From the IMG/VR virus record IMGVR_UViG_3300009551_000002, positions 64,001-119,411 of that record: DNA of 55,411 bases; one strand, given 5' to 3'. The DNA is from a virus. Every line of letters starts with the position of its first letter. The stretch's first letter is position 1. The translations under genes and the position numbers were made by a program. Positions 1 through 55,411 of this stretch are shown here, piece by piece. The notes beneath the pieces were generated by a model. It was not told where the DNA came from and searched no databases. It was given only the letters and a program-made list of their open reading frames with translations.

Positions 1-30
1 GGTGAAGATATCGTACAGGAGAAGAAATGA
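1..30 (+). CDS. 3' end of an upstream gene (partial)
   Basis: The frame beginning at base 1 is open for nine codons and ends in TGA at 28-30. That stop overlaps the ATG at 27 in the ATGA arrangement used by many gene pairs in this window, which suggests the tail of a cotranscribed upstream gene. Too little is present to say what it encodes. Confidence 0.4.
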   Translation, partial: GEDIVQEKK

Positions 31-368
31 ACAAGTACCCAGACGCGTCAAAAGAGCCCCTCGACATCATCGAAGCGAACGAGGCGCAGACATGTCACGG
101 ATCGCTCGTCACAGCCAGATTCCAGGCGCTCTTCAATAAGATCCACGAACAAGAGCAAGCTCTCACACCGATTCGGAAGATCGTCGACATATACTTCATG
201 CCGTGGGGCGCGGCGAAGGCTGCGATGTGGGGGGAGATCGCGGGGGATGGACCGTTCAACGATGGGAGAGCGATGGAGCTAATCCATGCCGCTCTGCATC
301 CTGCCCCAGCAAGCTCGCCGGAGGCAACGCAGCAGCGACAGACTGCGCCAAGTGAGAGTGAGGAATAG
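27..368 (+). CDS. Hypothetical phage protein, 113 aa
   Basis: No family is recognised. The ATG at 27 follows a good ribosome-binding site (AGGAGAAGAA). The protein looks soluble and mainly helical, with no membrane segment or signal peptide. The last 25 residues are Pro/Ser/Gln/Glu-rich and probably disordered. The stop at 366-368 abuts the next ATG at 369, so the two genes are probably translated as a pair. It belongs to the block of small accessory genes at the left of the window. Confidence 0.6.
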   Translation: MNKYPDASKEPLDIIEANEAQTCHGSLVTARFQALFNKIHEQEQALTPIRKIVDIYFMPWGAAKAAMWGEIAGDGPFNDGRAMELIHAALHPAPASSPEATQQRQTAPSESEE

Positions 369-692
369 ATGTTTTCTAATAAGTCGACACTAGCGGCGTA
401 CCAGTTAAGCGAATTGCGTATCGAGAATGATGAGTTGCGGAGCCAACTGGCCGAGACACGGGGGATCGCGGGGGAACTGGCGGAAGCGCTGGAGAAAGTA
501 GACAAAACACTTAATACTCTTCGCCAACTTTACGAATGGAACTCCATCGACGCGGAGATTAGAGATTCAGTGCGAAAAGTTCATAAGGATTTGTTCGCCG
601 CACTCGCCAAATGGAAGGCCGCTGGTATCTCGCCGGAGCCGAAAGATGGCTACGACTATGCTCGTAACAATCGTTCTCTAGCGGAGGGATGA
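369..692 (+). CDS. Hypothetical coiled-coil protein, 107 aa
   Basis: Starts on the base after the previous stop. Residues about 10-60 are a Leu/Glu/Arg-rich heptad-like stretch that predicts a long coiled coil, followed by a second amphipathic helix to about residue 85 and a short polar tail. No enzymatic motif is seen. The function is unknown; the coiled coil suggests it oligomerises or binds a partner. Confidence 0.6.
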   Translation: MFSNKSTLAAYQLSELRIENDELRSQLAETRGIAGELAEALEKVDKTLNTLRQLYEWNSIDAEIRDSVRKVHKDLFAALAKWKAAGISPEPKDGYDYARNNRSLAEG

Positions 693-703
693 TCAACAAA
701 AAA

Positions 704-760
704 GCCCGACGCTAAAGTGAAAGGCAAATGGCTAAAAATGGCAATCACTCAGCGCCGGGC
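704..760. other. Imperfect inverted repeat before the Cys-rich gene
   Basis: GCCCGACGCT (704-713) and AGCGCCGGGC (751-760) pair over 10 positions with one mismatch around a 37-nt loop. There is no T-tract, so it is not an intrinsic terminator. It lies between the stop at 692 and the start at 783 and may be an mRNA structure or a binding site; chance is possible. Confidence 0.3.
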
Positions 761-782
761 GATCGAAAGGAAACACTAACTC

Positions 783-995
783 ATGAACACCGAACGAACA
801 CGAACAACACGAGAACATACTACCATGGAAGGGAAAGATATGGTAATCGCAGAGCGGAAGATCATTTGCGACGGGTGCCTGTTCTGCCAGGAGCACTGCG
901 AATGCGGGCCGCGAGGAACTCCAGCGCCGTGCGATCTGAAGTTCTCCCCGCCCTATGCTCCGTGCGCGAAGTGCCCTAAGCAGCCAGCTTCTTGA
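783..995 (+). CDS. Small Cys-rich protein, probably zinc-binding, 70 aa
   Basis: The C-terminal 45 residues carry nine cysteines in CxxC-like pairs (CDGCLFC, CECG, CAKC), a pattern expected of a small zinc-binding module. ATG 783 has a distant AAAGGA site. An in-frame ATG at 840 follows a stronger GGAAGGG site and would give a 51-residue protein containing every Cys, so the true start may be 840. The 3' end overlaps the end of the convergent padR-like gene by 20 bp. Function unknown. Confidence 0.55.
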   Translation: MNTERTRTTREHTTMEGKDMVIAERKIICDGCLFCQEHCECGPRGTPAPCDLKFSPPYAPCAKCPKQPAS

Positions 996-1389
996 TCGCC
1001 GTCACCGACTTGTCCATGGCCTTCTCGCCCGCCGCAGTCAGCACGTAGAACTTCTTCGCTCGTCCCCCACGAACCGACGTCGATTCGCCCATCTTGGACC
1101 TGATCAGCTTTTTCTCGATCATCCGGGACAGGCTTGTGTAGACGGCTCCGATCTTCGTCTTCACATTGGCATTCTTATGGATGGACTGGACGATGCTGGC
1201 ACCGTAGGCTTTGTCTTTCAGTCGGGACACGGCGAGCAGCACCATAAGTTCCAGGCTGCCCAGATGCAGCCGGGGGGCGCGCTCCGTCGATTTCTTCGCT
1301 TTCGTCGTCTTCGCTGGCTTCGCGGCCTTCGCGGTCTTCGTATTATTTTTGATTAGCGGCATTGTAGTTTTCGAGAGCACGGTTCCCAT
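976..1389 (-). CDS. PadR-family transcriptional regulator
   Basis: 137 residues. After a Lys/Ala/Thr-rich N-terminal tail (about 1-40) comes a PadR-type winged helix: a helix beginning LGSLELMVLL, a YGASIVQSI helix, a recognition segment GAVYTSLSRMIEKKLI, and a wing ending GGRAKKFYVLTAAG. It lacks the long C-terminal dimerisation helices of PadR subfamily 1, so it resembles the short subfamily-2 type. It is the only convincing minus-strand gene in the left part of the window and is divergent from the gene at 1439, so autoregulation of the shared 50-bp spacer is plausible. Ligand and targets are unknown. Confidence 0.85.
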   Translation of the reverse strand: MGTVLSKTTMPLIKNNTKTAKAAKPAKTTKAKKSTERAPRLHLGSLELMVLLAVSRLKDKAYGASIVQSIHKNANVKTKIGAVYTSLSRMIEKKLIRSKMGESTSVRGGRAKKFYVLTAAGEKAMDKSVTAIKKLAA

Positions 1390-1438
1390 GTACCCGCTGC
1401 TCTTCTTCGTGGATCATCATACCACTTTTGGAGAGTAT
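1390..1438. promoter_or_regulatory. Divergent spacer between padR-like gene and the 1439 gene
   Basis: On the minus strand an ATAACA-N18-TATGAT pair is a plausible promoter for the PadR gene (its -35 lies just inside the 1439 gene). The plus strand holds a GGAGAG ribosome-binding site close to ATG 1439. A partial inverted repeat (CATAC / GTATATG) spans the centre and could be an operator. Weak evidence. Confidence 0.3.
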
Positions 1439-1777
1439 ATGTTATGCTCTTCTGGAATGTCCGTGACGATCCGTTGGCCTAGATCATGTGGATTCCCCGC
1501 TGAGGTATTTCGTGACTTCATGCAACGTCAGGCGAATCGACTGACGGTCGGCCATTTCCAGTACGGTGCGCCGAATCGACGCAAGAAGTACATGAGTCGC
1601 CTAGAAACCGAACTGGACGCTTATAAGGATACCGGCAATCGCGAGCACCTCATCAACATTGCCAATTATGCGATCCTCGAATCCGTCGCGCCCGAGCACC
1701 CGCAGGCGCACTTCGATAACATGGTCGCGAGTGCGACCCGGCATCGATTCGGTGGTGAGAGAAGAGAAGGTGACTAG
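1439..1777 (+). CDS. Hypothetical conserved-looking phage protein, 112 aa
   Basis: ATG 1439 is chosen because a GGAGAG site lies just upstream and everything 5' of it is antisense to the PadR gene. Residues about 30-105 are helical, with a tyrosine-bearing HFQYG motif, a LETELDAYKDTGN stretch and an HLINIANYAILE helix followed by an SATR motif. The pattern looks like a soluble phage family of unknown function. The last 8 nt overlap the GTG start of the next gene. Confidence 0.6.
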   Translation: MLCSSGMSVTIRWPRSCGFPAEVFRDFMQRQANRLTVGHFQYGAPNRRKKYMSRLETELDAYKDTGNREHLINIANYAILESVAPEHPQAHFDNMVASATRHRFGGERREGD

Positions 1778-2072
1778 TCGCGAGAAGATCCTCAAAGCGA
1801 TCACGCGATGTGAGATCGAGATCCAGAAAATAGCAGACTACAAGCAACCGCTCGCTTGGTATAACGCGCTCGGCGAGGCGGACTGGCACGCAGAACGTAA
1901 TCTTCTCGAAAGAGAACTATCGGATCTTTCGCAGGTCATCTGCCGGACCCCGCGCGGCAGACCATTAGCCTGGGTATCGTCTGATGGCACGATCGTCCAA
2001 GTCTCCGGCCCTAAGATCGAATGGGCCGACTATGAGGACTGGGTCCAGCTATCATTTGATTTCATTTTGTGA
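1770..2072 (+). CDS. Hypothetical protein, 100 aa
   Basis: Start set at GTG 1770, which follows a purine-rich GAGAGAAGAGAAG tract; upstream sequence is coding in another frame. The N-terminal half is a charged helix (starting VTSREKILKAI). The C-terminal half has beta-like segments ending in a hydrophobic DFIL. No known motif or membrane segment. Overlaps the preceding gene by 8 nt. Confidence 0.5.
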   Translation: MTSREKILKAITRCEIEIQKIADYKQPLAWYNALGEADWHAERNLLERELSDLSQVICRTPRGRPLAWVSSDGTIVQVSGPKIEWADYEDWVQLSFDFIL

Positions 2073-2084
2073 GAATATCATAGT

Positions 2085-2255
2085 ATGCTGGTCGTGCCGT
2101 ATTATCTCGAATTAGTAAGTGATGAGCAGTTGCAGCGAGTCGAGAAGGCGTTACGTGAAATGAATGTTTGTTTCTTCACTGACGACAAAATCGAAGGTAT
2201 GGAATTGGCTGAAGTCCAACGTCTCGTAGAAGGCGCGAAATCACTGGATATTTAG
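2085..2255 (+). CDS. Small hypothetical protein, 56 aa
   Basis: A short ORF that fills the gap between its neighbours. ATG 2085 is 12 nt after the previous stop, and its stop (2253-2255) is just upstream of the next gene's AGGAG site. The sequence is amphipathic and helical. The ribosome-binding site is weak. No family recognised. Confidence 0.45.
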   Translation: MLVVPYYLELVSDEQLQRVEKALREMNVCFFTDDKIEGMELAEVQRLVEGAKSLDI

Positions 2256-2264
2256 GAGACGACC

Positions 2265-2450
2265 GTGTATCTACTGCAATTCTTCAAATATGAGCACTTG
2301 CCAGAGCATCTCCAGAACGTGAGTAGACCGTTCGGTGAACTGGCGAAGGAGATCGTGGACACGTTGCCTGACAACCCAGAGCGCACCACTGCTCTCAGGA
2401 AGCTCCTCGAAGCGAAGGATTGTGCGGTGAGGGCGCTCCTCTTCAAATGA
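2265..2450 (+). CDS. Small helical-hairpin protein, candidate Acb2/Tad1-like cyclic-nucleotide sponge
   Basis: 61 residues from GTG 2265, with AGGAG seven bases upstream. The pattern is F-x-Y-x-H-L-P-x-H-L-Q, then a helix (FGELAKEIVDTLP), then P-E-R-T-x-A-L-R-K-L-L-E-A-K-D-C-A-V-R-A: two amphipathic helices joined by a Pro-rich turn. This layout matches the general pattern of short phage proteins grouped with the Acb2/Tad1 hairpin, whose characterised members bind cyclic oligonucleotides and block CBASS or Thoeris defence. Size, two-helix form and conserved charged/aromatic positions are seen directly; the anti-defence role is inference. The stop overlaps the next ATG (ATGA). Confidence 0.5.
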   Translation: MYLLQFFKYEHLPEHLQNVSRPFGELAKEIVDTLPDNPERTTALRKLLEAKDCAVRALLFK

Positions 2451-2710
2451 GCGTCATGGATCTGGTTTTCCGGTCAAATAACACACCGTCTGTAAGTATT
2501 GACGACTGGTGCTCTCAGGAGAGCCACGACGCGAAGTTCAGCAAGATCCCCACACACAAGAACATCGATGGATTCGAGTGCTGCCTAACCTGTTACCACA
2601 ACGGCAACTTCGTCCTCGCTCGTGGATTGGGTGTGTATACCGCCAATGCGTTCCTGGAAGCACTCAAGCAGATAGAAATGACGATCGGAACAGCGTGGAG
2701 AAGTAAATGA
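2447..2710 (+). CDS. Hypothetical protein, 87 aa
   Basis: ATG 2447 overlaps the stop of the preceding gene by 4 nt, implying translational coupling. A mixed alpha/beta small protein with three cysteines (one in a CCLTC cluster at about residues 45-49) and a C-terminal helix (ANAFLEALKQIEM). No recognised family. Its TGA overlaps the next start. Confidence 0.55.
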   Translation: MSVMDLVFRSNNTPSVSIDDWCSQESHDAKFSKIPTHKNIDGFECCLTCYHNGNFVLARGLGVYTANAFLEALKQIEMTIGTAWRSK

Positions 2711-2880
2711 AGGTCTGGGTCCGTCTCAACACGCATGTTCACGAGGGAGTCGGCCCCGGATTCCCGGATCAGTCGGTTATTGAAAGCGTAGATGTATTTG
2801 ATCATCCTGTACCTCGTGGGATCGAATGCGAAGTACAGAGTCTAGGAGAACACACATGGCAGCCGCAGCAATCAACATAA
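2707..2880 (+). CDS. Small hypothetical protein, 57 aa
   Basis: ATG 2707 overlaps the previous stop in an ATGA. The product begins MKVWVRLNTHVHEG and looks beta-rich. Its 3' end overlaps the start of the next gene by 25 nt, which is more than usual here. No function can be suggested. Confidence 0.4.
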   Translation: MKVWVRLNTHVHEGVGPGFPDQSVIESVDVFDHPVPRGIECEVQSLGEHTWQPQQST

Positions 2881-3263
2881 AAATCCCCGAGATCGCACTC
2901 ACCATCGAAGATCTCGCGGCCCTAACCACCATCCAGAACAGCGTCACAGAAGGCACCTACTGCGCGATCAAATCTCGCGTCGAGAATCGCCTCATCTTCC
3001 TCGGTCTCGCGATGCACGGCGTCATCCCACCGTGCGCCAAGAAACTGAAGGAATACGAAGACGAGCGCCCGAAGCTGATCGAACGGGCAGAGAAGGCTCT
3101 GAAGAAGCGTGATTGGGTGGAACTCGATAACGTCGCGAGCGATCTCAGACACGATAAGAAACCGGAGTCGCGCAAGGGTCTGATCCTCACCGAAGCCGGG
3201 ACTGCATTGCTCAAGACTGGCCGTGCACAGAGCCGTACTGTCAAAGGGAAGGGCTGCCTGTGA
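2856..3263 (+). CDS. Hypothetical protein, 135 aa
   Basis: ATG 2856 is chosen because TAGGAG lies eight bases upstream. The sequence is largely helical, with a Lys/Glu-rich middle (about residues 65-100) and a basic tail. Its TGA at 3261-3263 overlaps the GTG start of the ThyX-like gene by 4 nt, so it is cotranslated with that enzyme. No motif is recognised. Confidence 0.55.
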   Translation: MAAAAINIKIPEIALTIEDLAALTTIQNSVTEGTYCAIKSRVENRLIFLGLAMHGVIPPCAKKLKEYEDERPKLIERAEKALKKRDWVELDNVASDLRHDKKPESRKGLILTEAGTALLKTGRAQSRTVKGKGCL

Positions 3264-4138
3264 TCGTCGTCGAGCCGAAAGTCTTCTTCCTCGCCGAGCC
3301 GGTACTGAATGAGGGGACCGAGGAAGACCCTGGCGTTACTCAGTGGCTCGAACACATCGGTGGCGACGAGGCTCTAGCGTGCCTCGATCACGTCGAAGGC
3401 GCGGACATCGAACAACTGATCGAATTGCTCGCCCGGCGTTGCTATAAGTCGTATGCGCCCGGCCTGAATCCCAACGTGACGAGAATCCGCACCAACAGTG
3501 ACGAATATCACGCGAATATCCAAAAGAGTCGTCACGGTTCAGTTGTCGCGAACGGCGGTATGGTCACTTACGCGTTCGAGGACGTCAGCAGAGTCTTCAC
3601 GCACGAGATTGTTCGTAATTGGGTAGGAAATGAGCGGTCTCAGGAGTCTCTGCGGTATGTGCGGCTGACGGATATTCGATTTTGGATTCCGCCGATCATA
3701 AAAAAGGACCAGATCCAGAAGCAAATTGAGAACTCGCCTTATCTTCGTGAACGTGGCCTCATAACCGGCGGCTGGAACCCCGAACAGATCATGCAAGAGG
3801 TCGTTCGGACCTGTGAATGGGCGCAGCGTGCTCTCGCCGAATACTACGACATCGATAACATCAAAGATTTCGAGACCAAGAAGAAGCTAACCTCCGCATT
3901 CCGCCGCGTCGCTCCCATCGGACTCGCGACCGGCATCGGCATGAGCTTCAACCTTCGCGCGCTCCGCTGGATCGTCGAGCAGCGCACCAGCCGTCATGCC
4001 GAAGAAGAGATCCGCTTGGTATTCGGCATGGTCGCTGAAGACGCAATGAAGCGCTGGCCGAAGATCTTCCAGGACGTCAAAAAAGTCGATACCGGCGACG
4101 GGCTGTTCGAGTACGTTCCCGAGCACAGCAAGATATGA
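3260..4138 (+). CDS. thyX: ThyX-family (FAD-dependent) thymidylate synthase-like protein
   Basis: 292 residues, within the size range of the family. ThyX enzymes methylate dUMP to dTMP using FAD, NADPH and methylenetetrahydrofolate. Recognisable blocks: RHGSVVANGGMVTYAFED followed by VSRVFTHEIVR (about residues 93-119), the ligand loop ending SQESLRY (127-133), and a C-terminal NLRALRWIVEQRTSRHAEEEIR block typical of the substrate-binding helices. The RHR of the textbook motif RHRxxSxNxxSxRY is R119-N120-W121 here, so FAD or dUMP binding may differ. GTG start overlapping the previous gene; ATGA overlap with the next. Could supply dTMP during infection or have a diverged nucleotide activity. 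Confidence 0.75.
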   Translation: MIVVEPKVFFLAEPVLNEGTEEDPGVTQWLEHIGGDEALACLDHVEGADIEQLIELLARRCYKSYAPGLNPNVTRIRTNSDEYHANIQKSRHGSVVANGGMVTYAFEDVSRVFTHEIVRNWVGNERSQESLRYVRLTDIRFWIPPIIKKDQIQKQIENSPYLRERGLITGGWNPEQIMQEVVRTCEWAQRALAEYYDIDNIKDFETKKKLTSAFRRVAPIGLATGIGMSFNLRALRWIVEQRTSRHAEEEIRLVFGMVAEDAMKRWPKIFQDVKKVDTGDGLFEYVPEHSKI

Positions 4139-4401
4139 AACTCACATTATTACTGCTTGCCGTTCTTTGTCTGTCTGCGTGCGAGAAGAATCCGGTGTCG
4201 ACGCACGCGACCGACAATACAGAGATCGCCGTGTCTAAATTATTCACGCTCGAAGACTGCACGGTTTACCGTTTCGAGGATGACGGTTGGGATCATTACT
4301 ATGTAGTCTGCGGCGGCTCGCATACTGCTTCCGTTACAGACAAGTATGGTTGCGGCAAGGGTTGTGTGAGGCAAGACGAAATCCCCACGATCGTCAAATA
4401 A
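4135..4401 (+). CDS. Small lipoprotein (DUF4884-like)
   Basis: 88 residues. MKLTLLLLAVLCLSAC is a lipoprotein signal with lipobox LSAC, so the mature protein should be lipidated at Cys16 and membrane-anchored. The rest contains LEDCTVYRFEDDGWDHYYVVC, recalling small phage lipoproteins of the DUF4884 type, plus further cysteines that could pair as disulfides in the periplasm. It overlaps the ThyX gene by 4 nt. A role such as superinfection exclusion is possible but unsupported by sequence. Confidence 0.65.
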   Translation: MKLTLLLLAVLCLSACEKNPVSTHATDNTEIAVSKLFTLEDCTVYRFEDDGWDHYYVVCGGSHTASVTDKYGCGKGCVRQDEIPTIVK

Positions 4402-4405
4402 CTCT

Positions 4406-4780
4406 ATGATGTTCCGTTCCTATCAACGTACCTGTGCTGAATGGGCGAAGAAGTGCTTCGGCCCCGATGTCACCCAGGATCGGGCTCAGCGCAACTATCG
4501 TTTCATGGAAGAAGCGCTCGAACTCGCCCAATCTCATGGCGTCACCAAAGAAGAAGTGCTCAAGCTCGTCGATTACACGTTCAGTCGACCGCCCGGTGAT
4601 CCGTTGCAGGAAGTCGGCGGCGTGATGACGACGATATCGACGATGTGCCACGTCTATGGCTACGACCTAGAGACGTGTGCTCTCGTGGAACTCGAACGCT
4701 GCGAGAAAAATATCGATAAGATCCGTGAGAAGTGGAAAAGTAAGCCGCAAGGTTCACCGTTGTCCGGAGTTAGCGCGTGA
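4406..4780 (+). CDS. MazG-like nucleotide pyrophosphohydrolase family protein
   Basis: 124 residues, all alpha. It contains RFMEEALELAQ (about 32-42) and PGDPLQEVGGVMTTI (about 64-78), which recall the two acidic metal-binding helices of all-alpha NTP pyrophosphatases, and ends with an ELERCEKNIDKIREKW helix. Family members hydrolyse (d)NTPs or alarmones to monophosphates. Position after ThyX suggests nucleotide-pool control. ATG 4406 and ATG 4409 are both possible starts and neither has a clear ribosome-binding site. Overlaps the next gene by 4 nt (GTGA). Confidence 0.65.
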   Translation: MMFRSYQRTCAEWAKKCFGPDVTQDRAQRNYRFMEEALELAQSHGVTKEEVLKLVDYTFSRPPGDPLQEVGGVMTTISTMCHVYGYDLETCALVELERCEKNIDKIREKWKSKPQGSPLSGVSA

Positions 4781-6567
4781 AGAAGATTCCTGATCCTATT
4801 CTCGGCACCACAATCGACGACGACGGCGAATGTATCGTCACTATCGACGTGGATCGTCTCGTCGAGACGCGTCTCGTGCTCACTGCGATCTCCGGTGGCG
4901 GCAAGTCTCACGCGATCCGCCGTATCCTCGAACAGACTCACGGCAAAATCCAACACATCGTCCTCGACCCGGAAGGTGAATTCTACACATTAAGAGAGAA
5001 ATTCCCCTACGTCCTGGCTGGGAAAGGCGGTGACTGTCCGGCTGAACCGCGCTCTGCTGCCCTACTTGCTCAAAAGTTACTCGAACTCCGCGTCTCGGCA
5101 ATCGTGGATCTCTATGAATTACGTCCCGACGAGCGAACGCAGTTCGTAAAGCTCTTCATCGACTCGTTACTCAACGCTCCTAAGTCTCTTCGTCATCCTT
5201 GTTTAGTCGTCGTCGACGAAGCTCACACGTTTGCACCGGAAAAAGGCGAAGGTGAGGCCGTTTCCCGCAATTCCGTGATCGCATTGATGGCGCAAGGGCG
5301 AAAACGCCTGCTTTGCCCCATTCTAGCCACCCAACGTCTCTCCAAACTCGACAAAAACGCGATTTCTGAAGCGCACAATATGATGATCGGGAAATCGATC
5401 CTCGACATCGATGTTGCACGTGCGATGCGCTATCTCGGCTTCCAAAAACAGTCCGAAGAGAAGGTCCGGCGCATGAAACGGGGCCATTTTTGGACATTCG
5501 GTCCTGCTTTTAACGATGAAGTCATCGACGTCATGGTCGGAGCTACGATGACCGAGACTCCCAAGCTCGGCTCGCGCGTGAAAGCTCCTGCTCCACCGTC
5601 AAAGGACATCCAGAAGATCCTCGGCAAGCTCGCCGATCTCCCCGAGGAAGCTCTCAAGCGCGAGCAGACTGAGAAGGATCTCCGCGCCGAGATCGCAGAG
5701 TTGAAGAAATCGCTACGAGAAGTACCGCGTATCAGTCACGCGCAGCCGCTCCCTGTCGAGAAGACCGTCACGAAGCTCATCGAAAAGTGGGCGATCAGTG
5801 CCCAACAGATGAAAGCGCTCGAAAGATACTCGAATCGCTTCGAGAAATTCATGGCGTCGTTCCACAAAATATCCGAACCATTGGTTTCTACCGGTAAAGA
5901 TGTGCGCGATAGCATCCAGGCTTCGATGAAGTTGATTACGGCGAAGGCTCCAGCGGTCGATGCGACGCCTACCGCGCTTATACGCGATACTCTCAAACGT
6001 GATCAATCCGTGCGAGAGACAAATAAGCGCGTCCAGACGGCGGCCTTTGAGAAAGAAAAGGCAGCCGTCGTCAATAACGGCAAGCTCGGCCCGTGCGAGC
6101 GCAAAATCCTCAGCGTTCTCGCCCAATATGCCGACGAGGGCTGCGACAAGGGGAAGCTGGCTCTCCTTTCTGGTTACCGCTACAGCGGTGGTTTCCGAAA
6201 TTCTCTTTCTAGGCTTCGCACCAATGGCCTCATGACCGGCGATAACGATAAAACGATGACGATCACTGAGATTGGCAAAGAAGCTGCTGGTCCTCTACAA
6301 CCTTTGCCTACCGGCGAGGAACTTTTTGCTTACTGGCGCGATCAGTCTGTGCTCGGTCCTTGTGAACGGGCAATCATGGATGTTCTCCGTACTCGGCCCG
6401 GCCTTACTGGCCCTGAGATCGCTCCTTATACAGTCGACTCTTCGGGAAATCCCTACGAATATAGTGGAGGGTTCCGGAACGCTCTCTCTAGGCTCCGCGT
6501 CGCTGGTGTGATTACCGGCACATCGAATACTGCTCCTATCAGGCTAAACGACAATTTGTTGAAATAG
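4777..6567 (+). CDS. HerA/FtsK-like ATPase with C-terminal tandem winged-helix-like repeats
   Basis: 596 residues, GTG start. Walker A is SGGGKS (39-44) and Walker B LVVVDEAH (143-150); an ILATQRLSKL motif near 188 resembles the sensor region of HerA/DUF87 translocases. Residues about 300-370 are coiled coil. The C-terminal third holds two copies of a module beginning LGPCER and containing YSGGFRNSLSRLR or YSGGFRNALSRLR (about 445 and 525), probably DNA-binding winged helices. Such ATPases pump or remodel DNA as hexamers, often with a nuclease; no NurA-like partner is adjacent. Last gene of the early block. Confidence 0.75.
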   Translation: MKKIPDPILGTTIDDDGECIVTIDVDRLVETRLVLTAISGGGKSHAIRRILEQTHGKIQHIVLDPEGEFYTLREKFPYVLAGKGGDCPAEPRSAALLAQKLLELRVSAIVDLYELRPDERTQFVKLFIDSLLNAPKSLRHPCLVVVDEAHTFAPEKGEGEAVSRNSVIALMAQGRKRLLCPILATQRLSKLDKNAISEAHNMMIGKSILDIDVARAMRYLGFQKQSEEKVRRMKRGHFWTFGPAFNDEVIDVMVGATMTETPKLGSRVKAPAPPSKDIQKILGKLADLPEEALKREQTEKDLRAEIAELKKSLREVPRISHAQPLPVEKTVTKLIEKWAISAQQMKALERYSNRFEKFMASFHKISEPLVSTGKDVRDSIQASMKLITAKAPAVDATPTALIRDTLKRDQSVRETNKRVQTAAFEKEKAAVVNNGKLGPCERKILSVLAQYADEGCDKGKLALLSGYRYSGGFRNSLSRLRTNGLMTGDNDKTMTITEIGKEAAGPLQPLPTGEELFAYWRDQSVLGPCERAIMDVLRTRPGLTGPEIAPYTVDSSGNPYEYSGGFRNALSRLRVAGVITGTSNTAPIRLNDNLLK

Positions 6568-6569
6568 TG

Positions 6570-6593
6570 TTCGTTTGACAGGCGGGTTAAAAT
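6570..6593 (+). promoter_or_regulatory. Possible promoter element upstream of the endolysin
   Basis: TTCGTTTGACA at 6570-6580 is identical over 11 bp to the -35 region of the better promoter at 9660. A -10-like TAAAAT follows at 6588-6593, but only 7 nt from TTGACA, so the two cannot form one standard sigma-70 promoter. ATG 6599 has no Shine-Dalgarno, so a leaderless transcript from TAAAAT is one reading. Confidence 0.3.
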
Positions 6594-6598
6594 GATTC

Positions 6599-7222
6599 AT
6601 GTCAGACGCTGCCGCCATAACCCTGCCCAAACTCCCCGGCATTGACGTCAGTAGCTACCAGGGCCACATCGACTGGAAGGCATTAGGACCTCACATCCGG
6701 TTCGCATTCATTAAGGCCACAGACGGCCCGCGCATCATCGATTCGCGCGTCCTGGAGAATATTAAAGGCGCAACCGACAACGGTGTCCCGTTCGGCCTCT
6801 ATCATTTCTACCGAAATGGCGGCAAAGAAGAGGCCGACCACTTCCTGGAAATCTTCAATAAGTACTCTTCGCAATTGCCGCCCGTGCTCGACCTGGAGAC
6901 GCATCCGACCTCGGATATTCTGCCGTCATTCGCGCCCGGCGCGCTCACTTTTCTCGAAGCCGTAAGTTCTCACGCGCGCCCGATGGTGTACACGTCACCG
7001 TCCTTCGCTTCGACGTATCTCAATCCTGACTTCTCCGAATATCCTCTATGGATCGCGCATTACACGCGCGCTGAGCGCCCGAATACCACGACCTTATGGA
7101 GCAGTTGGGATTTCTGGCAATGGTCGAGTGCCGGGAAATTACCCGGTATTGACGACCCTGTTGATCTCGATTGGTGTTTGGACGAACCGACGCTCGACGC
7201 CGTCATGCGCATACCGACATGA
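6599..7222 (+). CDS. GH25 lysozyme (endolysin)
   Basis: 207 residues forming one GH25 TIM barrel with no extra wall-binding domain. GH25 enzymes cut the MurNAc-beta-1,4-GlcNAc bond of peptidoglycan. Hallmarks: GIDVSSYQG (14-22, Asp16), PPVLDLET (catalytic Asp98 and Glu100), and a late WSSWDFWQWSS strand. No signal peptide, so release would need a holin; membrane proteins follow at 7317 and 7643. The start at 6599 has no visible Shine-Dalgarno. Confidence 0.92.
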   Translation: MSDAAAITLPKLPGIDVSSYQGHIDWKALGPHIRFAFIKATDGPRIIDSRVLENIKGATDNGVPFGLYHFYRNGGKEEADHFLEIFNKYSSQLPPVLDLETHPTSDILPSFAPGALTFLEAVSSHARPMVYTSPSFASTYLNPDFSEYPLWIAHYTRAERPNTTTLWSSWDFWQWSSAGKLPGIDDPVDLDWCLDEPTLDAVMRIPT

Positions 7223-7316
7223 TCGTTACTCGCATACCGACACGACAGCATGTTTTTGTTTAAAGGGAATCATATAAGATGCTAATAGCGCCCACTTTAA
7301 TTTTCATGGAGAAGCC
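7223..7316 (+). promoter_or_regulatory. Spacer with short direct repeat and weak promoter-like sequence
   Basis: CGCATACCGACA occurs at 7208-7219 (end of the endolysin gene) and again at 7231-7242, a 23-bp-period duplication. A -10-like TATAAG lies at 7273-7278 downstream of a T-rich stretch (TGTTTTTGTTT), with no good -35 at standard spacing. A GGAG site precedes ATG 7317. Confidence 0.3.
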
Positions 7317-7646
7317 ATGCCAGACCAACCCACCCCAGATCGCTGGGAACGCGACATGCTTATCAAGCTCGGCGAACAGGTCAGTGGGCTACGGCGTGAC
7401 GTAAACCATCACGCGGAATACGACGAGGAGATTTACCGGAAGATTGAGGCTAGTCTTAGAGGAATCCGTACCGATTTGGCGACTAGTCTTAAAGAACAAC
7501 GTGCCGACCTGGAAAAGAAGTATGTGACCAAAGTCGAGTTTAGCCCGACGCGGATGATATCCTACGGGTTAGTAGCGCTGATCGTGATGTCTGTAGTCAC
7601 GGCACTCATCAGCATTGTTGTGAGCGGGAAGGTTCACACACCATGA
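7317..7646 (+). CDS. Membrane-anchored coiled-coil protein, holin or lysis-accessory candidate
   Basis: 109 residues. Residues about 10-72 are a charged coiled coil with repeated Arg/Glu/Lys; residues 80-105 (ISYGLVALIVMSVVTALISIVV) form one transmembrane helix near the C-terminus. This N-in coiled coil plus tail anchor resembles XhlA-type haemolysin/holin accessory proteins. Good ribosome-binding site (GGAGAAGCC). Lies between the endolysin and another membrane protein and overlaps the latter by 4 nt, so a lysis role is reasonable but not shown. Confidence 0.55.
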   Translation: MPDQPTPDRWERDMLIKLGEQVSGLRRDVNHHAEYDEEIYRKIEASLRGIRTDLATSLKEQRADLEKKYVTKVEFSPTRMISYGLVALIVMSVVTALISIVVSGKVHTP

Positions 7647-8155
7647 CTTCTTCGGCTGCATTCATTCATAAGGCCGCAGTAGTGGGCCTAATGTTCTGTG
7701 CGATCTTCGTGCTGCAATTGGGCTATTGGATGACATGGCCTTATCACATAATAGACGTCAAGGGCCTGAAAGTACTCGACACGGAAATCGAGGTGGGGGA
7801 ATACTTAGAGTACAGCCTCGATTACTGCAAAGATAAGCAATACGAGTTCCTCCGCGCCCAAGTGCAGCTATCTTTCAGGGATGGGGTGATCTATAACCTC
7901 CCTTTGGAGAGCGGGCCGCTCGTGTCGGGCTGCACCCAGGCGCTATTTGTGCTGCGCGTCCCCGCCGTTCCAGAAGGCAAGTATCACCTGGAAATGGTGC
8001 GGGAATACTCCGTGAATCCTCTCCGTAAGGTCGAGGTCCGTGCCGTCAGCAACGTGTTCAAGGTATCCAATGCACGCCGCTTCAAGGAAATGCTGAAACA
8101 GCAGCTACCTCCGGTCATCCATGAAGTGGCTCCCAAGATCCCGGAACTCCGCTGA
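7643..8155 (+). CDS. Membrane-anchored protein with beta-rich ectodomain, 170 aa
   Basis: An N-terminal hydrophobic helix (about residues 10-32) acts as signal anchor. The following 110 residues are beta-rich with two cysteines (about 60 and 94), like an Ig-type periplasmic domain. The last 35 residues are helical and Pro-rich. It overlaps the preceding membrane protein by 4 nt. It may act in lysis, for example in the role of an outer-membrane-disrupting protein, but no spanin signature is visible. Confidence 0.5.
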   Translation: MTSSAAFIHKAAVVGLMFCAIFVLQLGYWMTWPYHIIDVKGLKVLDTEIEVGEYLEYSLDYCKDKQYEFLRAQVQLSFRDGVIYNLPLESGPLVSGCTQALFVLRVPAVPEGKYHLEMVREYSVNPLRKVEVRAVSNVFKVSNARRFKEMLKQQLPPVIHEVAPKIPELR

Positions 8156-8169
8156 AATCCCCTTTTTTG

Positions 8170-8198
8170 TTGTGTAGGGTACAGTGTAGCGCTACAAT
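8170..8198 (+). promoter_or_regulatory. Sigma-70-type promoter with a palindrome over the -10 box
   Basis: TTGTGT (8170-8175), 17-nt spacer, TACAAT (8193-8198). The perfect 12-bp palindrome TGTAGCGCTACA (8185-8196) covers the spacer end and the -10 box, the place expected for a repressor site. The predicted +1 is about two bases before ATG 8207, which lacks a Shine-Dalgarno, so the message may be leaderless. Confidence 0.6.
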
Positions 8199-8206
8199 CT
8201 GTTCTT

Positions 8207-8452
8207 ATGATTAAATCTGACCCGGTACTCTATCGAGCAGTGTGCGACGTCTGCGATAAGGTATCGAAGATGGTTGGCATGTCTCCCGGCAAGGCCGAGG
8301 GTGCGGTGCTCGACCTCACGCACAGTCAAGTAGGTCGTCCGTGGGTCAAGAATGATGACAAGCTTTACTGCGACGACTGTGCTGTCAAGCTACTCGGCAC
8401 CGAAGGTTACTTCGCCGCCACCGACAAACGCGTGCTCGCTGCTACAAAGTAG
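8207..8452 (+). CDS. Small zinc-ribbon-like protein, 81 aa
   Basis: Two Cys pairs, CDVC (about 13-16) and CDDC (about 57-60), are spaced as in a treble-clef or zinc-ribbon knuckle. There is no other motif. It is the first gene after the operator-like promoter at 8170 and could be regulatory, but the target is unknown. Confidence 0.55.
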   Translation: MIKSDPVLYRAVCDVCDKVSKMVGMSPGKAEGAVLDLTHSQVGRPWVKNDDKLYCDDCAVKLLGTEGYFAATDKRVLAATK

Positions 8453-8457
8453 AAGAT

Positions 8458-8658
8458 ATGCGATTGACTCCAGAAGATGTCCTGACCCGCAAGCAGCAGG
8501 AAGCTCTGGACGTACAGGACCCTAGTCGTCATCGTGGCAATATCGAAGCGGCTCGCCGGGCTGGAATCACAGTCACCGCTTTGAAGCTACGCCGTAGACG
8601 TGCTCGTTGTATACTGATCACAATCGGACTGGACCCGCAGTGGAGGAAGGAAGCATGA
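8458..8658 (+). CDS. Small basic HTH-like protein, 66 aa
   Basis: Residues about 27-50 (NIEAARRAGITVTALKLRRRR) have the spacing of a helix-turn-helix, followed by a run of arginines, suggesting DNA binding. AGAAG precedes the ATG. The stop overlaps the next gene's ATG. It may be a small transcription or packaging-related factor, but this is inference from charge and spacing only. Confidence 0.5.
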   Translation: MRLTPEDVLTRKQQEALDVQDPSRHRGNIEAARRAGITVTALKLRRRRARCILITIGLDPQWRKEA

Positions 8659-8888
8659 ATGTGTCGGAGGAGCCTCTCTATAAGATTGGAGAAGAAGTCC
8701 TTGTAAAGGAGATTTTCGGCACCTTCGACCCAGCAACTAGTATTTTCACATACGCAGTGACGCCTGGGAGTTATATCTTACCCGGTGATCGTCTCGTGCT
8801 CGCTACGGCTGCGTTTGACAAAAAGCGTCGAGTACTCCAGGTCTGGCGAAAATTCTTCCCAGCTTCGCAGCGTGAGGTAAAAATATGA
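8655..8888 (+). CDS. Hypothetical protein, 77 aa
   Basis: ATG 8655 follows an excellent GGAGGAAGG site. Beta-rich small protein with a GDRLVLATAAFDKKRRVLQVWRKF stretch near the C-terminus. No family recognised. ATGA overlap with the deformylase gene makes cotranslation with that enzyme likely. Confidence 0.55.
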   Translation: MNVSEEPLYKIGEEVLVKEIFGTFDPATSIFTYAVTPGSYILPGDRLVLATAAFDKKRRVLQVWRKFFPASQREVKI

Positions 8889-9628
8889 TTCAGCCTATCC
8901 GTATTTATGGCGATCCGGTCCTCGAACAGGTATGCGCTGAAGTCAAAGACTTCGCGGCACCGGAAGTAAAGAGCGTGATTCAGGATTTACTCGATACCTG
9001 TCAGGCTACCGAGAACAGTGCCGGGCTGGCCGCTCCACAGATCGGTGTCCTCCTGCGTGTCGCCGTCGTACGCACGTCGTTCAACAAAAACAAGAATGAC
9101 TTCCTCGTTCTGATCAATCCGCGTGTCGTTTCCCAATCCGGTCGATCTGAGGAACAGGAAGGCTGTCTCTCCATCCCAGGCCACCGGGACAAAATGACAC
9201 GCGCTGACTCAGTCACCGTCCAATATCAGGACCAGTTCAGTGAGGTGCAGTCCGTAAAGGGAACCGGTTTCTTTGCCCGCGCCCTGGTACACGAGATCGA
9301 TCATTTGGATGGACGCCTGTTCATCCATTACTTCGGCGGCGCTTACTGTGCAGCCGTCAAAGAGTGGCTAGGCCGTCAATCAGGAGTCGTCCACTATACC
9401 GAAAATTGGCAGGAAACGGAGAAGCCCATTGAGAAATCAAGCGAGCCGACGCCCGGCAGTGCCTTTCCGGCAGTTTCTGGTGTTAGTCCCCAGGAAATAC
9501 GGGCTCTCCCTGATACCGAGGAGATACCTGCTCTCCCAGAAGCGTCCTTCGTCCAAGCGACGCGGGAGGAGGACGACCTCCTGATCGATGATGACATTAG
9601 CGGCGAAATGGCAGACCGGGAACAATAA
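8885..9628 (+). CDS. def: Peptide deformylase with long acidic C-terminal extension
   Basis: 247 residues. All three deformylase motifs are intact: GLAAPQIG (47-54), EGCLSIPG with metal ligand Cys94, and HEIDH (136-140). The enzyme removes the N-formyl group from nascent proteins. The catalytic domain ends near residue 170. The remaining 75 residues are Pro/Ser/Glu/Asp-rich, with GSAFPAVSG and REEDDLLIDDDIS, and are probably disordered; phage deformylases are usually short and lack such a tail. It ends the operon that starts at 8207. Confidence 0.92.
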   Translation: MIQPIRIYGDPVLEQVCAEVKDFAAPEVKSVIQDLLDTCQATENSAGLAAPQIGVLLRVAVVRTSFNKNKNDFLVLINPRVVSQSGRSEEQEGCLSIPGHRDKMTRADSVTVQYQDQFSEVQSVKGTGFFARALVHEIDHLDGRLFIHYFGGAYCAAVKEWLGRQSGVVHYTENWQETEKPIEKSSEPTPGSAFPAVSGVSPQEIRALPDTEEIPALPEASFVQATREEDDLLIDDDISGEMADREQ

Positions 9629-9664
9629 TAATCAACAATTTACGAGCATATTTCGTATATTCGT

Positions 9665-9740
9665 TTGACACGATTTCCCAGTGGGCATAACCTACGCAAT
9701 CAGATAACCACCGCACTGTCCCAGGATACGTGTAGGTTAT
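9665..9740 (+). promoter_or_regulatory. Sigma-70-type promoter with inverted repeats
   Basis: TTGACA (9665-9670), 17-nt spacer, TAACCT (9688-9693). The arm ATAACCTAC (9687-9695), which covers the -10 box, recurs inverted as GTAGGTTAT (9732-9740) after a 36-nt gap, so a repressor could bind both sites or the leader could fold. It lies in the 179-bp spacer before the gene at 9808 and is the best candidate for starting the packaging operon. Confidence 0.6.
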
Positions 9741-9807
9741 CGACGGTAGCCTGATCGGACATTCCACAACCCGATGGAGGTCAGGCGATTGGGAGGAATC
9801 GACCGCA

Positions 9808-10215
9808 GTGTTAGTCTCGTTACCGTCGTATCTCACTAGTAAGCACGTTTCGATCCCTCAAGACGTTTTCGGAGACTATTCCTTTCGGCTGATCGACGAT
9901 CGTGTGCGTGCGTTCAATGTTCGGGGCCTACCCATCAGGGGCGGGATCGCTCTTTTCGACCTGGACGCGACGGCGCGGACCCGCAGTTGCTTCACTGGCT
10001 GGGTCCTGACGCGGACCATTGATTTCGTTCAGCTAACGCTAAAAGAGGAAGCCTGGAGCGCCCTTTTAGCGTCCACCGGGCTGCGCTCCTATCCACGAGG
10101 AGCGCGGCCTTTCTGTCATCGCTGCATGAAGCCTTACACAGGCTTTCAATCCTGCCCGCGATGCTTTGGTATTCGCACGGAATCGATCGAGGAGTTAGCA
10201 AAGCGTCTTTTATGA
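9808..10215 (+). CDS. Hypothetical protein with C-terminal zinc ribbon, 135 aa
   Basis: GTG start at 9808 with GGGAGGAA upstream. The first 95 residues are beta-rich and unrecognised. Residues about 103-122 contain CHRC and CPRC, a compact zinc ribbon. It precedes the small terminase by one gene and overlaps the next ATG by 4 nt, so it may belong to packaging or its regulation. Confidence 0.55.
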   Translation: MLVSLPSYLTSKHVSIPQDVFGDYSFRLIDDRVRAFNVRGLPIRGGIALFDLDATARTRSCFTGWVLTRTIDFVQLTLKEEAWSALLASTGLRSYPRGARPFCHRCMKPYTGFQSCPRCFGIRTESIEELAKRLL

Positions 10216-10559
10216 TCATTTCTGCGAAGCGCATCCCGAAATACCTTCACGGACTGAAATTTCCGGTCGACGTCCTCGAAGAAAAGAGCAAACGCGTCGC
10301 TTTCGTGTTGATGAACCGTGAGGAACTCCTCGCGATGTGCGACGTCGAGGCGTTGACGGCCAACGGCACCTGGAACAAGATCAAGTACATTCGAGTGAAC
10401 CGTCCGATGCGGGAAATCGAAGCTCTGCGAATGAAGTTAAGAGCAGTGCTCCCTGTGGCTGAAGATTCCCGTACGGTACAGCGCGACCATAACACGTACT
10501 TGTTTCACCCGCGCCGGTCGCGAGCCTTTTCACCTAGGAATCGAGAGCGAGAACAGTGA
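10212..10559 (+). CDS. Hypothetical protein, 115 aa
   Basis: ATG 10212 overlaps the previous stop. The protein begins MIISAKRIPKYLHGLKFPVDVL and ends in a basic Arg-rich tail, suggesting nucleic-acid contact. No known domain. It overlaps the small-terminase gene (GTGA) and is part of the packaging operon. Confidence 0.5.
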   Translation: MIISAKRIPKYLHGLKFPVDVLEEKSKRVAFVLMNREELLAMCDVEALTANGTWNKIKYIRVNRPMREIEALRMKLRAVLPVAEDSRTVQRDHNTYLFHPRRSRAFSPRNREREQ

Positions 10560-11344
10560 CGAAAGCAGCCCGTGATAAAAAAGCTGAGAATGAGCGCCGC
10601 CAGAAGATCCTGGACGAAGAAGCCGGTCTCGCGCGTTCCGCACAGCGTCAAATCAACGATCGTATGGCGCAGTCCAAGCCTTCGAGCGTGATCGCCAAGG
10701 TAGGCGCACCCGGCACGCGGTTCCCGTTGGGTTCCGACGTCGCCGTCGCCGAAGAAGACCGCGACGACCTCGAAATTCGTACTGGTCTGCGACTTCACAA
10801 CAACCCCACGACGCCGATCGATACTTTCGTCTCTTCTCTGTTGGACCGGCAGTTCGAGTGGGATGACGTCGCGGATAAGGCTGCCCGATGTGCTGCCGAG
10901 GGGATGCCGCCGACGCTCATCTGCCAGAATTTGGGCCTGCATCCTCACGTTTTCGAGTCGTGGATGACGAACACGGAGTTTCGTCTTCGCATCCGGCAGT
11001 ATCTCGAAGCTCTGAGTGAACACGTGATGCTGTCGGGGTTGGCCAATCGCGCGCATCGTCTGATTGCCGCGAACGAACGATGGGCTGCACAGAAGACCAT
11101 CGTCGCGCAGCGTGCGAAACGCGCCAAGGAGAATCCGGAACTCGAAAAGGTCCCCGGCGCTACGACCGGTTGGGTAACCGACAAAGGCGAATACGACGTC
11201 GCGCTCGCCAAGGAAATGCGCGACACCGAAAAGCAGGGCGCGATCGAAGTCGGCCAGTGGCAAGAAGGTGGAGCGCCTGCCTCCAAGATCGAAATCGTTT
11301 ACGCTGACAAGCAATTGATCATCAATCACAACGAACAGCAATGA
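10556..11344 (+). CDS. terS: Terminase small subunit (probable)
   Basis: 262 residues from GTG 10556. After a charged N-terminal region (1-85), residues about 100-135 (including CQNLGLHPHVFESWM) form an HTH of the kind found in small terminases, followed by long oligomerisation helices (140-190). It would recognise the pac or cos site and present DNA to the large subunit. It directly precedes TerL with a 4-nt overlap, which is the main support. The C-terminal part is likely the portal/TerL-contacting tail. Confidence 0.7.
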   Translation: MTKAARDKKAENERRQKILDEEAGLARSAQRQINDRMAQSKPSSVIAKVGAPGTRFPLGSDVAVAEEDRDDLEIRTGLRLHNNPTTPIDTFVSSLLDRQFEWDDVADKAARCAAEGMPPTLICQNLGLHPHVFESWMTNTEFRLRIRQYLEALSEHVMLSGLANRAHRLIAANERWAAQKTIVAQRAKRAKENPELEKVPGATTGWVTDKGEYDVALAKEMRDTEKQGAIEVGQWQEGGAPASKIEIVYADKQLIINHNEQQ

Positions 11345-12858
11345 CCGCGCCTCCAAAAGTTCCGGTATCGGGACGTGAGGGCAATAAGCTCACCGTCGTA
11401 TTCCCGCGACCGCATTCTGCTCAACAGAAGATCATCGCGGAAGCCAAGCGTTTCAATGTTCTCTGCTGCGGCGCGCGTTTTGGTAAGACGACTCTTGGCA
11501 TCGATCGTATCGCGCATCCTGCCATCCAGGGTTACCCCTGTTCGTGGTTCGCGCCGACGTATAAACTCCTCGCCGAGCCTTGGCGCGAGATGCAGACGTC
11601 GAATTGGCTCGGACCTCTGATCTCGCGCAAAGACGAGACTGAGCATCGTCTCGAACTCGTCACAGGCGGCTCGATCGATTGTTGGAGTCTCGAAGATGCC
11701 GACGACAATACGGCTCGTGGACGTCGTTACAAAGTCGCCGTCGTCGACGAAGCTGCCGGTGTCAAGAACCTCATTTCTGTCTGGCAGCGCCTAATTCGTA
11801 CTCGCCTTGCTGACTATCGCGGCGATGCTTGGTTTCTGTCGACCCCCCGTGGCATGGGCGGGTTCAAGACACTCTTCGATTACGGCCAGGACCCACGGTT
11901 CGCCGAATGGAATTCCTGGCGGATGCCGACAGCGTCGAATCCCCATATTCACCCGGACGAAATTGAGTCCGCACGTTTGGAGTTGACGGACGCGCGGTTC
12001 CGCCAGGAGTATTTAGCTGAGTTCGTCAACTGGGAAGGCGCGGTATTTCGCAAGATTCGCGACGCGATCGTCGCGGATTGCCTCCAAAAAGGCCCTATCG
12101 CCGGTCACCAGTACGTAATCGGCGTCGATTGGGGCCGATCGATCGATTTCACCGTATTTGTAGTTATCGACGTTACGATGCGCCGCGTGGTGGCGATCGA
12201 CCGTTCCAATCAGGTCGATTACACTCTGCAACGTGGTCGTCTTCAGGCTCTCCGTGATCTCTGGCAGCCGATTTCTATCACGGTAGAAGCCAATTCTATC
12301 GGTGAGCCGATCATCGAGCAGTTGGAGCGTGATGGCGTCCGTGTGACGCCGTTCATGACGTCGAATGCTTCTAAAACCGAAGCCGTCGAAGCACTGGCCC
12401 TGGCTTTTGAGCGGGAGCAGATCGGTATCCCCGACGATGCAGCGATGATCAGCGAGCTTGAGTCCTTTACGGGCACCGTGCTCCCCTCGGGCATGATTCG
12501 TTATTCTGCTCCGACTGGCCAGCATGACGACATCGCGATGGCACTGGTCATCGGCTGGTACGCCGCGTTCGCCGGTATCCAGGTTCTTGGTCTCGTCGAG
12601 TATGTCCGCGAACTAAAAGAGCAGGGCGTTCCGATCTTGGGTAGCGCGCCTGTTATGACTATGGCGCGGGCTCAAGAGATAGAGACGATCAAGCGCCGGG
12701 TCAGCGAGATTGTCAAAGAGTGTTGCATGGCTTGTGGCGCAACCTGCATCGTGCGTATCGGAGCGATGATCCAGTGCAACCAATGTGGGCATCGCGTCGA
12801 TCACACGAAATTCGATGCTGCTCCGTCACGTGGCGAGTGGCTCAAGAGAGCATCATGA
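11341..12858 (+). CDS. terL: Terminase large subunit with C-terminal zinc ribbon
   Basis: 505 residues. ATPase domain: Walker A GARFGKTT (44-51), Walker B VAVVDE (132-137), coupling motif FLSTPRG. Nuclease domain: VIGVDWG (Asp263), a VEAN strand near 321, and QHDD (394-397) as the acidic cluster. It drives genome translocation into the prohead and cuts concatemers. The C-terminus is unusual: residues about 461-485 carry CCMAC and CNQC, a zinc ribbon after the nuclease domain. It overlaps its neighbours by 4 nt on each side. Confidence 0.95.
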   Translation: MTAPPKVPVSGREGNKLTVVFPRPHSAQQKIIAEAKRFNVLCCGARFGKTTLGIDRIAHPAIQGYPCSWFAPTYKLLAEPWREMQTSNWLGPLISRKDETEHRLELVTGGSIDCWSLEDADDNTARGRRYKVAVVDEAAGVKNLISVWQRLIRTRLADYRGDAWFLSTPRGMGGFKTLFDYGQDPRFAEWNSWRMPTASNPHIHPDEIESARLELTDARFRQEYLAEFVNWEGAVFRKIRDAIVADCLQKGPIAGHQYVIGVDWGRSIDFTVFVVIDVTMRRVVAIDRSNQVDYTLQRGRLQALRDLWQPISITVEANSIGEPIIEQLERDGVRVTPFMTSNASKTEAVEALALAFEREQIGIPDDAAMISELESFTGTVLPSGMIRYSAPTGQHDDIAMALVIGWYAAFAGIQVLGLVEYVRELKEQGVPILGSAPVMTMARAQEIETIKRRVSEIVKECCMACGATCIVRIGAMIQCNQCGHRVDHTKFDAAPSRGEWLKRAS

Positions 12859-13121
12859 CACCAAATTCCTTGCAGGGAGTCCTGAACGGGGCGGAAGCGT
12901 CCTCCTCCGAGCGTAACCGCCCCTACGGGATCGATACTACGACAGCCGGTACGCTCCAGGAGCGCTATTTCATGATTCTGGCCGGGCTACTCGAAAAGAA
13001 CCTCGCCGTGCAGATCGAGATCCGCGATATGCTGACGGCTCTGAATAAGCCTACAGTCGTACCCGAAACTCCTGCCCAGCAGACCCAGCAAAGAAAGAAG
13101 GATCGTGATGAAAAGAAATAA
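12855..13121 (+). CDS. Hypothetical protein, 88 aa
   Basis: ATG 12855 overlaps the TerL stop. There is a central helix (LQERYFMILAGLLEKNLAVQ) and a Gln/Lys-rich tail. Small helical proteins between TerL and portal are common, but their role is not established. The 3' end overlaps the signal-peptide gene that follows. Confidence 0.55.
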   Translation: MTPNSLQGVLNGAEASSSERNRPYGIDTTTAGTLQERYFMILAGLLEKNLAVQIEIRDMLTALNKPTVVPETPAQQTQQRKKDRDEKK

Positions 13122-13542
13122 AGTGGCCTATACCCTCTCGATCGTGATCGCGGTCATCTTCGCTGCGATGCTTACGATGCCGGATAGCACGCATGCGCAG
13201 AACGGCTATCCGCAACTGACCAATTTCGTCGTCGTTCGTCCGCAGGCAATCCCGACTTCGGCCACTGATGTCATCAAGCAGAATGCCTACGTGTGTTATG
13301 CCGACTTCACGGCGACTGGCCAGACTATCTCTGTACAGGATCGGCAGGCGACTCCGGTGGTGTGGCTCAATAATGCATTGGGGGCTTCAGGGAGCGCCAG
13401 CACTTGGTTCTTCACGCCGATCATTCCGAATGCGTGTCGCCCCATGCCGAATGGGATTACGGTGCAGGCTGGTGGTGCTGGCGTCACAGGCACGATGGTC
13501 ATCGGCTGCCCGACACGTTGCGTATTGACCTGGGGTTTCTAA
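13108..13542 (+). CDS. Exported protein with Sec signal peptide, 144 aa
   Basis: ATG 13108 follows AAGAAGGA; an upstream in-frame GTG at 13105 is also possible. Residues 1-30 form a classical signal peptide (MKRNK, hydrophobic core, THAQ cleavage site). The mature part is Ser/Thr/Gly/Ala-rich and beta-like, with four cysteines including a CPTRC pair, consistent with disulfides outside the cytoplasm. Its place between TerL and portal is odd for an exported protein. Function unknown. Confidence 0.6.
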   Translation: MKRNKVAYTLSIVIAVIFAAMLTMPDSTHAQNGYPQLTNFVVVRPQAIPTSATDVIKQNAYVCYADFTATGQTISVQDRQATPVVWLNNALGASGSASTWFFTPIIPNACRPMPNGITVQAGGAGVTGTMVIGCPTRCVLTWGF

Positions 13543-13543
13543 C

Positions 13544-13849
13544 GTGCTTTGGGTCTGGATCAAGAAATCTCTCTGGGACGCGTGGTTAGCGCTCTATTGG
13601 CTGTTTGTTCCGCCGCCGCCTTCTTATAAGCCCCCCGTGCCGCACCGGGTAATCAGCCCTAACACTGATTGCCCGGCTTGCGGCAACGCATCCGGCAAGA
13701 TCGAATGTGTTCCGATGATTGAGGCGACTGCCCCTGGCGTAGTAATCCGGCACACGTGTAACATCTGCGGTGCGAATTGGCACGAAGCAACTGTCATTAA
13801 GGGCGATGATCCTTCAGTGCTCTTTCCGTCATTGAATTCTCTCACTTAA
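13544..13849 (+). CDS. Zinc-ribbon protein with hydrophobic N-terminus, 101 aa
   Basis: GTG 13544, one base after the previous stop. Residues 1-25 are aromatic and hydrophobic (WVWIKKSLWDAWLALYWLFV), a possible membrane anchor, then a Pro-rich linker. CPAC (about 43-46) and CNIC (about 70-73) with HTCNICGANW form a zinc ribbon. It sits just upstream of the portal gene. A membrane-tethered zinc ribbon is unusual; no function is known. Confidence 0.55.
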   Translation: MLWVWIKKSLWDAWLALYWLFVPPPPSYKPPVPHRVISPNTDCPACGNASGKIECVPMIEATAPGVVIRHTCNICGANWHEATVIKGDDPSVLFPSLNSLT

Positions 13850-13862
13850 ACCGTCACCTATC

Positions 13863-15380
13863 ATGGCTGGTAATCGCGTTCTCAACCTCGGTACGATGGC
13901 TCGTATGCTCACCGATAGAGCCCAACAGGCGCTCTATCCTTCGAGCAATCAGACTCCATCTATCGCGTCCATTCCAGCGTCTGCGTGGCCGAATCCTTTA
14001 CAGCCGGTCAAGCCATTCGGACCTCCCGGATCGAAGCCGCTCAACTTTCCATTCTTCGAGGGGCAGAACCTCAATTTCACGGCTCGCCCGGACGCCGAGT
14101 ATACGGCCTCAGAACTTCGTTCTCTCGCGACTTATCCTCTCGCTCGTATCTGTATCGATAACGTAAAGGACATCGTCTGTCAGACCGAATGGACGGTCGG
14201 CCTCAAGGCGATCCCCGGCGAAACGCAGCGAGAACGCGCCAAGCGCCAAAAGGGCGACGAGAATATCGTCAATCTCTCTCGTTTCTTCGAGTATCCGGAT
14301 CGTGTTACCGACTGGGCGACATGGTCACGTGGTCTCATCGAGAACTTGCTCACGATCGACGCTGGGTCTTGTCTCATTGAGCGTTCCGGACGCGGCAAAG
14401 TTGCTGCCGTTCGTACGGTCGACGGCGCTTCCATCTCGCGTTACATCGACGAACGCGGTCTGACTCCTCTACCGCCCGGCAAAGCCTACACGCAACTTTG
14501 GTACGGGCAGCCGCGCGTCGACTTCACGACCGACGAATTACTCTACGGCGTGCGCAATATCGTCCCGCGTGACACGATTTCCTCATATCTGTATGGAATG
14601 TCCCCCACGGAATCGATCGCGCCTGAGATCAAAATCGGCATCGAGCGTCTGAACTTCACACTGGCGTATTACACGTCCGGCTCGATTCCTGACGTGATCC
14701 AGATTGCCCCTCCCGGCATCAATCCGGATCAGATCAAAGAAGCGATGACGGCGAATAACGCGGTTCTCGCTGGTAACTTAGCCCGTCGCCGTCAATGGAC
14801 GATCCTGCAAGGCTTTCAGAAAGAGGGTAAGCCTGATCAGATTCTGTTCCCCAAAGAACAGTTGCTCGCCGACCCGTTCGACGACGTGCATATCCGCAAA
14901 GTCGCCTATGCTTATGGTGATTCTCCGCAGCGCCTGCAAAAGATGATGAACCGCGCCAGTTCGGAGTCGAATCAAACCGCTTCAGAAGAAGAGGGCATCA
15001 CTCCTTGGGTGATCTGGCTCCAGTCTATCCTCAATCGCATCATCCAGCAGTACATGATGATGACCGACTACGAGATCACCTTCAAGCAGGAACGCGAGTC
15101 CGACATCAAGAAGCTCATGGAAACCGATGTCGGCTACGTCAAGAACGGCGGCTACTCTTGGAACGAACGCCGTGAGCTTCGTGGTGACGATCCGCGTCCG
15201 GAGCCCGAAGCCGACGAACTCGGCATCATTACCGCGAATGGCTGGATGCAAATCGGCAAGACGTTCCAGGCGACTCCTGGCGGCGGTGACTCCGGCGATC
15301 ATGGCTCGCCGTCATCTCCTGTCGGCACTCCCGGCGAGAAAGCTCTTCGTCTCGTCGAGCGCGGTGCGGTAACCGCATAA
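13863..15380 (+). CDS. Portal protein
   Basis: 505 residues. It follows the terminase and precedes the protease/scaffold, as the portal does in HK97-like modules. Sequence supports this: a conserved LARICIDNVKDIVCQTEW segment (about 96-113), the MSPTESIAPEI segment near 246, and a C-terminal helical wing and crown (about 360-460) with EMDVGY-like and WNERRELRG segments, followed by a disordered Gly/Ser tail. It would form the dodecameric channel for DNA entry and tail attachment. There is no visible Shine-Dalgarno before ATG 13863. Confidence 0.85.
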   Translation: MAGNRVLNLGTMARMLTDRAQQALYPSSNQTPSIASIPASAWPNPLQPVKPFGPPGSKPLNFPFFEGQNLNFTARPDAEYTASELRSLATYPLARICIDNVKDIVCQTEWTVGLKAIPGETQRERAKRQKGDENIVNLSRFFEYPDRVTDWATWSRGLIENLLTIDAGSCLIERSGRGKVAAVRTVDGASISRYIDERGLTPLPPGKAYTQLWYGQPRVDFTTDELLYGVRNIVPRDTISSYLYGMSPTESIAPEIKIGIERLNFTLAYYTSGSIPDVIQIAPPGINPDQIKEAMTANNAVLAGNLARRRQWTILQGFQKEGKPDQILFPKEQLLADPFDDVHIRKVAYAYGDSPQRLQKMMNRASSESNQTASEEEGITPWVIWLQSILNRIIQQYMMMTDYEITFKQERESDIKKLMETDVGYVKNGGYSWNERRELRGDDPRPEPEADELGIITANGWMQIGKTFQATPGGGDSGDHGSPSSPVGTPGEKALRLVERGAVTA

Positions 15381-15410
15381 TCTCAAACTCTTCGTATTTC
15401 CTCAACTCTT

Positions 15411-17390
15411 ATGACACCTTCTCTGGTGGCACCTGGATCGTCTGCCCTTCCACAGCATCTCTTCGTCGGCTCGCCGATCAAGAAGAACTTCCGTTTGGTC
15501 AAGGTCGACGAAGCGACACATAAAGTTTATGGTCTCGCTACTTCTGAGGCCGTCGACTGCGACGATCAGATCGCCGACTACGAGGGTTCTAAGCAGACGT
15601 TCACTCAATGGTCGGAAGACTTCATGAAGCGGACGCAGGCTGCTGGTCAATCCGTCTCTCTCGGTAACATTCGTATCCAGCACAATGTCGGCGATGTTGG
15701 CGGCAAAGCGACCCGTATTGACTTCCGCGATGAGACGAAGGAAGTCTACCTCGAATCAGAGCCCATCAACGACGAAGTGTGGGACATGCTCCAGGGCTGC
15801 TTCCTTACCGGTTACTCGATCGGCGGTCGTGTCACCAAAGTCAAAAAGGAAGGCAAATACGAGCGCTATTGGTTCACGCTCTCCGAGGTTTCCTATGTCG
15901 ATAACCCGGCGAATCCTGACGCGACATTTGCTTACGTGAAGGCCAACGGCTCCGTCGAACTCCGTAAGTTCCGCCGCAGTCCGGAAACTGTCCTTGACGA
16001 TATCGCAGCGAATGCCAAGAAGACCGCACAGGAGTTCGCGGCGGCTGCTCATCCAGAAGGAGATTCATCTATGGCCTTATTTACTCAAGATCAGTTAGAT
16101 CAGATCAAGTCCGTCATCCTTCTCAAGGACGCCAAGACCAAGCGTGTTGCTGGCGAAGACCTCCCCGCAAGCGCATTCGCTTATGTAGGAGATAAGGATG
16201 ATCCTTCGACCTGGAAGTTACCGATCCACTTTTCTAGCGAGGAGAAATCCAAGCGGCACGTGCGTAATGCCCTGGCCCGCTTCAACCAGACCAAGGGTAT
16301 TCCGGAGGACGAGAAGGAATCGGTCCACGCGAAGATCGTGGCTGCCGCCAAGAAGTATGGCATCGACGTAGAAAGTGAGAAAGCTGCCGCCTCCGCGTTC
16401 TGCGATCTCGTCAAAGCTGCTCTCAAGAAGTCCTACGACGGCGACGAAGTCAAAAAGGCCATGTGGGACATCGGCATCCTCGCCGAAACTCTCTCCACTC
16501 TCTCTTACCTTTATTACAACTGCCTGATGGAGGCTACGTGGGAGGAAGACGATCGCGACGACGCTTTAGCTGTCGAACTCGCCGCAGCGATCGAACATCT
16601 GGTTGTAATCCTCAAGGACATGGTTGAGGAAGAATCGTCCGAACTAATTCCTACTCTCAAGGCAGCGCAAGAAGAACTTAAATTACTCAAAGGAGAAAAC
16701 GCAATGGAAGATGAAGTCCTCGATATCGCGGCAGAACTTGCTGACCTTGCAAAAGCAGGGCACACGATGAAAGCGCATTTCCACAAGATGGCCGCAAAGC
16801 ACGAGAAATTGGCGGCGCATCACGAGAAAATCGCCGCTCACCATGAAAAGATCGCCGAAGCCCACAAGGACATGGAAGAGGCTCACAAGGCTCACAAGGC
16901 TGCCGGGGCTGGGCATGGCGGTCTGCACAAGGAGCACATGAAGCTCCACGAGTGCCACAAAGCGATGGCCGAGCACTGCAAAGCCATGGCCGACAACTGT
17001 GACAACGATGCCGACGATAAGGACGGCAAGAAAGCTGCCGACGCTGCCGCTAAAGCAGCCGCTGACGCAACTGCGGACGCTGCCGCAAAAGCCGCTGCTG
17101 CTGCACCCGCGAGTCCTGCGGCTGCTGCCGCTGCTGCCGTTCCCGCCGTCGATCCGACTTTGGCCGGTGTTCTGGCCGATCTGAAGAAGTCGATCGATAC
17201 CAGCAACGAGAATTCCGCCAAGCTGCAAAAGAGCGTCGAGGACATGCTCGCTGCTCCTCGTACTTCCGGCACCCCGGCTCCCGGCACGGCTGCCGCTCCA
17301 GCCAAGAGTGCCGGTCTGGAGTTGGTCAATCGTGGCCCGGCTCCCGCCGCTACTCTCACGAAGACTGCGACTGCCGACGTCGGCATCTAA
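15411..17390 (+). CDS. XkdF-like prohead protease fused to a His/Ala-rich scaffold
   Basis: 659 residues. The N-terminal domain (about 25-185) resembles the XkdF-type protease (KVYGLATSEAVDCDDQIADYEG, then GCFLTGYSIGG and LSEVSYVDNPANP). A DUF6582-like domain follows (about 245-325, with STWKLPIH and HVRNALARF). Residues about 432-530 are heptad-like and rich in Lys-His-Glu repeats, then a long Ala-rich low-complexity linker to about 590 and a C-terminal helix. Expected to scaffold head assembly and then process itself. ATG 15411 lies behind a pyrimidine-rich leader without Shine-Dalgarno, while two strong internal sites exist. Confidence 0.8.
   Translation: MTPSLVAPGSSALPQHLFVGSPIKKNFRLVKVDEATHKVYGLATSEAVDCDDQIADYEGSKQTFTQWSEDFMKRTQAAGQSVSLGNIRIQHNVGDVGGKATRIDFRDETKEVYLESEPINDEVWDMLQGCFLTGYSIGGRVTKVKKEGKYERYWFTLSEVSYVDNPANPDATFAYVKANGSVELRKFRRSPETVLDDIAANAKKTAQEFAAAAHPEGDSSMALFTQDQLDQIKSVILLKDAKTKRVAGEDLPASAFAYVGDKDDPSTWKLPIHFSSEEKSKRHVRNALARFNQTKGIPEDEKESVHAKIVAAAKKYGIDVESEKAAASAFCDLVKAALKKSYDGDEVKKAMWDIGILAETLSTLSYLYYNCLMEATWEEDDRDDALAVELAAAIEHLVVILKDMVEEESSELIPTLKAAQEELKLLKGENAMEDEVLDIAAELADLAKAGHTMKAHFHKMAAKHEKLAAHHEKIAAHHEKIAEAHKDMEEAHKAHKAAGAGHGGLHKEHMKLHECHKAMAEHCKAMADNCDNDADDKDGKKAADAAAKAAADATADAAAKAAAAAPASPAAAAAAAVPAVDPTLAGVLADLKKSIDTSNENSAKLQKSVEDMLAAPRTSGTPAPGTAAAPAKSAGLELVNRGPAPAATLTKTATADVGI
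16071..17390 (+). CDS. Nested in-frame scaffold form from internal start at 16071 (predicted)
   Basis: Inside the protease-scaffold gene, ATG 16071 (codon 221, in frame) follows AGAAGGAG with normal spacing, stronger than the site of the full-length ORF. Initiation would yield 439 residues: the DUF6582-like, coiled-coil and C-terminal parts without the protease, like lambda Nu3 inside C. Confidence 0.5.
   Translation: MALFTQDQLDQIKSVILLKDAKTKRVAGEDLPASAFAYVGDKDDPSTWKLPIHFSSEEKSKRHVRNALARFNQTKGIPEDEKESVHAKIVAAAKKYGIDVESEKAAASAFCDLVKAALKKSYDGDEVKKAMWDIGILAETLSTLSYLYYNCLMEATWEEDDRDDALAVELAAAIEHLVVILKDMVEEESSELIPTLKAAQEELKLLKGENAMEDEVLDIAAELADLAKAGHTMKAHFHKMAAKHEKLAAHHEKIAAHHEKIAEAHKDMEEAHKAHKAAGAGHGGLHKEHMKLHECHKAMAEHCKAMADNCDNDADDKDGKKAADAAAKAAADATADAAAKAAAAAPASPAAAAAAAVPAVDPTLAGVLADLKKSIDTSNENSAKLQKSVEDMLAAPRTSGTPAPGTAAAPAKSAGLELVNRGPAPAATLTKTATADVGI
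16704..17390 (+). CDS. Nested in-frame His-rich scaffold form from internal start at 16704 (predicted)
   Basis: ATG 16704 (codon 432, in frame) follows AAAGGAG eight bases upstream and exactly precedes the Lys/His/Glu coiled-coil segment. Translation would give 228 residues: the His-rich coiled coil, the Ala-rich linker and the C-terminal capsid-contact helix, a plausible minimal scaffold. Confidence 0.45.
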   Translation: MEDEVLDIAAELADLAKAGHTMKAHFHKMAAKHEKLAAHHEKIAAHHEKIAEAHKDMEEAHKAHKAAGAGHGGLHKEHMKLHECHKAMAEHCKAMADNCDNDADDKDGKKAADAAAKAAADATADAAAKAAAAAPASPAAAAAAAVPAVDPTLAGVLADLKKSIDTSNENSAKLQKSVEDMLAAPRTSGTPAPGTAAAPAKSAGLELVNRGPAPAATLTKTATADVGI

Positions 17391-17433
17391 TCTTTCGTCT
17401 CGCCCTAGGCTACGCGCCAACCCCTCGTTCTTC

Positions 17434-17469
17434 GTGGCCGGTCTCGGTAACCATCCCCTTACCGGCCAC
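17434..17469. other. Hairpin between scaffold and capsid genes
   Basis: GTGGCCGGT (17434-17442) and ACCGGCCAC (17461-17469) form a perfect 9-bp stem with an 18-nt loop. It is followed by TGCATTTCTTC, not a clean T-tract, so processing, mRNA stabilisation or partial attenuation is more likely than strong termination. It lies 54 nt before the capsid start. Confidence 0.5.
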
Positions 17470-17522
17470 TGCATTTCTTCATTCCTTCAGTAGTAATCAT
17501 TCCAATTTCACGGAGAATTAAA

Positions 17523-19415
17523 ATGTCAACGTATCAATACAGTGGACGTGGTGCTCTCAACAACATCCTGCCGGACAATCGGTATCAGATTGTCCGTAAC
17601 AATGTCGGTGAGATGCGCAAAGCCTGGAATGCCTCGCTCGAAAACGGCGAGAAGACCCGGCTCGAAACTTTCAAAGCCTCTCCTCCGGTTTTGCCGCAGG
17701 GGAATCCGAGTACTCCTGGGTTTGAGGAGCGGATGGGCCGGTTCATGGGCGAAGTGGCGGAACGCGAAGCCATCGCGAAATCCTTCATCAAAGCTCAGGT
17801 GGAAGCAATTCACGGCGATTCGTTGCAGAAGGCCGGTGTCTTTTCGACGCTCGGCTTCAACTTCTACGATCTCCGTGGACCGGCGTATTTGATCTACCCG
17901 GTCAACGTGCATTTCCGCAACACCGTTCCTCGTATTCCGAAGGTCAACGACGGATACGGCACGATGGCGCATTGGAAGGCGACCACCAATCCTGGTGTCC
18001 TGTACGCAGGCGTTCCGGAAGGCCAGCGCGCGCCGGTTGCGACTCCCAACGAAGTCGACTACTACGCCGCGTACAAAGAGCAGGGATCGGAAGGCAGCGT
18101 GACGTATACCGCTGAGTTTGCCGGTGAAGGTTACACGGACAACTTGGCGGACGAGCATCTGCGCGATCTGCATCGCGTGTTCCTGGCCGAAGAGGGCATG
18201 ATCCTCAACGGTAACTCCGGTTTGGCTGGCAGCACTTTTACCGGCTTCAAACTGGGGACCTGCCCGACTCCCGTCAACACGGGAACCGTCGCTGGCGGAA
18301 CCAATGGCGTCGTGGCGACTCACACGGTTGGCGCTGCGGGCAACCTGGGAACTCCCGGCAACGCGGATCTTCCCTACACCACGGCCCTGACCACGTCCAA
18401 TTTCGTGTCCGTGGCCTGCGTGCTGCTGACCGCGATGGGCAATCCCAACAACAATCAGTACGGCTACGGTCTGTTGCCCACGATCGCTTCCGGTCTGACT
18501 CCGCAGTATGTTTCGACCGGCGCGGACGGCAGCAACATCACCGTCAACGGCGGCATGTCGGCTGTCAGCGCGATCTCCACTCCGCTGCAAGCAACCACCA
18601 ACAACCTGACGATTCGCGTCTCCATTCCTGCCGCCAGCTTGCCCATCAAAGGCGTGTACGGCTATGCGTGGTTCGTCGACGTCGAGTCGTCCTCGACCGG
18701 CTCCCTGGCAAACGCCAAACTGGCTGGTATCACCACTTGCCCGTTCGCATTCATTTCCGGTACTGCTACCGGCACGCAAACCGCGAACATGGTTGGGTTG
18801 GCCAACGATAACAGCTTCAACTCGCTGGACTTCGATGGCTATTTGACCTACGGAGCGAACACGCCCGGCGCGTATTACGCCGATCTGTATGGCGGTTCGC
18901 TGACCTCCCAGAAGAACGGGCGCGTCACCGAGATCGAAACTCTGCTCCAGTACGTTTGGCAGAACTATCAGACCACGGTGGACGAGATCTGGGGTGACGC
19001 CTACGCCGTAGCCGTTCTCGATCAGGCAATCCGCTGGTCCGGAACAAGCTCTGCCGCGTTCCAGTTCTGGTATCAGCGTGACAGCCAGAACAACATTCTC
19101 GGCGGTTATGTGGTGAGCGCCTATCAGTCCCGCTACGCATTCAATAGCGAGACCGGTTCGGCAGCGATCCCGATCCGCATCCACCCGATGGTGCCCGCTG
19201 GCACGTTGTACTTCCACAAGAAGGTCAACCCGTATCCGCAGAGCCGTATTCCCTACGTCTCCGGCATGCTGGTGCAGCGCGACTACTACTCGATCGAGTG
19301 GCCGCAGACTTCCCGCAAGTGGCCCTTCGGCACCTACGTGCATGAAGTGCTCGCCCACACCGTCCCCTGGCTGATCGGTATCATCACCGGCATCGGCTCG
19401 TTCGTACAGAACTAA
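17523..19415 (+). CDS. Major capsid protein
   Basis: 630 residues; the strong GGAGAA site, position after the scaffold and large size support this call. The N-terminal about 100 residues are helical, like a delta or N-arm region; the rest has the mixed alpha/beta character of an HK97 fold (for example DGYGTMAHWKATTNPGVLYAG near 145 and AYKEQGSEGSVTYTAEFAGEGYTDNLADE near 180-210). It is much longer than HK97 gp5 (about 385). An insertion rich in Gly/Thr/Ser (about 240-420) may be a surface domain. Codon use is more GC-biased than the neighbours, as in highly expressed genes. Confidence 0.85.
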   Translation: MSTYQYSGRGALNNILPDNRYQIVRNNVGEMRKAWNASLENGEKTRLETFKASPPVLPQGNPSTPGFEERMGRFMGEVAEREAIAKSFIKAQVEAIHGDSLQKAGVFSTLGFNFYDLRGPAYLIYPVNVHFRNTVPRIPKVNDGYGTMAHWKATTNPGVLYAGVPEGQRAPVATPNEVDYYAAYKEQGSEGSVTYTAEFAGEGYTDNLADEHLRDLHRVFLAEEGMILNGNSGLAGSTFTGFKLGTCPTPVNTGTVAGGTNGVVATHTVGAAGNLGTPGNADLPYTTALTTSNFVSVACVLLTAMGNPNNNQYGYGLLPTIASGLTPQYVSTGADGSNITVNGGMSAVSAISTPLQATTNNLTIRVSIPAASLPIKGVYGYAWFVDVESSSTGSLANAKLAGITTCPFAFISGTATGTQTANMVGLANDNSFNSLDFDGYLTYGANTPGAYYADLYGGSLTSQKNGRVTEIETLLQYVWQNYQTTVDEIWGDAYAVAVLDQAIRWSGTSSAAFQFWYQRDSQNNILGGYVVSAYQSRYAFNSETGSAAIPIRIHPMVPAGTLYFHKKVNPYPQSRIPYVSGMLVQRDYYSIEWPQTSRKWPFGTYVHEVLAHTVPWLIGIITGIGSFVQN

Positions 19416-19431
19416 GCTTCGCCAAAAACGG

Positions 19432-19463
19432 AGAGCAGTGTCCTTTACGCGAGGCGCTGCTCT
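19432..19463. other. Hairpin between capsid and decoration genes
   Basis: AGAGCAGTG (19432-19440) pairs with CGCTGCTCT (19455-19463): 9 bp with one G-U, 14-nt loop. No T-tract follows (TCACGGCC). Probably an mRNA-level control or stability element between two abundant virion genes. Confidence 0.4.
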
Positions 19464-19501
19464 TCACGGCCTTTATAAATTTCTTTCAGGAGATTCCATC
19501 A

Positions 19502-20032
19502 ATGACCCTCGAACTTCTCGGTGTCCCTTATCAGACTTATATCACTCGCGGTGCCAATTACACTGCGAACTCGCTGGGTATCGTCACGGTCACCAATCCG
19601 TCCAATTTCGATATCCAGGATCTCATCAACAATGGTTGTGTGTTCAACATGGGCACGGCGGGCGTTCTTCTCGGACGCTTGATCGGCGCAAACATGAACA
19701 TCACGACCGATCAACCGTTCATCATGACCAAGTTCTCGACCTTGGTTCCGTTCCGCATCGCCAAGATCACTGCGGGCAACGGCTCTGTTTCGTTGACCAC
19801 GGCAGCAGGCGGCATCTATCCTGCGGCTTCCAAGGGCGGCACCGCCGTCGTTGCGAACTCGCAGGTATACAGCGGAGTGACGGGCGCGTCGTTGATCGTG
19901 TCACTCACGATCGCGGCGACTCCCGGCAACACGATTTACGCCCCGAGCACGCAATTGTATCTCAGCTTGACTACCGGTCAAGGTGCTCCGGCGACCGCAG
20001 ACCTTTACGTCTGGGGCGATTTGCTCGACTAA
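19502..20032 (+). CDS. Probable capsid decoration or head-stabilising protein, 176 aa
   Basis: AGGAG precedes ATG 19502. The protein is beta-rich, Gly/Thr/Ala-rich and Cys-poor, the composition of small virion decoration proteins, and the gene directly follows the capsid gene and ends at a strong terminator, as do genes needed in many copies. There is no specific motif, so head fibre or minor capsid roles remain open. Confidence 0.55.
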   Translation: MTLELLGVPYQTYITRGANYTANSLGIVTVTNPSNFDIQDLINNGCVFNMGTAGVLLGRLIGANMNITTDQPFIMTKFSTLVPFRIAKITAGNGSVSLTTAAGGIYPAASKGGTAVVANSQVYSGVTGASLIVSLTIAATPGNTIYAPSTQLYLSLTTGQGAPATADLYVWGDLLD

Positions 20033-20056
20033 GCGACTATCCTCCGTCGCGAGCAT

Positions 20057-20092
20057 GAGGCAGCCGGTGTCGTTCTCGGCTGCCTCTTTTTT
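20057..20092 (+). terminator. Rho-independent terminator after the decoration gene
   Basis: GAGGCAGCCG (20057-20066) and CGGCTGCCTC (20077-20086) form a perfect 10-bp stem with a 10-nt loop, followed by six T (20087-20092). It would end most transcripts from the capsid/decoration operon and give the next genes lower expression. Confidence 0.85.
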
Positions 20093-20122
20093 CGACATCC
20101 TCTTTTTTAAGGACATCGTCAT

Positions 20123-21046
20123 ATGCACTTTGCAGGTCAAATCCAATTCTCGGCTGAAGTTCAGCATACACTGATACGCGCGGATGGCAGTCGGCAGGTA
20201 TTTGCCCCGCAGACGCGCATCGTCTCCCGCCCTGTGACGTGGTGGTACAACGTTTGGGCGCAAATGCGAAAGTTGAAGAAATGGCTCGCGGCCATGACTT
20301 TCGCCACGTTTCTTCTTTGGATCGAAGCTAACCCGCAAGCAGCACTTCATATTCTGCGAGCGGTCGGCACCAGTCCGCTGGGAATCGTGACGTCGGCGGG
20401 AATCAACTATCTCGCGACTACTTTCGTCAACAATACGAACCCGCTGATCAACTTCAATTTCCATACTTATGGAACTGGAGATGTTCACGGATCGACCTCT
20501 TCGCCGACTAACGCGACGGCGGCGACTCCGATCGTAGTGACCCAGGCCGGTCATCCTTTCTTCACGAACGATATCATCAAGCTCACCGGCATCACTGGCA
20601 TTACGGGCATCAATGGAATCTGGGAAATCATCTCCCTCTCGTCGTCGACCTATTCGCTCGATGGGTCGGTAGGCGGTGGCTCCTCCTTCGGCGGCGGCAC
20701 CAATGCGGCTCAATTGCTCAATGGACAAGCCGACACTGCACTCACGACCGAAGTTGCCAGCATCACGCGCGTCGCTGGTACGCAATCTAATCCGTCCTCG
20801 AACCAATATCGTTCGGTGGCGACGGTTGTCTTTACTGGCACGACTCCTCCGCTGACGATTATCGAATGGGGACTGTTGAGCGCTGCGTCTACCGGCACTC
20901 TCTGGGATCGTCGTTGGATGAACACCGGCAACGCTCCGTCGACGGTCGGTGCTGCCGCTCTGGTGGCTGCGCCGATTACGATCACGAGTACGGGTGATTC
21001 AATCCAGACCACTTATACTCTGACCTGCACTGCTGGCGGCACGTAA
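20123..21046 (+). CDS. Virion structural protein with inserted FCCH-like domain, 307 aa
   Basis: Residues about 105-118 (NFHTYGTGDVHGS) and about 195-275 (ADTALTTEVASITRVAGTQ and IIEWGLLSAASTGTLWDRRWM) match a pattern often seen in phage structural proteins. Between them sits a 60-residue block (VTQAGHPFFTNDIIKLTGI, then NGIWEIISLSSSTYSLDG) resembling the E1 FCCH domain common in virion proteins. The N-terminal 75 residues are basic and aromatic. ATG 20123 lacks a clear Shine-Dalgarno. Head or tail appendage role is inferred. Confidence 0.55.
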   Translation: MHFAGQIQFSAEVQHTLIRADGSRQVFAPQTRIVSRPVTWWYNVWAQMRKLKKWLAAMTFATFLLWIEANPQAALHILRAVGTSPLGIVTSAGINYLATTFVNNTNPLINFNFHTYGTGDVHGSTSSPTNATAATPIVVTQAGHPFFTNDIIKLTGITGITGINGIWEIISLSSSTYSLDGSVGGGSSFGGGTNAAQLLNGQADTALTTEVASITRVAGTQSNPSSNQYRSVATVVFTGTTPPLTIIEWGLLSAASTGTLWDRRWMNTGNAPSTVGAAALVAAPITITSTGDSIQTTYTLTCTAGGT

Positions 21047-21068
21047 ACACAATTTAGGAATAAATGGT

Positions 21069-21117
21069 GGGTGCGTCGGTCCTAATTCGACGCACCCTCT
21101 AATTCTGAAATTAGAGG
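21069..21117. promoter_or_regulatory. Tandem hairpins upstream of the 21123 gene, second one sequesters the ribosome-binding site
   Basis: Hairpin 1: GGGTGCGTCG (21069-21078) with CGACGCACCC (21088-21097), 10 bp, 9-nt loop. Hairpin 2: CCTCTAATT (21096-21104) with AATTAGAGG (21109-21117), 9 bp, 4-nt CTGA loop. They share two bases and cannot both be complete. The AGAGG in the 3' arm of hairpin 2 is the Shine-Dalgarno of ATG 21123, so pairing would hide it. No T-tract follows hairpin 1. Confidence 0.65.
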
Positions 21118-21122
21118 AAGAA

Positions 21123-21632
21123 ATGATCTATCTTTTCAGCAACGGTGCGATGCAGACGACAGCGGCTCCGGTTGTTGTCACTACGGGTGCCGTTATTAAG
21201 ACCCTCTTACAGGTCAAACCTGGAACTACACAGTTCCTCAAGATTATTGCCTGGGGGATATCATTCGACGGTAGTGCTGCTGCCACCCCAGGCAAGGTAG
21301 AACTCATCGAGACCGACGTCGCGGCCACTGTTACTGCTGCCGCTGCCGCTGACATCACGAAGATCGACGCCGAAGCTCTCAATGCAGGTGACCCCACGAC
21401 CAATATTTTTGCTGTAGGGACCACAAGCACCGGCTACACATCATCCAATGAAGGTTCTATCACAGCAGTTCGCAATTTAGATGCCCCACAGTTGCTTGCT
21501 CCGACCGGCAGTTACTATTTCCAGATTCCTCTCGGGCAGGAGGCCGTCATCCAACCAAGCAAATTCGGACGTATACGCGTTACCTTCGGCGCGGCCATAA
21601 ACGCTTATTGCTGGATGAAGCTGGCAGCGTAG
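21123..21632 (+). CDS. Virion structural protein, 169 aa
   Basis: A beta-rich, Ala/Thr/Gly-rich protein with no membrane segment or cysteine cluster, typical of phage appendage proteins. Its AGAGG site lies inside a hairpin (21096-21117), so translation may be controlled. Lower GC in the following gene marks a compositional change starting around here. Specific role unknown; adjacent genes are fibre-like. Confidence 0.5.
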   Translation: MIYLFSNGAMQTTAAPVVVTTGAVIKTLLQVKPGTTQFLKIIAWGISFDGSAAATPGKVELIETDVAATVTAAAAADITKIDAEALNAGDPTTNIFAVGTTSTGYTSSNEGSITAVRNLDAPQLLAPTGSYYFQIPLGQEAVIQPSKFGRIRVTFGAAINAYCWMKLAA

Positions 21633-21657
21633 TATTAAGCCTGTCTTAGGAGACTAT

Positions 21658-22836
21658 ATGGGTCTTAGTTTTATGACCGGTTTTGAATACCGGATTGCAG
21701 GCGAAGGTACACAGCTTGGTACAGGTACTAATTCATTTTCTACAACTGTATTCCGCAGTGGTTCTGCTTCTTGGCGTGCTAACCCGACTGCTACAAACGT
21801 ATCAATGTCGTTTGAGATACGTCGGTCTGGTGCTCAAGTTAATTTCGCTCAGTCAGTGCGCTTCTATATGCGCCTTGATGTAGCCACCAATCAGAATTCA
21901 ACAACTTTATTACAAACAGGACCGTCAGGTAACACAGGTTCCCGACTCTCTATTGATATTGCTGGTACTTTGAGAATAGCGTATGGCGATGGCTCTAGCT
22001 CCGTCGCCGGAAAAAGCATAACCGCAGGTGATGGGGTTTGGCATCGTATCGATATTGATGCTAACGGTACTAACCGAGATTTATATTTAGATGGTGTTTT
22101 GATTGCAAGTGCCACGGGAGCAGTTGCTGCAACAGTTCAGCCTTCATTTGCTATAGGCCCTACAGGCACAAATCCAACAATTGATGTATATTTCGATGAC
22201 GTCTCTGTCTTCGATTCAAATATCGGTGCTCCCGCCTCAGGTGCTAACAATCAAGTTGTCCTGCTTATACCAACAGCAGGCACTAGCGCTGGGGGTTGGA
22301 CCGATGGTGCGGGTGGCACAGGCGACATTCACGGATCAGTAGATAACATTCCACCAGCCGGTGTAGCAGCAGGAACGGCAGCAGCTAAGATTAAGAATGC
22401 AACTAGCACTACAACGGGCGATTACGTTGCTACCATGCAGAGTTATATTGCTGCTGGTATTCCACCTGGGTCAACTATAAATGCTGCCTACGCAGTCGCC
22501 GCACATGGCGAAGAAATCACAACAGGTAATCCTAAACCCGGCGCTGTGTGGATATCTGCTAATCCTTCACAAACAGCCGGGACCGGACCATTTGAGTATG
22601 GAAACAATGTAGTCGAAGGAACTTATCCTACAGGTTGGCCTAGCAATCCTGGAGTTGTTGCTTTGGCTCCGTCTGTTACGCTCTCTACTGCGCCGACTGC
22701 TACTATTCGTAAGAACCTAGCATCAACGCGCGTAGTCGGATGTTGCTTCTTAGGCATCTACGTTGACTACACTCCACCGCCGATTGCTCGACCCGTCACT
22801 GTACTGCAAGCCGTAAATCGCGCATCACGCTGGTAA
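21658..22836 (+). CDS. LamG-like (concanavalin fold) virion protein, 392 aa
   Basis: Residues about 1-190 have the jelly-roll pattern of LamG/concanavalin lectin domains: SMSFEIRRSGAQ, then GVWHRIDIDANGTNRDLYLDG and IDVYFDDVSVFDS. The C-terminal half is a second beta-rich domain. Such domains bind glycans on virion appendages. TAGGAG precedes the ATG. The gene is visibly more A/T-rich in codons than its neighbours, suggesting recent exchange. It sits in an unusual place, inside the head module. Confidence 0.6.
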   Translation: MGLSFMTGFEYRIAGEGTQLGTGTNSFSTTVFRSGSASWRANPTATNVSMSFEIRRSGAQVNFAQSVRFYMRLDVATNQNSTTLLQTGPSGNTGSRLSIDIAGTLRIAYGDGSSSVAGKSITAGDGVWHRIDIDANGTNRDLYLDGVLIASATGAVAATVQPSFAIGPTGTNPTIDVYFDDVSVFDSNIGAPASGANNQVVLLIPTAGTSAGGWTDGAGGTGDIHGSVDNIPPAGVAAGTAAAKIKNATSTTTGDYVATMQSYIAAGIPPGSTINAAYAVAAHGEEITTGNPKPGAVWISANPSQTAGTGPFEYGNNVVEGTYPTGWPSNPGVVALAPSVTLSTAPTATIRKNLASTRVVGCCFLGIYVDYTPPPIARPVTVLQAVNRASRW

Positions 22837-22839
22837 TTC

Positions 22840-25332
22840 ATGGCACGTTTTGGCCGTTCCTTTCCTATTCCACACAAGACTCGCTATATCCTTTCGTCTT
22901 CGGGTACGGCTTATGTACAGTCATTTAATGCGACGATGCTGCCGTTCTTCGATCAACGCTCGATACAGACAGGTAAGGTTTCGAGTGCTGCTACTGTCGC
23001 TTTAGCTGCCGTCAATACAGGTCGTACTACCAGCCGTTCTACTAATGCAACACGAGCGACGTTCACGTCTTCGATCACAAAATCTATTGCTCGCAACGCA
23101 AGCTCTGCGGCAGCGTCGATGCAGCTTTTTGCGGGCGTAGTTACTCGGCAGACGCAACACCTCTACACGGCAGTTTTAATGGTCATCACCGCTACTTGGA
23201 ATCGTAGTATCAATCCAGTCAAGAACGCTGCCACTGTGGCCTTCTCGACTGTTAGCACGCGAGCGATCGTGCGCAGTGGGACGAGTGCGTCCATTCCGAC
23301 ATTCGCCGCGACCGTGCCCCACTCGATCGCCAAATCAATATCGGCAGCGATGCTCGTGATCAATGGCGTGTGCAGTAAGGTTGCTGGCAAAGTCTCTTCT
23401 GCGAAGACGGTAACATTCGCCGGACTTACTTCCGGACACGTTGTCAGCCGGAGCATATCCGCAGCGACGGCTCTGTTCTCTACTCTGACGACACGTGCGA
23501 TCACTCGTAATAGCACAGCAGCGTCTATGCCTACGTTTGCTGGAGCATCGACCCGCAGCGTCTCTCGGTCAGCGATTTTAGCTGCCATGCGGATGTTTGC
23601 AGCAACGTCTCTGCGGACTACCAGGAAAGCGACGAGCGCGACGATGATCGCGATCACGACAGCTTTTAGTGGGCGTGCCATTACTCGTTCTAGCGTGCAC
23701 GGCGCGACGCTGCCAGCTTTCGGGGCAGGCTCCACGCGATCGATTACACGATCCGCTACTCTCGCATCGATGCGGACATTTGCCGGGACTGTGACGCGAA
23801 CGATCACGCATTCGATCTCTGCGACGACGTTATCTTGTGTCGGTACGGCCTCAAAGATTATTGGCAAGGTAGGCTCGGCGGCCAACGTAGCTTTCGCGGC
23901 AGTCTCTCAAAAGGTGATTAGTCGAAGCACTTCAGCGTCAACCGCCACGTTCTCGACGACCTCTATGCGTTCCACGGTCGCTACGGCTATCTCGGCGACG
24001 ATGAGCACTTTCGGTTCAACGTCTACTCGTCTTATCTCGCGATCTACGACAGCTACGACAGTAGCGTTCTCGGGTCTTCTTTCCGCCGTCAAAGGTGCCG
24101 TCACCTACACGTTTACGGTTGCCGCCTCCATGGTGGTTATGACAGCGACTAGTCTACGAAGTACCGCAAAGACAGAGACTGCGACGACGTCTACATTCTC
24201 TGTCAGTAGCACGCGCATCACCGCGCGATCGATTGGATCTTCTGCGGTGTCCTTCGCCGCTACTGCGACACGTTCTACTTTGCATGTAGTCTCGGCGACG
24301 CTGCTGGCGACTACTGCGACCTGCTCTAAGGTCGCTGGCAGGTCTGTGAGTGCGGTCTCAAAAGTCTTTGCTGCTACGAGACTCCAAAGCACCACACGTT
24401 CCATTTCTGCCGCGACTGTGGTCTTCGCCGCGTCTTCCGCCCGCAATATTTCTCATAGCGTGAGCGCCGTCACTGCCGCGTTTACGGCGACGACTACGCG
24501 CATGATCTCTCGTTCGATTGCAGCAACGACGATTGCTTTCTCGGGCCTATTCTCTGGCGTTAAAGGAGCAGTCACTTATATCCTGTCGTTCGCAGCCAGT
24601 ACGGTGACCATGTCGGCAAGTAGCACGCGCGAGATCATGAAACCGTCGTCTGCAAGTACTTCCCCGTTTAGTACGACGTCAGCACGTCGTACTTCGCGTA
24701 GCTTCTCTGCGGCGCAAGCTGCGTTCTCAGCAGCAACGTCCCGCATGATCTCCCGTTCCGTGTCGGCTACGGCTGCGGCTTTCTCCGGATTGTTCTCTGG
24801 AGTAAAGGGCGGTGTCCTGTACGTAATCTCGTTTGCCGCGTCGTTGGTCACGTTTTCTGGAACATCGACGCGGACGACGACTTCATCCAAGACTGCAACG
24901 ACGACTCCAATGGCAGTGACGACCTCTAAGTCAATGTCTCGCAGCGTGTCCGCGCATACGGTCGTCTTATCAGGCATCGCCACCAAAGCGATTGCGCGTA
25001 GCATCACGGCGGTTGCTCCGGGATTCTCAGCGTCTTGCAGCAAGCAGATCAATCGTGCCGTAGCGGCAACTATGGTGGCTTTTGATGGCCTACCGTCTTG
25101 GTTACACGGCATTCTCGTCCCTGGTCTTGCGATAGTTGCGAGTGCTCTCGCATGGCTGGGTATCCAGTTCAACGCCGGTCCTTCGGCTGGCGTCTCTAGC
25201 GGTTCGGCTACCGGTGGAATTTCCAATGCCGGTGGTAAGGCGGATGTCTCTAGCGGTTCGGCTACCGGTGGAATTTCCAATGCCGGTGGTAAGGCGGATG
25301 TCTCCAATAAGTTCGAGGGGAGTGGTCAATAG
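22840..25332 (+). CDS. Long 19-residue-repeat protein (830 aa), candidate head or appendage fibre
   Basis: Almost the whole protein is about 30 degenerate copies of a 19-residue unit of form R-S-x-S-A-x-x-x-x-F-x-x-x-x-T-R-x-I-S, rich in Ser/Thr/Ala with regular Arg. Three longer spacers of form FSGLxSxVKGAVTY (about residues 410, 570 and 650) break the array. It ends in a Gly/Ser-rich tail with two exact 18-residue copies. No known family is recognised. The alternating pattern predicts beta strands and turns, as in a long fibre or solenoid. Position between LamG and connector genes suggests a virion appendage. Confidence 0.6.
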   Translation: MARFGRSFPIPHKTRYILSSSGTAYVQSFNATMLPFFDQRSIQTGKVSSAATVALAAVNTGRTTSRSTNATRATFTSSITKSIARNASSAAASMQLFAGVVTRQTQHLYTAVLMVITATWNRSINPVKNAATVAFSTVSTRAIVRSGTSASIPTFAATVPHSIAKSISAAMLVINGVCSKVAGKVSSAKTVTFAGLTSGHVVSRSISAATALFSTLTTRAITRNSTAASMPTFAGASTRSVSRSAILAAMRMFAATSLRTTRKATSATMIAITTAFSGRAITRSSVHGATLPAFGAGSTRSITRSATLASMRTFAGTVTRTITHSISATTLSCVGTASKIIGKVGSAANVAFAAVSQKVISRSTSASTATFSTTSMRSTVATAISATMSTFGSTSTRLISRSTTATTVAFSGLLSAVKGAVTYTFTVAASMVVMTATSLRSTAKTETATTSTFSVSSTRITARSIGSSAVSFAATATRSTLHVVSATLLATTATCSKVAGRSVSAVSKVFAATRLQSTTRSISAATVVFAASSARNISHSVSAVTAAFTATTTRMISRSIAATTIAFSGLFSGVKGAVTYILSFAASTVTMSASSTREIMKPSSASTSPFSTTSARRTSRSFSAAQAAFSAATSRMISRSVSATAAAFSGLFSGVKGGVLYVISFAASLVTFSGTSTRTTTSSKTATTTPMAVTTSKSMSRSVSAHTVVLSGIATKAIARSITAVAPGFSASCSKQINRAVAATMVAFDGLPSWLHGILVPGLAIVASALAWLGIQFNAGPSAGVSSGSATGGISNAGGKADVSSGSATGGISNAGGKADVSNKFEGSGQ
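22963..25090 (+). repeat. Degenerate 57-bp (19-residue) coding repeats
   Basis: The coding region encodes a continuous run of 19-residue units in phase with a 57-bp DNA period. Copies are diverged in sequence but keep Arg-Ser at the start and Phe near position 10. Three 60-residue units with an inserted VKGAVTY segment form a superimposed long-range repeat. Confidence 0.6.
25192..25299 (+). repeat. Two exact 54-bp tandem repeats
   Basis: 25192-25245 and 25246-25299 are identical 54-bp units, each encoding 18 residues (starting VSSGSATGGIS and ending AGGKAD). The start of a third copy (GTCTC) follows. Identity at the DNA level means a recent duplication, likely variable between isolates. Confidence 0.9.
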
Positions 25333-25335
25333 CGA

Positions 25336-26265
25336 ATGCCCTACTACATTGGAAGCCTATCCACGTTGAAGGTGACGTTCACGAACCTCGCCGGGGTGCC
25401 GACCGATCCGACTGCGGTTTCCGTGGTTGTGACTGCTCCTGACGGTACAGTGACGACCTATTCTTCTCCGATACACGTGAGCACCGGAGTGTATACGCAA
25501 GACGTTCCGGTCACGCAGGTCGGGTCCTATAACTTTGAGTGGTACGGCACCGGCACGGTCGTCGCCGTCAAGCCGAGCACCTTCCAGTCCTATGCGACGC
25601 CACTTGCTCCGGCCAATCCGATTGATTTCGTGACGCTCCCGCAATTGAAGTCGTGGATCGAGAGCATGAACTTGGATACCACTACCGACGACGGCATCCT
25701 GCAATCGATTATCACCGGCACGAGTCAGGACATCTTGTCGATGATGAGCCGGAGCACGATCTTCAGTACTGATTATCCAGAGTGGTACGACGGCAGCGGA
25801 TCGGCGACTTTGGCCCTCGATCAATGGCCGATCAATTCTGTGACCACACTGAAGATCAATGGCGTCGTGATCAGCCCTTCTGTCGATCATATGCAGAACG
25901 GTTATGTGATCAGCCGTGACAAGAAATTCATTCAACTCGTCGGTGGTGGCGTGGGAATCGTTCCCGGCTTCGGATTCGGTGGAGGCGGCCTCACGTCGGC
26001 TTATTCCCGCCATTGCGGCAACGTCTTCACACAAGGGATCAGCAACGTTTACGTCGATTATAATTCTGGATTCGCTACCGTTCCCGCCGATCTCGCCGAG
26101 GCGTGCCTGATGATCATCGATCAGGACTATAAGCGCCGTGGCTGGGTAGATCGAGCACAGATTGCTATTCCTCAGGGTGGCGGCACGACGACGTACCGCT
26201 CGTGGTCGATTCCGCCTCGGGCGCAAGAGATTATCAATCGTTACACCAGGACGTACCACCCGTAA
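25336..26265 (+). CDS. Head-tail connector protein with N-terminal Ig-like domain, 309 aa
   Basis: Residues about 1-90 (LSTLKVTFTNLAGVPTDPT then a VYTQDVPVTQVGSYNFEWYG strand pair) form an Ig-like domain. Residues about 97-309 start VTLPQLKSWIE, continue with a DDGILQSIITGTSQDI helix and end DRAQIAIPQGG, matching the helical head-tail connector (gp6/DUF3199-like) architecture. It would form the adaptor ring below the portal. The stop overlaps the next ATG by 1 nt (TAATG). Confidence 0.65.
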   Translation: MPYYIGSLSTLKVTFTNLAGVPTDPTAVSVVVTAPDGTVTTYSSPIHVSTGVYTQDVPVTQVGSYNFEWYGTGTVVAVKPSTFQSYATPLAPANPIDFVTLPQLKSWIESMNLDTTTDDGILQSIITGTSQDILSMMSRSTIFSTDYPEWYDGSGSATLALDQWPINSVTTLKINGVVISPSVDHMQNGYVISRDKKFIQLVGGGVGIVPGFGFGGGGLTSAYSRHCGNVFTQGISNVYVDYNSGFATVPADLAEACLMIIDQDYKRRGWVDRAQIAIPQGGGTTTYRSWSIPPRAQEIINRYTRTYHP

Positions 26266-26738
26266 TGCCTCTCTTTGATTCTGTCCTAGAAGGGGGTGAT
26301 CAACTCCAGGCTGGCTTGGAGAATGCCTCGGATCGCGTCACGCTACGGCTACGCGAGAAGGTCGAGCTTCTTCAGCATCTTCTCGCCGACAAGATCCGCG
26401 CGAATCTCTCCGGTCAGATCCTTCAAGTTCGTTCCGGCAAATTGCTCGCTTCGGTGAAAGAACTCCCGCTCGAAGTCAATGGTCTCGTCGTCGAAGGTCC
26501 TGTACAAGTTGGCGGTCCTGATATCCCCTACGGTGCAGTATTGGAGAAAGGCGGCACCCACAATTACGACATCGTGCCGGTCAACAAACAGTATCTAGCG
26601 TTCGTGGTTGGCGGCAAACAGATATTCACCAAGCTCGTGCATCGGACGCCACTCCTAGCCCGGCAGTACGTCGGTCTCGCAGTTGAAGAAACCAGCCCTG
26701 AAGTACAACGCCATTTCGAGTCACTTGATCTCTCATGA
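26265..26738 (+). CDS. HK97 gp10-like tail/head joining protein, 157 aa
   Basis: Starts at ATG 26265 in a TAATG overlap with the connector. The pattern fits HK97 gp10/minor tail protein Z: an N-terminal helix, KIRANLSGQILQVRSGKLLAS, then a beta strand pair with VGGPDIPYGAVLEKGGTHNYDI. This family completes the head-tail joint or the tail end. It lies exactly where expected, before the tail terminator. Confidence 0.7.
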   Translation: MPLFDSVLEGGDQLQAGLENASDRVTLRLREKVELLQHLLADKIRANLSGQILQVRSGKLLASVKELPLEVNGLVVEGPVQVGGPDIPYGAVLEKGGTHNYDIVPVNKQYLAFVVGGKQIFTKLVHRTPLLARQYVGLAVEETSPEVQRHFESLDLS

Positions 26739-27193
26739 ATGTTCCCCGCGAAACCATCCTTGAAGCTCTGCTCGGCGTGATCGCTACGGCGACGATCGAC
26801 AGTCAGCCTGCGTTCGTCACGATCTCGCGCAAGTTCCAGATGTGGGATGCCGTGCCCGGCATACAGCAGCCTGCTTGTTACCTGCGGCAGACTCCAGGCC
26901 GTGTCGATCAGAATGAAGACTTCGGACTCAATCGCTGGACTCTCCGATGCGGCATTTGGATCTACGCGAAATACTCACCGACATCCGATACTATCCCTGC
27001 TGTCTTGCTCAATAACTTAATCGATGCTGTAGAACGCGCAATTCTTCCGTCGCCCGCTTTCCCGATGCAGACTCTCGGTGGTCTGGTGGTCAATTGTTGG
27101 CTTGACGGCGACGTCATCATCGACGAAGGCAATCTCCCCAATGACGATCAGGCGATCGCCGTGCTACCCGTATCCATCCGGACTGGAGTGTGA
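26735..27193 (+). CDS. Probable tail terminator/completion protein, 152 aa
   Basis: A 4-nt overlap with the preceding gene. It has an N-terminal helix, a strand FVTISRKFQMWDAVPGIQQPACYL, a WTLRCGIWIYAKY strand and a C-terminal beta segment, the alpha/beta layout and length of tail-terminator proteins (lambda gpU-like). Position after gp10-like and before the tube protein supports this. Confidence 0.55.
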   Translation: MNVPRETILEALLGVIATATIDSQPAFVTISRKFQMWDAVPGIQQPACYLRQTPGRVDQNEDFGLNRWTLRCGIWIYAKYSPTSDTIPAVLLNNLIDAVERAILPSPAFPMQTLGGLVVNCWLDGDVIIDEGNLPNDDQAIAVLPVSIRTGV

Positions 27194-27196
27194 CCC

Positions 27197-27547
27197 GTGG
27201 CTAAAATGACTATCCCCCAGATCAAAAGCACGGCTCTCACGATGCTGGCGATCTTCCTGCTGGCCCCACTCTTTACAGCATGGCAACTCCATGAGATGGG
27301 CGAACTCCACATCACGAATCTCCAGGGGTTCAAGGACTTCTGTATCCACGCCGCGACGTCCAGCGGCTGGTTAGCGCTCGGGTGGTTATTTCTCAAGAGC
27401 CCCTTCGCCAGTAAGATCACGGAGCTATTGACGTCAGCACACTCTGTTGCGCCAGACGGCACTGAAACTGACAAGACCACAAAGTTGAAGATTACCGAGC
27501 CGGTGTTACCGGATCTTGCTCCAAAGTCACCACAAGGTAAGAAGTAA
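27197..27547 (+). CDS. Small membrane protein, possible holin, 116 aa
   Basis: GTG start at 27197. Two hydrophobic segments (about residues 11-30, LTMLAIFLLAPLFTAWQL, and about 52-68, SSGWLALGWLFL) separated by a polar loop, then a charged Pro/Lys-rich tail. Size and topology suit a class II-like holin, but it lies among tail genes, far from the endolysin at 6599. The function is not certain. Confidence 0.4.
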   Translation: MAKMTIPQIKSTALTMLAIFLLAPLFTAWQLHEMGELHITNLQGFKDFCIHAATSSGWLALGWLFLKSPFASKITELLTSAHSVAPDGTETDKTTKLKITEPVLPDLAPKSPQGKK

Positions 27548-27606
27548 CAGAGTTTCGTTTTCATCCAGTACAGCATTTCAATCCAATCCAAACAGGAGAA
27601 ATCATC

Positions 27607-28389
27607 ATGGCAGCTTATATTCAGATCGGTTCTGGCCGGTTGTTTGTTCGTCCGACCGCAGGCAACTTGGCCACGAATCCTACGCCTCTCCAAGGCTTCA
27701 CCGTCCAGGATGTTTCGATCGACATCGCTGGCGAAATCAAGGAACTGCGCGGTCAGAATCAATTCCCCGACGACACCGCGACGGTCGACAAGAAACTGTC
27801 CGGCAAGTTCGGTATTGGCCGCAAGGATCTGACGATGTTCAACCAGATCTTCTCTGCGGACGTCATCTCGACGAGCGGTCAATCGGTGTATCCGAACTTC
27901 CAGACTGCGGTGCCTGCGACTCCGTATACGGTGACGATCGCGCCGCCCGCCACCGGCACCTTCCAGTTCGATCTCGGTGTGTACTACACTGGCACGGGCG
28001 TCGAGTTCATTCGAGTGGCGTCGTCTCCCGTCACCGGCCAATACTCGGTCAACGAAGGGACCGGCGTGTACACCTTCGCCGCGCTCGACACGTTGGCGAA
28101 CGTGACCATCTCGTATTCGTACACTCTCACTGGTCACGGTGCGACGTACCAGATCAATAACCAGACCATCGGTTATGGTCCGCAGATCGAGATCTGGATC
28201 GTCGACACTTATCAGTCGCTGACGGTCTCCTCGAATCAGGTCTACAACGTGATCCGTGTTTATGCCGCAAAGGTGAACAAAATCACCATTGGTAACAAGC
28301 GCGGAGATTACTCGATTCCCGAAGTCGACTGGGCCGCGTTCGCATCCGCCAGCGGGCGCGTGCTCGATATGTACAGCGTGAACGGATAA
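27607..28389 (+). CDS. Major tail (tube) protein
   Basis: 260 residues with ACAGGAG upstream. Beta-rich throughout: IQIGSGRLFVRPTAGN, then QGFTVQDVSIDIAGEIKELRGQ and YQINNQTIGYGPQIEIWIVD, in keeping with a tube fold that stacks into hexameric rings. It directly precedes the frameshifted chaperone pair and tape measure, the classical siphovirus order. A Gly/Thr-rich middle (about 110-170) may be an added Ig-like domain. Confidence 0.8.
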   Translation: MAAYIQIGSGRLFVRPTAGNLATNPTPLQGFTVQDVSIDIAGEIKELRGQNQFPDDTATVDKKLSGKFGIGRKDLTMFNQIFSADVISTSGQSVYPNFQTAVPATPYTVTIAPPATGTFQFDLGVYYTGTGVEFIRVASSPVTGQYSVNEGTGVYTFAALDTLANVTISYSYTLTGHGATYQINNQTIGYGPQIEIWIVDTYQSLTVSSNQVYNVIRVYAAKVNKITIGNKRGDYSIPEVDWAAFASASGRVLDMYSVNG

Positions 28390-28439
28390 TTCCGTTTTCT
28401 TACTAGCATAAGCCTCGCGATTAGGCTAAGCTGTTACCC

Positions 28440-28778
28440 ATGGCTCGTACCAAAACAATCAACATCGATGGGGAGCAATTCGTAATTGCTCCCCTCACGA
28501 TCGACCAAGTCGAAGAATATCTGGGCAGTACTCCCGCCGAAGACGCCCCAGCCACGGCATGGCGTGACATCACGCTGACCGTCATCATGAACAGCATCAA
28601 CAATGCTGCCAAGGATGGCCCCAAGCTGACGCTGGCGGATATGAAGAAGCGCATGGATCTCCTGATGATGAATCAACTCCACACCGCAGTCCTGGAAATC
28701 AGTGGTCTCCAGGTAGCCGGTAAGGGTGCTGACGCGGGGGAATCCCAGGCGGTTCAGAAGACGGTAGCAGCAGACTAG
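28440..28778 (+). CDS. Tail assembly chaperone G (zero-frame product)
   Basis: 112 residues between the tube gene and tape measure. It starts with a short beta strand (TINIDGEQFVIAPLT) and continues helical. Such chaperones coat the tape measure while the tube grows. Upstream of ATG 28440 there is no good Shine-Dalgarno. About 13 codons before its TAG stop lies the slippery site used to make the longer fusion. Confidence 0.75.
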   Translation: MARTKTINIDGEQFVIAPLTIDQVEEYLGSTPAEDAPATAWRDITLTVIMNSINNAAKDGPKLTLADMKKRMDLLMMNQLHTAVLEISGLQVAGKGADAGESQAVQKTVAAD

Positions 28779-29116
28779 ACTTCCCGTACTTCCGCAATCG
28801 CCTGATCACAGCCGGAGCCGCAACTCTGTTGAGCGTCGGGGACATTCCGTTCCCCGACGCGACAGCGTTGTTCACATATTGGGCGGACTATCCTCCCCCT
28901 TCCGAATCTATCCTTATATTGCTGACTGCTTTCACGACATTCAAATTGCCGTCGAATGCCGGGGGCGGTCGTGTACGGAAAATTAGAGAAGAAGACGAAG
29001 TCCGTGACTTACCTGGATTAGCTCAACAATTAGGAACCCGCGCAATATCAGGTTCGTCTCTGCCTGACTACATGAAAGAGACGATGAACAAAGAGTTTGG
29101 CCTAAACATTCAGTAA
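28440..29116 (+). CDS. Tail assembly chaperone GT (-1 frameshift fusion)
   Basis: Predicted fusion of the first about 100 residues of G to a second ORF in the -1 frame. The -1 frame is closed by TGA at 28730-28732 and open from 28733 to 29116, so ribosomes must shift between there and the zero-frame stop at 28778. The T part carries a DIPFPDATALFTYWADYPPP stretch and helical tail. The fusion has about 225 residues and ends 5 nt before the tape measure. Confidence 0.8.
28734..28742 (+). other. Programmed -1 ribosomal frameshift site
   Basis: GCG GGG GAA in the zero frame contains five consecutive G (28736-28740). A tRNA on GGG can slip back one base and re-pair with GGG, giving GGA ATC as the next codons in the -1 frame. 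This lies in the 46-nt overlap of the two frames. It is not the lambda heptamer G-GGA-AAG. Confidence 0.75.
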
Positions 29117-29121
29117 CCATC

Positions 29122-32100
29122 ATGGCAGACGATTATTCAATCCGAGCTAAGATCACTGGCGACGCGTCCGAGTTTAAGGTCGCGATGGAGACTGCTGCTG
29201 CGTCCGCAGAGCAGAATACTGCGCGGATCAAAGCAGAACTCGCAGAGGTCAAAGCTCAATCCGCTATCCTGGCACAGGCGCTCAAGAACGATAGGGATAT
29301 CCTCGCGGCCATAGGTGAACCTAAAGCCGGTACAGGTGCGGCGGATTTCTTGCCGGGCCTAAAAGAACGGCTCGCTGAGACCGAAAAGAGCTTAGAGGAG
29401 ACGCAGAAGAAGGCCGCTGCACTCAAAGCAGAGTTAGCTGGTGTGCCTTCGATCGCTGCGGCTGGTGGCGGTGCTGGTCCTCCTAACGGCCCTAATGGCC
29501 CCGAACTTACTAAGAAACAACTCGATCTTCTAGCGCAAGCTGCGCAGTCAGCGGCGCGTCAACTCCAGACTCTCCCAGCGATCCAAGAGGAGGTTGCTGC
29601 TAAAGTTAATGCCTCCGTAATTGAGATGGCTGCGATCCGCAAACGCGCGGATGCGGAAGTAGCCGAGTCTGCCAAGATTCTCGCCGCAATTCAAGTATCG
29701 GGGCTCGCTGAGTCTGGCGACATCAGAGGACAGTTAGCGCTTACTGGGGCCACAGAAGCACATATCCTAGCGCTAAAGACACAGCAGCAGGTTCAGGCTA
29801 GACAAGCCGAGGTTACTGCCGAGGCTGCTGCTCGCGAGGAACTCCTCGCACGTGCGACTGCTCAGTCGACGGCTGCGACCGAGGCTGACATTCAAGCTAA
29901 GGTCCAGGACGCTATCACCAGTGCGGGTTCTGCGACTGCCGCGCTCCAGATAGCAGACGCACAAGAGGCTACTCTCTCAGGCGCGCGTAAACAAGCTGCC
30001 GCGATTGAGCAGGCCAACCAAATCATTCAGCGCTCGTCGACGACTGTCGCTCAAATTCAAGCCGAGGTTGCAAGTCAGACCGGCATCTCTGCCGAGAAGA
30101 TGGCGACGTACGTCAAGCGTGCGTCTACTGAAGTCAATGAAGCTAATAAGGCTATCGGAGCAAGCCAACTCGCACTTAGTGAATCAATCGCCGCTGGTGA
30201 CCAAGCCGCGATTGATTCTATGGCAGCGCTTCAGAATACTGCTGCCGGTCTTGCTTCTGGGCTCGCTGCTCTAAAGAGTCAGTATGCCGACATTACTACC
30301 TCGCAGCAGGCTGCTGCCGACGCTGCTGCTCAACAGGCATCCGCGCTCGATGTCGTCACTGAAGTCACCACGGCAGCAGCCGAACGTGGCCAGAACTTCG
30401 CAGCCATCCAGCAGGAAATCGCAGCAGGTGTCGGCAAGACCTCTGTAGAGTTAGGGGCTACTTATGTCCGTGCAACTGCCGCTGCGCGAGAAGCCACGAA
30501 TGCTCTCGTCCATGACGCAGAACGTCTCGGTCCAGCGATCCAACAGAAACTTCCCGGCGCAGACGCTGCCTTGGCTACCCTGCGTGCGCAGATGCAGCAG
30601 ACTCGTCTTGCTGCCGCTGAACTCGCAGCGACGATCAAACTCGTCGAACTCGCCGAGGCTGAATCCACGCCCGCAGCACAGGCTGCCGCATTAGCTCAGT
30701 TCCAGAATGCGATCGCAGAAAAGGGGTCTGCGGTTGCGGCGCTCGAAGCTGAAGTCGCTGCTAGGAAACTCGCTGCGGCTCAAGATCAAGTTGCGACGTC
30801 GTCAAACGTCGCTCGTGTCGCTGAAGCTGAACTCGTAGGTTCTACGCAGGGCATGATCTTCGCCCTATCGCGTGTCCTTGCTTCCATACCGGCAATCCAG
30901 GAAGGGTTAAAACTTCTATTCCCGATTATTACTGCTGTAGCGTTCGCCGAGATCCTTGATCAGACGATCAACAAAGTAGGTGAATTAGCGGACGCGTTCG
31001 AGGGATTCGGTAAAGAGGAGAAGGCTCGTCTCGAAGATAATATTCGTGTAGCGCAGAATTCATTCGACACGTATTTCAATCTTCGCGAGAAGCTCAATCA
31101 GAATCGTGGGATTGGGTACACCGGAATCCCCAAGTTATCGATTGAGTCCAAGGCCGCCGAAGGAGATCTGAAGCAACTCCAAGGGGAAATGACCCGTTTG
31201 GAGACGCAGGCGCAGACTTTACAGAAAGCGCTGGACGCTACCGATTACAGTAAGCTATCGAAGAAGCCTTCGCCGGAATCCGGGGCGAGCGATCCGTTCT
31301 TCACGTTACTCGCGCCGAACGTCACTAAGTTCAGTGCTCCGGCTGCGGAGGCGATCAATCGTTTCCAGGGCAGGGAAATTAATCCACAAGTAGGAACTCA
31401 CGACGAGGTCGAGAAGAACCTTACTGATAACCAAAAGGCACGGGAAGCGCTTCAGGCCAAGATCGATATCGCCAAGAACGCAGAAGCTCCGCGTATCCAG
31501 GCTGAAATAGCTGATACTGCCTTTAAGCAAAGCATCGAACTCGAAGAACGACGGATCGCGAAGATCAAGGAGTTCGGAGTCGCCGAGGCAGCCGAGCTAC
31601 GGAAGCGTGCGCAAGACGAGTTCGTCAACGGCCAGATCGATGCCGATCAGAAGGCTGCCCTTCTCACTAAGGCTGCGGAAGACCAATTCCAAATTGAGCA
31701 GACGTACGCGAAGAAACATGATGCGCTGCAAGAGCAACTTAAAGCAAAGGGTGCGACCCCGTCGTTCATAAACGAAGAGATCGATCAGCAGCGTCGTCAG
31801 ATCGATCTCCAACGCGGACTTGATCAGGTCGACATCCAACGTGCCAAAGATCACAAAGCCGAACTAAATAAGATCAACGAAGAGCATCTCAAGCAGATCA
31901 CCGACAAACTCCCCGAGGTCGAGGAAGCCGCGCCTGAGGGCCACGGCAAACAGGCCGGGCTCGCCTTCCTCCAGGAACAGCAGGCAGCGATCCAGAAGCT
32001 CCCTAAGAGTGACCTGGAAGAGTACCAAAAAGCCGTCGAATACCTCGCGAAGGCGATCCCTCGCCTCATGGGTGCAGCTTCTAAAGAAGCTGAGGAAGCC

Positions 32101-33915
32101 GTCAAGCGTTCTGTCGATGAACAGTACCGTGCTTGGGAGCGTGGCGGCGAACGGACTACCGTACAGATCATCCAGTTTTGGAGTGCTGTCCGTGCGATCA
32201 ATGCCGACAACATCGCTGTCGTCAAGGAAGCCGACGAAAAGATCACCCAGTCGACCGAGAAGTTCCGGGAGAACACTCGTAAGGTCAACGAAGAGATCGA
32301 AAAACAAAACGAGCTACGTCGTGAGGGCGTGCTCATCGCTGAAAAAGCGAACATCGAACAGAAGTACATCACCACACCTCCTGCATCTCTTAGCCCATTC
32401 GCGCCTACGCCGGAGCAGCAGCAGAAGCAAGAGGTCGGCAAAATCGATCTCAGCGCGATCCAATCGAAGATTGCCGCTGTTAATGAAGAATTAAGGATCG
32501 AAGAGGAAGCCAATCGTACTGCTACAGACAACTACGCGAAGCTCCAAAGCAAGAAGCTCGCACTAGAGAACGAGTTCCTTGCCAAGAGTAGGGCTCTCGA
32601 AAACGAAGCTCTCAAGGATCAACTCCAGAATTACCTCCAGTACATTCAGCAGATCGACCAAGCTTTCCTCAAAGGCATAAACGAGTGGGTCTTTAGCCAG
32701 AAGCGGTTCAGCGTGGCGATGATGGATGCCTGGAAAGGCATCGTCACCAGTGTCGTCCAGGACATTGAGAAGATCACGATCAAGTGGATCGAAGCCCACT
32801 TGATCATGAGGGCGCTCAACAAAATAGTCGGCCCGCAGCCTCAGTTCAATCCCGGTGCCGGGCCGGGTCACGGATATGGGCCACCTACTCCTCTTGGAGT
32901 TCCTGGCACTGTGCCGACACCGGTCACTATCGTTGGTGGAGGTGGTATCCTCTCCGGCAATGGCGGTTTGTTAGGCACTGGCGGCATCCCCAGAATCGGG
33001 ACTGGACCGTTGGGCGGTAGCGACCAGCAACCAAAAGAGTACGACGAGTATGGCTTCCGAAAGCGTCCGAGTTCGGCATTAGGTGTTGCCGGTGAGGCTC
33101 TAGGGGCACTGGGTGGTTCAAAGGGAACGGGTGCCGGAGCGGGCGACGACGCCTCTTTGCAAATCGGAGTCGCGGCAACCCAAAAAGCAGCCGCTGAGGA
33201 ACAGACGATTTGGCAGCAATCTATCCAAAAGTATCTCGGATTTAATCAACAAAAGTTAGTCTCCGATCAGGTCACAGCGAGTCGGCAGATTGCAATCGAT
33301 ACTTCCGAGAATACACAGAAGGAGGTGATGTCTGCTAGGTCTTCTGCGATCGAAGCACAACAAGCCACATTCTCGGTAACACGCTATGAGGCGATGAAAG
33401 AGACCGAGGTCGGTGTCACTGCCGCGACCGAAGCTCAGAAGACGGCGTTGACGGCTGCCGGGGCATCGGCGAGCGCTGCTGCGGAGAAGACCGCAAACTC
33501 TACCAGTATCCTTGGATCTGCCAAGAAAGCCTACGCTGCCGTTAGCGCGAACGAGGGCATCAACTCGATTCCCTTCATTGGCCCGGCGTTAGCGCAGGCT
33601 GCTGGCGTCGCGGCCTTCGGAGCGATCCTGGCCTTTGGCGCTTACGAAAAGGGCGGTATAGTTGGTGCTGCTCCGACTCTAGCTTTGCTCCATCCTCACG
33701 AGATGGTTCTCCCTAAGAATATTAGCCAGAGTGTGCAGTCTATGGCTGAAAACGGTGGAGGGCAGGGAGGGCAGGGAGGCAGCGAAGTACACGTTCATTT
33801 CCACAACACGATACACGCGCTCGATCACCAGGGCATGGACCGTGTGCTGGACAAACACGGTAAAACACTCGTCCGTTACGTCAAGTCTGAGATGCGCGCC
33901 GGGAGATTCGCTTAA
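29122..33915 (+). CDS. Tape measure protein
   Basis: 1597 residues. It is long and Ala/Gln/Glu-rich, with predicted coiled coil over most of residues 1-560 and 700-1200, a hydrophobic segment near residues 600-630 (FALSRVLASIPAIQEGLKLLFPIITAVAF split over two helices) and a Gly/Pro-rich section at about 1235-1310. The C-terminus has a HEMVLPKNISQS motif common in tape measures, followed by a Gly-rich linker and a His-rich strand. It sets tail length (about 240 nm by the usual 0.15 nm per residue) and threads the tube. ATG 29122 is 5 nt after the chaperone stop. Confidence 0.93.
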   Translation: MADDYSIRAKITGDASEFKVAMETAAASAEQNTARIKAELAEVKAQSAILAQALKNDRDILAAIGEPKAGTGAADFLPGLKERLAETEKSLEETQKKAAALKAELAGVPSIAAAGGGAGPPNGPNGPELTKKQLDLLAQAAQSAARQLQTLPAIQEEVAAKVNASVIEMAAIRKRADAEVAESAKILAAIQVSGLAESGDIRGQLALTGATEAHILALKTQQQVQARQAEVTAEAAAREELLARATAQSTAATEADIQAKVQDAITSAGSATAALQIADAQEATLSGARKQAAAIEQANQIIQRSSTTVAQIQAEVASQTGISAEKMATYVKRASTEVNEANKAIGASQLALSESIAAGDQAAIDSMAALQNTAAGLASGLAALKSQYADITTSQQAAADAAAQQASALDVVTEVTTAAAERGQNFAAIQQEIAAGVGKTSVELGATYVRATAAAREATNALVHDAERLGPAIQQKLPGADAALATLRAQMQQTRLAAAELAATIKLVELAEAESTPAAQAAALAQFQNAIAEKGSAVAALEAEVAARKLAAAQDQVATSSNVARVAEAELVGSTQGMIFALSRVLASIPAIQEGLKLLFPIITAVAFAEILDQTINKVGELADAFEGFGKEEKARLEDNIRVAQNSFDTYFNLREKLNQNRGIGYTGIPKLSIESKAAEGDLKQLQGEMTRLETQAQTLQKALDATDYSKLSKKPSPESGASDPFFTLLAPNVTKFSAPAAEAINRFQGREINPQVGTHDEVEKNLTDNQKAREALQAKIDIAKNAEAPRIQAEIADTAFKQSIELEERRIAKIKEFGVAEAAELRKRAQDEFVNGQIDADQKAALLTKAAEDQFQIEQTYAKKHDALQEQLKAKGATPSFINEEIDQQRRQIDLQRGLDQVDIQRAKDHKAELNKINEEHLKQITDKLPEVEEAAPEGHGKQAGLAFLQEQQAAIQKLPKSDLEEYQKAVEYLAKAIPRLMGAASKEAEEAVKRSVDEQYRAWERGGERTTVQIIQFWSAVRAINADNIAVVKEADEKITQSTEKFRENTRKVNEEIEKQNELRREGVLIAEKANIEQKYITTPPASLSPFAPTPEQQQKQEVGKIDLSAIQSKIAAVNEELRIEEEANRTATDNYAKLQSKKLALENEFLAKSRALENEALKDQLQNYLQYIQQIDQAFLKGINEWVFSQKRFSVAMMDAWKGIVTSVVQDIEKITIKWIEAHLIMRALNKIVGPQPQFNPGAGPGHGYGPPTPLGVPGTVPTPVTIVGGGGILSGNGGLLGTGGIPRIGTGPLGGSDQQPKEYDEYGFRKRPSSALGVAGEALGALGGSKGTGAGAGDDASLQIGVAATQKAAAEEQTIWQQSIQKYLGFNQQKLVSDQVTASRQIAIDTSENTQKEVMSARSSAIEAQQATFSVTRYEAMKETEVGVTAATEAQKTALTAAGASASAAAEKTANSTSILGSAKKAYAAVSANEGINSIPFIGPALAQAAGVAAFGAILAFGAYEKGGIVGAAPTLALLHPHEMVLPKNISQSVQSMAENGGGQGGQGGSEVHVHFHNTIHALDHQGMDRVLDKHGKTLVRYVKSEMRAGRFA

Positions 33916-34529
33916 TGCTTCCTATCTTTCCCCAGGCTGGTAGACCCGGTCTCGGCTATCCCGTGGTACGTCGTCCGTATTTCTCTACAATTGTGACTAC
34001 GGCTTCGAGTGGTACGGAAGTCCGCATCGGGAATTATCTTTATCCACTGTCGGAGTGGGATTTATTGTTCGAGGGGCTCAAGGCCGATCAGTTGAATCAG
34101 ACCTTGCAGACACTTTACGGCTTCTACGTCAGTAACTACGGCAAGTTTGGTGCGTTTCTTTTTGAAGACTTGACTGACAATACCACTAGTCCTGACCCTA
34201 CGAATCCTACCCCTTCTATCATCATCGCGGACGGAGTAACGCAGAAGTACCAGATCGGGCGCTGCTGGCCAAACGGCGGATCGACCGGCTTTGAGCCTCT
34301 GTTCGATCTGAATGGAACTCCCACGGTGACTCCGACTCCGTCTTCGATTAGCACCAATGGCTTGATGGATTTCGGTGGAGCCTTGCCGGTCGGCACGCAA
34401 ATCAAGATGGACTTCAAGTATTACTGGCGAGTGCGTTTCGCCGACGATGACTTAGAGTTCAGCAATTTCGGCCAATATTTGTGGGAAATGAAGAAGCTTA
34501 CTCTCCGTCAGGTGCGCACGTCATTATGA
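33915..34529 (+). CDS. DUF2460-like distal tail protein, 204 aa
   Basis: Overlaps the tape-measure stop by 1 nt. Beta-rich with a VVRRPYFSTIVTTASSGTEVR strand, LYPLSEWDLLFEGL, and FEDLTDNTT then YYWRVRFADDDLEFSNFG, matching the DUF2460 pattern of tail proteins that follow tape measures. It would form part of the tail tip or baseplate hub. The C-terminus LWEMKKLTLRQV is typical of the family. Confidence 0.75.
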   Translation: MLPIFPQAGRPGLGYPVVRRPYFSTIVTTASSGTEVRIGNYLYPLSEWDLLFEGLKADQLNQTLQTLYGFYVSNYGKFGAFLFEDLTDNTTSPDPTNPTPSIIIADGVTQKYQIGRCWPNGGSTGFEPLFDLNGTPTVTPTPSSISTNGLMDFGGALPVGTQIKMDFKYYWRVRFADDDLEFSNFGQYLWEMKKLTLRQVRTSL

Positions 34530-34530
34530 C

Positions 34531-34731
34531 CTACCACTCTATCTCTTGGAGTTCAGGCTTCTCGTCTAAGAGACATATCTGGACGCATAGTCTTCCTGGA
34601 CAGGACTGGTCTGTATGCCGATAGTATCTCCTGATCGAATCGACGATCGGCCAGCCTTCCTGGCGATAACACGGCATCTCTCCCCCACAGAGTTTGCAGG
34701 GGAGAGTCGCCGGGTAAGTAGACGTGCTCAT
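34531..34731 (-). CDS. Possible minus-strand zinc-finger protein, 66 aa
   Basis: Lies in the 234-bp gap between two tail genes. Encodes CKLCGG (about residues 12-17) and YRHTDQSCPG (about 38-47), a CxxC...H...C arrangement like a small zinc finger. No Shine-Dalgarno precedes the ATG at 34731, so the gene is uncertain. If real, it is transcribed against the tail operon. The gap holds no convincing plus-strand gene. Confidence 0.4.
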   Translation of the reverse strand: MSTSTYPATLPCKLCGGEMPCYRQEGWPIVDSIRRYYRHTDQSCPGRLCVQICLLDEKPELQEIEW

Positions 34732-34763
34732 GGATCAATAGTACTACAAATGAGTAAGAAATC

Positions 34764-36323
34764 ATGAAAGCCGCCAGCCAACAGTTGATCGACTTCCTCG
34801 CCAACCTGTCAGAGAACGAACCTGACGCGGCAGTGTGGATCGTCGACCTGTACACGTTCACCTTGACGAACGGTCTCGTCCTCAACTGGTGCTCGTGGGA
34901 TCAGCCCATTACTCTTCGGCAGGGCTCCATCACCGGAGCGCAGTTATCGGCAGGAGGAGTTGGCTCGCGTGTTGGCGATACCTACGTCTTGAATGCTGGA
35001 AACAACGATGCCATCATCGAAGCCCAAGCGGTCGACGGCATCGGCGCGATCACGCAGTTCACCTACAACGCGCTCTCTACCGATTCCGCCAACAGTCCCG
35101 GCACCGGCTATCAGATCTGGAATAACGTCACCGTCTATCCTGGCGGTTCGCAGCCCGGTCAAGGCTCTGGAATCCTCATCAACATCACAGCCGTCAGCGG
35201 AACAGTCACCTACGAAGTCCTCTCTCCGGCCACTCCCGACGTGCCTGCTATCGAGCGTTCCAAGATCAATAGCACGGTCGGCCTATCTGTCGATGACCTG
35301 ACTGTGACGATCGCGTCGACGCCGACCGTGCAGATCCCAGCAGGCAGCGGCAATAGTCTCCTGTCTGCTTTGCAATCCGGCACGTTTGACGGCGCTCAAG
35401 TTTCCGTGCAGCGCCTGACGATGCCTCGACCGGGCGATACGAGCCTCGGCACCGTCATGTGGTTCCGAGGCACAGTAGGCGATATCCAGGACATCACGAA
35501 GATTGGTGCCAAGATCATCGTCAAAGCATTGACGGAATATCTGAACATCAACATGCCCAAGAACCTGTTCCAGCCTGGGTGTCGACACACGTTATTCGAC
35601 GTGGGCTGTACTCTGAATCCACAGAATTTCACAACGGCTGGGAGCGTTCAAAGCAATCCGGCACCGACCGTCATTTCCTTTGCAACGAGCTTGACGGCTC
35701 CCGGCCCCATTCCAGGCCCGACTGCCAGTGTAGGACTTTCTCAGACCGGCATTACTGGAGTGAATCTCGCGACAACGACCTATTACGTGGTCGTCACTTA
35801 CGTTACCGGTGTAGGCGAGACTGGCCCGTCACCAGAAAGCTCAAGGACGATCGGTTCTGGAAACAGCAATACGCAGAATCAAGTGCTCATCGTCGACTCG
35901 CCGCCTCCCGCAGCCGGAGTGCTCGGCTATAACGTCTACATTGGCGAACAATCCGGCCAATGGCAATTGCAGAACGGCGGCCCTATCCCTATCGGCCAAA
36001 GTTTTACGATGGACGGTGATGGGCTGGTACAGGGCGTGCCTCCACCGAGCGACACCACCGGCTATTACACGCAAGGAGTCATCCTCTTCACTAACGGGGC
36101 GAACGCTGGAGAGAGCCGCTTCATCGTACGCTACGGCGACGACACCACTGGTCGTGGAGTCGTGACGATCATTGATGCACTGCCGGTCACGCCCAATCCC
36201 GGCGATACCTTCATCATCCGTCCTGGCTGCGACAAGCACAGTTCGACTTGTCAGAATAAGTTTAATAATCTTATCCACTTCGGTGGCATGCCGTTTACGC
36301 CTTCGCCGGAGACCTCGTTCTGA
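34764..36323 (+). CDS. DUF2163/BR0599-like tail hub protein with inserted domain, 519 aa
   Basis: N-terminus matches DUF2163 (LIDFLANLSENEPDAAVWIVDLYTF split over helix and strand), and after about residue 268 comes GCRHTLFDVGCTLN. The C-terminal GCDKHSSTCQNKFNNLIHFG is the BR0599 signature, with cysteines that may bind metal or form disulfides. Between them (about 300-430) sits an extra Gly/Thr/Pro-rich fibronectin-like region. Together with the gene at 33915 this forms the baseplate hub set. Confidence 0.7.
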   Translation: MKAASQQLIDFLANLSENEPDAAVWIVDLYTFTLTNGLVLNWCSWDQPITLRQGSITGAQLSAGGVGSRVGDTYVLNAGNNDAIIEAQAVDGIGAITQFTYNALSTDSANSPGTGYQIWNNVTVYPGGSQPGQGSGILINITAVSGTVTYEVLSPATPDVPAIERSKINSTVGLSVDDLTVTIASTPTVQIPAGSGNSLLSALQSGTFDGAQVSVQRLTMPRPGDTSLGTVMWFRGTVGDIQDITKIGAKIIVKALTEYLNINMPKNLFQPGCRHTLFDVGCTLNPQNFTTAGSVQSNPAPTVISFATSLTAPGPIPGPTASVGLSQTGITGVNLATTTYYVVVTYVTGVGETGPSPESSRTIGSGNSNTQNQVLIVDSPPPAAGVLGYNVYIGEQSGQWQLQNGGPIPIGQSFTMDGDGLVQGVPPPSDTTGYYTQGVILFTNGANAGESRFIVRYGDDTTGRGVVTIIDALPVTPNPGDTFIIRPGCDKHSSTCQNKFNNLIHFGGMPFTPSPETSF

Positions 36324-36324
36324 T

Positions 36325-36762
36325 ATGTTTCCCGACTCTCCATCGATTCGTCAGCAGGTCATCGAAGAGGCCGAACGCTGGAAGGGCACCCCCTTCCTCC
36401 ACAACGCCATGGTTCGCGGCTGCGGTGTCGGCTGCGGGACTCTGCTCATGGGCGTCTATGGCGCGCTAGGCGTCCCTGTGCCGACTCTCGACGAGTTAGG
36501 ACATTTCCCTCGTGACTGGCACCAGCATACAGACGAGGAACGCTATCTGAACATCCTCCTCAAGTACTCAAAGATCGTCGCAGCGCCTCAGCCGGGCGAT
36601 ATGGTGCTCTTCAAGATGAAGCGGGTCTACGGTCACTCTGGCCTTATCACTACGTGGCCTCACCTGATTCATGTCCTCTGGGGCAGCACCGTGCAGGGCG
36701 CGAATGCCGATCAGATGCCCTTGCAGAAATATCCAAGAATATTCCTCAGTCCGTTTGTGTAA
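36325..36762 (+). CDS. NlpC/P60-family tail tip peptidase, 145 aa
   Basis: Catalytic Cys in GVGCGT (Cys37), then the GHSG motif with His104; overall length fits a single NlpC/P60 domain. It would cleave peptide stems of peptidoglycan at DNA entry. It follows the hub protein and precedes the tip protein, the usual order. ATG 36325 lies one base after the previous stop. Confidence 0.8.
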   Translation: MFPDSPSIRQQVIEEAERWKGTPFLHNAMVRGCGVGCGTLLMGVYGALGVPVPTLDELGHFPRDWHQHTDEERYLNILLKYSKIVAAPQPGDMVLFKMKRVYGHSGLITTWPHLIHVLWGSTVQGANADQMPLQKYPRIFLSPFV

Positions 36763-36804
36763 TCGACCTAAATCCCTTAATCTCTCTGTACCGATTCCCT
36801 TCTC

Positions 36805-39800
36805 ATGTTTGGCTCTCCTAATCAAGCGGCTCCACATATCTTCCTCGGGTATCAACTCCAAAGCTCGATCTTTGGATTGCCGATCCCGATCATCTATGGT
36901 CAGCAACGAATGGCTGGCAACGTCATTTGGACCGGGAACTGGCAAGCGAATCCGTATTCCGGTTCTGGCGGCAAAGGCAGCAAGGGAGGCAAGGCAGGCA
37001 AGTCAGGAGCCGGTGGACAGATCTACACCTACTCCAGTGCCATTATCATCGCACTGTGCGGCGGTCCTGTACGTGGGATCGGATACGTGTGGGTCAACAA
37101 GGTTCGGCTTGCTGTTAGCTCGGCGAGCGAGCCGATTCTCATCCCGTCAGACGGCAGTCCAGTGGTCCCAGGCAATGCTGGGATACAGACCGCAACCGAT
37201 ACCGGAGTGACCGATATCACGACTGGACTATCATTTGCTTTATTTACTCCTACTGGCGTAAACCCCAATCTAGGTAAAGGACAATATTCTTACAACAACG
37301 GGACTTATACTTTTAGTCTTCTGGATGGCGGGACGACGGTCCTTATCAACTCGACGGGACAAACCTTCGCGATCCCGAATCCTAACCCTGGAGCCTTCAT
37401 TCCGAATCAGACCGCTTCGTTTACGGCAGCGACGACGACCAGCAATCTGATCACCGACAGCGGAGTCTATCAGGCAGTCACGTATAACGCGACGGCGACG
37501 GATTACGGCAACCCTGCCGGAGCGGTCTCGCTGATCGGCAATCAGCAGATCAAGTTCCGTAGAGTTCCGTCCAATCCACAGAGCGGTCAGTACACCTTTG
37601 ACCCGACCGTTGGATACGTCTTCAGTCCATTCGATGCCGGTCAACTCATCAGCATCAACTACACCTGGAACGATCCCAATTACCTGACGGACGGCAATCC
37701 AGTGCAGAGTTTGAACCTGACTCTCTTCGGAGGTGAAGAGGGACAAGCTCCTTGGGATTACCTCGAAACCAACTTCCCCTCACAGGCATTAGGCTATTCC
37801 GGCCTCTCTTACCTAGCCAGCAACAAAATGGATTTAGGTTTTAGCGGGGCGCTCGATAATTATGGTTTTGAAGTATTAGGACTGTTCCCATTCGGTGGAG
37901 GCATCATCGATGCGGCGATCCCCGACGTTATCCAACATTTTCTTAGCGATCCTTTTGTTGGTGCTGGTTTTCCTGCTGGTGCTATTGGCGATCTATCCGA
38001 ACTTCGCAACTACACGATCGCCAGCAACATCTTCATCTCGTGCGTGGTTGATAGCCAGCGTACCGCAGCCGACTGGTTATCCGATTGGATGACGATCGCC
38101 AACTGTGAAGCTGTGTGGTCGAATGGCGTTCTGAAGTTCCGTGCCTACGGTGATAAAACCGTCATCGGCAACGGCGTCACGTTCACGCCGGTCACTTCCC
38201 CGATCTACGATCTCGACGACGACGACTTTACTGGCGACGCCGAAACTGCATTACTTAGCGTGACGCGTCCGACGATTCGCGACGCTTACAACTCTGTCAG
38301 CGTCGAGTGGACGAATCGCGCGAACAATTATTCTGCCGAGCCTGTAGAAGAACGCGACGACTGGAGCATCTCCCAATACGGCTTACGTCCTGCTCCTGTG
38401 CAGCAGCTACACTCGATCACCACTAGCACTGTCGGTCAGATGGTGGCGAACACAGCCCTGCAACGCAGCGTATACATTCGCAACCAATATAAGTTCAAGT
38501 TGTCCGCAGTTAAGTATCAGTTGCTCGAACCAATGGACATGGTCACGTTGACCGAGCCGGAGATGGGTCTGTTGAAGACTCCGGTTCGCATCAAGTCCAT
38601 CAGCGAAGACGACAAGTTAGAGCTAGAGTTCGAGTGTGAAGAATTCCCGTGGGGCACGGCTACTCCTACTCTCTTTCCTAAACAGAACATCGGCCCGTTC
38701 GGCCCGGTCTATTATCAGAATCCCGGTAACACGCTTCCGGTATTGTTCTACGAGCCTGATCCACCGGCAGTCATCTCTGGTGGCGTCGTCAATACTCTCT
38801 ACATCGGTCTGGCGGGTGCACAGAACTGGGGCGGCTGCCACGTCTACGCCTCAACTGACGGTGGGAAGAGCTACGTCCATGTCGGTAAGCAGACAGGGAC
38901 TTCGACTGTCGGCTACCTTACCGCTCCGTTGCCCCCGGTGACTTCACCCGACGACACCAGCACTTTGTCGTTGGATATGTCCATCAGTCAAGCAGAATTG
39001 CTGTCTTACACGCAATCTCAAGAGAACAATCTGGTCCCGCTTTGTGTCATTGACCAGGAACTGATTTCTTACAGAACTGCAAAACTAACCGGAAATAATC
39101 AGTGGGATCTGACGCACATGCAGCGCGCGGCTTACGAGAGCCCGCTCTCGCAACACAGTGTCGGCTCTCCTTTCGGTTTCTTCGACGACGCAATGTTCGT
39201 TTGGGAGTTCGACGAGTCCAACGTCAACACTACAGTCTATTTCAAATTCCTCAGTTTCAACAAAGCCGGGCTGATGCCGCAGACTCTGGATAAGGTTCCG
39301 GCGTATCCATACTTCATTCACGGGCGGCGTCCTCCGTACCCCTGGTCAACTCACGACCCGTTCACCGAAAACGCACCGAACGATCTCTATCGTAGCCCGA
39401 ACTTCGGTCTATGGGAGAAGCTCCTCACCGACGTCAACGGCAACATTACTCCGCAATTCACGATCGCCGGATTCGGTACGGTCAACGTATTTTCCAAAGC
39501 GACCGTCGCTCCTTCTTTCGGAGCGGTCACGGTCTCTCCGACTGGTGGCACTATCAAAGGGAATCAGGTCGTGGTTCTCGGAGTGTTCGCGCAGGCCAGC
39601 GATAACCTCTTCACGCGCATGGCTCTGATGTCGGTGGAAGTTCCTGCCGGATCGGATACCAACAGAATCGACTTTACTGTTTCTTTCGCCAATCCTACCG
39701 ACCAGGGATGGATCGCGATCACGACCGATCCGGAAGCTGGGTGGTTCGGCCCCGGCATCGTAGCGGTTCCGACGAACTCGACGGCATCGCTGACTCCGCA

Positions 39801-41763
39801 AATGACCGCCATGGCGAACGCGTATCTGGCTTCGTCGCATGCCGCAGGAGTCGATGTCGACCACTGGCTATTCTTCTATCAGCAGATCACCGGAGTGAAC
39901 ATCTCGCCGGTTCAGGCAGAAGCGGTAATCGTAGCTCTGGGAGAAACGGACGCTACCCGCACGACTCCTATCGCGTTGAGTACATTCTTGACCGTACTGC
40001 CGACCGTGATTGAAGTCGCCAGTTACACCTTCACCGAGATTGGAGAACTTGATACTCCGGTTCCCGACGAGCAGTTCGACCATTACGTCGTACAAGCGCG
40101 CGTCGGCTACGTGCTCGGCGCTACTGGACAGGCGATCACCAGTATCAATTATCAGACCGGTGAGATCTCCATGGTTTCGGGCGCGAATGCTCCGGCAGGA
40201 ACGCAGGCTTGGGTAGGACGAACTGTAACCTGTTACGCGATGCAGGACGCGACGAATCCATTGGTCATATTTGATGAACCAATCGTTGCCCAAACGGATA
40301 CCACTATCTCGGTCGACCCGGCATCCTTGATCGATAGTAGTCCAAACGCATCGATCATCAGTACTCCGCTGACGTCTGCACAAGAAGCGAGCCTCATCGC
40401 GCAGGCCAGCCTGGACGCTAGTTACCCTAACTTCGGAGTCGATAAGTGGCTGTTCTACTGGACGCTGGTTACCGGCGTGAGTCTGGCGGGTGGTCAGGTC
40501 GAGAAGATCATTTTAAGTCTTGGTCTGACTGATGCTACTCGTGCGACGGTCATTACCGTAGATCAGTTCCTGACTGCTCTGCCTGCCGCAGCTTCCTTCC
40601 TTGGTGTCGGAGATCACCTGCTAGTCCGGCTGACCTGCACGGGATTCGCTCCGGGAAGAGTCGAAGACAACACGCTTCTGTTCTGGAAGAACGATCAGTT
40701 GCCCAATGGTCCTTCTATTTTCGGAATGACTCCGAACGCCTACGTGGGCAAAGTGGTCTTCCTCACGAGGGGGACCGGAGCCGGTCAGTTCTCTAACGTG
40801 GTCAGCAACGACTCCATCGGATTCAACGTCAGTCCGGCATTTGAAATCGTACCCGATGCGACCACGGAATTCGTAGTCATCAATTCGAGCGTCGACTACG
40901 AAACCGATACCAGCCCGCTAACCTTTAGTTCACTGGAGTCTGGTGTCAGCAGCGGGGCTCTCACTTCCGAACTCTCACAAGCTGCGACGCAGTACCTACT
41001 AAACACTGGAGTCGCGGGGGTCGACGTCGATCATTGGATGTTCTTCTACCAGCAGATCACCGGCATCCCGATCAGTCCTGTACAAGCCGAAGCGATCATC
41101 ATCGCCTGTGGTCTGAGCGATGCAACGCGGACGAGCTTTGTTCCTCTGGGGACTTTCCTTGAGGCTCTCCCTGGCGCGGGCACTCCGATCTTCCTGACGC
41201 TCAATGTCGATAACAGTTGGCAGCATTACTTCATCCAGGTGCTGACGGTAAACAACGAGAATATCCGTTCGCTTCCGCAGTTCTCGCCTTATCGGATGAT
41301 CTTCCAGCCTGGATTCTCTGGGCCGAACAACTTCGGTACTCCGCAGGATACGTTCTATATTGGCTACCTGCCTGGAGGCTTACCGGGACCGATCCCCGCA
41401 GGAGGAACCAGCACACTCTCGGTAGAGACCGTGCCCGGCATTCTGTTCGGTTGGGATGCCGTTGCAGAGATCAACAACGGAACTGCGGATACGGTCTTCG
41501 ACATCCTACGTACTCGCACGGAGGGTGGAGTCACCACGACCGTCAGCATCTTCAACGATCCTTCGCAGTACATCACGATCCCTGGTGGAAGTACGTTGAT
41601 CGCTTCGGGGACGGCTTTCAGCACGACCTCCAATGACATTCGTCAGGGAGACATCTTGCAGTTGGTTGTGATCAGCGTCGATGGTTCTTCTCCGGCAGAG
41701 CGAGCCACGGTGAACCTGTTCTGGAAAAACAATCCGCTGCCGGGCGGGGTGGTTGGTCAATAG
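36805..41763 (+). CDS. Large tail tip/receptor-binding protein (J-like), 1652 aa
   Basis: The N-terminus (about 1-620) resembles tail tip attachment proteins: LGYQLQSSIFGLPIPIIYGQ, a Gly/Lys-rich loop, then WVNKVRLAV and a GTATPTLFPKQ end of the hub domain. The rest is beta-rich. Three copies of a helical segment of form D-x-D-H-W-x-F-F-Y-Q-Q-I-T-G, ending L-G-x-T-D-A-T-R and L-P, occur at about residues 1012, 1210 and 1401, separated by about 130-residue beta domains. Start ATG 36805 is behind a pyrimidine-rich leader with no Shine-Dalgarno. Confidence 0.8.
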   Translation: MFGSPNQAAPHIFLGYQLQSSIFGLPIPIIYGQQRMAGNVIWTGNWQANPYSGSGGKGSKGGKAGKSGAGGQIYTYSSAIIIALCGGPVRGIGYVWVNKVRLAVSSASEPILIPSDGSPVVPGNAGIQTATDTGVTDITTGLSFALFTPTGVNPNLGKGQYSYNNGTYTFSLLDGGTTVLINSTGQTFAIPNPNPGAFIPNQTASFTAATTTSNLITDSGVYQAVTYNATATDYGNPAGAVSLIGNQQIKFRRVPSNPQSGQYTFDPTVGYVFSPFDAGQLISINYTWNDPNYLTDGNPVQSLNLTLFGGEEGQAPWDYLETNFPSQALGYSGLSYLASNKMDLGFSGALDNYGFEVLGLFPFGGGIIDAAIPDVIQHFLSDPFVGAGFPAGAIGDLSELRNYTIASNIFISCVVDSQRTAADWLSDWMTIANCEAVWSNGVLKFRAYGDKTVIGNGVTFTPVTSPIYDLDDDDFTGDAETALLSVTRPTIRDAYNSVSVEWTNRANNYSAEPVEERDDWSISQYGLRPAPVQQLHSITTSTVGQMVANTALQRSVYIRNQYKFKLSAVKYQLLEPMDMVTLTEPEMGLLKTPVRIKSISEDDKLELEFECEEFPWGTATPTLFPKQNIGPFGPVYYQNPGNTLPVLFYEPDPPAVISGGVVNTLYIGLAGAQNWGGCHVYASTDGGKSYVHVGKQTGTSTVGYLTAPLPPVTSPDDTSTLSLDMSISQAELLSYTQSQENNLVPLCVIDQELISYRTAKLTGNNQWDLTHMQRAAYESPLSQHSVGSPFGFFDDAMFVWEFDESNVNTTVYFKFLSFNKAGLMPQTLDKVPAYPYFIHGRRPPYPWSTHDPFTENAPNDLYRSPNFGLWEKLLTDVNGNITPQFTIAGFGTVNVFSKATVAPSFGAVTVSPTGGTIKGNQVVVLGVFAQASDNLFTRMALMSVEVPAGSDTNRIDFTVSFANPTDQGWIAITTDPEAGWFGPGIVAVPTNSTASLTPQMTAMANAYLASSHAAGVDVDHWLFFYQQITGVNISPVQAEAVIVALGETDATRTTPIALSTFLTVLPTVIEVASYTFTEIGELDTPVPDEQFDHYVVQARVGYVLGATGQAITSINYQTGEISMVSGANAPAGTQAWVGRTVTCYAMQDATNPLVIFDEPIVAQTDTTISVDPASLIDSSPNASIISTPLTSAQEASLIAQASLDASYPNFGVDKWLFYWTLVTGVSLAGGQVEKIILSLGLTDATRATVITVDQFLTALPAAASFLGVGDHLLVRLTCTGFAPGRVEDNTLLFWKNDQLPNGPSIFGMTPNAYVGKVVFLTRGTGAGQFSNVVSNDSIGFNVSPAFEIVPDATTEFVVINSSVDYETDTSPLTFSSLESGVSSGALTSELSQAATQYLLNTGVAGVDVDHWMFFYQQITGIPISPVQAEAIIIACGLSDATRTSFVPLGTFLEALPGAGTPIFLTLNVDNSWQHYFIQVLTVNNENIRSLPQFSPYRMIFQPGFSGPNNFGTPQDTFYIGYLPGGLPGPIPAGGTSTLSVETVPGILFGWDAVAEINNGTADTVFDILRTRTEGGVTTTVSIFNDPSQYITIPGGSTLIASGTAFSTTSNDIRQGDILQLVVISVDGSSPAERATVNLFWKNNPLPGGVVGQ

Positions 41764-41798
41764 TTCGTCTTTTCAAAAAACTTTAAGGGAGAATATTC

Positions 41799-42530
41799 AT
41801 GCCTATCGATAGCGTCCAGAGAGGACAAAATACTTGCAACACTACGGTGGTCGTCGATCCAGCCAACACCGTAGCCAATCAGAATATCGTTCAGCCTGCT
41901 GCCGGTGACGGTGTCCTGTACAGCAGCACTTACGGGCCGTTGGTAGGAGCTTTCGGGCTACTGCTCAACGCGGGCGGAAACACGGATCGCCAACGGGCGG
42001 CTGTGGGAACTGTCGGTATCCCTGCCGTTAACACGGAAGGCACCAAGCCTACGTATTCGTGCGCAGTGTTCGCGTTCGCTCCCGTGGCGACGCCGACTGA
42101 CTTCTGGCAGATCATCGGCAGTGTCAGCAAGACGATTCGAGTTCTGCGGATTAGCGTCAGTGGTCTATCGACCAGTGGTGGGACTGTCCCACTGATCCTT
42201 TACAAACGAAGCACTGCGAACACCAGCGGCACGCTGAATCCGCAGACGGCGATTCCGCACAACAGCGGCAGTTCTCCGGCGACGGCTGTAGTCAATACTT
42301 ACAGTGCCTCGAATCCTACGCCCGGCACCGGATCTCCGGTACGCGCCTCGGAGTTGGTCATGGCCGCCAGCGGGACTTTCGGCGGTTCGGTGGTCTGGGA
42401 GTTCTCTACCCGCAACGATCAGGCGATGGTGCTGAGTGGTACTGCTCAGTCGCTTGATCTGAATCTGAACGGCACGGCGGTTCCTGGCGGCGGCGTGCTG
42501 ACGATCGACGTCGAGTGGACAGAGGAATAA
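41799..42530 (+). CDS. Tail appendage structural protein, 243 aa
   Basis: Beta-rich, Thr/Ser/Gly/Ala-rich protein with a GGGAGAA ribosome-binding site. Repetitive features are weak and there is no enzymatic motif. Placement between the tip protein and later fibres suggests a tail-side appendage or tip-associated protein. Confidence 0.5.
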   Translation: MPIDSVQRGQNTCNTTVVVDPANTVANQNIVQPAAGDGVLYSSTYGPLVGAFGLLLNAGGNTDRQRAAVGTVGIPAVNTEGTKPTYSCAVFAFAPVATPTDFWQIIGSVSKTIRVLRISVSGLSTSGGTVPLILYKRSTANTSGTLNPQTAIPHNSGSSPATAVVNTYSASNPTPGTGSPVRASELVMAASGTFGGSVVWEFSTRNDQAMVLSGTAQSLDLNLNGTAVPGGGVLTIDVEWTEE

Positions 42531-42543
42531 TCGGAGAACAACT

Positions 42544-43083
42544 ATGACTGGTGGAAGATGTCTCAGCGCTATCGTAAAGATGGATTGTTTCAAGGATCGG
42601 CTCGCCTTTGAACGGGGCGAGCTACTTTGGACAGTCCAGAATAGAAACATCGTCCCTAACCTGGGGCTGGATAATGCCCTTGGTCTCTTCGTCACTCCGT
42701 ATACGCCGGTCGCAAACTGGTATATCGGATTGGTGGATAACGCGGGATTTTCTTCCTACCAGTACACTGATTCTGCCGCACAGATCAATGGCTCTAACGG
42801 TTGGGACGAATGGACGTCGTATTCGGAAGCGAATCGGCAAGCCTATGTTGGAGTCGCAACCCCTTCCAGCTTTGGGTTCGGACAAGTTAGTAACAGCGCT
42901 TCTCAGGCTGTTTTCACCATGAGTGCTGGAGGCGCTCTTCGGGGCGCTTTCATGGTCTCGTCGAATGTAAAGGGAGGGACGAGCGGTATCCTCACCAGTG
43001 AAGTTAATTTCGACAGCGGCACGACGACTGTCGTCAACCTCAATATCATCCAGGTCACGTACATCATGCAGGGTTTCTCGTAA
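42544..43083 (+). CDS. Tail appendage protein, 179 aa
   Basis: After an N-terminal helix (DCFKDRLAFERG), the NIVPNLGLDNALGL segment followed by NWYIGLVDNAGF is a pattern seen in many phage appendage proteins; the rest is a beta-rich fold ending IIQVTYIMQGFS. A GGAGAACAAC site precedes the ATG. The receptor is unknown. Confidence 0.55.
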   Translation: MTGGRCLSAIVKMDCFKDRLAFERGELLWTVQNRNIVPNLGLDNALGLFVTPYTPVANWYIGLVDNAGFSSYQYTDSAAQINGSNGWDEWTSYSEANRQAYVGVATPSSFGFGQVSNSASQAVFTMSAGGALRGAFMVSSNVKGGTSGILTSEVNFDSGTTTVVNLNIIQVTYIMQGFS

Positions 43084-43092
43084 GGAGGGTCG

Positions 43093-43266
43093 ATGGATCA
43101 AAAAGTAATTACAACAGACGCGATGAATACTTTTTTGGACGCGGTTGGGATTCCGCGAGGAACCAAACTCGTTGTCATAAAGTATGACGAGAGTGCGAGT
43201 CAATCAAAGGCCGGATTATTGGAGGTCGTCGATCGTCATCTAGGTTGTCTGATCGTCTCTGCATAG
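43093..43266 (+). CDS. Small hypothetical protein, 57 aa
   Basis: ATG 43093 is preceded by AAGGAGGG, one of the strongest ribosome-binding sites in the window, and the gene sits neatly between two tail genes. The product begins MDQKVITTDAMNTFLDAVG and is likely an alpha/beta protein. Its stop is one base before the next GTG. No family recognised. Confidence 0.55.
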   Translation: MDQKVITTDAMNTFLDAVGIPRGTKLVVIKYDESASQSKAGLLEVVDRHLGCLIVSA

Positions 43267-43267
43267 C

Positions 43268-45250
43268 GTGCCGCCAATCAATCTAACAGCAACGGAGAAC
43301 GGGGGATTCTTCCTTGAAGAGGAAGCCGATTATATCGGCCCCGTTCTAGGGACTGAATTCATCAGTTATCGAGATAAGGCGCAAGGGCCGAGTCTCGATA
43401 ACAAAATTCGTCTCGGCGATCACGCCACGATAGCGGTCATCCCGCCACAGCCGTATTTGATATCCGGCCCGACTCAGGTCAATTCCACGCAGGTCATTAG
43501 ATCGTTTGCCGGACCTTTTACGCAAGCTTCTAACTTACTACGTTCAGCGATATTAGCGGTGGTTTCTGACACGACGGATGATGTGGCGACACCAATGTCT
43601 CATCTCTCGGCTTTTGTGACGACCGATGGTGGTTTGACTTGGTCAGAAGTTGTCGGCCCCTATATATTCCAGTGGGATTATACGATGTGGCAGGCGACTT
43701 ACGGCAGCGGATGGACACCGTCTGATACACAAGTACACTTAGCTGGATTCTGCCAGCCTCCTTGGCCAGCCGGAAACAACTTCGGAACATTACCACCAGG
43801 ATATGATCTCGCGTTGGGATTTGGCGGGATTCCCATTTGTGCTGGGAGGGAAGGTTCTTCGGACGACATCTTCACGATCAATACTCCGCGAGGCATTACC
43901 ATCGTTCCCGAACAGATGCCCTTCGGTCTACAACAAACGGGGGGAAGTTGGCCGTTCAACATGGGGTCTCCTTCCTTCTTCGATTACGGCTACGTTAGCC
44001 AGTCGAATGCGGCCTCGATGGAATTGTGGCTATATAGTTTCAACCTCGCGTCTTTTTCGTGGTCAGTGCGCGGTAAGTGTGGCGAGTATTTGATGATTGG
44101 GCCGGGAGGTTCCTACGCACACGGCGGCGGTAGTTTCGGGGGACTTCTCTGCGCGCCGGACATTATTGCTATCAAGAACGGGCGCGGCATTGCGATGACG
44201 CACTTTGGCGGTCAGTGGTTTAACGGTGTCGGCAATGGCTCACATATAGGTTTCCCTCCCGTTCCAGGTTCTATCTTTCCAGTCAATGCTGGGCCGGGAG
44301 GCGGGGCTGAAATGATTATGAATTTCAGTACGACGGGAGGCTCGCATAATTGGAGCTACGTCACGGACCCGGACTCAAATTCTACTGCTAACCCGTCTAA
44401 TCCGCCGAATAATTCCTGGCGACCAGGATTAAGATCTGATTTTCAAACGAGAGGCATTCTATCCAATGGGGATATAGTCCTCGGAGGTAACCAAGTCGAC
44501 ATTGCAGTACAATACTCGCGGTATCGCGTCATGCGATGGCCAAGTGGAAGCTCTTCGGAAATACCGATATTTGAGAATGCTGTGGGGCCTATCTTTACCG
44601 GTGGAAGTTTTATTCTCTATCCTCCAGACGGCACTCCTCCAGTTACTCCATTCAACGGATCTAACTTAATTGATTTTCAAGGAAACCTTGATTCTTATCG
44701 TCAGGACATGACTGCTGGTAAGGTTCTAGCCATACAACCCCTTACTGCTGAGGGAGATTACTTCGGGATCTTGTACTCCGATAACAAAGTGATCGTCAAC
44801 AATGCCTCACAGGCATGGGTGGCGGCACTCGGCATTCTAGGAAATCAGCCGCAGACTCCAAATTACACGACACGGCTACGAGTGAGACTTAGCTGGATTC
44901 CATTCTCCATGCCGTTTTTGCGGCCTGAACCGCTCCTTTATTCTGATGCGATCCCGCCGCCGAGTGGTCATGAGGCGAGTGGATCTAAAGTTTTTCATCA
45001 ACCTCTTCCGCCGTTCTATAACGCGCAACCGATCGGGCATACGCTAGGGCCGGATAAAACACTCGGCATCTGTACTGTGCAGCCTGTCTTGAATCCATAC
45101 ACTGGAGATTTCTGCACTGCTAATCCACCGGGAGGACCACAATATGAGGGCGGAATATATAACATTTACTACAGTCGTGCTTGGATTCCATGGCCCGCCG
45201 GAGTGTCAGGGGCCTACATCTCAGGGAAGGGAAACTTCCTACTCGGCTAG
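43268..45250 (+). CDS. Beta-propeller-like tail protein with an Asp-box, 660 aa
   Basis: GTG start at 43268. FVTTDGGLTW (about 113-122) matches the Asp-box S/T-x-D-x-G-x-T-W of BNR/sialidase propellers; many Gly/Trp/Pro-rich strands follow, and several further segments could be degenerate blades. It could bind or cut surface glycans. No full sialidase active site (Arg triad) can be confirmed by eye. The last of the non-exported tail genes. Confidence 0.5.
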   Translation: MPPINLTATENGGFFLEEEADYIGPVLGTEFISYRDKAQGPSLDNKIRLGDHATIAVIPPQPYLISGPTQVNSTQVIRSFAGPFTQASNLLRSAILAVVSDTTDDVATPMSHLSAFVTTDGGLTWSEVVGPYIFQWDYTMWQATYGSGWTPSDTQVHLAGFCQPPWPAGNNFGTLPPGYDLALGFGGIPICAGREGSSDDIFTINTPRGITIVPEQMPFGLQQTGGSWPFNMGSPSFFDYGYVSQSNAASMELWLYSFNLASFSWSVRGKCGEYLMIGPGGSYAHGGGSFGGLLCAPDIIAIKNGRGIAMTHFGGQWFNGVGNGSHIGFPPVPGSIFPVNAGPGGGAEMIMNFSTTGGSHNWSYVTDPDSNSTANPSNPPNNSWRPGLRSDFQTRGILSNGDIVLGGNQVDIAVQYSRYRVMRWPSGSSSEIPIFENAVGPIFTGGSFILYPPDGTPPVTPFNGSNLIDFQGNLDSYRQDMTAGKVLAIQPLTAEGDYFGILYSDNKVIVNNASQAWVAALGILGNQPQTPNYTTRLRVRLSWIPFSMPFLRPEPLLYSDAIPPPSGHEASGSKVFHQPLPPFYNAQPIGHTLGPDKTLGICTVQPVLNPYTGDFCTANPPGGPQYEGGIYNIYYSRAWIPWPAGVSGAYISGKGNFLLG

Positions 45251-45301
45251 TAGCACAGCTTCCAGAAATACAGTAACCTGATCCAAACCGGAGAACAATT
45301 G

Positions 45302-45592
45302 ATGATACGTACGATTTCACCAGCGGAGAACTATATCGTCTGTGGCCGAGTAGGCATGACCGAAGTCGTGCCCGGCTCTGTAAAGGAACGATGCTTCTCT
45401 TGTCATCACGACGTCGTCATCTTCCCGAACTCTCAGAAGATGCTCCACGAGCGTCCTGAGTTGAAGCTCAAGATCGTTTGTACGTCCTGTTACATGGCTG
45501 CTCCTGACAAGGACCGCATCCAACCGAAAATACTGACCCGGTCGAATTCGCCCGAGGGTCTGATCGATGTGCTTAGAAAGGGTCCGCGATGA
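45302..45592 (+). CDS. Zinc-ribbon protein, 96 aa
   Basis: ATG 45302 with GGAG eight bases upstream. Two Cys pairs (CFSC at about 32-35 and CTSC at about 61-64) with a flanking HH form a likely zinc ribbon. The C-terminus is basic. It overlaps the next gene's ATG by 4 nt. Possibly regulatory or a small assembly factor; unknown. Confidence 0.5.
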   Translation: MIRTISPAENYIVCGRVGMTEVVPGSVKERCFSCHHDVVIFPNSQKMLHERPELKLKIVCTSCYMAAPDKDRIQPKILTRSNSPEGLIDVLRKGPR

Positions 45593-47577
45593 ATAAATTC
45601 ATTTCTACTACAATTCTTTTAATAGTGATGCTTTTTGTCAGTGTCACTGTGCAGGCGCAGACGTCGCCGTTTCCTCCGTCCGGTGGTGGTGCCGGAGCAG
45701 GCGCGATCGCTTGCTCAGGCACCCCTGGCAATACGACTGGCTCTTACCGGCAACAGTGTCAGACAGGCACCGGCGCTGTGTTCGCCTGCAACAATGCCAG
45801 TGGATGTACCGTAGCAGCGGATTGGGTTGCGGCGGTCGCTGGGACCGTGCGCGCCGGTCTGATCAGTGGCTTACCTGCTACCTGCAATGTCGGTGACGTC
45901 TACTTCGCGACCGATGCAGCGGCGGGCGCGAACATTTATCAATGTACGGCGACGGACATCTGGTCTCCTCCGGTCAGCGGCAGCGGTTCCACGAGCTACA
46001 GTCAGTCCTTTACTTCGCAGACCAGTGTCACCTTGACGCATAATCTAGGCACTGTCGCGGTAGAGGTCCAATGCTTCGATAGCGGCTCTCCTCCGCAGAA
46101 GATCGAAACGAACACTGAGCAGGCGTCGACGACCAATAGCTATACGGTCACCTTCTCGGTTGCTCAGAGTGGAAGCTGTGTGGTGCTTTCCGGTAGCGGT
46201 GGAGTCGGTCCAACCGGTCCAGCCGGTGCTCCTGGCGGCACCCCGCCCGGTGCCTTGTACAACACGCCTCTGACTGGGCTAGGGCTCGAATACGTCTCAG
46301 GCTTGACGTACACAGTAGGCGCAGGAACCTATCTGATCGGAGGAACACAGTATGCGAGCGCACAGACTCCCATCACGTTGGCGACTGCTGACCCTACCAA
46401 TCCTCGCATTGACGTCATCTACGTCGACAACAATAGCTCCGTGCAGGTGCTCACCGGGACACCTGCTGCAACGCCGTCTCAACCGTCAGTCGACTACTCA
46501 ACAGAATTGCCGTTGAACGTCGCACTAATTCCTGCTGGTGGAAGTGCTCCGACTGGAGTCTCCACCACACTGATCTATGACGAGAACGTAGAGTGGACTT
46601 GTTCTTCGACGACCCACATCAATTGCGCTTCGACGAACAATCCATATCACGGGACCAAAGACATTGAAGCGACAGCGGCAGTTCTAGGCAACAGCTTCAC
46701 GTTGGTTAAGCCTGCCAGCGGTACGACCGATCTCTCGACTCTCAACTCACTCGTTTGCTATATCGACCCTAAAGCAAAGTGGCCTAGCGGCAGCGGCACT
46801 GGGTCGAGCGCTCTGCGCACACTCTCTTTGTTCTGGTTGAACGGAGCAACACAAGTCGGACTCCAGGTCGTCATCCGCGATGGCGCATTCAATTTCAACT
46901 CAGCTACTCCGAGTTATCAGCAGATCAGTATCCCGCTAGGGCCGACAGGTCCTTTCGGTACTGGATCGAATCTCGTTACTTCCCTCAAAGGACAGATCAC
47001 CGGCAACGGTGGAACCTCCAGCATTGGGTTCTATGTCGATCAGTGTAGCCTACAGGGCGGCACTGGAGCCGTCACCCTGCCTATCACCTCGATGAACTTC
47101 AAGGGGAATTGGGCGAGCACGGCCAGCTATAACACTAACGACGTAGTGATTAGCAGTAACTGCGGCTATGTGGCGTTGACGAACAACACCAATGTGAATC
47201 CAAGCAATACTTCTACATGGCAGAACCTCTGCTCTGGAGTTGTGCCTATCACGACCGGCACGACTTCGATCACGCTCTCAGGGCCAACAGCCATTGGTAT
47301 CTGCCCTGGCGGCGGGGCATGCAATGTCGCGGTTCCGGTTCCTGTTAAGGGTGCCATGTACTGTGCCTGGAATGACGACAACGTGTCGACGACGATCACA
47401 TTCACGGCGCTAGGCTCGTCCGCACGCTATGAGAATCAGGCAAGGACAGCTTATGGGACGGCAGGTACAGGGACGCTTAGCTCAGCCGGAGCCGTGGGCG
47501 ACAAAGCCTGCATTGTAGGCATCGACAGTACGCACTATCAAACGATCAACGCTAGTGGGACTTGGACGGCCAGCTAA
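45589..47577 (+). CDS. Fibre-like protein with Sec signal peptide, 662 aa
   Basis: Residues 1-24 form a signal peptide (MNKF, hydrophobic core, VQA|Q). The rest is Gly/Thr/Ser-rich with a short collagen-like stretch (GPTGPAGAPG near 210) and beta segments ending in SARYENQART, as in tail fibres and their knobs. Several cysteines suggest disulfides outside the cytoplasm. A signal peptide is not expected for a virion fibre. Confidence 0.6.
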   Translation: MNKFISTTILLIVMLFVSVTVQAQTSPFPPSGGGAGAGAIACSGTPGNTTGSYRQQCQTGTGAVFACNNASGCTVAADWVAAVAGTVRAGLISGLPATCNVGDVYFATDAAAGANIYQCTATDIWSPPVSGSGSTSYSQSFTSQTSVTLTHNLGTVAVEVQCFDSGSPPQKIETNTEQASTTNSYTVTFSVAQSGSCVVLSGSGGVGPTGPAGAPGGTPPGALYNTPLTGLGLEYVSGLTYTVGAGTYLIGGTQYASAQTPITLATADPTNPRIDVIYVDNNSSVQVLTGTPAATPSQPSVDYSTELPLNVALIPAGGSAPTGVSTTLIYDENVEWTCSSTTHINCASTNNPYHGTKDIEATAAVLGNSFTLVKPASGTTDLSTLNSLVCYIDPKAKWPSGSGTGSSALRTLSLFWLNGATQVGLQVVIRDGAFNFNSATPSYQQISIPLGPTGPFGTGSNLVTSLKGQITGNGGTSSIGFYVDQCSLQGGTGAVTLPITSMNFKGNWASTASYNTNDVVISSNCGYVALTNNTNVNPSNTSTWQNLCSGVVPITTGTTSITLSGPTAIGICPGGGACNVAVPVPVKGAMYCAWNDDNVSTTITFTALGSSARYENQARTAYGTAGTGTLSSAGAVGDKACIVGIDSTHYQTINASGTWTAS

Positions 47578-47578
47578 C

Positions 47579-48718
47579 ATGAAGCTCGTAATCTTACTCT
47601 TATCTGCGTTGTTCGCTAACGGTCAGATCCCCTTCCCGATTCTAATGGGCGGGTCGTCTGCTCCGAACCACAACGGCTTCGCGCACTATCGCGTGATCAC
47701 CATCAATCATACGCTCGTTCCAAATACTGACCAGACGAATTTCCCTGTGTTGGTGAATGGGACGATCTCGGCGACAGTCGGCAACGGTGGAAGTATTCAG
47801 CATACGGTCACCCAATCCGGAGGGTACGGACTGACGATCCCAGCGGACGCGATCGTCACCACTGATGTCGGGTGTACCACGAAAGTCGCAGGTTGGGAGT
47901 TTGAGGCTTACTCCGTTACAACGGGAGCTTCGTTGATTTGGTTCAATGCAAATACGGTTTCTCATCTCGTGGATAGCAAGTATTATCTCTGCTACGGGAA
48001 GCCTTCGATCTCGACTCAGCAAATGACAGTGTCGAGTACGTACGATGCTAATACTGGCGGCGCATGGCACTGGCCGAACGGGACAACCATTCAGAATGCT
48101 GACTCAACTGTAAATGGAAACACGACGAACGCGACCGTTGCAGTTACCGGCGAGATTGACGGCGGTACCGGCAACCCAGCATTTAATCTTGCAGTTTGTT
48201 GTGCAGGTACGAATTTGAGCCCGGCTTCTACAGTCACCTACGAAGGTTGGGCAAACTTCACTAATCTGTCCAATAGCCTGAACACGATCGGTGCTTGGGA
48301 CAATAATCGCGTCATTGGCACGGGCGGCGGCTACACTCTCAGCGTCAATAGTTCCGGCCACGTCACAGCGGGGATTGTGATCGCAGGGACGCAACTTACG
48401 ACTCTTGGAACACAGACGCTCGTTCCCGGTACTTGGTATCATCTGGCCTTGACGTACTCCAACGCTACCGGATTGATCTCCTATGTTAATGGGGTGCAGG
48501 ACGGAATAGTTGCTGGAGCAGGCACTTCAATTGATTATTCCGGCAACGCGTCTCTTCCCGGTATGAGATTTCTAACTTCTTTGACAGCGGGCGGTATGAC
48601 TGGCAGCATTGATGAACACCGAGTCTCGACCAGCGTCAGGTCAGCGGATTGGCTCAGGGCCGAATACAACAACCAGTCTAATCCGACGACATTCGCTCCG
48701 TTGGGCTCGGAGAATTAA
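47579..48718 (+). CDS. Exported DUF2341/LamG protein, 379 aa
   Basis: ATG 47579 gives MKLVILLLSALFANGQ, a short signal peptide with a GQ cleavage. The middle (about 32-150) resembles DUF2341 (FPVLVNGTISATVGNGGS, then GLTIPADAIVTTD), and about 190-370 is a LamG domain (TYEGWANFTNLSNSL, WYHLALTYSNATG, GSIDEHRVSTSVRSADWL). LamG-containing modules commonly bind glycans or the cell surface. It follows the previous gene by one base. Confidence 0.6.
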   Translation: MKLVILLLSALFANGQIPFPILMGGSSAPNHNGFAHYRVITINHTLVPNTDQTNFPVLVNGTISATVGNGGSIQHTVTQSGGYGLTIPADAIVTTDVGCTTKVAGWEFEAYSVTTGASLIWFNANTVSHLVDSKYYLCYGKPSISTQQMTVSSTYDANTGGAWHWPNGTTIQNADSTVNGNTTNATVAVTGEIDGGTGNPAFNLAVCCAGTNLSPASTVTYEGWANFTNLSNSLNTIGAWDNNRVIGTGGGYTLSVNSSGHVTAGIVIAGTQLTTLGTQTLVPGTWYHLALTYSNATGLISYVNGVQDGIVAGAGTSIDYSGNASLPGMRFLTSLTAGGMTGSIDEHRVSTSVRSADWLRAEYNNQSNPTTFAPLGSEN

Positions 48719-48723
48719 CTATT

Positions 48724-49842
48724 ATGAAGACAAAATTGTTATTTCTACCATTTGTACTATTGTTTAGCCTGAATGCACAGACGAAGATCAACGGGAGGCG
48801 CGCTGTCACCGGCAGCGTGAATCCTCAGACTTCTACCTATCAAGTCTTGGCCTCCGACTTTAATAGTCCTTGCGGGGTCATCTCTGTCGCGTCTGGCACG
48901 TTCACAGTCACGCTCGTCGCTTCTGGTTCGCAACCTCCGGCTGGACAGTGCGTGACGATTATCAACTACGGCATAGGTGTATTGACTCTCGCGAGGAGCG
49001 GGCAGAACATCAACGGTGCTGCATCAAACATCGTCGGATCAGCGGGCACGGCGCTCAGTCCCACGGGTTGGACCGTGACGTCGGACGGCACGAACTATAT
49101 CGCAGCGCCTATCGGCGGCAGTGGTGGAGTGTCGATTACTTCCGGCCCCATCGCCTCTCGTCCTGGGTCGCCAGGGAACGCAGGCTCTATGTACTACTGC
49201 ACGGACTCTCCATATACTTACTTGTCTAACGGCTCAACGTGGGACGCTTATATCTTTGGCTATAAAGTCGTCGAGCCTGTAATGGCTAATTTCACACAGG
49301 TAAACGTCGGCCTCAGTACTTTCGACACGACTCACGGAGGCATCCTCTGGTCGGCAGGAACCGCAGGCGGGCATAATGTTCAAGTCCTGACGCAAACAGC
49401 AGGTATCCCTGCGTCCGGCGCTTATTATGTAGATGCTGCTTTTATTGCCTCATTCGGTGCTGGTAATGGAGCCTTCGGTGCCGGTCTAGCTGGCGGACTG
49501 CTCGCGTCAAGTTCATTTGCTTTTGCTGATTGGGGTGGTGAGAATAACTCTCAGTTCGGCATGGCTGCTAAGTTCTATAACACTACCACAAGCTATAACG
49601 GATCTGGTGGTTTTATAAATATGTGGCCCTTAGCTGCCCCACTTGCATGGTTCCGAATGTTTGACGATAGAGTCACAACGAGGACATATTATTACAGCAA
49701 TAACGGGTATCAGTGGTATCAGATCTACTCTGAGCCTAGGACGACACTTTTTACACCCGCATTCGGCACTGTAGCAATAACCAACTTCTCGACAAGCGCT
49801 AAACTGCTGCTACACTTTGTCCATTTTTCTATTCATACCTAA
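48724..49842 (+). CDS. Exported fibre-like protein A (paralogue of 49874), 372 aa
   Basis: Signal peptide MKTKLLFLPFVLLFSLNAQ, then a domain beginning GRRAVTGSVNPQTSTYQVLA that closely matches the gene at 49874 for about 100 residues. The C-terminal 250 residues differ from the paralogue and end in a distinct beta-rich domain. This is the pattern of a duplicated, then diversified, receptor-binding protein. Confidence 0.6.
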   Translation: MKTKLLFLPFVLLFSLNAQTKINGRRAVTGSVNPQTSTYQVLASDFNSPCGVISVASGTFTVTLVASGSQPPAGQCVTIINYGIGVLTLARSGQNINGAASNIVGSAGTALSPTGWTVTSDGTNYIAAPIGGSGGVSITSGPIASRPGSPGNAGSMYYCTDSPYTYLSNGSTWDAYIFGYKVVEPVMANFTQVNVGLSTFDTTHGGILWSAGTAGGHNVQVLTQTAGIPASGAYYVDAAFIASFGAGNGAFGAGLAGGLLASSSFAFADWGGENNSQFGMAAKFYNTTTSYNGSGGFINMWPLAAPLAWFRMFDDRVTTRTYYYSNNGYQWYQIYSEPRTTLFTPAFGTVAITNFSTSAKLLLHFVHFSIHT

Positions 49843-49873
49843 AATCCCGCTCGGTGAACAATTAAAGGAGCCT

Positions 49874-50971
49874 ATGAAAAAGATACCTAGCCTACTGCTT
49901 ATGTTATCCGTCTCTTTGCTCGCTCAGCAAAGAACAGTAGTCGGCAGACGTGCCTATAGTGGGAGCGTCAATCCACAGACCACAACATATCAAGTTCTCG
50001 CATCGGACTTCAATGCACCGTGTGGTACGATACCAGTTGCTTCCGGGACGTTCACAATTACACTTGTGGCGAGCGTGTCACAACCTCCGGCAGGTCAATG
50101 CCTCGACATCATCAACTATGGTCCGGGAGTGTTGACGGTCGCGAGGAGCGGCCAGAACATCAATGGTGGGACAGCTTCGCTGTCTATTATTGCGGGATCG
50201 GCTACTGCTCCAACCGGCGTTCACATCTTGTCGAACGGCGTCGATTATATTGCCAGTGGTTGGGGAGCCCCGCCCGCCAATTCCATACTTCCCCCAGTAG
50301 CGTTTGCCAGTATTCCATCGGCCTTGACTGCTGGACGTTTGCAGATGTTCACGGATTCTCCCTACTTTGCCTACGACACCGGGTCTTCCTGGACGTACAT
50401 ACTTAATGGGAGCGGGCAGTTCAACCCATTCGTGCTGGGGAATTTTACAGCAGTGAACCTTAGTACTTCGACGACCACCAATATCGGTGGCGTTATCAAC
50501 ATGCAGGACTCGGAGAGCAATACCCAGTTCCATGGCTACTGCATTGCAGCGCCTGCGACCCCATATACGATCTTTGTTCCGATCACCTACACAATCCAGA
50601 ACGCATCCTTCCCTTCGTTGACGCTTGGTTTTTCGGATGGCACAAAATTTGAAAATATCCGTGTTACAAACATCTCCGGCGGTATTCAAGTTACCGGAGA
50701 CACGTGGAGCACTTCGACGACTGGTGAGGGCAACCTCGGTTCGTTTTTACCTCTCATTGGAGGTATGGTTTCTGGGCTGTCTGTAACCGATAACGGCACC
50801 AATAAAATCTTCAAATGGTACACGGACCCGCATCTTAGTTCTCCGACGACGTATCTGACGGAGACCAGAACTACGTTTTTGACAGCAACTCAGTGGTGTA
50901 TAGGCATCACAAGTAATGGAAATGGAGCATCGCTCGTTAATGCGACCTTCCTGGGTTATCAGCAGCAATAG
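49874..50971 (+). CDS. Exported fibre-like protein B (paralogue of 48724), 365 aa
   Basis: ATG 49874 follows AAAGGAG. Signal peptide MKKIPSLLLMLSVSLLAQ, then a domain starting GRRAYSGSVNPQTTTYQVLA, about 75% identical by eye over 90 residues to the preceding gene, then a divergent C-terminal domain ending in TATQWCIGITSNGNGA. The tandem pair may give alternative receptor ends or be independent exported proteins. Confidence 0.6.
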   Translation: MKKIPSLLLMLSVSLLAQQRTVVGRRAYSGSVNPQTTTYQVLASDFNAPCGTIPVASGTFTITLVASVSQPPAGQCLDIINYGPGVLTVARSGQNINGGTASLSIIAGSATAPTGVHILSNGVDYIASGWGAPPANSILPPVAFASIPSALTAGRLQMFTDSPYFAYDTGSSWTYILNGSGQFNPFVLGNFTAVNLSTSTTTNIGGVINMQDSESNTQFHGYCIAAPATPYTIFVPITYTIQNASFPSLTLGFSDGTKFENIRVTNISGGIQVTGDTWSTSTTGEGNLGSFLPLIGGMVSGLSVTDNGTNKIFKWYTDPHLSSPTTYLTETRTTFLTATQWCIGITSNGNGASLVNATFLGYQQQ

Positions 50972-51035
50972 GCGGCCCGAGGTATAGGCGACGATGTCGT
51001 CTTTTATGACATAATGGAACGGACTCAGGTATCCC

Positions 51036-51500
51036 ATGAATCACAAACTCCTCCTCCTCCTTTTGACGATCGTTGGTTGTTCCGGCCAGCAGGTCTTTCA
51101 GGTGACAGCCAATAACGGCGACGGCACCACCTGTACCGGCGTGCAGAACTCCGGCACCAACGTCAACTTTACCTTGACTTGCGTGGCTATGTTCCAAGGC
51201 AAGCCCACCGGGGTCTACCACATCTATGAAGGCGGTAGCGCGCAGGTGAAGGTCCCCGGCGCTCATACGGTCAGCTTGGGCGACGTGCTCTGTTTGTTCG
51301 GATCTAACCCGACGAACTTCGCGGTCACCTTCCCTCTGCTACCTCCCACCCCTGCCCATAGTCTTGCCTACGACTGTGCAGTGAATCTCAGGAACGCTAA
51401 CGTGGTGGTTGGGAATGCTCCCGGAGTGAGCGGCGTGGTAACATGGACCGCGCTTACCCAACGTAGCTTTCTCTATCGTCTATTTCATCCACGTTCGTAG
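51036..51500 (+). CDS. Small exported lipoprotein-like protein, 154 aa
   Basis: MNHKLLLLLLTIVGCSGQQ has a lipobox-like IVGC, so it may be lipidated at Cys15; a conventional signal cut is also possible. The mature part is beta-rich with cysteines near 33, 50, 86 and 114 that could pair. The last gene before a strong terminator, and in the same run of exported proteins. Confidence 0.55.
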   Translation: MNHKLLLLLLTIVGCSGQQVFQVTANNGDGTTCTGVQNSGTNVNFTLTCVAMFQGKPTGVYHIYEGGSAQVKVPGAHTVSLGDVLCLFGSNPTNFAVTFPLLPPTPAHSLAYDCAVNLRNANVVVGNAPGVSGVVTWTALTQRSFLYRLFHPRS

Positions 51501-51523
51501 GGCATATAAGCGTCTCTTCTAAG

Positions 51524-51556
51524 GCGGGTCAGCTTCGGCTGGCCCGCTATTTTTAT
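51524..51556 (+). terminator. Rho-independent terminator of the tail operon
   Basis: GCGGGTCAGC (51524-51533), TTCG loop, GCTGGCCCGC (51538-51547): 10 pairs with one G-U, then TATTTTTATT. The tetraloop and T-tract are typical. It marks the end of the late region; a canonical promoter follows at once. Confidence 0.9.
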
Positions 51557-51559
51557 TTA

Positions 51560-51588
51560 TTGACATACGTATTCGCGTCGTGTAAGAT
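51560..51588 (+). promoter_or_regulatory. Canonical sigma-70-type promoter
   Basis: TTGACA (51560-51565), 17-nt spacer, TAAGAT (51583-51588). It begins within 4 bp of the preceding terminator and points into the ParB-domain gene, giving a leader of about 75 nt. It is the best-matching promoter in the window and separates this block from the late genes. Confidence 0.8.
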
Positions 51589-51670
51589 TTCATTTACCCG
51601 CCGTTCGTGCAGAGTTTTACCAATAAGTAGTCTTTGTAGTAGATATCGTCGGAATAAGGAGCCCACACCT

Positions 51671-52678
51671 ATGTCCAGACAGATTGTGGCGGAGCACGTC
51701 CGTAGATCGGACCTGCCCACCCTACCTGCTGACCAGATTGTAGTCGTACACAACGAGAACACACGTCTCTATGAACCAGACGTCAGCGATCTCGTAGAAT
51801 CCTTCCTAAAGAACGGCCAACTGATGCCGTGTCTTGTCCGTCCACTCCCAGATGGACGAATCCAACTCGTGGCTGGTTACCGGCGCTGGCTGGCAGCCAT
51901 GGCGATTTCCAAGATGCAGGAGACGGACGGCATCCCTCCCGAGGATCGGTTCAAGCTCGCCGTCGTCGTCCAGAAGATGTCGGCGGTCGAGGCACTAGAT
52001 CGCAACATTATTGAGAACGACCAGCGCAAGAACCTGTCTCCCGTCGAGTACGCGCACGCTATAAGACGCTTACGCATAGCTCATGGATGGCAGGATACCG
52101 AAGGTACACAGAAGCTCGCTCATCTCTTCCGTGGCCCTACCGGCAAACCGCGATCAGCAGCGTGGATTACTTCCATGGAAGATCTACTGTCATTGTCGGA
52201 AGGCGAGCAGTTCGAGGTGCATAAGCACTTCATCACGAGCGGCGAGGAAGGCATCTCCCAGACAGTCGCACAGGTCCTCGCCAAAGTCCCCGAGGGCGAC
52301 CGTGAGAAGACACTCACCGAGGCCCGCGCGGCATCCATGAAGGGCAAGGGCAACCAACCAAGTGCGACCAAAAGTGCATCAGCCGGTAACGCCAGGATCA
52401 GGGTCCGCGATATCTCCACGGCTGCCGGGAAAATCAAAGGCAAGCAGATCAAAGACGTGATCGAGTTCGTCGACGGTTACTTCGACGGCAGCATGGTCAA
52501 CATGCCTCTTCATCAGATGAGCGAAGAGTTTCTCACCCGTATCAAGGCTTACCTGAAAGGTGAAGTTACCGAACTCCAACTCGATAATACGATCATGAAA
52601 ATCGACGGGTGCCTGCACAAGTATTATGCCCGTTACCTCCAGGAAAAGGCGCAGGAAAAGAAGACCGGAAAGCGTTAA
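51671..52678 (+). CDS. ParB/Srx-fold domain protein, 335 aa
   Basis: ATG 51671 with AAGGAG eight bases upstream. N-terminal ParB-type domain: LVESFLKNGQLMPCLVRPL then GYRRWLAAMA (the GxRR motif at about 73-76) and IENDQRKNLSPVEYA. A helical, possibly HTH, middle (about 140-225) and a Lys-rich tail follow. ParB proteins bind CTP and centromere DNA; phage homologues can also be regulators or nucleases. No ParA is visible. The repeat cluster 720 bp downstream is a candidate target. Confidence 0.8.
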   Translation: MSRQIVAEHVRRSDLPTLPADQIVVVHNENTRLYEPDVSDLVESFLKNGQLMPCLVRPLPDGRIQLVAGYRRWLAAMAISKMQETDGIPPEDRFKLAVVVQKMSAVEALDRNIIENDQRKNLSPVEYAHAIRRLRIAHGWQDTEGTQKLAHLFRGPTGKPRSAAWITSMEDLLSLSEGEQFEVHKHFITSGEEGISQTVAQVLAKVPEGDREKTLTEARAASMKGKGNQPSATKSASAGNARIRVRDISTAAGKIKGKQIKDVIEFVDGYFDGSMVNMPLHQMSEEFLTRIKAYLKGEVTELQLDNTIMKIDGCLHKYYARYLQEKAQEKKTGKR

Positions 52679-52692
52679 AACGCAAGCTGGGC

Positions 52693-52731
52693 TTGTGTTG
52701 GAATAGACGTACCCATACAATCGAGGGTACG
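52693..52731 (+). promoter_or_regulatory. Promoter with inverted repeat over the -10 box
   Basis: TTGTGT (52693-52698), 17-nt spacer, TACAAT (52716-52721): the same two boxes and spacing as the promoter at 8170. CGTACCC (52708-52714) and GGGTACG (52725-52731) form a perfect 7-bp inverted repeat centred on the -10 box, a probable operator. Confidence 0.6.
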
Positions 52732-52863
52732 ACTATTTAAGTCTAGCGTTGAGGCGGCTCGTTGTGGAGCGATGCTCGCGGAGGCTGTGCGGCCTGCCGT
52801 TAGTCTATCTTTCCTCGTCAGTCACAGTCAACTAAATAATCGATGAGCTAGGAGTGTGTCTGT
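52732..52863 (+). other. Leader region without a convincing gene
   Basis: About 130 nt between the promoter and ATG 52864. It is G/C-rich and could fold (repeated GAGGCGG and GCGGAGG-like segments), but no terminator or tRNA is visible. A 24-codon ORF starts at 52772 without other support. It may be a long 5' leader or a small RNA. Confidence 0.3.
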
Positions 52864-53031
52864 ATGGATGGAGAACCATCTGAAATCCTCGAAGCGTTCT
52901 GGAGAGACTTCTCGTTTCCTAAAGCTACTCGTGCTGACGTTGGGGAACAGTCGGTGACCCTCTACAACGAAGACGGCAGTCTGCATTCCATGATGACGCG
53001 CAGCACGTGGGACAGGATGCTGAATGACTAA
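52864..53031 (+). CDS. Small hypothetical protein, 55 aa
   Basis: ATG 52864 preceded by AGGAG about ten bases upstream. An acidic N-terminal helix (PSEILEAFWRDF) and a C-terminal beta hairpin-like segment (SVTLYNEDGSLHSMMT). It overlaps the next gene by 8 nt. No family recognised. Confidence 0.5.
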   Translation: MDGEPSEILEAFWRDFSFPKATRADVGEQSVTLYNEDGSLHSMMTRSTWDRMLND

Positions 53032-53407
53032 ACCGAGGATGTTCTACTTCGGCCCGTGGGATCAGGCCGGTCATCACATGCGCTCTGCTGATCGCCCAAC
53101 GGATCGCTCCATGGAACTCGAAGAGCGCCGCGCGGAATCGAACTTCACAAGAACGAATCCGTGGGGCTGTCACGTCGATGGGCAACTCTGCTCTAAGAAC
53201 ACCACGGAAGGCTTGGCGTTGATCTATCACAAAGGTGGTTGGACAGCGATGTCGTTCTGGGATTACACCATCGATACTCGGCCCGGCTCCCACAGCACCT
53301 ACCTTGCCGAGGGCACCTTTACCTTCGAGGAGATGGTCGAGATGGCTAAGTCCAGGTTCGCCGAGCGGTGGTCGAAAATGGCGTTCAAGGTCGAACTCGT
53401 TTCCTAA
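53024..53407 (+). CDS. Hypothetical protein of a phage-typical pattern, 127 aa
   Basis: The sequence MFYFGPWDQAGHHM, then NPWGCHVDGQLC and GWTAMSFWDYTIDTRPGSHS, is a distinctive aromatic/His-rich pattern resembling widely distributed phage proteins of unknown role. Its 3' end (53394-53407) is the first half of repeat A of the cluster, so the coding sequence and the repeat overlap. Soluble; no membrane segment. Confidence 0.6.
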   Translation: MTKPRMFYFGPWDQAGHHMRSADRPTDRSMELEERRAESNFTRTNPWGCHVDGQLCSKNTTEGLALIYHKGGWTAMSFWDYTIDTRPGSHSTYLAEGTFTFEEMVEMAKSRFAERWSKMAFKVELVS

Positions 53408-53571
53408 ATCGCAGGTAGTATATAACTATGCCATTGAAAACAAACACATTTGAGGCATACTACCTGCAAACAGGGAAACGAGTTAGACGTTTTGAACTTG
53501 TTACCCAAATCGCAGAAGGTATCTATTTATATATATTAAATATATACTTCCTGCGATTTAGGCAACGAGTT
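53394..53571. repeat. Four 28-bp repeats in alternating orientation around an A/T tract (candidate origin or centromere)
   Basis: Unit AACTCGTTNCC-N-AAATCGCAGGNAGTAT (28 bp). A, 53394-53421 (+); A', 53457-53484 (-); B, 53495-53522 (+); B', 53544-53571 (-). A and B' differ at 2 of 28 positions; A and A' at 5; A and B at 6. Gaps are 35, 10 and 21 bp. The B to B' gap plus edges (53521-53546) is almost only A and T. No gene lies in 53408-53593. The array abuts an ATPase gene and lies downstream of the ParB-like gene. Confidence 0.85.
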
Positions 53572-53593
53572 GGTTTCGGGGGGTGTTATCACC

Positions 53594-54796
53594 GTGGCTT
53601 ATAAGCCCGACCTGGACCGAATCGTCGATGCTTTCGGGAACCTGTGCATGCCGGACCCTATGGCTGTCCTGGTCACTTACGGGGCAGTCGCGGGGAGTAT
53701 GTTCGAGGGATTCCCGGTTCATCTGTTCTTGATCGCGCCACCGGCATCGGGGAAGAACGAGATCCTCGAACCGCTCTTCGACTTGTACAAGACCTTCCAC
53801 ATATCGACGTTCAACGAGTCTTCTCTGCTTAGCGGCACGCGCCACAAGGAGCGCGCAGCGAATGCTACGGGCGGTCTCCTCAAACAGATTGGCGACGGCG
53901 GCTTCGGGCGCTTCATCCTGACCGAGTTCAATAGCGTGCTGGCGATGAACCCGGATAAGCGTAGGGAGGCGCTGGCAGCGCTCCAGAACGTCTGTACCGG
54001 GTTCCTGGACCGTCCGGTCGGCGCAGACGGCGGCGGCGGCCTACACTGGCACGGCAAGGTACAAGTGCTCGCAGCTTGCACGGAATCGATCGAAGAACAT
54101 TTCACAGCACTAGGGAGTGTGGGTGAGCGCTTCATCTATTGCCGCCTGCCAAAGATTGATCGCAAGGGGCATCTCAAGGCAGCAGTCCACAATTCCAGGA
54201 ATGGCTCATCGGCATATTGGAAGAGAGAACGCAAGAACCTCGTGACAGAGATGTTCAATCGTCTCGAAGTTCCGAAGTGTCCTGAAGATCTAATTACGCC
54301 GTCAGACGAGAGCGCGCTCTCAGCCATGGCTGATTTTTCAAGTTCAGCGCGATCTTCGGTGTCACGCAACTGGAAGAGAGAGATCGAGTACGTGAACGCG
54401 GCGGAAGGCCCTGCGCGTATCTATCAGGCGCTACAACGAACGCTCTGTGGAATGCGTGTAATTGGAGTATCGAACGAAATGTCGTTGCGCTATACGGCTC
54501 GCGTCGCGTTAGGGTCTCTTCCGGGGTTACGGAGAACGATCGTAGCATTGGTTGCCGATGCTGTCTGTCATGATATTGCTGTTACGGTCCCGCTACTCCA
54601 GCAGAAGATCCCATACTATTCTGACTCCACGATTCGCCGGGCACTTGAGGAATTGGAAGTCCACGGCATAATGGAGCGCGTCAATGGCTATCGTGATTAC
54701 TGGGCATTTACGGGGGACTCCTTAGACAATTGGTGTGCCGGATTCGATTTAGAAGACATTGAAGAGATTATCAAAAATCACCGTGGGGCGGTATAA
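53594..54796 (+). CDS. P-loop ATPase with C-terminal winged helix (replication-associated)
   Basis: GTG 53594 is chosen because of the upstream G-rich GGGGGGTG; a TTG at 53570 would start inside repeat B'. Walker A is APPASGKNE (N for S/T, about residues 56-64), Walker B-like FILTEFNSVLAM near 110. Helical C-terminal domain ends with a winged helix (TIRRALEELEVHGIMERVNG at about 346-365). The layout resembles P-loop proteins encoded near phage replication genes. 400 residues. It may load the helicase or melt the adjacent origin; inference. Confidence 0.65.
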   Translation: MAYKPDLDRIVDAFGNLCMPDPMAVLVTYGAVAGSMFEGFPVHLFLIAPPASGKNEILEPLFDLYKTFHISTFNESSLLSGTRHKERAANATGGLLKQIGDGGFGRFILTEFNSVLAMNPDKRREALAALQNVCTGFLDRPVGADGGGGLHWHGKVQVLAACTESIEEHFTALGSVGERFIYCRLPKIDRKGHLKAAVHNSRNGSSAYWKRERKNLVTEMFNRLEVPKCPEDLITPSDESALSAMADFSSSARSSVSRNWKREIEYVNAAEGPARIYQALQRTLCGMRVIGVSNEMSLRYTARVALGSLPGLRRTIVALVADAVCHDIAVTVPLLQQKIPYYSDSTIRRALEELEVHGIMERVNGYRDYWAFTGDSLDNWCAGFDLEDIEEIIKNHRGAV

Positions 54797-54797
54797 T
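54768..54797 (+). promoter_or_regulatory. Promoter-like sequence before the helicase
   Basis: TTATCA (54768-54773), 18-nt spacer, perfect TATAAT (54792-54797). It lies at the end of the preceding gene, and ATG 54806 is 8 nt after TATAAT without a strong Shine-Dalgarno, so a leaderless message is possible. Confidence 0.5.
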
Positions 54798-54805
54798 AAA
54801 TAGGC

Positions 54806-55411
54806 ATGTCTACTCTTGTAGAAGAAATCGTCCCCCAGGAATTGGGCATAGATCCGATACGCTTCCCCGGATGGCGTCCCGGCCAATACCAAATCTTCAT
54901 GGACACGATGGATTGCCAGACGCGGTTCAGTGGTCATTGCGCGCCGTGCGGTTTCGGCAAGTCACTCTGCATGATCTGCTACGCACTAACGACCGGATCG
55001 CGAACATTGATCCTCACGCCGTTCAAGGGACTGCAAGATCAGTTAGGCAAAGAGTTCCCCGACACTGTCACGGACCTCAAAGGCAAAGCCAACTACTACT
55101 GCATGACGATGCAGACCAACTGCGAGATGGGCGCTCCACGGTGCGATGTGCGGAACTCGATCATGGGTGCCGGGCTATGCGATCACAAAGCAGCTACCAA
55201 TCGCGCAATACACGCTGACATCGTCGTCACCAACTATTCGTGTTGGTTCCATCAGATGTACGGCCAGGGCATCGGCGAGTTTGACACGATCATCATGGAC
55301 GAGGCGGATGCGGCAGAGAGCGCGTTGAGCGAGTTCCTGTCGTTCTCTCTATCATCCAAGGAAGCGTTAGGAGACTCCGGCAAGAATCGCGCGCCGCATT
55401 GGAATGATCCC
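54806..55411 (+). CDS. SF2 helicase, DinG/XPD-like (partial, runs off the window)
   Basis: Frame open from ATG 54806 to the last base with no stop; 202 residues are seen. Walker A is APCGFGKS (about 50-57) and DEAD-type Walker B IIMDEAD (about 153-159). Between them lie clustered cysteines (NYYC, TNC, RCD, GLC at about 99-130), the spacing of the Fe-S domain in XPD/DinG helicases. It would unwind DNA for replication or recombination. The Fe-S assignment is inference from Cys spacing. Confidence 0.8.
   Translation, partial: MSTLVEEIVPQELGIDPIRFPGWRPGQYQIFMDTMDCQTRFSGHCAPCGFGKSLCMICYALTTGSRTLILTPFKGLQDQLGKEFPDTVTDLKGKANYYCMTMQTNCEMGAPRCDVRNSIMGAGLCDHKAATNRAIHADIVVTNYSCWFHQMYGQGIGEFDTIIMDEADAAESALSEFLSFSLSSKEALGDSGKNRAPHWNDP

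Follow-up and report, generated by a model that had tools for sequence, protein, structure and literature searches.

A short phage protein very probably from a divergent Acb2/Tad1 hairpin branch, and a probable nucleotide-signal sponge

The gene at positions 2265-2450 of a viral DNA stretch of 55,411 nucleotides (hereafter the window; it spans 64001-119411 in a viral record of 119,411 bp) encodes a protein of 61 residues that is best read as a divergent branch of the Acb2/Tad1 superfamily, acting as an oligomeric sponge for a nucleotide signal with altered specificity. A probability of 0.63 is given to this reading, or about 0.6 to 0.65 for the sponge function as such. Membership of the protein in the hairpin superfamily stands more firmly and is very probable, and the protein is neither Acb2 proper nor Tad1 proper. 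Together with its relatives (the hairpin family), it forms a widespread, unannotated branch, whose assignment to the superfamily is new to annotation. The features of the gene and its immediate surroundings are as follows.

2085..2255, + strand: upstream ORF of 56 aa, given as context; phrog_14594 at E 0.047
2254..2258, + strand: Shine-Dalgarno sequence AGGAG, 6 nt 5' of the GTG start, by direct reading
2265..2450, + strand: hairpin-protein gene, from the ORF, its relatives and the phrog_1454 match
2268..2285, + strand: predicted N-terminal helix, residues 2-7 (YLLQFF), from the AF2 model
2304..2363, + strand: predicted helix 2, residues 14-33, from the AF2 model and alignment
2364..2375, + strand: predicted turn L34-P-D-N37 joining the long helices, from the AF2 model and alignment
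2376..2441, + strand: predicted helix 3, residues 38-59, from the AF2 model and alignment
2447..2710, + strand: downstream ORF of 87 aa, overlapping the hairpin-gene stop codon by ATGA

The ORF opens with a GTG start codon and runs for 61 codons, and its translation on the plus strand, VYLLQFFKYEHLPEHLQNVSRPFGELAKEIVDTLPDNPERTTALRKLLEAKDCAVRALLFK, agrees in length and motifs with what a sequence-only reading of the same DNA had quoted. Its 3' end and the start of the following ORF overlap by 4 bp (ATGA). As relatives occur in phage, IMG/VR and bacterial contigs, the ORF is not a product of chance and is a real gene. The upstream ORF has no Pfam match, and the downstream ORF matches neither Pfam nor PHROG. 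A second IMG/VR contig, L001, comes from an almost identical phage (99.97% over 7 kb) and gives no independent evidence. The sequence-only reading had further placed the gene in a block of small genes at the left end, a setting taken to suit counter-defence. This impression is an artefact of the window edge: in the contig the gene is found at position 66265 and is preceded by further ORFs, and because it is thus interior to the 119,411-bp record, that argument for counter-defence was wrong.

The AF2 model built from a 68-member alignment (pLDDT 97) predicts helices at residues 2-7, 14-33 and 38-59, with one short helix at the N-terminus preceding two long antiparallel ones. The two helices and Pro turn described earlier are therefore reproduced, but the short third helix at the N-terminus had escaped notice. 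F7 and, just past this helix, H11 are invariant (alignment A1), as are L16, S20, F23 and A27 of helix 2, while the Pro and Asn of the turn are almost so. Helix 3 carries the near-invariant LRKLLEAKDCAVRA (nt 2394-2435), in which R45, E49, D52 and R56 form one stripe; residues L44 to A57 are nearly invariant, and all faces of the helix are conserved. These conservation values are biased upwards, as the loci were chosen by conserved peptides, and a fairer guide is the phage tblastn set, with approximately 40 to 75% identity among clear matches. Conservation of every face of helix 3 is unexpected for a lone two-helix protein and would be explained by an oligomer with a ligand, or by a protein partner.

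The family is widely distributed. A tblastn match was obtained in 391 of 50,697 phage records at an E limit of 10, the weakest of which are doubtful, and 355 of these cover at least 80% of the query. A further 25 plasmid records match, at least 185 IMG/VR loci were confirmed, and 195 matching stretches were found in bacterial genome contigs, where the titles listed include Pseudomonadota, Actinomycetota, Bacteroidota, Verrucomicrobiota, Acidobacteria, Chloroflexia, Planctomycetes and Bdellovibrionaceae. Members are almost always annotated as 'hypothetical protein'; a member in an Acinetobacter phage is labelled 'occludin homology domain protein', and one in an Ochrobactrum phage, with a Cys-rich N-terminal part fused to the hairpin domain, 'anti-TRAP domain-containing protein'. 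Fusion behind a CxxC zinc-ribbon-like N-terminus was observed in gp62 of Ochrobactrum phage OH (L169:765-1133) and in gp69 of Mycobacterium phage Zemanar (L165:233-577). The window protein's own PHROG families are 1761 (3.9e-31) and 5120 (2.1e-23), both without an assigned function in PHROG, and members of phrog_1761 bear an extra N-terminal part that the window protein lacks (match at 83-138 of 148). Single-protein searches of Pfam, NCBIfam, PADLOC and PDB sequences returned no real match.

Among 81 loci, no conserved neighbours of the hairpin gene were found, the largest shared cluster being present in 8 (with the gene itself and overlapping ORFs excluded), and no recognised counter-defence genes occur among the neighbours. 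Vibrio and Acinetobacter phages carry it among their capsid genes, between portal/head genes and capsid genes; other settings include early small-gene blocks, jumbo phages and positions beside terminase. In the window, a ThyX thymidylate synthase is encoded close to the hairpin gene (3260-4138; PF02511, E 2.9e-26). In LadyBird and Anon, PF24729 hairpin genes directly adjoin ThyX, and in a Roseovarius phage a window-family relative lies near it. ThyX was rejected as a general partner, since no more than 4 of the 45 genomes carrying the hairpin family have it. Three further window genes were tentatively identified by eye: a putative HerA/FtsK-like ATPase of 596 aa (4777-6567), with relatives in the vicinity of the hairpin gene at 4 of the 81 loci, the window among them; a gene whose sequence suggests a PadR-type transcription regulator (LGSLELMVLLAVSRL...GGRAKKFYVLTAAGEKAM; 976-1389, minus strand), opposite to the surrounding genes; and an apparent GH25-type lysozyme (GIDVSSYQGHIDW; 6599-7222), a possible endolysin beside the small-gene block.

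The settings among capsid genes bear on the alternative that survives best, in which the same superfamily and fold are retained, and the oligomer has come to bind some protein of the host or the phage, for instance as a takeover or head-assembly adaptor, with no nucleotide signal bound. The near-invariance of every helix 3 face fits a protein interface, and the zinc-ribbon-like fusions also speak for such a role. The remaining contexts are, however, unrelated to one another, and a conserved small-molecule ligand is a simpler reason than a conserved protein partner for conservation over phages from many phyla, so that a protein partner is regarded as unlikely, if still to be reckoned with.

Placement of the family beside the Acb2/Tad1 hairpin proteins (PF24729) was tested by profile comparisons. 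Accepted PF24729 proteins were gathered, comprising T4 Vs.4, relatives of Acb2, and an F-x-F/Y-H type encoded by phages of Paenibacillus and of actinobacteria; where tested, these proteins matched Pfam at E 3e-12 to 2e-27, and 51 proteins of the F-x-F/Y-H type make up set A2. The bridging profile phrog_1454, which is independent and includes accepted hairpin proteins, matches all 51 members of set A2 (best 1e-35), T4 Vs.4 (7e-4) and 68 of 68 hairpin-family members (best 7.4e-6). Across the window's contig its only match is the hairpin gene (6.6e-5; contig 66301-66435, window 2301-2435), and in genome scans at E 0.001 it found a match in 35 of 37 family-carrying viral genomes, as against none of 14 controls. 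In the reverse direction, phrog_1761 matches 19 of the 51 set A2 proteins (best 1.1e-5). Alignment of the hairpin family to the PF24729 set by hhalign gave P values of 1.9e-5 to 7.8e-5 for gap-free stretches of 36 to 46 columns, with a score of 30.1 against a maximum of 18.0 over 150 column shuffles, none of which reached it. Since the yardstick comparison of set A2 with Acb2 proper gave 9.6e-5, the hairpin family is at least as close to PF24729 proteins as they are to each other. By sequence, set A2 itself reaches 'Acb2 homolog 43' (9ptq) at 2.3e-10 and Tad1 at 6e-4.

More direct matches are fainter. The hairpin-family profile reached 9ptq in the PDB at an E of 1.1 only, aligning residues 17-55 to 19-57 in matching register, and 4 of 68 relatives reached PF24729 (best E 0.0044); both were treated as leads only. 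The window protein matched no Pfam family, PF24729 included, at E up to 10 and stays below the curated PF24729 cut-off of 27 bits, and is for this reason filed as a sister branch and not as a PF24729 member. Direct hhalign of the hairpin family with Acb2 proper was not significant, 20 of 150 shuffles being equal or better.

A rival view holds that the likeness to Acb2 and Tad1 is a generic resemblance between helical hairpins of unrelated function. Short helical proteins do yield many weak matches (Arch_DPS, the occludin domain, designed bundles), and a PF24729 match above the cut-off is absent. This view is nonetheless improbable, given that the profile matches are reciprocal and separate family carriers from controls, that no shuffle equals the hhalign score, and that the ungapped register has an invariant Glu in common, located beyond the turn. 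Identity as a DNA-protecting fragment of a ferritin-like or DPS protein is hardly credible, as the NCBIfam DPS matches, weak in 57 of 68 relatives (best 7e-4), amount to about 14 bits against cut-offs of 250 and 158, span just two of the four helices in such a bundle, are weaker than those of phrog_1454 and showed no reciprocal match; both the DPS and occludin identities were rejected as weak matches below cut-offs.

Structure searches with the single-chain model extend the comparison. Among viral models, Foldseek listed Acb2/Tad1 hairpin proteins as most of the named neighbours after the protein's own family (ranks 7, 8, 11-13, 15, 17, 19-21, 24, 25 and 31), the first two at a probability of 1.00. 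The reverse search from a PF24729 model returned A0A6G6XYP8, A0A023NHU2 and A0A384ZW89, which are three of the window model's top six. The AF2 helices of a PF24729 protein (3-9, 19-39 and 44-66) compare with the three of the window protein given above. The PF24729 model aligns to the crystal structures of Vs.4 (Z 6.4) and Acb2 (Z 6.1), although a Z of about 6 lies within chance for helical hairpins. Against solved structures, the window model retrieved nothing at E 0.001 or better with Foldseek, and Foldseek and VIA listed generic helical bundles only, with Acb2, Vs.4 and Tad1 absent from the list. The resemblance to Acb2 and Tad1 proposed by the sequence-only reading is thereby upheld at the level of the superfamily, by sequence-profile (phrog_1454), profile-profile (hhalign with the PF24729 set) and structure (viral models) tests, but does not extend to Acb2 or Tad1 proper: the protein scores below the PF24729 gathering threshold, lacks the Arg that is invariant among its PF24729 neighbours, and shows no significant direct profile similarity to Acb2 proper. 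Lacking significant Acb2 similarity, the Tad1 beta domain and any such listing, it is placed as a sister branch and not as Acb2 or Tad1.

The closest named counterparts belong to the F-x-F/Y-H type of PF24729, exemplified by VEGAS_80 of Paenibacillus phage Vegas, gp46 of Gordonia phage Anon, gp53 of Mycobacterium phage LadyBird and gp101 of the cluster E phage CrystalP, with 9ptq as a solved relative. A PF24729 protein of Paenibacillus phage Vegas (L182:275-478) is labelled 'phosphomannomutase', an evident misannotation that recurs in other Paenibacillus phages. The window protein shares with this type its length, three-helix layout, F...H near the N-terminus, LP-turn, initial invariant Glu of helix 3 (E39, equivalent to E45 of set A2) and A-L-x-x-L-x-E-A register, and alignment with the PF24729 set shows that its small residues and leucine register are retained. 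Among the differences, the motif REKS...T.LEEA.FWANAAIAR becomes PERT.ALRKLLEAKDCAVRALL in the window family, and the C-terminal WANAAIAR of set A2 becomes CAVRALLF in the window protein. R44, which is invariant in set A2 and aligned to an Arg of Acb2, is replaced by P38; an Arg at the start of helix 3 was not found in the hairpin family, this position being P in 61, A in 6 and S in 1 of 68 relatives. The aligned Arg of Acb2, R67, presumably takes part in ligand binding, as do Y11 and K26.

Acb2 (Pseudomonas phage p26; PDB 8h2j/8h2x/8ixz) and T4 Vs.4 (7uq2), both of which match PF24729, share the helix topology of the window protein, and helix 3 of Vs.4 (IAKTKLKEASMWACRAVF) resembles TALRKLLEAKDCAVRALL of the window protein. 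The latter lacks the Acb2 N-terminal motif KGYRDLSQEEID and is 25 to 30 residues shorter than either. Tad1 (PDB 7uav, 8kbe) possesses a C-terminal two-helix part related to the PF24729 set, the window family's nearest neighbour, and an N-terminal beta domain (PMC12043709) that is absent from the all-helical window protein. Acb2 is a homo-hexamer, each protomer being comprised of one short and two long helices, with cyclic dinucleotide pockets between protomers and additional trinucleotide sites, while Tad1 also takes up gcADPR (PMC10419184, PMC12043709). In two cluster E mycobacteriophages, genes 101 and 102 are already annotated as cyclic nucleotide sequestering proteins, with their role there stated to be unknown (PMC11953737), and gp61 of Curtobacterium phage Yotsuba, a PF24729 protein, carries the same label. 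One contig, that of L040, encodes both a hairpin-family member and a PF24729 protein above the cut-off (G011: 447-614, 46004-46138); the two are therefore not mutually exclusive, and their co-occurrence suggests non-redundant roles.

A sponge with a changed pocket is the simplest reading of these data, and the window protein is probably a counter-defence protein, likely with a different specificity. Solved members of the superfamily sequester signalling molecules that bacteria deploy against viruses, and the sequence-only reading had named cGAMP, cA3 or gcADPR as ligands of Acb2 and Tad1. The window protein's protomer is modelled with a short helix at its N-terminus ahead of two antiparallel ones and, by analogy with Acb2 and Tad1, would form a homo-oligomer of few subunits, probably six. 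Pockets between the protomers may bind a nucleotide-derived immune messenger without degrading it, candidates being a cyclic di- or trinucleotide or a relative of cyclic ADP-ribose, and through this capture the effectors of CBASS, Thoeris or type III CRISPR would stay switched off while infection proceeds. The preferred ligand is probably unlike the known ones, because the Arg that is invariant in the neighbouring PF24729 set is replaced by Pro and a new invariant stripe has appeared. It is conceivable, though tentative, that a widespread and unrecognised sponge clade, marked by the stripe R45, E49, K51, D52 and R56 and distributed over phages, prophages and plasmids from many bacterial phyla, captures a messenger that neither Acb2 nor Tad1 binds.

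If the sponge reading is true, hundreds of 'hypothetical' phage genes, some mislabelled as occludin or anti-TRAP proteins, would become a testable class of counter-defence genes. The short protein would be easy to express, to crystallise and to use as bait for an immune signal. The spread of the family over phages of both Gram-negative and Gram-positive hosts, together with its strict conservation, suggests that it answers to a common, and possibly unknown, bacterial immune signal.
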